Virus record (IMG/VR): IMGVR_UViG_3300025093_000144
Location: 1 to 21,774 of that record
DNA: 21,774 nt
Reading direction: 5' to 3' (one strand)
Origin: a virus
Part shown: piece after piece, positions 1 to 21,774 of the stretch
Position numbering within the stretch: position 1 is the stretch's first letter
How the letters are laid out: the number at the start of each line of letters is the position of its first letter
Position numbers and translations under genes: made by a program
The notes under the pieces: generated by a model
The model's database searches: none
What the model was told of the DNA's origin: nothing
The model's input: only the letters and a program-made list of their open reading frames with translations

Positions 1-1
1 T

Positions 2-781
2 ATTGAAGAGTACATGGGAGACCTACGTAGTCTTGAGGCGTTGACCCAAGCTATTGTACAAGGTAGTGCTGCTTCAAGTAAGGTACTATTTATGGTTCGT
101 CCAAATGGTACTACAAAGTCTAAGGACTTGTCCAAAGCACCTAATGGTGCGTTTATTAATGGTGACGCTAATGATGTTTCTACTCTGCAAGTACAGAAGT
201 CAGGTGACTTTAGAGTTGCACTAGAAACTATGCGTATGATTAATGACAGATTGGCAGCAGCCTTTCTGTTAAATTCATCTGTACAACGTGCGGCAGAGCG
301 TGTAACTGCTGAAGAAGTGCGCTTTATGGCACAGGAGTTAGAAACTGCTATTGGTGGTATCTACTCTATTCTGTCACAAGAGTTTCAGATGCCATTAATT
401 AATCTACTACTAGCATCTCTGCAAAAGCAGGGCAAGATGCCTAAGATGCCTAAGGATAGTGTTAAACCTACTGTTGTTACAGGCATTGAGGCACTAGGAC
501 GTGGACAAGACTTAAACAAACTTGCAACATTCTTACAATATCTTCAGCCTTTAGGTGCAGAAGTTATAGCAAGTGAGATGAATTTGGGTGATTACATAGA
601 CAGACTAGCAGCCTCTCTAGGTATTGACACCTCTGGTCTAATTAAATCAGAGGAACAAAAGCAGCAAGAAGCAATGATGCAACAACAACTAATGCAACAA
701 CAAATGTTAGAACAAGGGGCTATGGGTATGGCACAAGCAGCCGCACCACAAATAGCCAAAGGAGCAATGGAAGCGGAGTAA
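2..781 (+). CDS. Head-tail connector (portal) protein, T7 gp8-like, C-terminal part
   Basis: The portal is the dodecameric ring at one capsid vertex through which DNA is packaged and ejected and onto which the tail is built. The reading frame is open from base 2, so the gene starts upstream; the 259 residues present are about half of the T7 protein (536 aa). Signatures I recognise from T7-like portals are EEYMGDLRSLEALTQAIVQG at the start, the NDRLAAAFLL segment, and AAERVTAEEVRFMAQELE near the middle. The C-terminus is rich in Gln and Met (QQQLMQQQMLEQ), common in podoviral portals. The scaffold gene follows 3 nt after the stop. The 5' truncation is a window edge, not a mutation. Confidence 0.95.
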   Translation: MEEYMGDLRSLEALTQAIVQGSAASSKVLFMVRPNGTTKSKDLSKAPNGAFINGDANDVSTLQVQKSGDFRVALETMRMINDRLAAAFLLNSSVQRAAERVTAEEVRFMAQELETAIGGIYSILSQEFQMPLINLLLASLQKQGKMPKMPKDSVKPTVVTGIEALGRGQDLNKLATFLQYLQPLGAEVIASEMNLGDYIDRLAASLGIDTSGLIKSEEQKQQEAMMQQQLMQQQMLEQGAMGMAQAAAPQIAKGAMEAE

Positions 782-784
782 TAA

Positions 785-1534
785 ATGGCAGAAGCTATTA
801 ACACTTATCAAGAACCTGAGGCTGAATCTCAAGAGCATGTTAAAGAAATGCTTGAGAAAGTAGAAGGTAGTCAGCAAGACCCTGAACGTCCTGAGTGGCT
901 ACCTGAGAAGTTTAAATCAGCAGAGGACATGGCTAAAGCATACTCAGAGTTAGAGAGTAAGCTAGGTCAAGGTCAAGAGGAAGAAGAAGCAGAAGTTACA
1001 GGACAGGAAACTGCCTCAGAAGTATCTGAGCTTCTAGATGCTAATGGTTTAGACTTTGATGTATTCCAACAAGAGTATGCAGAAACTGGTGAATTATCTT
1101 CTGATGCTTATGCAGCATTAGAACAAGCTGGTTTTTCTCGTGGTATTGTAGACACGTGGATACAAGGACAAGACGCTCTTGCCACACAAGTTACATCTGA
1201 AATGTACGATGTAGTTGGTGGTCAACAGGAATACGAACAGATGATTTCATGGGCATCAGACGCACTACCTGATAGTGAAATTGATGCCTTTAATACAACA
1301 ATGGAAACGCAAGACCCTAGCATGATTAGGCTTGCAATACAAGGTCTTAACGCTCGTTATCGTTCAGAGGCAGAACCTTCCCTTATGCAAGGTAGTACAG
1401 GTACTGTATCCTCTGGTGGGCGTTTTGAAAGCAATGCGGAACTCACTGCTGCTATGAGTGACCCTAGATACAGTAAAGACCCTGCCTACAGGCAACAGGT
1501 AGCTGATAAGCTTGCTCGTTCTAGCCTGTTCTAA
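785..1534 (+). CDS. Capsid assembly scaffolding protein, T7 gp9-like
   Basis: The scaffold guides major capsid assembly into the prohead and leaves before DNA filling. The 249-residue protein is strongly acidic in its first 100 residues, as scaffolds of this family are. The C-terminus carries the gp9 signature MSDPRYSKDPAYRQQVADKL, closely matching T7 gp9 (MSDPRYRTDANYRRQVEQK, from memory). A central segment (EYAETGELSSDAYAALEQAG) also aligns with T7 gp9. It is somewhat shorter than T7 gp9 (about 307 aa). The start has a GGAG Shine-Dalgarno at 775-778, 6 nt from the ATG. It lies between portal and capsid genes, as in T7. Confidence 0.93.
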   Translation: MAEAINTYQEPEAESQEHVKEMLEKVEGSQQDPERPEWLPEKFKSAEDMAKAYSELESKLGQGQEEEEAEVTGQETASEVSELLDANGLDFDVFQQEYAETGELSSDAYAALEQAGFSRGIVDTWIQGQDALATQVTSEMYDVVGGQQEYEQMISWASDALPDSEIDAFNTTMETQDPSMIRLAIQGLNARYRSEAEPSLMQGSTGTVSSGGRFESNAELTAAMSDPRYSKDPAYRQQVADKLARSSLF

Positions 1535-1543
1535 TTGTTGTTG

Positions 1544-1573
1544 GGAGCAGGGGGTTTGTCCCCCTCTCCTTTT
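1544..1573 (+). terminator. Terminator-like GC-rich hairpin after the scaffold gene
   Basis: Five G (1550-1554) pair with five C (1560-1564) across a 5-nt loop. The stem extends through A1549-T1565 and, after one bulged C, GGAG/CTCC (1544-1547 with 1566-1569). Four T follow (1570-1573). This is the shape of a factor-independent terminator or attenuator, 10 nt past the scaffold stop. The T tract is short, so read-through into the capsid gene is likely. Its 3' arm is shared with the next hairpin. Confidence 0.6.
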
Positions 1574-1604
1574 AAGTACATCTAGCTGGTGTATTTAAAA
1601 GGGG
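1566..1604 (+). other. Second long hairpin overlapping the terminator
   Basis: Bases 1566-1580 pair with 1590-1604 over 15 positions (two G-T wobbles) around a 9-nt loop. Bases 1566-1569 are also the 3' arm of the preceding hairpin, so both cannot fully form at once. The long AT-rich stem could be an RNase III processing site, which T7 uses between late genes, or half of a switch. The pairing is seen; the role is inference. Confidence 0.5.
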
Positions 1605-1660
1605 CAACCCTATTCTCAAAGTTACTAAGCACGAATAACCCTGACCCCTTGCGAGGGACA

Positions 1661-1680
1661 ATCTGTTGGCGAAAGTATAG
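1661..1680 (+). promoter_or_regulatory. Candidate phage RNA polymerase promoter before the capsid gene
   Basis: The 20 bases end in GTATAG and resemble, with two 1-nt gaps, the sequence before the fibre gene at 14237-14255: shared blocks are ATC, TTG, CGAAA and TATA. The TATAG end recalls the CACTATAG core of the T7 promoter, placing a possible start at G1680, directly before the leader hairpin. T7 has late promoters at the equivalent places (phi10 and phi17). The gaps weaken the case, because single-subunit RNA polymerases need fixed spacing. Confidence 0.3.
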
Positions 1681-1702
1681 TAAAGTTGAGGCACTAACTT
1701 TA
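1681..1702 (+). promoter_or_regulatory. Capsid mRNA leader hairpin with T7 gene 10 enhancer-like sequence
   Basis: TAAAGTT (1681-1687) and AACTTTA (1696-1702) are perfect inverted repeats around an 8-nt loop. The right side, CTAACTTTA (1694-1702), matches 8 of 9 bases of the TTAACTTTA translational enhancer in the T7 gene 10 leader (from memory). As in T7 it precedes the capsid Shine-Dalgarno. It may stabilise the mRNA or raise capsid translation. Confidence 0.4.
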
Positions 1703-1715
1703 ACTTAAACATAAT

Positions 1716-1721
1716 GAGGTG
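1716..1721 (+). promoter_or_regulatory. Ribosome binding site that fixes the capsid start
   Basis: GAGGTG lies 6 nt before ATG 1728. A GTG at 1719 is in the same frame but overlaps this site, so ATG 1728 is the better start. It gives an N-terminus MASAASN, like the MAS start of T7 gp10. Confidence 0.75.
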
Positions 1722-1727
1722 AATAAG

Positions 1728-2846
1728 ATGGCTTCAGCCGCTTCAAATCCAGCCTATAGCGTAAGCTTTCAAGGCCAAAATAACCTCACAGGTGACGTTC
1801 GTGACCTCTTTCTTAAGCTGTATGCTGGAGAGGTTCTGACTGCCTTTGAGGAAAAGAAAGTCCTTATGGATAAAGTGCGTACTCGTACTATTTCCAAAGG
1901 TAAATCCGCATCATTTCCAATGACAGGACGTGCATCAGCAGAGTACCTGACCCCTGGAAATGAGATTACTGGTGGAGCAATTCGTGCAGGTGAACGCATT
2001 GTTTCCATTGATGATTTGCTGATTAGCTCTCAGTTTATCGCAAACATTGACGAAGCAATTAACCACTACGATGTTCGTTCAATCTACTCTAAGGAAGCTG
2101 GTATTGCACTAGCTAACGAAGCAGATAAGAACGTAGCTCGTATGCTTGTTAAAGCTGCTCTGTCAACTAATGCTACACGTGCTGCTGGTCTTATCCAAGA
2201 CTATAAAGCTTTTTCTGAAGAAGACTTTACAGATAACGTGATTATTGGCGATAACGCTGCTGATGACCTTGTTGCAACTGACCTTGCACAAGCTATCTTC
2301 AATGCGAAGAAAGAGTTTGAGAAGAAAAACATACCTACTGATGGTGCTTGTGTTGTTCTTCCACCTGACCAGTACTACGCTCTGCTAGATGTTACTGATG
2401 GTAATAAGCTGGTCTACATGAACAGAGACTTTGGCGGCAATGGTTCTATTTCAAATGCAGTAGTACCAAATATTGCTGGTATGCCTGTTCTGATGTCAAA
2501 CCATGTTGACGTAACTAACCTGTATGTGAACTTTACTGGTGGTGACGCTAACGAAGGTAAGACTTCCGACAATGCACCACTAGCTAATACTGCTGGTTCA
2601 GGCCGCACTACTCACTATGACCTACCTACTGCTAACGTAGATAGCGTAGACATGGTGGCTCTCGCAGCACGTATTCGTGGCTTTGTCTTTACTCCTGATG
2701 CTGTAGCTACAGTCAAGCTTCTTGACTTGGGTATGGAATCTGAGTACCAGATTAATCGTCAGGGTACACTGATGGTTGCTAAGTACGCAATGGGACACAA
2801 CGTCCTACGTCCTGCTTCTGCGATTGCTCTTCTTGAGTACGCCTAA
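1728..2846 (+). CDS. Major capsid protein, T7 gp10-like
   Basis: This protein forms the icosahedral shell (HK97 fold in this family). The 372 residues are close to T7 gp10A (345 aa). Recognisable gp10 features are the early FLKLYAGEVLTAFEEKKVLM segment, the TRTISKGKSASFPMTGRA strand, a PGNEI loop, and the late AARIRGFVFTPDAVATVKLL segment. Codon use leans to GCT, ACT, CGT and GGT, more strongly biased than the internal core genes, as expected for the most abundant virion protein. It has its own leader upstream and a terminator downstream, so its dose can be set apart from its neighbours. I see no good slippery site for a T7 gp10B-type extension. Confidence 0.96.
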   Translation: MASAASNPAYSVSFQGQNNLTGDVRDLFLKLYAGEVLTAFEEKKVLMDKVRTRTISKGKSASFPMTGRASAEYLTPGNEITGGAIRAGERIVSIDDLLISSQFIANIDEAINHYDVRSIYSKEAGIALANEADKNVARMLVKAALSTNATRAAGLIQDYKAFSEEDFTDNVIIGDNAADDLVATDLAQAIFNAKKEFEKKNIPTDGACVVLPPDQYYALLDVTDGNKLVYMNRDFGGNGSISNAVVPNIAGMPVLMSNHVDVTNLYVNFTGGDANEGKTSDNAPLANTAGSGRTTHYDLPTANVDSVDMVALAARIRGFVFTPDAVATVKLLDLGMESEYQINRQGTLMVAKYAMGHNVLRPASAIALLEYA

Positions 2847-2859
2847 GTAGATTAGGGAG

Positions 2860-2890
2860 AGGGAGAGGTTTCTAGAGCCTCTCTCTTTTT
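2860..2890 (+). terminator. Strong terminator after the capsid gene
   Basis: A nine-pair stem (2860-2868 with 2878-2886, one G-T wobble) encloses a 9-nt loop and runs into TTTTT (2886-2890). It sits 13 nt past the capsid stop, exactly where T7 has its T-phi late terminator after gene 10. Genes downstream would then be transcribed by read-through. Confidence 0.82.
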
Positions 2891-2896
2891 ATTATC

Positions 2897-3091
2897 ATGG
2901 AAAAATTAAAAGTTAAAAAGAAGTCTCGTGTAAACGAGGCAGGTAATTATACAAAACCTACAATGCGTAAGCGACTTTTTAATCAAATTAAAGCTGGCAC
3001 AAAAGGCGGTAACGCTGGTCAATGGTCAGCAAGAAAAGCTCAGTTGCTTGCGTCACGCTATCGTAAAGCAGGTGGGGGCTATACAACATGA
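2897..3091 (+). CDS. Small very basic protein; resembles N-terminal half of a KGG...GQWSARKAQ family
   Basis: 64 residues with about 17 Lys/Arg against 2 Glu. The core NYTKPTMRKRLFNQIKAGTK, then GGNAGQWSARKAQLL and GGGY, matches from memory a widespread short family (probably DUF5872) in bacteria, marine phages and algal viruses. There it is followed in the same chain by a W-T-K...W segment. Here that second half is the next gene, in the -1 frame. The start follows the capsid terminator by 6 nt and has no visible Shine-Dalgarno, so expression should be low or depend on read-through and structure. Function is unknown; DNA or RNA binding is inferred only from charge. Confidence 0.8.
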   Translation: MEKLKVKKKSRVNEAGNYTKPTMRKRLFNQIKAGTKGGNAGQWSARKAQLLASRYRKAGGGYTT

Positions 3092-3324
3092 GGCCGCCAC
3101 AGCAAAGTTTAAAGAATTGGACAAAGCAAAAATGGCGAACAAAATCTGGAAAGAAATCCTCTGTAACTGGAGAAAGGTACTTGCCTTCAGCAGCCATAAA
3201 AAGTTTGAGTGCTGCGGAGTATGCGGCAACAACAAAGGCTAAACGAGAAGGTAAGCGTAAAGGCAAACAGCATGTGCGCCAACCATTAAAAATTGCAAAG
3301 AAAACTAGACAGTATAGGACTTAA
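3088..3324 (+). CDS. Small very basic protein; resembles C-terminal half of the same family
   Basis: 78 residues with about 23 Lys/Arg against 3 Glu. The motifs LKNWTKQKWRTKSGK, GERYLPSAAI and AEYAATTKAKREGKRKGKQ are those that follow GQWSARKAQ...GGGY in single-chain members of the family (from memory). The ATG overlaps the preceding stop (ATGA at 3088-3091), with an AGGTGGGGG purine stretch about 9 nt upstream, so it is translationally coupled. The frame is open upstream back to 3067, so a -1 shift in or after the G run at 3074-3078 would fuse both halves. No catalytic motif is visible. Confidence 0.8.
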   Translation: MRPPQQSLKNWTKQKWRTKSGKKSSVTGERYLPSAAIKSLSAAEYAATTKAKREGKRKGKQHVRQPLKIAKKTRQYRT

Positions 3325-3326
3325 TT

Positions 3327-3446
3327 ATGCCAAATGTAGCAGGTAAAAAATATTCGTACACAAAAGCAGGTATGGCTGCGGCTAAGAAAGAAGCTGAAAA
3401 GACAGGCAAACCTATGATTAACAAGTATAAAAAGAAGAAGAAGTAA
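3327..3446 (+). CDS. 39-residue lysine-rich phage protein
   Basis: A very short ORF beginning MPNVAGKKYSYTKAGMAAAK and ending in five Lys; 13 Lys against 2 Glu. Short proteins with this MP-V-GKK-Y-YT-KG-AAAKK pattern recur, from memory, in marine phages of several families near structural genes, so I consider it real despite its size. AGGA lies about 7 nt before the ATG, and the ORF fills exactly the gap between its neighbours (2 nt after one stop, 1 nt before the next start). Function is unknown; nucleic-acid binding or capsid association is inference. Confidence 0.75.
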   Translation: MPNVAGKKYSYTKAGMAAAKKEAEKTGKPMINKYKKKKK

Positions 3447-3447
3447 C

Positions 3448-3705
3448 ATGACCATAGAGCGTGGTGGACACACATTTAAAGGTTTACGTATTCCAATCAG
3501 AACGCCTAATCATAAAACAAAGTCCCATGCTGTTCTTATTGGCACAAGAAAAAAACCTATACTAAAAAGATTTGGAGAACAAGGCGCAAAAACTAACCAG
3601 AACGAACAACAGCGTAAGGACTTCAAAAGAAGACACGCCAAGAACATAGCCAAAGGTGAGACCAGTGCAGCTTATTGGGCTAACAAGGTGAAGTGGCAAG
3701 CATAA
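3448..3705 (+). CDS. Small basic protein ending in the SAAYWANKVKW motif
   Basis: 85 residues with about 21 Lys/Arg against 5 acidic. It contains HAVLIGTRKKPILKRFGEQG followed by FKRRHAKNIAKGETSAAYWA and NKVKW. Proteins with RFG-QG and FKARH-KNI-KG-SAAYWANKVKW are common, from memory, in marine phages including T4-like, T7-like and pelagiphage genomes; their function is unknown. It is the last of four consecutive basic micro-genes between capsid and tail tube genes. Upstream purines (GAAGAAGAAG) could act as a weak ribosome binding site. Confidence 0.8.
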   Translation: MTIERGGHTFKGLRIPIRTPNHKTKSHAVLIGTRKKPILKRFGEQGAKTNQNEQQRKDFKRRHAKNIAKGETSAAYWANKVKWQA

Positions 3706-3716
3706 GGTAAAACAAA

Positions 3717-4301
3717 ATGGCAACAACAACCCAACTAGATGCAGTAAACACTATGCTCTCTGCGATAGGTGAAGCACCTGTCAACAGCCTTTCCTCTGGT
3801 TTGGTTGAAGCCGAAATAGCAGAGACTATACTTAACACTGTAGACAGAGAAGTGCAGTCAATGGGCTGGCACTTTAACACAGAACTAAATAAATCTTTTG
3901 CACCAGATACTAGTGGAAACATAATACTAGGTACAGACATCCTACGTGCTGATGCTACACTAGAAGCAGAAAGCCCTGACTTAGTTCAGCGTGGCTTAAA
4001 AATGTATGACAGAAAAAACCATACGTTTAACATTGGAGCAAACACAAACTTAGATGTAGTGGTTCAATTAACTTTCAATGATTTGCCTGAGGTAGCTAAA
4101 AGATATATTACACTCAGAGCAACAAGAATATTTCAAGACCGTATTGTTGGGTCTAATACTCTTCACGACTTTCAGATACGTGATGAAGAACGAGCAATGT
4201 TTGAACTCAAAGAGTTTGACAAGGCTGCTGATGACCACAACATATTTGATAACTATGATACATTTAGTATTATTGATAGGCAGGGTAGGAGAACTTTCTA
4301 A
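3717..4301 (+). CDS. Tail tubular protein A, T7 gp11-like
   Basis: The T7 gp11 homologue (adaptor/gatekeeper) forms the dodecameric ring joining portal to nozzle. The 194 residues match T7 gp11 (196 aa). The N-terminus QLDAVNTMLSAIGEAPVNSL corresponds to the T7 motif LSAVNDILASIGEPPVSTL, followed by an ILNTVDREVQSMGWHFN segment also conserved in T7. The C-terminal half shows LPEVAKRYITLRATRIFQDR, the helical region typical of the family. The stop overlaps the next ATG by one base (TAATG), suggesting coupled translation with the nozzle protein. Confidence 0.95.
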   Translation: MATTTQLDAVNTMLSAIGEAPVNSLSSGLVEAEIAETILNTVDREVQSMGWHFNTELNKSFAPDTSGNIILGTDILRADATLEAESPDLVQRGLKMYDRKNHTFNIGANTNLDVVVQLTFNDLPEVAKRYITLRATRIFQDRIVGSNTLHDFQIRDEERAMFELKEFDKAADDHNIFDNYDTFSIIDRQGRRTF

Positions 4302-6637
4302 TGGCACTCATCAGTCAATCTATCCCCAACCTTATCAATGGGGTATCTCAACAGCCACCTTCTCTACGCCTAAACACACAGGCAGAGTTACAAGAGAATG
4401 GATTGTCTAGTGTAGTATCAGGCTTGTCTAAACGTCCTAGCACACAGCATGTGGCTGACTTAGGAACTATATCTAATCTTGACAAAGCATTTATACATAC
4501 TATTCGTAGAGATGAGAATGAGTTTTATTCTCTAGTGATTGACACAGCAGGTACTATTCGTGTGTTTGATAAAGATGGTACATCTCGTACTGTTACTAAC
4601 AACGCATCTTCTTATCTGAATGGATTGACTGACCCTAGCCAAGAACTAGCGGCAGTGTCTATTGCTGATGCTACCTTTATTGTAAATAAAAACACTACAG
4701 TAGCCAAAGCTGCTACGACATCACCTACACGTAATCCAGAAGCTCTAGTATATGTTAAGCAAGCTGATTATTCTTCTACCTATCGACTAGTAATTACCAA
4801 AGGTTCTAGTACTAGTACTGTAGAATTTGCTACAAAGTCTAGTACACAAAGTAGCACAGGAGCCGCACAAAACGCAGAACGTGGCGCATCAACTGATATT
4901 ATTGCACAAAATTTAAGTACGTTTTCTAGTTCAACAGTAGCCACGAGTTATTATGATAGCATTACAAATGGCTCTGCTGTTACTGGCATCACAATTACTC
5001 GTTATGGTTCTGTACTACATATTCAATCTACTGACACTACAGACTTCCAAGTAGAGGTAGGTGATTCGCATGGTGGAGACCACTTACTCGTATTTAAAGA
5101 TGAAACACCTGATTTTAAAAAACTACCTGTAGAATCTCCAAATGATTTTGTCATAAAAGTGGCAGGTGATAATCAGAAAGCACAAGACGATTTCTATGTT
5201 AAATTTAGTGATGGGGTGTGGAAAGAAACGGTAGAGCCTAATATTCTAATTAATTTAGATGCTGCTACAATGCCGCACAAACTAACTAAAGATGCAAGTG
5301 CTAACTTTACTTTTGATGTAGCAACTTACACAGAAAGAAAAGTAGGCGATGATGCTACTAACCCCTTCCCATCCTTTGAAGGATTTACTATTGCAGATAT
5401 ATTCTTTCATCGTAATAGATTGGGATTACTAGCAGATGAAAATGTAATCTTATCTCGTGCAGGTGAGTTTTTATCATTTGATTTCTTTCGTAAGTCAGTA
5501 CTAACAGTTGTAGATAGTGACCCCATTGACGTGGCTGTGTCCTCTAACAAAGTTAGTATACTTAAACATGCTGTACCATTTAACGAAGCACTATTGCTCT
5601 TCTCTGACTTAACACAGTTCAAGCTAACAGGAGACCCTGTACTTACACCAGAGACTGTAAACGTAGCTAACACCACAGAGTTTGAGGCATCACTACGAGC
5701 TAAACCAGCACAGGCTGGTAAGTATGTATACTTTGCTTCTAAGCGTGGTGCTTGGTCTGGTATGTGGGAATACTTTGTAGATACTGACACAGATACTAAT
5801 GATGCTAGTGAGATTACAGCACACGTACCTGAGTACATTGATGGTGAAATAACAAACATTCAAGCATCTTCCAACGAAGACATGCTTATACTACAAGCCT
5901 CTGACGATGCACAGGCGTTCTACGTATATAGATACTACTGGCAAGGTAGAGAAAAACTACAAGCATCTTGGTCACGATGGGTATTTGATGGTGATGTTAT
6001 AGGTCTATCATTTAACAGAGCAGATATCTACCTACTAATTAAACGAGGTACTAATTTATTTTTAGAACGTATTAACCTATCAGTAGATGAGGCAGCTTCC
6101 TATACAGATGGCGGCTTTTCTATACACCTAGATAGACGAGTACAACTAGAAACATCAGGACTAACTACTGTACCATACACAGATAGTAATACTAAGTATA
6201 TTGCACAAGATGGTAGCATAATAACTTTGTCGGCTGTAGCAGGTAAACTATCTGCTGGTGAAAAAGTATATGCTGGTGTACCATTTACATTTAAATACCA
6301 GTTCTCTGAACCTGTACCTAAGATAAATAACAATCCTGTTACTACAGCAGACCTACGTATTCGTAACTGGTCTGTAGTTTACAATGACACAGGTTTCTTT
6401 ACTGTTAAGAGTACACCTGCTAGACGTACTACTTACACACGTACCTTTACAGGACGTATAGTAGGTGGTGCTACTAACTTACTAAACAAAGCTGCTATTG
6501 ATAGTGGTACTTACGAGTTTGGTGTAGTAGGTAACTCAGATACAGAGATAGTACTAGAAAGTGATAATCACCTTCCTTGCGTTTTCCAAAGCGCAGAGTG
6601 GGAAGGGTTCTATACACTACGTTCAAGGAGAATGTAA
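4301..6637 (+). CDS. Tail tubular protein B (nozzle), T7 gp12-like
   Basis: gp12 forms the hexameric nozzle at the tail tip and, with gp11, the fibre attachment site. The 778 residues compare with 794 in T7. The N-terminus MALISQSIPNLINGVSQQPP is the family signature, followed by LRLNTQAELQENG and LSKRPST. A mid-protein FHRNRLGLLADENVILSRAG segment and IDVAVSSNKVSILKHAVPFN are also typical of gp12-type nozzles. The rest is beta-rich with many short Gly/Thr/Ser turns. The gene is coupled at both ends by one-base TAATG overlaps (4299-4303 and 6635-6639). Confidence 0.95.
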   Translation: MALISQSIPNLINGVSQQPPSLRLNTQAELQENGLSSVVSGLSKRPSTQHVADLGTISNLDKAFIHTIRRDENEFYSLVIDTAGTIRVFDKDGTSRTVTNNASSYLNGLTDPSQELAAVSIADATFIVNKNTTVAKAATTSPTRNPEALVYVKQADYSSTYRLVITKGSSTSTVEFATKSSTQSSTGAAQNAERGASTDIIAQNLSTFSSSTVATSYYDSITNGSAVTGITITRYGSVLHIQSTDTTDFQVEVGDSHGGDHLLVFKDETPDFKKLPVESPNDFVIKVAGDNQKAQDDFYVKFSDGVWKETVEPNILINLDAATMPHKLTKDASANFTFDVATYTERKVGDDATNPFPSFEGFTIADIFFHRNRLGLLADENVILSRAGEFLSFDFFRKSVLTVVDSDPIDVAVSSNKVSILKHAVPFNEALLLFSDLTQFKLTGDPVLTPETVNVANTTEFEASLRAKPAQAGKYVYFASKRGAWSGMWEYFVDTDTDTNDASEITAHVPEYIDGEITNIQASSNEDMLILQASDDAQAFYVYRYYWQGREKLQASWSRWVFDGDVIGLSFNRADIYLLIKRGTNLFLERINLSVDEAASYTDGGFSIHLDRRVQLETSGLTTVPYTDSNTKYIAQDGSIITLSAVAGKLSAGEKVYAGVPFTFKYQFSEPVPKINNNPVTTADLRIRNWSVVYNDTGFFTVKSTPARRTTYTRTFTGRIVGGATNLLNKAAIDSGTYEFGVVGNSDTEIVLESDNHLPCVFQSAEWEGFYTLRSRRM

Positions 6638-7098
6638 TGAAGGGTCATGTGAGGAAGAGTACTCAAGCTGACGTTGATTGGTTAAAACATAATCTAAGAC
6701 CAGAGGACGCAGAAGAAGTTACAGCCTCACATGGTAGCCCTGAACAAGCATTACAAGAAAGTTTTGACCACTCTGAAGAATGTTGGACAATTATTGTTGA
6801 CGATACAGAAGAGATAGCAGGAATGTATGGTGTATGTAAAGAAGACAATATGACAGGAGTTGTGTGGCTTCTTACTTCTCCACCTATAACAAAGATATGG
6901 CTACCTTTCCTACGTGGTTCACGTAAGTGGGTGGCAGAAATAAACAAGAAGTACCCCCTACTAACAAACGCTGTAGATGCAGAGTATAAGGTAGCTATTA
7001 ATTGGCTAAAATTTGTAGGCTTTACATTTATTAAACGACATGAGACATGGGGAGTGGGTAACAAACCCTTCTTAGAATTTGTGAGGATACAAGAATGA
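6637..7098 (+). CDS. T7 gp13-like protein with GNAT-like (DUF2833-type) fold
   Basis: In T7, gp13 is needed for virion assembly near the internal core genes but is not clearly a mature virion protein. This 153-residue homologue shares the gp13 plan: an N-terminal R-x-(S/T)-x-x-D helix start, a central hydrophobic strand (ECWTIIV), a VVWLLTS strand, and a C-terminal NWLKFVGFTFI segment typical of GNAT-like folds (T7: RFLKTIGAVFHEEY). I see no clear acetyl-CoA loop (Q/R-x-x-G-x-G/A), so catalysis is doubtful. An in-frame upstream start exists at 6577, but ATG 6637 has AAGGAG at 6625-6630 and overlaps the gp12 stop by one base, so I choose it. Confidence 0.75.
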   Translation: MKGHVRKSTQADVDWLKHNLRPEDAEEVTASHGSPEQALQESFDHSEECWTIIVDDTEEIAGMYGVCKEDNMTGVVWLLTSPPITKIWLPFLRGSRKWVAEINKKYPLLTNAVDAEYKVAINWLKFVGFTFIKRHETWGVGNKPFLEFVRIQE

Positions 7099-7727
7099 GT
7101 TGGCAAGCAGCAGCAGCAATAGGTGGAACAGCTTTAGATTATTTTGCCGCCCAAGACGCAGCAAATCAACAAAACTATAGACACCAACTTAATAGAATTA
7201 GGGCAATAGATGCTCAAAATTTAAAAATAAGACAATTAAACAAAAGAGCTATTCAAGAATCTGAATATATAGCTGACCAAAAAATAGAGTTAGCCATACA
7301 AACTTTAAAAAATCAAGAAACACGTGCTGTAGTTGGTGGTGAAACAGGGCTAGAAGGTAGTAGTATAGATAATTTTGTAAAAGACCCTATGACAAAAAAA
7401 CTAAGAGCTTTTACTAGATTTAATCAACAAGAAAAAGCAATACTAGACCAAATAGAATTAGAAAAGATAGGCGTTACAAAGGAGACTGAGGATAGAATTA
7501 ACTCAGTACCACAAGGACAACAGCCTAACTTTTTAATGTATGCTGCAAAAGCTGCCTTAGGAGCAGCCGCAGCTAAACAACCTTCTGCTGAACAAATAGC
7601 AACAAAACATATAGAGCTACAACAAACTGCTGATAGAATTAGTGCTATAAGAGCAGGTACTTTTATCGGACCACTACCAGCACCACAAGAAAGTTCGTGG
7701 TCAAGTATAACTAGTATATTTAAGTAA
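7095..7727 (+). CDS. Internal virion protein B, T7 gp14-like
   Basis: gp14 is the smallest internal core protein; on ejection it forms the outer membrane channel. The 210 residues are near T7's 196. The N-terminus MSWQAAAAIGGTALDYFAAQ is Ala/Gly-rich, like the T7 start MCWAAAIPIAISGAQAI. A long helical stretch follows, with the conserved GETGLEGSSIDNF motif (T7: GESMLEGSSMDRI). A second hydrophobic Ala-rich segment (FLMYAAKAALGAAAA, about residues 149-163) may insert into membrane. The ATG overlaps the previous stop by 4 nt. Confidence 0.88.
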   Translation: MSWQAAAAIGGTALDYFAAQDAANQQNYRHQLNRIRAIDAQNLKIRQLNKRAIQESEYIADQKIELAIQTLKNQETRAVVGGETGLEGSSIDNFVKDPMTKKLRAFTRFNQQEKAILDQIELEKIGVTKETEDRINSVPQGQQPNFLMYAAKAALGAAAAKQPSAEQIATKHIELQQTADRISAIRAGTFIGPLPAPQESSWSSITSIFK

Positions 7728-7736
7728 GGATTTATC

Positions 7737-10700
7737 ATGGCTAAAAGAAGAGTACAGGTAGCTGATTTAGATACGTCAGTAGCTACCTCTGTAAAACCTG
7801 TAGCATCAGTCGTTGATACTTATGTTAGACCTCCTTCAGAATTAAAAACAGCCTCTCCCTTAGAAAACTTTGTAGACGCTATCTCCCCATTTATCGAATC
7901 AAAAGTAAGAGAAGAACAAGCCTACAATGAAAAACTAGCTAATGATGTAGTAAGTGGTGTTATTGAAAAACAAGCATTTCAAGCTAAGAACGCTGTTCGT
8001 GACTTAACTCTTCTTGGTCAACAAGACTATGACAAACATTCTGACGATTATGTTAAAATGACAAAAGAAGAGGTAGCTTCACATAGACAAGCTAATTACT
8101 TAAATTACTATAAAGATTTACAAAAGGGTGGTGTAAATTCTGTTGTTATAAATCTTATCAAAAAGGATATGGAAGCTGTAGACTACGAATTTTTTAGTAA
8201 AGTATTTCTACCTGCTAAATTTGATTATGATGTAACAACAGCTATTACAAATGACCTAGCCCCACAGCTAGAAGCTCTAGCAGAAATGCCTACTAAGACT
8301 TCTTTAAAAGAAGGTACTAATGTTATAAATACATTTATGGAGCTTTATCCAGACATACCGAAAGGTAAGATAAACGATTATGTCATAGCACAGGAACTTA
8401 GTTGGGCTGGTTCTACTGATGAGAACGGAGTAATAAGAGGAAAGTCGTGGCGGTCTGAGTGGCTAGTAGAAAACGATATACATTTAGTAAAAAGAAATAT
8501 TAAAACTTGGGAAGCTATAGAGCAAGCTGAAGCTAATAAACAACTTGCTGTTAAACAGGCTACTGTTAAAAGACAAGACGCTTTTATTTCTGCTGGTATT
8601 ACTAGTCAAACTGACATGCTTACTGCTCTATGGAAAGGTAATAAACCTTCGTATTTAGCTGACTTTTCTCAATGGACTGACGAAGTACAAAATAAAAGAA
8701 ATGAGTTTCAGCAATCATTAGAAAAACAGTTTGGTAAAGGTTCACCTCTTGTAGCTCAAGGTTTGATAGATTACGATATAAGTATTCAATCTTTGACTAC
8801 AAAAGAAGTATTGCCTGAGATAATGAAGCAAGGCAGAACAGACACATTAAACACTAACATGACTAATGTTCTTAATCGTGGTCTGCTAAATACAGTTATT
8901 CCTGAAGAAGAACGTATTGCTACTGGTATAGCTATGTTAGACGATATGGTTGCTAATTCTGGCCTTACAGAATCTGAAGTAGAAGAAGAAGCTTTTAGAC
9001 AGCAGATAGAATTAACTGAGTTGTATGGTACTAATACACCATTTTATGAGTGGTTAAAAAAGAATGGTTCATTAAACAAGTCTCAGTACACTGATGAAAC
9101 TCAAAGGATATTTGATGAGCTAGAAAAGTATAACAAACAGTTTGAAGAACAAAACCTACAAGCTAATAAAAACGCTTTTCTAGCAGAGCGTCTTACTAAG
9201 TTTAAAACTATACGTGATTCTTCTCTACTAAGTAACTTAGAATATACTGACGAAGCTACAGGAAAAACTGTTAAAATATCTGAGGATGAAATACAAGCTG
9301 CTTATGAACAAGAAGCTGCCAATGAATTATCCTTACAACTTGCTCGTATTGATAAAGAATATGATGAAGTACTAGACGTTGTTGGTGATATTCCTGAGGG
9401 TCTAGAGGAAGATGTAGATAACAAAAGACAAGTTGCTAAAGCTGAAGCTGTAGCTAATCATGCTGATAGGAAGATTAAGGATTTTTATTTACCTCGCAGA
9501 GTGTTACCTGTAGAAGTACAAAGAGTACTAACTAATACTGTGGTAACACAAGCTTTAACATCTACTGCTGGTGAAGAGTTAGATGAAGATGATTTACAAT
9601 TAGTAGATAAAGCATTAACTATGTATGAAACTATGAACGATTACAGTGCTGGTTATACTGATGTAGCTTTTTCTGAAGACAGTGACATGAATGTTAGACT
9701 TAGACATCTATCTACTTTGGTTAGAGATATGGATATGCCTTTAGCTAAAGCAGTAAAACTTATACAAAAACCTTTATATCCTAGTAAAGGTGTTTCTATA
9801 ACTGATGAAGAAATAACAGAAGCTGTTACTTTGGAAAGAACACTTTTACCTAACCAAACAGCTTTTGAAGATGTTCTGAATAGTCCTGATTTACGCTTAT
9901 ATTTTGAAGCTTTGTTAAAAACAGAGATAGAAGTATTTGGCAAAACTAAGAAACAAGCTCTTCCTAGTGTTATTAAATACGCTGTAAATGACTTTTTAAT
10001 TAGCGAAGGTTACAATGGTACTAAAACTGCTATACTTAAAAGAAACACAGACCAACAAAGACTAGCTGCTAATCCTGCTAGAATGAAACAACTAGTAACT
10101 GCTATCCACGATATACAGGGTTTCCCTGATTATATGGTTGATATTGCAGGTGAAGATGCAGACCTTGTAATCTTAGGACATCCTACTAACGCTAATATGG
10201 CTCAAGTAGTTATTACTAACGAGAACGCAGAACGTAATCCTATCTTAAATTTGTCTTACAATGATTTACTTACCTTACCTCTTGAAACAGTTAAGGCAAG
10301 AATATTAAGTGAGACACAAGACAAGATTAGTTATGCTGCTGGTGTTACCTCTGAAGAAAAATTACTGTTACAACAGTTAGGAGCTATAGCTGCTGGACAA
10401 GGTGCGTTTGTTGATACAACAAGCACTGAAGCTTTAGCACGTTTCCAAAAAGCTAAAGAGGAACAAGAGGCAAAACGTATTGAAAACGAAGCACAAGCCA
10501 TAGCGGATAGAGAAGCTTATCTTGCAAGCTTACCACCAGAAGCTTCTGCTGTTAGGGAAGATATACAAATACCTGTTGTTAGAGAAGCCTTAGAAGCTGT
10601 AGGTGTAACCAACTTTATAGATGTTACTAAGTTTATAGAAGAAAAAGTATCATCTGAGAGATTTGACGAGCTTGTGTCTTCACAGAGAAAAACTCTAACA

Positions 10701-10892
10701 GATAAGAAAGCTATTACTAAAGCAACTAAAGCTCTAAAACAACTAGACCCTAGTGTAGCTAAAGAATTAGGGCTTGAAAAAGCTGGATTGTATAGTAAGA
10801 AACTAACTGAGAGAGGTATTACTATTAACGAGCAAGGCGAGATAGCTCATGCTGTACTAGCTTTGTTACAGATAGTAAAAGAAAACCAATAG
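7737..10892 (+). CDS. Internal virion protein C, T7 gp15-like (enlarged)
   Basis: gp15 is the middle layer of the internal core and forms the periplasmic tunnel during DNA ejection. This assignment rests mainly on position between gp14- and gp16-like genes and on the long, charged, almost wholly helical sequence. It has 1051 residues, well above T7 gp15 (747 aa). I see no signal peptide, transmembrane segment, Cys-rich motif or recognisable peptidase or lysozyme domain. Several stretches are coiled-coil-like (for example ALARFQKAKEEQEAKRIENE near residue 900). Codons are more AT-rich than in the capsid gene. AAGGA precedes the ATG by 8 nt. Confidence 0.8.
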   Translation: MAKRRVQVADLDTSVATSVKPVASVVDTYVRPPSELKTASPLENFVDAISPFIESKVREEQAYNEKLANDVVSGVIEKQAFQAKNAVRDLTLLGQQDYDKHSDDYVKMTKEEVASHRQANYLNYYKDLQKGGVNSVVINLIKKDMEAVDYEFFSKVFLPAKFDYDVTTAITNDLAPQLEALAEMPTKTSLKEGTNVINTFMELYPDIPKGKINDYVIAQELSWAGSTDENGVIRGKSWRSEWLVENDIHLVKRNIKTWEAIEQAEANKQLAVKQATVKRQDAFISAGITSQTDMLTALWKGNKPSYLADFSQWTDEVQNKRNEFQQSLEKQFGKGSPLVAQGLIDYDISIQSLTTKEVLPEIMKQGRTDTLNTNMTNVLNRGLLNTVIPEEERIATGIAMLDDMVANSGLTESEVEEEAFRQQIELTELYGTNTPFYEWLKKNGSLNKSQYTDETQRIFDELEKYNKQFEEQNLQANKNAFLAERLTKFKTIRDSSLLSNLEYTDEATGKTVKISEDEIQAAYEQEAANELSLQLARIDKEYDEVLDVVGDIPEGLEEDVDNKRQVAKAEAVANHADRKIKDFYLPRRVLPVEVQRVLTNTVVTQALTSTAGEELDEDDLQLVDKALTMYETMNDYSAGYTDVAFSEDSDMNVRLRHLSTLVRDMDMPLAKAVKLIQKPLYPSKGVSITDEEITEAVTLERTLLPNQTAFEDVLNSPDLRLYFEALLKTEIEVFGKTKKQALPSVIKYAVNDFLISEGYNGTKTAILKRNTDQQRLAANPARMKQLVTAIHDIQGFPDYMVDIAGEDADLVILGHPTNANMAQVVITNENAERNPILNLSYNDLLTLPLETVKARILSETQDKISYAAGVTSEEKLLLQQLGAIAAGQGAFVDTTSTEALARFQKAKEEQEAKRIENEAQAIADREAYLASLPPEASAVREDIQIPVVREALEAVGVTNFIDVTKFIEEKVSSERFDELVSSQRKTLTDKKAITKATKALKQLDPSVAKELGLEKAGLYSKKLTERGITINEQGEIAHAVLALLQIVKENQ

Positions 10893-10904
10893 ACGAGGAA
10901 ACTT

Positions 10905-13900
10905 ATGGCTGAGAATGAAGTTCTAAATCCTATGGATAAGTTGTTTGACAGCTTTGACATATCTACAGAAGTTCCTACCCCTGTTGTAAAATATACGACA
11001 GGAGATGAACTTAGAGAACTAGAGCTTGCTAGGGAGCGTCACGCACCTGACCACAGCTTTAATTTCTTGTATGGAATTGCTGCAAAAGAAAACAGCATAC
11101 TAAATAGTATCGCTTCTTTAGCTAATCGCATGACAGATAATTCATACGAACCTGTTAAAGAAATGACCCCTGAGTTGATGGAAAGCCTAACAGAAGGATT
11201 AACTGATACAAGGGCAATACAAGAAGTAACAGACACAGCCATAAATAAAAGCCTTTCTGCCGCCCAAGCATTAGCAGAGAACCATAAGAAAACTCAAGCA
11301 AACAGAGAACTTCTTGCTAGTGCTGGCGGTAAAGGTACAACAGCAACTATTGTAGCAGCTTTAACAGATTTACCAGAGCTTGCTGCAATAGGTTTAACAT
11401 CTACAATAGCACCCCAAGTTGGTGGTCTAGCTTTAGGTAAAAAAGCTTATAGCGTTGGAAGGTCTTTTAAAATAGGTGCTGGTGTAGGTGCTGCTGAAGC
11501 TGGTTTATTTGAAGGAATAAGAGCAACAGATAAATATGACATTACTGGTGGAGATGTAGCTATTGCGATGGCTGCTTCTACTATATTAACAGGTAGTATA
11601 TCTAGTGTTACTACAGCAATGCGAAGAAAAAAACAATATCAAACTTTGCTAAAAGATTATGAATCTGGTAAACCTTTAACATCTAATGAGCTAGAGTTTC
11701 TTGATAGTGTAGATAGTCCTGTTACAGCACAAAAAGCATTGGAAGATGCAGAAGCTTCTAGAATGTTAGCTGATGAAATAGACGTAAACTCACCAATCAC
11801 AAATCTAGACGAAGCTAAAGCTGCGGCTGCTGCTCCTATACAAGATGATGCGTTTACTGCTGTACGTAGTTGGTTTTCTTCTCAATCAAAAGGCATGAAA
11901 TCAAAGAACGCTTTTACTAGGTACTTCACAGATAAAATAGGACTAACTAGTAGAGGACATTCACCTGACCCTGAGACAGGTTCTATTCCACCTGTTGATG
12001 CAACAGCAACTGAATACAAAATGATGCGTGAAGGTCAAGGTATTTATGAATTTGAAATAGCTTATCAGAAACCTTTTGAAGCTTGGAAGAAAAGAACAGG
12101 TGGAAAACAGGAAGACTTTGATGAAGCAGTAACTATGGCTATTAGGGCTAACGATAAAAACGTAGCACCTGAAATAAGAGAGGTAGCTGATAAAGTTATT
12201 GCTGCTAATAGAAGATTTTTAGAAGATAATATCAAAGCTAATGTTGCTGGTTTTACGCCAGAACTTCTAACAAATACTAGGATTGACCCAAGTACTTATC
12301 TTGCTCGTTTGTTTTCAGATGAGGGTATTGATGCTGTAAGGCGCAGATTTGGTATGCAAGAAAGTTTAACTATTGTAACTGCTCTAGTAAGAAAAGCTAT
12401 AATAGAAGCACAACCAGATATAGCTGAAGAAGTTGCAGTTAGTATAGCTAGAAGAACAGGCAAGGCAGCTACAACAGAAGACGTAAAAAATTACATAGAT
12501 GCTATGGCTTCTGGTTACACTAAAACAGTACTTAGCAGACCTTACTCATCAGGAGCTACTATGATTAGTAGACCTTTTGATGTTGAAGAATTAGAACAAG
12601 CTATGCTTACTGCTGGAATTAAAGAAGACCAAATTAATGACGCTGTTTACTTTTTAAGCAAAGACGCTACAGTTAGAAAACACAAACGTACACAGCCTCG
12701 TGTTATTCTAAATGAGATGTCTACTATTGATGCAGTAGATGTAAACGGCAATATTCAAACATTACGGTTTACTGACCTACTAGAAAACAATATTCAGACT
12801 ATTCAAAACGCTTATAACTTTCAAATGGCTGGTGCATACGGCTTGGCAAAAGTTGGCATTGATACTAATGTTGTAGGTAGTTCTTGGGATGATGTTTTAA
12901 AAAAAATTACAGACCACGCTGCTGAGAAAGGTTTTACAAATACAACTGAAGAAATTAAAGCTTTACAGTTTATGTATGATGGCATGACAGGTAGACTAGG
13001 AGCAAAAGATACAGCACCAGAATCAATAAAATTAGCCACTCGCAGAATGAAGCAGTGGACTTATGCAGCTATGATGCCTATGGCTGGACTATCTGCTTTA
13101 ATGGAAATTATGAACTCTATTTTAGAATATTCTCTTAGAACTAATTTTAAAAGTATGTCTAAATTAAGAGAGTTTTACAAAAGAGCTTCAGATGGTCAAC
13201 TAGATTCTAAAGCTTTAAGAGAGTTAGTATTTATTACAGGTGGTAAGGGTGAAGAAATTCTTACAGCTTCTGTTAATCGTGCTACTCGTTTTGATGCTGA
13301 ATCTGCATTAGAACCTAGTATTTTTAGAACTACTAAGTGGGATGAGATATTGGGTAAAATATCTAAAGCAGTTTCCATAGGTAGTGGTTTGCTTCCTGTT
13401 ACAGCTTATAACAGACGATTAACAATGTTTAATTATACTGAACAGTGGATTAATGCAGCAAAGAAAAATACTAATCCATTTAGTGATACAAAAATGTTAC
13501 AGTTAGGCATTGACCCTGTAATGACTAGACGTATTTTTAATGCTATAAATGACCCTAAAACAGGAGCAAAAATGCGGCCTGATGGGGAATGGGAACACAT
13601 GAACGTAGACAAGTGGGCAGATAAAGAAGCTGCTGAAGTTTGGACTATGTCTTTGTTAAGAGAAACTACACAGAATGTTCAAGAAGTAAACATAGGTTCT
13701 ATGAACTATGTGTTACGTTCTACTGTTGGTCAAATATTTGGACAGTTTCTTTCATTTCCTTTAGCTGCTCTTGAGCAACAGACAGCACGTCTAGGACGAA
13801 GAGCTATGACAGGAGAAGCTATAGCTATAACAAAACTTATGACTGCTTCTATGCTATGGGGTTCTTTGTTATATTCTACTAGAGTACAACTAAATGCTGC

Positions 13901-14225
13901 TGGCAGAAGTGATGCTGAAGAATATATTAAAAGACAGATGGCTTGGGATAGATTTACTATGGGGGCTGTTAGTCAAGTAGGAGCTGCTTCTATATTTGCA
14001 CTTGTTTTTCAAATGATAACAGGAACAGCTACTGGTACAGGTAATGGATTTACCCCACCAGCCTATAATATTTTTCAGGCTTTTTTAGGAGTAGGTGATG
14101 ATATTTCAGATGGTAAATTTTCTGAAACAGAACTGAGAACATTTAAAAATGCTATTCCTATGGCTAAAATTTATGGCATAAATCAAGGATTAAATTATCT
14201 TTCAGCTAAGTTTGGAGCAGATTAA
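10905..14225 (+). CDS. Internal virion protein D, T7 gp16-like (no transglycosylase domain seen)
   Basis: gp16 is the largest ejected core protein and, in T7, carries an N-terminal lytic transglycosylase that opens the cell wall. The 1106 residues (T7 1318) begin directly with helical sequence, and I find no SLT-type catalytic Glu motif, which fits the shortening of about 200 residues. A Gly/Ala-rich hydrophobic region at residues 144-237 and a C-terminal hydrophobic part (from AIAITKLMTASMLWGSLLYS onward, including GAASIFALVFQMITGTATG) could insert in the inner membrane. Position after the gp15-like gene and before the fibre gene supports the call. GAGG about 8 nt upstream serves as ribosome binding site. 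Confidence 0.85.
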   Translation: MAENEVLNPMDKLFDSFDISTEVPTPVVKYTTGDELRELELARERHAPDHSFNFLYGIAAKENSILNSIASLANRMTDNSYEPVKEMTPELMESLTEGLTDTRAIQEVTDTAINKSLSAAQALAENHKKTQANRELLASAGGKGTTATIVAALTDLPELAAIGLTSTIAPQVGGLALGKKAYSVGRSFKIGAGVGAAEAGLFEGIRATDKYDITGGDVAIAMAASTILTGSISSVTTAMRRKKQYQTLLKDYESGKPLTSNELEFLDSVDSPVTAQKALEDAEASRMLADEIDVNSPITNLDEAKAAAAAPIQDDAFTAVRSWFSSQSKGMKSKNAFTRYFTDKIGLTSRGHSPDPETGSIPPVDATATEYKMMREGQGIYEFEIAYQKPFEAWKKRTGGKQEDFDEAVTMAIRANDKNVAPEIREVADKVIAANRRFLEDNIKANVAGFTPELLTNTRIDPSTYLARLFSDEGIDAVRRRFGMQESLTIVTALVRKAIIEAQPDIAEEVAVSIARRTGKAATTEDVKNYIDAMASGYTKTVLSRPYSSGATMISRPFDVEELEQAMLTAGIKEDQINDAVYFLSKDATVRKHKRTQPRVILNEMSTIDAVDVNGNIQTLRFTDLLENNIQTIQNAYNFQMAGAYGLAKVGIDTNVVGSSWDDVLKKITDHAAEKGFTNTTEEIKALQFMYDGMTGRLGAKDTAPESIKLATRRMKQWTYAAMMPMAGLSALMEIMNSILEYSLRTNFKSMSKLREFYKRASDGQLDSKALRELVFITGGKGEEILTASVNRATRFDAESALEPSIFRTTKWDEILGKISKAVSIGSGLLPVTAYNRRLTMFNYTEQWINAAKKNTNPFSDTKMLQLGIDPVMTRRIFNAINDPKTGAKMRPDGEWEHMNVDKWADKEAAEVWTMSLLRETTQNVQEVNIGSMNYVLRSTVGQIFGQFLSFPLAALEQQTARLGRRAMTGEAIAITKLMTASMLWGSLLYSTRVQLNAAGRSDAEEYIKRQMAWDRFTMGAVSQVGAASIFALVFQMITGTATGTGNGFTPPAYNIFQAFLGVGDDISDGKFSETELRTFKNAIPMAKIYGINQGLNYLSAKFGAD

Positions 14226-14236
14226 TCTAAAGTTAC

Positions 14237-14255
14237 ATCATTGACGAAATATAAG
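14237..14255 (+). promoter_or_regulatory. Candidate phage promoter before the fibre gene
   Basis: This stretch in the 40-nt gap before the fibre gene shares ATC, TTG, CGAAA and TATA, in order and with two 1-nt gaps, with 1661-1680 upstream of the capsid gene. The same two gaps also share AAAGTTAC further upstream (1618-1625 and 14229-14236). T7 has the phi17 promoter at this place. The assignment is inference. Confidence 0.3.
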
Positions 14256-14265
14256 AGGAAAAGAA

Positions 14266-16938
14266 ATGCCTTTTTCATATCAAAACTACGAACCAACAAA
14301 TAACACTACGGATACTTTTAATATCCCTTTTGACTACACTGCTGAGTCTGAAATCAGTGTGACTGTAGATGGTGTGGCACAAACTGGCCTTACTTTTCCT
14401 TCTACTTCAACAGTGCAGTTAACATCTCCTGTAGCCTCAGGTTCACTCGTACAGGTACGCAGGACTACAGACCTTACAGCACGTGACGTGGACTTTGCTT
14501 CTGGCTCAGTGCTAACAGAAGAAGACTTGGATAATTCTAATATTCAGGTCTTTAGAGCTGCACAGGAAGCTATTGATAAAGCTAACGATTCTATTGCTTT
14601 GGATAGTGATGGTAAGTTTAACGCACAGAACAAAGTAATCAAGAACGTAGCAGACCCTGTAAATAATACGGATGCTGTAAATAAGCAATTCATCTCTACA
14701 AACTTACCAAATATTAACACTGTAGCAGGTATTGCCACAGATGTTACAAATGTAGCCGCAGACGCAACAGATATTGGATTAGTTGCTGGTCAGATTAGCC
14801 CAACAAACAATATATCTACTGTTGCTGGACTTGCTACAGAAATAGGTAACTTAGGTACAGCCCAAGCTGTTTCTGATATGAACGCACTTGCACCAGCTTC
14901 TGTTCGTGCAGACATGGATACACTAGCTGACATATCTACTGATATTACTACAGTAGCTGGTAAGGCGTCTTTGATTACTTCTGACTTTGTATCAGACCTT
15001 AACACTGTTGCAGTCACTGATGTAATCAACGACATCAATACGCTGGCTACTTCTGATATTGTATCAGACCTGAATACACTTGCTACCACTGATATTGTGT
15101 CAGACTTAAATACGTTAGCAACGACAGACATCGTAAATGACATAAACACACTAGCAACGACTGATGTTATCAATGACCTAAACTTATTAGCTACTAGCGA
15201 TTTTGTTTCTGACTTGAACACTATGGCTACAGCACAGAATGTTTCTGACTTAAATGACGTTGCTGATGCTTTGACAAACATTAATTCAGTAGCTGGAAGT
15301 ATTGGGTCAATAAACACCTTTGGGGAAAGGTATAGGATAGGAACAGGTGACCCTACTACATCACTTGATGAAGGGGATTTGTTCTTCAATACAACTGATA
15401 ATCAGTTAAGATATTACAATGGTACAAGTTGGGTAAATGCAACCACAGCTTCAATAACTAATGGTACGTTTGAACGTCAGACTTACACAGTAGGTACTGC
15501 GTCTGGTAGCTATGATGGCTCAACAACTGTGTTCCCAATTACATACGATGCTGGCTTTGTAGATGTTTATCTAAACGGTGTTAAGTTAGCCCCTGCCGAC
15601 TTTACAGCAACAAACGGTACAACTGTAACATTAGGAACTGCGGCTGGCTCTGGCGATACTGTTGATATGGTAGCCTATGGAATATTTAACGTAGGTAACA
15701 TCAGTGCTTCAAACTTAACATCTGGTACAATACCTGATGCACGTTTTCCAGCAACACTTCCAGCAGCCTCTGCTACTAATCTTACTTCTATACCAGCAGG
15801 TAATCTTACAGGAACACTTCCTGATGCTACGTTCCCTGCGACATTACCAGCAGTTTCAGGTGCAAACCTAACAGGTATAAATACAGATTTGGTAGCAGAT
15901 ACTTCACCTGAACTTGGTGGTGACCTTAACGTAGGCACTCACTCTATTGTTGGTGGAAGTAATGGTAACATAAATGTTACTGCCAATGGTTTTGGTGAGG
16001 TTAATCTAAATACAGATACTGTTAATATTGTAAGTGATGATGCTAGTTCTTCTACAAATCCTATCCTTAAATTAAAACGGAATAGTGCAAGTCCAGCAGA
16101 TAATGATTTGTTAGGTAGAATACAATTTGTCGGTAAAGACAGTGCAGATAACGATGAAGTTTACGCACAAATTTATGCAGATGCATACGATGTGACTAAT
16201 GCTACAGAAGACAGTAGTTTGTATTTTTCAGCGCAAGGCAACACCATGCGTCTGTATCATCCCAACACTAGTAACAAGTTTTTATATTTTGAATCTGAAC
16301 AGATATTACATTGGGAAGACCACAGAGGAACAAGTAATTTCTGTAGGTTATTTTGGGAAACACCTACACAGCACACCCATGTAACTCTGCCAAATATCTC
16401 AGCTGGCACGCTAGGGTATTGTTCTCTGTATACAACAAGTATTACATCGGCAACTTCAAGCATTACTATATCTAACTTGCCAGCAACTTTTGATACTTTT
16501 GTAATTCATCTAAACTGCCATCCTGTAAACGATACTGTATATTTAAGAGCAAGGTATCTTGATACTTCTGGTAATCCAATATCATTGGCTAATACTTATG
16601 CGTATTATCGTGGCACAGACGGTGGCGATTCAAGTAGTGATAACAATACCTATATGGAACTAACAGGTAGTAGTATTGGCTCTGCTAACTTTGAGGGTGT
16701 AATAGCTGATTTAAAGTTACAGAATAGAAACTTTGCAAGCACAGACATTGAGAAAGTACCGCCAACTATGCAAGGGCTTGTTGTAGGACATTATAATACT
16801 AACAACGCTTCTGGTGGCAATTTTTATGGCATGATGAACAATAGTAATGCTCAAGCCATAGGTGGTGTACAGTTTTTCTTTAGTAGCGGTGACGTAGCCA
16901 AAGCAGAAGTAGAAGTTTATGGGATACAAGCAACATGA
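14266..16938 (+). CDS. Tail fibre protein with T7 gp17-type N-terminal anchor
   Basis: Trimeric fibre that binds the host. Residues 1-150 match the T7 gp17 anchor domain: NYEPTNNTTDTFNIPFDYTA, a VRRTTDLTARDVDF strand and FRAAQEAIDKANDS. Then comes a shaft with eight 12-residue repeats (240-335). Residues 351-390 hold a GDPTTSLDEGDLFFNTTDNQ module and 400-475 a GFVDVYLNGVKLAPADFTAT module, both familiar from marine phage fibres. Two copies of NLT-G-(I/L)PDA-FPATLPA follow (483-538), then DTSPELGGDLNVG (545). The last 170 residues look like a beta-sandwich tip ending EVEVYGIQAT, a common end of marine phage fibres. The modular make-up suggests domain shuffling. Purines AGAGGAAA precede the ATG. 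Confidence 0.93.
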   Translation: MPFSYQNYEPTNNTTDTFNIPFDYTAESEISVTVDGVAQTGLTFPSTSTVQLTSPVASGSLVQVRRTTDLTARDVDFASGSVLTEEDLDNSNIQVFRAAQEAIDKANDSIALDSDGKFNAQNKVIKNVADPVNNTDAVNKQFISTNLPNINTVAGIATDVTNVAADATDIGLVAGQISPTNNISTVAGLATEIGNLGTAQAVSDMNALAPASVRADMDTLADISTDITTVAGKASLITSDFVSDLNTVAVTDVINDINTLATSDIVSDLNTLATTDIVSDLNTLATTDIVNDINTLATTDVINDLNLLATSDFVSDLNTMATAQNVSDLNDVADALTNINSVAGSIGSINTFGERYRIGTGDPTTSLDEGDLFFNTTDNQLRYYNGTSWVNATTASITNGTFERQTYTVGTASGSYDGSTTVFPITYDAGFVDVYLNGVKLAPADFTATNGTTVTLGTAAGSGDTVDMVAYGIFNVGNISASNLTSGTIPDARFPATLPAASATNLTSIPAGNLTGTLPDATFPATLPAVSGANLTGINTDLVADTSPELGGDLNVGTHSIVGGSNGNINVTANGFGEVNLNTDTVNIVSDDASSSTNPILKLKRNSASPADNDLLGRIQFVGKDSADNDEVYAQIYADAYDVTNATEDSSLYFSAQGNTMRLYHPNTSNKFLYFESEQILHWEDHRGTSNFCRLFWETPTQHTHVTLPNISAGTLGYCSLYTTSITSATSSITISNLPATFDTFVIHLNCHPVNDTVYLRARYLDTSGNPISLANTYAYYRGTDGGDSSSDNNTYMELTGSSIGSANFEGVIADLKLQNRNFASTDIEKVPPTMQGLVVGHYNTNNASGGNFYGMMNNSNAQAIGGVQFFFSSGDVAKAEVEVYGIQAT
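14983..15270 (+). repeat. Eight tandem 36-bp (12-residue) repeats in the fibre shaft
   Basis: Consecutive units follow the pattern D-(I/V/F)-(V/I)-(S/N)-D-(L/I)-N-T-(L/M/V)-A-T-x, residues 240-335 of the fibre. The protein pattern is strict while synonymous codons vary (tta/ctt/ctg, aca/acg/act), so the array is old enough for third positions to drift, or recombination is selected against. It probably forms a triple-stranded coiled or beta shaft; copy number could change fibre length. Confidence 0.9.
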
Positions 16939-17252
16939 GTAAGTTTGTAATAGATTTTAATAATATGTCTGATGACATAAATCCAAAGGTGCTTGGTGCA
17001 GAAGTTGAAATGACTGCTGAAGAAACTGCCGCAAGGCAAGCTGAAGAAGCCGCAGACGGAACTGATGCAGAAAGAGCGATGAGACAGTTGCGTGTAGAAC
17101 GTGATAAAAAACTAGCGGAAACAGATTGGACGCAGGGGGCAGATGTCCCCTCTTCCATCAAAGATGCTTATGTAACTTATCGCCAAGCATTGCGTGACAT
17201 AACCAATACACACAACAATGCTCGTACTGTTGTGTGGCCTACAAAACCATAA
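16935..17252 (+). CDS. Phage tail assembly chaperone-like protein
   Basis: 105 residues. The C-terminal part reads RQLRVERDKKLAETDWTQGA, then DVPSSIKDAYVTYRQALRDI and VVWPTKP. This is the R-x-x-RD-x-x-L-x-x-(T/S)DW ... YRQ-LRDI ... WPTKP pattern of the small tail assembly chaperone family found next to fibre genes in many phages. The first 50 residues are acidic and Ala/Glu-rich. The ATG overlaps the fibre stop by 4 nt, and a second adhesin gene follows, so it may help fold either product. No membrane segment. A GGGG/CCCC hairpin lies inside the gene at 17134-17151. Confidence 0.8.
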   Translation: MSKFVIDFNNMSDDINPKVLGAEVEMTAEETAARQAEEAADGTDAERAMRQLRVERDKKLAETDWTQGADVPSSIKDAYVTYRQALRDITNTHNNARTVVWPTKP

Positions 17253-17262
17253 GGAGTAATAA

Positions 17263-18552
17263 ATGACTAGAGCAAGAGATTTAGCTGATATTATTTCTGG
17301 TGGTTTTACTGAATCAGATATACCAGATTTACCAGCTTCTAAAATTACTAGTGGTGCGTTTGATGCAAGTCGGCTTACTAACGCATCTTCTGGAGGTCAC
17401 ACTAAAACAACCGTAGGAAGCACTGGTAGTGTTTCTTTAGATTTAAGTGGTAATACTAATTACTATGATGCTGGAACTTTAACAGGTAATACTACCCTCT
17501 CATTTACTAACGCACCTACAACTAAGAGATTTATCTACACCTTTATTCCTAGCTACGACAGCAGTGAATCATCTGTAAACGACACAGATACATGGGTTGC
17601 TGACATGACATTAAATCTCGGCAATCTTCAGTTAAGTGGTATGCACTTTTATAACAACGGTCTTGGTTTTATAGGTGCTTGGTATGGTAGTGATAGTATT
17701 ATACAGCTTGACCTAAATTCCCCATACGACTTATCAAGCGCACAACCGTTTGACGCCCAAACACAAGTACTAAGAATTAACAATTTGAATGGTCTTAGTA
17801 ATGGCGTAAACGCAAGTAGTTTGGGTATTGGAACGCCAAGAGGGATAATTGTAAATTCTGACGGCACTAGAATTAACACCATTTGTAGCACCACCGACAA
17901 ATATTGGAGTTTAAGTTTTAACACTGGATATGACCTTAGTACTTATGCTAGTGCTGAATCTTCAAGTATTTCTTCCCTTGACAGTGGCCCTTCGCATCTT
18001 GTCACAAACCCTGACGGTACTAGAATAGTTTTCGCTGGTACTTCTGGCGATGATTTAACTCAATTTACTACAAGTGCTTTCAGAGCAAACTCATATACTA
18101 CTGCTTTTAATTTTGGTCATTACACTCAGTTTACCTCTAGTGGATTAGGTGCTCTTTTATGGGGTAAAAATGGTAAGAGGCTTTTTGGTTGGCAACAGAC
18201 ATCTCCAAACGCAATCGTTGTTGTAAACACCTCAAACACTCCTTACACTCTGACTGGTGCTTCATATACTACTGCCGACTATAAGCTAACGTACACTTTT
18301 GGTGGTGATGCAAACTTTGTAAGAGCCGCTAGTTGGATTGCCAATGACGTAATAATGCTTGGGACTTACGAAGCGTATTCAAATAACTATTTAATAGAAT
18401 GTGGCACAGGTTACAGACCTACTTTGCCTAGTAGTGTTACTGGTGATGTCGGTCACTTCTCAAGAAGTTACAGACATTTCCTTGAGTTTGAAACAACAAA
18501 CAGTGGCACAAATTATCAACTTATAAATCACAGTAAGGTTTATGTAGGATGA
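17263..18552 (+). CDS. Second tail adhesin, probable beta-propeller
   Basis: 429 residues. The N-terminus MTRARDLADIISGGFTESDI followed by PDLPASKITSGAFDASRL is a marine phage fibre leader. Residues 55-85 (GSVSLDLSGNTNYYDAGTLT, GNTTLSF) form a known small beta module. From about 125 to the end, five or six diverged units of roughly 50 residues repeat. Clear ones start near 192, 243 and 294 and contain a (N)-(S/P)-DGTRI core, a short variable loop, an L-S/T-F strand and a Y-L/T-S-T-A end. This matches the DGT-K-(F/Y) propeller repeats common in marine viral adhesins (from memory). It follows the chaperone gene with AAGGAG 7 nt before the ATG. It may be a host-range protein attached to the fibre or nozzle. 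Confidence 0.75.
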   Translation: MTRARDLADIISGGFTESDIPDLPASKITSGAFDASRLTNASSGGHTKTTVGSTGSVSLDLSGNTNYYDAGTLTGNTTLSFTNAPTTKRFIYTFIPSYDSSESSVNDTDTWVADMTLNLGNLQLSGMHFYNNGLGFIGAWYGSDSIIQLDLNSPYDLSSAQPFDAQTQVLRINNLNGLSNGVNASSLGIGTPRGIIVNSDGTRINTICSTTDKYWSLSFNTGYDLSTYASAESSSISSLDSGPSHLVTNPDGTRIVFAGTSGDDLTQFTTSAFRANSYTTAFNFGHYTQFTSSGLGALLWGKNGKRLFGWQQTSPNAIVVVNTSNTPYTLTGASYTTADYKLTYTFGGDANFVRAASWIANDVIMLGTYEAYSNNYLIECGTGYRPTLPSSVTGDVGHFSRSYRHFLEFETTNSGTNYQLINHSKVYVG

Positions 18553-18701
18553 ACCAGAGTGACATAGCAATAGCTACAGGGGGTGTTTCTGCCCCCTTGT
18601 GGCTTCCTGCTCTCAACGAGTGGGTAGCCTTAACTGTAGGGGTACTATCAATAATCTACCTAGCTTTTAAAATATACGAGTTCTTTTGGAAAGGAAAGTA
18701 G
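18549..18701 (+). CDS. Class II holin, T7 gp17.5-like
   Basis: A 50-residue protein with a moderately hydrophobic N-terminus, then LNEW followed by a membrane helix (about residues 26-43, ALTVGVLSIIYLAFKIY) and a basic tail ending WKGK. T7 holin gp17.5 has the same LNEW before its second membrane segment and the same place immediately after the fibre gene. Holins time lysis by making large inner-membrane holes. The ATG overlaps the adhesin stop by 4 nt. A strong hairpin occupies codons 10-17 and might tune translation. Confidence 0.72.
   Translation: MNQSDIAIATGGVSAPLWLPALNEWVALTVGVLSIIYLAFKIYEFFWKGK
18576..18600 (+). other. G5/C5 hairpin inside the holin gene
   Basis: GGGGG (18579-18583) pairs with CCCCC (18592-18596) around an 8-nt loop, extended by A18578-T18597 and, past a bulge, two more pairs. 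It covers codons 10-17 of the holin. The A-G-run/C-run-T form resembles hairpins at 1549-1565 and 17134-17151. No T tract follows, so termination is unlikely; an effect on holin translation or mRNA processing is inference. Confidence 0.5.
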
Positions 18702-18704
18702 AGG

Positions 18705-19163
18705 GTGTTAGCTGAATTAGCAGCTTGTAATGCCGCCTTTGCTATTATAAAACAAACTCTGAGTAATGGACGTGAGTTGGTTGATTGTAGTAAAGCTATA
18801 ACAGACTTTGTTACAGCAAAGGATACTCTTCAGAAAAAAGCGCATAAGAAGAAAAACTCGTTTTGGAATAAGGTAGGCGGTAGTGCTGGCGATGACTTAG
18901 AAGAGTTTATGGCACTTGAAAAGGTACGTAAACAAGAGAACCAGCTACGTGAAACTATGCAGCTTTATGGACGTGCTGGTCTTTGGCAAGATTGGATTAA
19001 GTTTCAAGCTGAAGCAAGAAAACGCAGACAATTAGAACAAGAAGAAAGAATAAAGAAACGAAAAAAATTGATAGAGCTTTTGACCATATCAGGATTAACA
19101 ATAGTGTTTGGAGCTTTAGTATTGTATTTTGCGTTCTTTTTCTACCTAGCAACGAGAGGATAA
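18705..19163 (+). CDS. Unknown 152-residue protein with C-terminal membrane anchor
   Basis: GTG start 3 nt after the holin stop, with AAGGAAAG at 18691-18698 as ribosome binding site. Residues 1-45 are a helical Ala-rich segment (LAELAACNAAFAIIKQTLSN, then GRELVDCSKAITDFV). A basic stretch KKAHKKKN follows, then an acidic helix (DDLEEFMALEKVRKQE), the segment YGRAGLWQDWIKFQAEARKR, a very charged coiled coil, and a membrane helix at about 124-149. Similar proteins occur in marine podoviruses and cyanophages (from memory), without known function. It lies in the lysis module, but the large domain precedes the membrane segment, opposite to an i-spanin, so it would be a tail-anchored cytoplasmic protein. 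A structural role cannot be excluded. Confidence 0.8.
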   Translation: MLAELAACNAAFAIIKQTLSNGRELVDCSKAITDFVTAKDTLQKKAHKKKNSFWNKVGGSAGDDLEEFMALEKVRKQENQLRETMQLYGRAGLWQDWIKFQAEARKRRQLEQEERIKKRKKLIELLTISGLTIVFGALVLYFAFFFYLATRG

Positions 19164-19167
19164 TTTA

Positions 19168-19365
19168 ATGTTTACCACATTTGTACTGATGTGTAACGTG
19201 ATAACAAAAGAATGTGTGGCCTTAAAAGATGTAAGAGGCTTGCATGACACGCAGGAACAATGTATGATAAGAGCAGTAGAATTAAGCTCTGACATTACAA
19301 GTCAGCTACCACAAATGCTTGCTGTTCAATACAAATGTTTAGAAAGTAAAGGTGAGGCAACATGA
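19168..19365 (+). CDS. Small four-cysteine protein of unknown function
   Basis: 65 residues, ATG with AGAGGA 7 nt upstream. The spaced cysteines (9, 16, 32, 57) and the DTQEQCMIRAVELSSDI core resemble small proteins near lysis genes of marine phages (from memory: C...C...T-x-x-x-C-x-x-RA-E). The N-terminus is mildly hydrophobic (FTTFVLMCNVI) but lacks a positive start and a clear cleavage site or lipobox, so export is uncertain. If exported, two disulfides are possible. Its stop overlaps the next ATG (ATGA). Confidence 0.7.
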   Translation: MFTTFVLMCNVITKECVALKDVRGLHDTQEQCMIRAVELSSDITSQLPQMLAVQYKCLESKGEAT

Positions 19366-19745
19366 TAAATTTACTTGTACAAGGTTTGATGGGTGTTGCC
19401 TCTGATGCTATTGGTGGTTATGTAGAAACCAAGAAAGCTAAAGCAAAGCAGAAGCTAGTACAGATTGAAGCTGAAACAACTATTATGGAAAAGCAGATAG
19501 CTGGTGAAATAGATTGGGATGTAGCTGCTCAAAAAAATTCTAGCGGAAGCTGGAAGGACGAGTATTTAACAATTTTGTTTTCCATTCCTCTGTTGCTTTG
19601 CTTTTTGCCCTTTACTGTAGAGTATGTAGAACGTGGTTTTGAAGCTCTTGCTATGACACCAGATTGGTACAAATATACGCTAGGTGTAATTGTATCAGCA
19701 AGCTTTGGCATTAAAGGTGCAACAAAGATGTTTGGTAAAAAGTGA
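19362..19745 (+). CDS. Holin-like protein (GTA_holin_3TM type)
   Basis: 127 residues. An amphipathic N-terminus (INLLVQGLMGVASDAIGGYV) is followed by a charged helix (KKAKAKQKLVQIEAETTIME), the segment NSSGSWKDEYLTILFSIPLL, and two hydrophobic segments at about 69-88 and 105-122. Order and motifs fit the holin family described from gene transfer agents and widespread in marine phages (assignment from memory). It overlaps the previous gene by 4 nt and lies five small genes before the lysozyme. With the gp17.5-like holin upstream, the phage would have two holin-type proteins; one could be an antiholin or pinholin. Confidence 0.68.
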   Translation: MINLLVQGLMGVASDAIGGYVETKKAKAKQKLVQIEAETTIMEKQIAGEIDWDVAAQKNSSGSWKDEYLTILFSIPLLLCFLPFTVEYVERGFEALAMTPDWYKYTLGVIVSASFGIKGATKMFGKK

Positions 19746-19879
19746 AGTATTTAATATATCCAATCGCAGGTCTTGTACTAATATGGTTAGGCTACGTAGT
19801 GGGAATGGCTATATTAAACACATACTGTGGTTGTGCAGGAGAGGTATATAAAAATTGGATATTACCCATGTTGAACTAA
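19742..19879 (+). CDS. 45-residue small membrane protein
   Basis: GTG start overlapping the previous stop (GTGA). One strongly hydrophobic segment at about residues 4-25 (LIYPIAGLVLIWLGYVVGMA) is followed by a CGC motif (residues 29-31) and a short tail ending KNWILPMLN. There is no lipobox, so it is not an obvious o-spanin. The ribosome binding site is weak, so expression would rely on coupling. Function is unknown; its position suggests a lysis accessory role. Confidence 0.55.
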   Translation: MKYLIYPIAGLVLIWLGYVVGMAILNTYCGCAGEVYKNWILPMLN

Positions 19880-19956
19880 TTATACACCTACTAGTTTTAA
19901 CAGGTGTTTGGATTAATACAGCAATTAACATTGTTCATAGAATAAATAGTAAGTAA
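19855..19956 (+). CDS. Candidate 33-residue membrane peptide with TTG start
   Basis: Within the end of the preceding ORF, AGGAGAGG (19837-19844) stands 10 nt before TTG 19855. This opens a frame reading MDITHVELIIHLLVLTGVWI then NTAINIVHRINSK. It has one plausible membrane helix and a basic end. An in-frame stop at 19849 excludes an earlier start. The ORF ends 1 nt before the next ATG, which supports it. TTG initiation and small size keep confidence modest. Confidence 0.42.
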   Translation: MDITHVELIIHLLVLTGVWINTAINIVHRINSK

Positions 19957-19957
19957 A

Positions 19958-20134
19958 ATGGTATTTGACCACTCACAAAGAACAACAGCTAGTCAGGCAC
20001 GAAGAAATAGATTAAAAAGATTTTTTGATTTTCGTAGATTAAAAAACAGAAAAAGAAGAGTGCCATACAAATCTCCAATAAGAGAGGATTATAACGATGC
20101 CAAGAGAGGCAGTAACACGATTAAACGAGGGTAG
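19958..20134 (+). CDS. Candidate 58-residue arginine-rich protein
   Basis: Starts with ATG 1 nt after the preceding ORF and reads MVFDHSQRTTASQARRNRLK, then RFFDFRRLKNRKRRVPYKSP. It is very rich in Arg and Lys up to residue 42. It overlaps the next gene by 38 nt in another frame; the residues after about 47 are encoded in the overlap. No good Shine-Dalgarno is visible (AGTAAGTAAA). The compact basic composition and tight packing favour a real gene, perhaps nucleic-acid binding, but chance is not excluded. Confidence 0.5.
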   Translation: MVFDHSQRTTASQARRNRLKRFFDFRRLKNRKRRVPYKSPIREDYNDAKRGSNTIKRG

Positions 20135-20405
20135 TGAGATAACTATTCCACTACGTAATTTAGTCAGTATGATTGCGTTTACTGCTGTTTCTGTTTGGGT
20201 ATATTTTGGTTTGACAGAACGCATATCTTTCTTAGAACACAATCTTGAGCTAACTATGGCAGAGGTTGAAGAGAACGATACGTGGATTGATAACTTTCAA
20301 CCACCTAAGACAGTTCAGGATACAGTAGCTAGGGTACAAGAGTTAGAAGTTGAACTAGCTAAGATGAAACTTATATTAGAGCAGAATACTGGTAGATGGA
20401 AATAA
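20097..20405 (+). CDS. Spanin-like membrane protein with coiled coil
   Basis: 102 residues: a short cytoplasmic start (MPREAVTRLNEGSEITIPLR), one membrane helix at about 21-39 (NLVSMIAFTAVSVWVYFGL), then heptad-like helices at about 40-62 and 72-97. This layout, directly before the lysozyme, fits an inner-membrane spanin (Rz/T7 gp18.5 type), which links to an outer-membrane lipoprotein for the last step of lysis. No lipoprotein partner is recognisable in the window, so the role is inferred. Similar proteins exist in marine podoviruses (from memory). AGAGAGGA precedes the ATG at good spacing. Confidence 0.65.
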   Translation: MPREAVTRLNEGSEITIPLRNLVSMIAFTAVSVWVYFGLTERISFLEHNLELTMAEVEENDTWIDNFQPPKTVQDTVARVQELEVELAKMKLILEQNTGRWK

Positions 20406-20411
20406 GTTACA

Positions 20412-20825
20412 ATGACAGAACTGATTGAACAACTAAAACGACATGAGGGCATTAAGCTAACACCATACAAATGTACATCAGACAAGTTGACCATAGGCGT
20501 TGGGAGAAATCTGGAAGACGTAGGTATCTCCGAAGAGGAAGCAGAGATACTGTTACAAAACGATATACAGAGGGCAGTAGGCCAACTGAAGGAACGCTTT
20601 CCGTGGACGTTGGAATTAGACGAGGTACGTTTCGCAGCCCTTATCAACTTCACCTTCAACGTAGGGATAGGAACAGTCTCCAAATTCGTAAACGCAATGG
20701 CTCTGCTAAAGGGAAAAAAATACGATATGGCAGCAGACGAGTTTCTTAAAAGTCGTTGGGCTGAACAGGTAGGTCAACGTGCTGTAGATGTCACTGAGCA
20801 GATACGCACAGGAGAATGGCAATGA
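20412..20825 (+). CDS. Endolysin, T4-type lysozyme (GH24)
   Basis: Cleaves the N-acetylmuramic acid to N-acetylglucosamine bond of peptidoglycan. The 137 residues span one GH24 domain. HEGIKLTPYK (residues 11-20) holds catalytic Glu12, and LTIGVGRNL holds Thr27. The position equal to T4 Asp20 is Cys21 (PYKCTSDKLTIG). The later motifs RFAALINFTFNVG and SRWAEQVGQRA (T4: SRWYNQTPNRA) are intact. There is no signal peptide or SAR helix, so it needs a holin to leave the cytoplasm. Unlike T7, whose lysozyme is an amidase in the early region (gp3.5), the enzyme is here within the late lysis module. The ribosome binding site is weak. Confidence 0.93.
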   Translation: MTELIEQLKRHEGIKLTPYKCTSDKLTIGVGRNLEDVGISEEEAEILLQNDIQRAVGQLKERFPWTLELDEVRFAALINFTFNVGIGTVSKFVNAMALLKGKKYDMAADEFLKSRWAEQVGQRAVDVTEQIRTGEWQ

Positions 20826-21037
20826 ATAAAAAACAACAGATTGACGATTTGCACGATGCTATAACACAAGAACTGTTGTTACGTGTACGTAGTGGTGAGG
20901 CTACAGCGTCAGAGTTGTCAGTAGCTGTCAAGTTTCTCAAAGACAATGGGGCTAGTCTCGATGCTATTATGGCAGACAGTCCAATGGATAACCTGTTAAA
21001 AGATTTACCTTTTGAGGTAGCAGAGAGTATACAGTGA
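20822..21037 (+). CDS. terS: Terminase small subunit, T7 gp18-like
   Basis: Recognises the concatemer and regulates packaging by TerL. 71 residues against 89 in T7 gp18. The segment LHDAITQELLLRVRSGEATA then SELSVAVKFLKDNG is typical of small terminases of marine T7-like phages (from memory). A flexible acidic tail follows. ATG 20822 overlaps the lysozyme stop (ATGA) and has ACAGGAG at 20808-20814, 7 nt upstream; the in-frame ATG at 20816 is too close to that site. The stop overlaps the terL GTG. Confidence 0.85.
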   Translation: MNKKQQIDDLHDAITQELLLRVRSGEATASELSVAVKFLKDNGASLDAIMADSPMDNLLKDLPFEVAESIQ

Positions 21038-21774
21038 ATAAAATACCAGAGCCACTGAGAGACTTTAGGAACTTTACCTATCTTGTGTGGCAGCATTTAG
21101 GACTACCTGAACCTACTCCAGTACAGTATGACATAGCTAACTATCTACAGGACAGTCCTAAGCGTTGTATTATCGAGGCATTTCGTGGTGTAGGTAAGTC
21201 CTACATCACTGCTGCATACGTAGTACATCAGTTGTTGCTGAACCCACAGCTAAAGTTTATGGTTGTGTCAGCGTCTAAAGCACGTGCTGATGACTTTTCT
21301 ACGTTTACACAGCGTATTATTTCAGAACTGCCTATATGCCAGCACTTAGTAGCTAAAGAAGGTCAAAGATGGTCAAAGATTGCCTTTGATGTCGCACCTG
21401 CTAAAGCATCTGGTAGCCCATCTGTAAAGAGTGTGGGTGTTACTGGACAGCTTACTGGTTCTCGTGCTGATATTATTATCGCTGATGACGTAGAAGTACC
21501 TAACAACTCTATGACACACATGATGCGTGAGAAATTAGGTGAAACTGTCAAGGAATTTGACGCTGTTCTCAAGCCTAATGGTAAGATTATCTATCTAGGA
21601 ACACCTCAAAACGAGATGAGTTTGTACAACGTACTACTTTCTCGTGGGTATGAGATGAGAGTATGGCCAGCACGTTACCCCTCTTTAGAACGTGCTGAGA
21701 GGGCGTACAGTGGCCGACTTGCTCCTAGACTATATAACCTACTACAAGACAAAGGTAGCGCACTGTATGGGCTT
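21034..21774 (+). CDS. terL: Terminase large subunit, T7 gp19-like, N-terminal part
   Basis: ATPase motor and nuclease that packages DNA into the prohead. The 247 residues before the window edge cover most of the ATPase domain. A Q motif at about residue 31 (PTPVQYDIAN) precedes the Walker A FRGVGKS at 50-56. The Walker B IIIADDVE (147-154) carries the probable catalytic Glu154, and the coupling motif YLGTPQ lies at 187-192. SPSVKSVGVTGQLTGSRADI is nearly identical to T7 gp19. The C-terminal nuclease lies outside the window. GTG start coupled to terS by GTGA (21034-21037). A 10-bp tandem duplication (GGTCAAAGAT twice) is at 21361-21380. Confidence 0.96.
   Translation, partial: MNKIPEPLRDFRNFTYLVWQHLGLPEPTPVQYDIANYLQDSPKRCIIEAFRGVGKSYITAAYVVHQLLLNPQLKFMVVSASKARADDFSTFTQRIISELPICQHLVAKEGQRWSKIAFDVAPAKASGSPSVKSVGVTGQLTGSRADIIIADDVEVPNNSMTHMMREKLGETVKEFDAVLKPNGKIIYLGTPQNEMSLYNVLLSRGYEMRVWPARYPSLERAERAYSGRLAPRLYNLLQDKGSALYGL

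Follow-up and report, generated by a model that had tools for sequence, protein, structure and literature searches.

Two kinds of described system resemble the locus considered here. The first is the Pfam family DUF5872 (PF19197), which carries in one chain, and in the same order, the two halves that the window (the whole stretch analysed, a 21,774-base virus record with a T7-like build) encodes as two chains, A and then B. In PHROGs these halves stand as two unrelated-looking families, phrog_17747 and phrog_14910, of which the window proteins A and B are ordinary members, and single chains such as that of phage Hodr match both. Within open-licence PMC articles, DUF5872 turned up in one, as a line of a gene table (PMC12085832), and no mention was found of the PHROG names, of DUF3140 or of the phrase "DUF5872 domain-containing", nor was a printed link between phrog_17747/phrog_14910 and DUF5872 found there. 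The second is the class of coupled gene pairs that resemble frameshifted genes (PMC3711429). As set out in that article, an ORF2 start within 10 nt of the ORF1 stop is among the criteria for coupled pairs, and coupling and frameshifting can both occur in one gene pair.

Four small basic ORFs lie between the genes for the major capsid protein (MCP) and the tail tube protein in the window, and A and B are the first two of these. The features are as follows.

1719-2846: major capsid protein; PF21703, E 3e-59
2897-3091, + strand: ORF A, 64 aa, first half (GNYTKP..GQWSARKAQ..GGGY) of a DUF5872-like protein; phrog_17747
3067-3087, + strand: open stretch of B's frame upstream of its start, 7 codons, of chance-level length and with an openness not conserved in relatives
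3070-3078, + strand: Gly-Gly codons with the G run (AGGTGGGGG); SD-like duplex TGGGGGC, proposed frameshift site
3088-3091, + strand: ATGA, start codon of B overlapping stop codon of A; coupling by termination-reinitiation is likely
3088-3324, + strand: ORF B, 78 aa, second half (SLKNWTKQKWRTKSG..GERYLP..GKQ); phrog_14910
3327-3446: 39-aa lysine-rich ORF between B and the 85-aa ORF; phrog_33179, E 2e-10
3448-3705: 85-aa basic ORF (g85); phrog_7595
3717-4301: tail tube protein; PF17212, E 9e-51

The preliminary description, made from the letters of the window, had given A and B these coordinates and their ATGA overlap, had placed B in the -1 frame relative to A and open from 3067 (a TAA occupies 3064-3066), and had located a run of five G (G5) at 3074-3078, inside this open stretch. 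All of this is correct. Residues 3-62 of A match positions 3-62 of the 63 in phrog_17747 (E 3e-35), and residues 2-77 of B match positions 4-79 of the 80 in phrog_14910 (E 1e-36). Both proteins are strongly basic, A with a pI of 11.2 (17 K+R, 2 D+E) and B with a pI of 11.4 (23 K+R, 3 D+E). Compared with the nearest relative, contig locus L171, dN/dS is 0.087 for A (if anything an overestimate, the first residues being off by one) and 0.098 for B, indicating purifying selection on both. Judged by this conservation, A and B are both real, conserved genes. Relatives of the 85-aa ORF occur in 98 of the 249 loci fetched for A or B, among the loci listed, and this ORF thus tends to accompany A and B.

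We consider it very probable that A and B are separate genes derived by inherited fission of a single-chain DUF5872-type gene in a lineage of marine phages, and that their translation is coupled.

Single-chain relatives of A and B

The preliminary description had assigned the two halves to a family in which both lie in one chain. Such a family exists, with both halves in one ORF in Hodr and in other listed viral and bacterial loci, and by sequence it is DUF5872. Loci were scanned with HMMs of each half on the + strand only. The viral set comprises 238 distinct loci (13 isolate regions, 224 IMG/VR loci and the window), left from 251 sequences once 13 that duplicated a contig or the window had been removed. 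These loci are the best 80 of more per scan, and counts describe the listed set rather than phages at large. Both half-HMMs match one ORF in 44 of the 238 listed viral loci, and in 77 of the 80 best-listed bacterial or archaeal genome-contig loci. Single chains on genome contigs come mostly from Alphaproteobacteria and Stutzerimonas, among the best 80 listed; the split form is seen in 3 of these 80, each on a contig of a metagenome-assembled genome that may be of phage origin. Among plasmids, tblastn returned 54 records, from Phaeobacter and Azospirillum, that cover 80% or more of the single chain.

Identification with PF19197 comes from the single chains. Of the viral ones, 24 of 36 match the model at E up to 1, the best at 4e-8, and the bacterial chain of L266 scores 29.1 bits, above the gathering cut-off of 27.5. 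One Azospirillum relative is annotated "DUF5872 domain-containing". Neither window A nor window B matches PF19197 at E up to 1 or any other family in a Pfam search, and an NCBIfam search returned no match for either half alone. Since A and B each correspond to half of the PF19197 model, the pair is called a split relative and is not filed as a member.

The viral single chain of Hodr (Pelagibacter phage EXVC031P; 132-aa WDQ27536.1, L004 1821-2219) contains the same halves as the window pair, with GGGY and SL..W flanking the linker. It matches phrog_14910 at E 3e-32 and phrog_17747 at E 4e-10. It differs from the window pair in being one chain, with an 8-residue linker and a shorter N-terminus. 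Another viral single chain occurs in S-CRES1. A linker of about nine residues had been expected in the preliminary description, and the distance between GGxY and xLxxW is indeed 7-9 residues in all 56 of 56 single chains.

Arrangement of the halves across viral loci

Of the 238 listed viral loci, 44 have a single ORF, 180 have two ORFs, 13 have B only and 1 has A only. A is upstream of B, on the scanned strand, in 180 of 180 listed two-ORF loci. A 4-nt or 1-nt stop/start overlap joins the two in 87 of these 180 (41 NTGA and 46 TAATG-type), 16 pairs are otherwise within 6 nt, and 77 are apart by 66-2025 nt; the stop-to-start distance is from -5 to +6 in 103 of the 180 listed pairs. Some of the listed B-only loci lie at contig edges. 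In L051, one of the loci scored as B only, A lies on the strand of B and some 2.7 kb upstream of it, and in some others, L109 among them, the match is to a single chain whose first half is divergent. The records of B-only loci L016, L045 and L048 were searched for A, and none was found.

The isolate regions include the same range of forms, with 10 of 13 two-gene, 2 single chain (Hodr and S-CRES1) and 1 broken elsewhere (S-EIV1). Isolates CRP-13 and CRP-9, both Roseobacter phages, have the ATGA overlap; CRP-603, CRP-345, Lederberg and HTVC035P have TAATG, and MEP401 has another overlap. The halves are separated by 1765 nt in HMO-2011, 466 nt in CRP-1 and 398 nt in HTVC033P. Between the halves of HMO-2011 (L003 1235-3004) lie a gene for a methanesulfonate monooxygenase alpha subunit and two other ORFs. 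S-EIV1 (L013 2061-2715) resembles the window in having its DUF5872-like protein in separate ORFs. It differs in having three pieces, with a later break, after the W..KW motif, and an unrelated 77-aa ORF in between; the different position of the break marks it as independent. The order MCP, A, B, 85-aa gene and tail tube, together with the same split point, is shared with the window by L171 (a 39.9-kb contig) and L015.

A natural gene split was among the possibilities raised in the preliminary description, and the comparison of homologous loci supports it. Single chains occur in phages and bacteria, the two-ORF form makes up 180 of the 238 listed viral loci, and two conserved ORFs are present in the lineage of the window.

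Origin of the two genes and initiation of B

A quick tree, with an assumed root and many forks unresolved, was computed from 108 of the 179 dereplicated rows. All 69 split rows and 2 fused rows (L119 and L268) fall on one starred branch (97), and this 71-row branch is nested among fused rows from phages and several bacterial phyla. The single chain L119 groups with the split L174, and the single chain L268 with the split L180, L187 and L223, both groupings being starred (98 and 99). The tree has 3 label changes. The simplest reading of these sequences is one fission followed by up to two re-fusions. That the two-gene form is ancestral, with the single chains made by fusion, possibly several times, is quite improbable. 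The grouping of L119 and L268 with split rows, and the three label changes, suggest that some fusion may have occurred, but the split rows as a whole are nested among single-chain rows of phages and several bacterial phyla. The AU test does not reject a tree on which the split rows form a clade by themselves (p 0.419), so the re-fusions of L119 and L268 are possible rather than established. The direction, fission versus fusion, hinges on rooting with the bacterial rows, and no single branch sets these rows apart from the rest.

Under the preferred reading, fission with coupled translation, B is translated from its own start codon, and the G run is best read as its ribosome-binding site. Upstream of B, the strongest pairing with the anti-SD is that of TGGGGGC (-8.4 kcal/mol), which lies 8 nt ahead of the ATG. 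Of the 22 window start sites listed (the table has 23 rows, of which 6640 was dropped as not being a start codon), B has the strongest SD-like site, while the value for A is only -1.9. This ranking makes the run, within the Gly-Gly-Gly codons, the putative ribosome-binding site of B. Mean duplex energies at the Gly run in the listed loci are -9.0 and -9.3 for the two overlap classes and -9.7 for fused genes; because the energies in fused genes are similar, the SD-like site probably predates the split. The middle Gly codon is GGG or GGA in 32 of 40 NTGA, 27 of 46 TAATG, 44 of 74 separated and 13 of 37 fused loci, all of them listed loci whose rows are not independent. Selection for an SD in the Gly codons was considered as an explanation and set aside, as duplex energies show no difference of the kind it predicts; with energies that do not favour split loci, we propose the SD and do not claim selection for it. 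The start of B would be TTG, a weak start codon, in 23 of 41 listed NTGA loci, which fits coupling better than free initiation.

Ribosomes ending A at TGA, or landing on the SD-like G run, would start B at the overlapping ATG, and a single mRNA would yield the two proteins at comparable levels with no need for recoding. The GGGY motif would provide a ready-made SD beside the linker, where a start codon and a stop would suffice to split the gene. With SD-like Gly codons in place before the split, the linker may have been an easy place to break.

The preliminary description had also proposed programmed -1 frameshifting at the G run (3074-3078), which would yield an A-B fusion besides A. The comparison across loci makes this very improbable. 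It is true that B's frame is open back to 3067 and that a shift would give a linker near the natural length of 7-9 residues. However, across nine other + strand genes of the window, 1710 of 4937 positions (35%) have 7 or more open codons in the -1 frame, and runs of at least 5 G occur five times on the + strand, so neither the 7-codon stretch nor the G5 is unusual. The -1 relation is the commonest among listed adjacent pairs (89 of 103), but +1 (8) and 0 (6) also occur, and both common stop/start overlaps, NTGA and TAATG, impose -1, which accounts for the excess. Four-base stop/start overlaps are common in compact phage genomes. A run of at least 5 G is present in 23 of 40 listed NTGA pairs, as the proposal would favour, but also in 8 of 46 TAATG and 18 of 74 separated pairs, and its presence in all three classes shows that the run is not tied to a shift.

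Several further observations count against a shift. The last 13 codons of window A contain no in-frame X_XXY_YYZ heptamer, the site being T GGG GGC, and a heptamer is found in this region in only 3 of 87 listed overlapping pairs. Between the Gly codons and the B start, B's frame is closed in 6 of 40 NTGA and 18 of 46 TAATG pairs (24 of 86 scorable listed pairs), even in L044, which belongs to the G-run group; it is closed in all 74 of 74 scorable separated pairs listed. The two halves stand 66-2025 nt apart in 77 of 180 listed pairs, and B comes with a start codon and an SD-like site of its own. Folded with nested base pairs only, the RNA at 3079-3150 reaches -10.9 kcal/mol (z -1.08) and does not appear unusually structured. 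Taken as frameshift signals, heptamers, frame relation, conservation of the open frame and folding of the RNA gave no support.

The stop and start are within 10 nt in 103 of 180 listed two-ORF loci, a conserved co-location. By the criteria given in PMC3711429, the A-B pattern, as read from sequence, is that of translational coupling and not of programmed frameshifting. As in the coupled pairs described there, A and B are adjacent with no conserved heptamer; unlike those pairs, they are a split protein of a single-domain family whose halves come apart in 77 of 180 listed loci. Given the warning in the same article that both processes may share one pair, low-level slippage between A and B may still occur.

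Finally, although homopolymer runs are error-prone in sequencing, the suggestion that one gene was split by an indel in the G run, introduced in sequencing or assembly, can be set aside in practice as scarcely credible. The syntenic relatives L171 and L015 are split in the same way, with gene order, G5, overlap and frame relation all as in the window but differing bases around them (GTGA for ATGA). Isolates CRP-13 and CRP-9 share the ATGA overlap but have GGTGGAGG and no G5, and B carries a start codon.

Probable role of the two proteins

A model of the single chain of L119 has a mean pLDDT of 85.9 and a pTM of 0.53, with helices in each half and a joining region of low confidence (60 for residues 61-70 and 77 for residues 71-80). 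Window B modelled alone reaches a mean pLDDT of 89.6 and a pTM of 0.71, and is predicted to fold independently. With a flexible linker between them, two modules would tolerate being encoded separately. Solved structures searched by sequence and by fold gave no match, a result that is not proof of a new fold, and viral Foldseek matches were nameless or covered halves only. In BFVD, about 56 residues of the single-chain model match A0A6J5PCY7, a 1022-aa phage ParB/Sulfiredoxin protein, at 70% identity, which places one half also inside a large ParB-type protein.

In the bacterial single chains there is a Rho_N/SAP-like region at the C-terminal end, DUF3140 and, in Belnapia, a long lysine/alanine-rich tail. 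The Belnapia loci L261, L267, L273 and L290 (from about 2480) combine a DUF5872-like N-terminus, a DUF3140-type region and a lysine/alanine/arginine-rich repeat tail, an architecture read from translations, with Pfam run on L273 only. The neighbours of four bacterial loci share no common theme (UvrD-like helicase, transporters, chemotaxis receptor, semialdehyde dehydrogenase and others).

Within the fission reading, A and B are basic, probably nucleic-acid-binding modules that may act together. The very basic halves, and the company of Rho_N/SAP-like, DUF3140 and lysine/alanine-rich regions in bacteria, suggest such binding, which we put at about an even chance. The two basic chains may bind nucleic acid, possibly packaged or nucleoid-associated DNA. 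The constant order and co-occurrence of A and B suggest joint action, and the pair may do the work of the single chain with no need for the linker. A more elaborate scenario is tentative and, taken whole, rather unlikely: a DUF5872-type DNA-binding protein would have split once, in a marine phage lineage, at a linker preceded by Gly-Gly-Gly codons that serve as a built-in ribosome-binding site, into halves that form an obligate two-chain protein, keep their order, drift apart, take up cargo genes and have twice re-fused.

The comparison offers a useful annotation result rather than a new mechanism. It provides a well-sampled case of phage gene fission, in which fused, overlapping, separated and differently broken forms stand side by side, and a case in which a frameshift call that is plausible from one genome fails once relatives are compared. 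Two uncharacterised phage families, phrog_17747 and phrog_14910, are joined to DUF5872, a likewise uncharacterised family shared with bacterial chromosomes, and with the three families linked, a function found for any one of them would serve all.

Follow-up and report, generated by a model that had tools for sequence, protein, structure and literature searches.

What might four very basic micro-proteins, encoded one after another between the capsid and tail genes of a T7-like virus, be doing there, and do they work together? The question is raised by a 21,774-base virus record of IMG/VR, the whole of which was analysed and is called the window here. Its structural module is T7-like, with the portal C-terminus, scaffold, capsid, P1 to P4 and tail tube A in that order, and further tail and internal virion genes 3' of tail tube A. 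As originally predicted, the block lies behind a capsid terminator and before the tail genes: the RNA of 2843-2897 folds into a hairpin of -23.2 kcal/mol (z -3.7) with a U run at its end; a consensus terminator scan did not pick it up. P1 starts a few bases 3' of this U run, with no obvious Shine-Dalgarno sequence, and its gene overlaps that of P2 by an ATGA. On recount, the lengths and the charges of the four proteins (K+R minus D+E) are exactly those that had been predicted. Their pI values are 10.2-11.4, while none of the other listed window proteins exceeds +9 or pI 9.7, most being acidic or near neutral.

Table 1. Features of the capsid-tail interval of the window and its boundaries
Feature	Position	Strand	Basis
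Major capsid protein (T7 gp10A-like)	1719..2846	+	Pfam Gp10A-like 3e-59; PHROG 267 major head protein
Intrinsic terminator-like hairpin, 3' of capsid gene	2856..2890	+	RNA fold of 2843-2897
P1, 64 aa, +15	2897..3091	+	phrog_17747
P2, 78 aa, +20	3088..3324	+	phrog_14910
P3, 39 aa, +11, Lys-rich	3327..3446	+	phrog_33179
P4, 85 aa, +16	3448..3705	+	phrog_7595
Tail tubular protein A, downstream block boundary	3717..4301	+	Pfam Tube 9e-51

The four proteins match their PHROG families over nearly their full length (3.4e-35 for P1, 1.4e-36 for P2, 1.8e-10 for P3 and 4.4e-23 for P4), and all four families are of unknown function, in keeping with the claim that each protein is a recurrent type without an assigned role. 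All four are under purifying selection, with median dN/dS values in the window's clade of 0.07 for P1, 0.07 for P2, 0.24 for P3 and 0.15 for P4, as compared with 0.11 for the major capsid protein. They are therefore real genes rather than chance ORFs. P1 and P2 are constrained at least as tightly as the capsid, which favours specific contacts that go beyond charge alone. Two further features of the window lie outside the block. The scaffold-capsid gap (1535-1718) holds a second terminator-like hairpin at 1549-1565, AGGGGGTTTGTCCCCCT, and the T7 gp13-like slot (6577-7098) gives a match to an internal virion protein profile (2e-38) and a weak one to acetyltransferases.

Conservation within the clade was assessed on fetched capsid-related contigs, 79 loci of which contain both capsid and tail tube A (one being a self-copy of the window). 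P4 is found in 76 of these intervals, P3 in 56 and P1-P2 together in 23, and the order is invariably P1-P2-P3-P4. P1-P2 is missing from 56/79 loci and is thus dispensable. In three contigs (L204, L206 and L207), the P4 slot is occupied by a different basic protein (88 aa, +18) of the DUF6321 family (3.9e-16). Five P4 relatives also match DUF6321 weakly, and the two kinds of protein may be distantly related. The P3 slot of some contigs contains other Lys-rich mini-proteins, one of them DUF6496-like, below the cut-off. Within the clade, therefore, P4 is almost always present, P1-P2 forms a cassette that can be removed, and substitutes are likewise basic. Two clade intervals (L169 and L178) also contain an extra 74-aa protein and a 146-aa protein resembling the product of the window gene at 18705-19163, which suggests that a late gene was relocated. 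A further locus (L326, contig CACGIE010000014.1) shares 97.4% identity with the window across 7.1 kb and has the same P1-P2-P3-P4 block. It comes from a single-cell genome with the label 'Candidatus Poseidoniales archaeon AG-422-I18', where infection, adsorption or co-sorting would explain its presence equally well.

Outside the clade we sampled 227 loci, which fall into 55 lineage groups by shared neighbours, the largest comprising 125 loci. P2 accompanies P1 in 144 of the 145 loci with P1, in every case (144/144) downstream on the same strand, and the two lie less than 1 kb apart in 132 loci from 32 lineage groups. Outside the window's clade, then, P1 and P2 are an obligate pair with a fixed order. 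Moreover, P1 and P2 form a single chain in 13 phage contigs (among them L135, L158 and L152, the last with a fusion of 130 aa) and in bacteria, where 29 loci from groups such as Bacteroidota, Myxococcota and SAR11 encode such a chain. P1 is N-terminal in most bacterial fusions and P2 in those of Pelagibacteraceae; because both domain orders exist, fusion or rearrangement must have occurred at least twice. Both orders, together with recurrence across many bacterial groups, led us to reject missed stop codons as an explanation. When aligned to the cellular fusion proteins with hhalign, P1 corresponds to the first half (9.6e-27) and P2 to the second (3.1e-23). Among the cellular two-domain proteins, 11/31 match DUF5872 (best 5e-7); window P1 and P2 alone give no DUF5872 match in Pfam, and their homologues include one marginal member each.

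The two-domain gene was found in 19/60, 14/59 and 13/99 sampled genomes of three bacterial families, a patchy spread that identifies it as an accessory chromosomal gene. Its cellular neighbours include no consistent partner; two of them are S30AE hibernation factors. One of the cellular proteins has at its end a Rho_N domain and a SAP match under the threshold, and several bear Lys/Ala/Pro-rich tails. In other phages, the neighbours of P1-P2 in a PHROG scan, run without a matched background, are terminase, endolysin and late genes of unknown function. A 454-aa protein (L052:5761-7122) has P2 as its N-terminus, and a segment towards its C-terminus is similar to tape-measure proteins of Klebsiella phages. 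In HMO-2011 (L003), P1 and P2 flank an auxiliary gene, whose annotation is methanesulfonate monooxygenase alpha subunit, and other small ORFs.

P4 is tied to this pair in two ways. P1 and P4 co-occur in 66 loci outside the clade, invariably on the same strand and in both orders, and they are less than 1 kb apart in 42 of these, against 16.3 expected from random placement within the same locus (p 2.4e-11; the loci are not all independent, and by lineage group the count is 10/14). In addition, P2 and P4 form a single chain in 18 contigs, all from one phage lineage. Missed stops were again rejected, as the P4 start codon is absent at some junctions (three fusions have no Met there). P1, P2 and P4 are thus joined by domain fusions despite their unrelated-looking sequences; the description of the four as unrelated-looking is right for sequence and misses these links. 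P3 is tied to the block by position alone: a tblastn search with it gave no match, and its spread was judged within the fetched loci. The idea of a shared system is therefore partly supported, for P1, P2 and P4 through pairing, clustering and fusion and for P3 by position alone. Independent, random placement in other genomes, which the original prediction had named as refuting such a system, is not what we see. Conservation of the block as a unit, in contrast, did not hold up. Gene order is permuted elsewhere, as in one locus with a contiguous P3-P4-P1-P2 (L086), and since order and membership vary between loci, we rejected a fixed four-gene operon. The exact block of the window is one arrangement among several.

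As for P4, its relatives lead to a known viral family. DUF5754 (PF19058), also called Tlr6F, is matched by 27/82 P4 relatives (E<=0.1, best 4e-11), one homologue (L048) scoring 38.6 bits against a cut-off of 27.4. Window P4 falls under the Pfam gathering score, and we therefore call it a distant relative rather than a Pfam member. Its AF2 model (pLDDT 93.1) predicts a small domain with a β-hairpin sheet followed by helices. In BFVD, the model matches an XkdF protein, a ChaB protein, ICP1 ORF125 and a marseillevirus protein, and it superposes on a Tunisvirus protein with a TM of 0.61 and an rmsd of 2.4. Foldseek and VIA-align searches of the PDB with P4 and P2 (AF2 pLDDT 92.8 for the latter) gave no credible match, which we do not take as a sign of a new fold, and profile searches against solved structures gave nothing useful for any of the four proteins. 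A Protoglobin match of P4 (0.08) was rejected, being under its cut-off.

The match to XkdF and ICP1 ORF125 is borne out by sequence, since P4 domain and protease occur in one chain. Gp125 of the Vibrio phage ICP1 has a Peptidase_S78_2 domain at 36-160 (3.5e-10) and a P4 domain at 184-261 (1.3e-11), whereas in phiA009_0107 of an Aeromonas phage the order is reversed, with the P4 domain at 75-150 (2e-11) and Peptidase_S78_2 at 175-289 (1.7e-11). Gp125 is a predicted procapsid protease, predicted to degrade scaffold (PMC9040626, PMC7567579). Its gene lies in the order TerL-portal-gp126-protease-scaffold-decoration-coat. Procapsid proteases work within the procapsid, and the P4 domain that they carry therefore likely works there as well. 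The phrog_220 profile, 'minor head protein and DNA pilot', likewise aligns with the P4 region in each of the two proteins (9e-10). Window P4, at 85 aa, has no protease domain, and none was found in the window head module.

The neighbourhood of P4 elsewhere was examined by a PHROG scan of 145 representatives. Terminase large and small subunits, portal, head-tail adaptor and scaffold occupy the top ranks, along with head morphogenesis proteins, followed by endolysin and ParB-like proteins; the scan had no matched background, and late genes make up much of any phage genome. Other contexts exist. In Melnitz phages the P4 domain sits on a cytidyltransferase-like protein, as at the C-terminus (2e-16) of a 650-aa protein of Methylophilales phage Melnitz-3 (L409:1273-3222), and in HTVC106P P4 adjoins lysis genes rather than head genes. 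Because of these two cases, P4 may be a general nucleic-acid tag.

Together, these findings lead us to favour tentatively, at somewhat less than an even chance, that P1, P2 and P4, probably with P3 as an accessory, form one late nucleic-acid-binding system of the phage head. That they form one system is suggested by the P1-P2 pairing, the P1-P2 fusions in both orders and the P2-P4 fusions. Nucleic-acid binding is suggested by the extreme charge and by the Rho_N and sub-threshold SAP matches on one cellular homologue. The head is suggested by the position of P4 between capsid and tail tube in 76/79 clade loci, by its proximity to terminase, portal and scaffold genes and by its presence on prohead proteases. 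P1 and P2 would act jointly, being the two parts of a basic protein that is a single polypeptide in many bacteria. P4, stand-alone here and an extra domain of procapsid proteases elsewhere, would associate with the head or head DNA. The proteins would bind DNA during packaging or at the portal, would neutralise charge within or at the head, and may exit together with the DNA. DNA binding, virion presence and condensation by P1-P4 are what we infer. Of the roles that the original prediction had listed, those in the head are favoured, P4 being found with head and packaging genes and on a capsid protease; condensation, ejection and assembly fit this evidence alike.

The main rival, which we consider somewhat unlikely, places the same biochemical activity in the cell, with replicated DNA or the packaging motor as its target. 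P1-P4 would then be late nucleic-acid binders that are no part of the virion and that coat replicated DNA, aid terminase or displace host nucleoid proteins. Such a role would suit the frequent adjacency of P4 to terminase genes and of P1-P2 to terminase or endolysin, the fusion of P4 to a cytidyltransferase-like protein, and the chromosomal two-domain version in three bacterial families, where no virion is involved. The P4 domain on two prohead proteases, the 'minor head protein and DNA pilot' profile and the location of P4 inside the capsid-tail interval of nearly all clade loci nevertheless point to the head. Charge and size would equally suit proteins that bind mRNA or ribosomes and tune translation late in infection, since small ribosomal proteins are similar in both, and the Rho_N match and the two S30AE neighbours of cellular homologues could be read in the same way. 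We regard this as highly improbable: no ribosomal fold or sequence match was found for P1-P4, the genes beside them in phages serve the head, packaging and lysis rather than translation, and the fusion of P4 to a protease would be left unexplained.

It could also be that there is no system to explain, and that the site behind the capsid terminator merely tolerates small accessory genes whose functions differ and which share only their charge. The variable slots, with Lys-rich substitutes for P3, DUF6321 for P4 in three contigs and P1-P2 as an optional cassette, are what such a site would produce. However, the obligate order of P1-P2, the P1-P2 and P2-P4 fusions, the clustering of P1 and P4 in other phages (p 2e-11) and the constraint on P1 and P2, which equals or exceeds that on the capsid, make independence quite improbable. 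At the other extreme, P4/Tlr6F could be a head-targeting or genome-binding module of tailed phages, polinton-like viruses, virophages and giant viruses alike, with P1-P2-P4 a co-packaged chromatin-like system exchanged, in either direction, with bacterial chromosomes; we hold this broader proposal, taken as a whole, to be unlikely.

P1-P4 can be compared with several described groups of proteins. T4 internal head proteins are small, basic and encoded with head genes. P1-P4 resemble them in size, charge and head-gene context, and we know of no sequence relation between the two sets. Cultured carriers include CRP-13, HMO-2011 and CRP-4; our literature search found no usable virion proteome of a carrier phage. 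Like the DUF5872 (PF19197) two-domain proteins, P1 and P2 are consecutive halves, but those proteins are one chain whereas the window has two overlapping genes. With the XkdF-type prohead protease (ICP1 gp125), the window shares the P4 domain, which here stands alone. Tlr6F/DUF5754 of polinton-like viruses, virophages and Nucleocytoviricota is shared with P4 relatives and, at the cut-off, not with window P4. The family, to which no function has been assigned, is described as conserved in polinton-like viruses, where it is reported to be near-universal, as well as in giant viruses, virophages and some phages (PMC4642659, PMC12220804); an earlier report placed it in 'some poorly characterized phages' (PMC4642659). 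CpV-BQ1 encodes both DUF5754 and DUF5872 proteins (PMC12085832). We found no earlier literature tying the Tlr6F family to prohead proteases or to P1-P2.

The families of P1-P4 are thus already catalogued, and Tlr6F is already on record in phages. Within the scope searched, three findings appear to be new: fusions link P1, P2 and P4 to one another; P1 and P2 correspond to the two parts of a bacterial two-domain protein; and the P4 domain is fused to proteases, which offers a testable head role for Tlr6F. The presence of P4 on capsid-maturation proteases and in the capsid-tail interval is the first concrete functional lead for Tlr6F noted here. Fusion also links a Tlr6F relative to P1-P2, a pair that bacterial chromosomes encode too and that algal viruses may share (CpV-BQ1). 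In this way four 'hypothetical proteins', abundantly represented in marine viromes, become one testable system.
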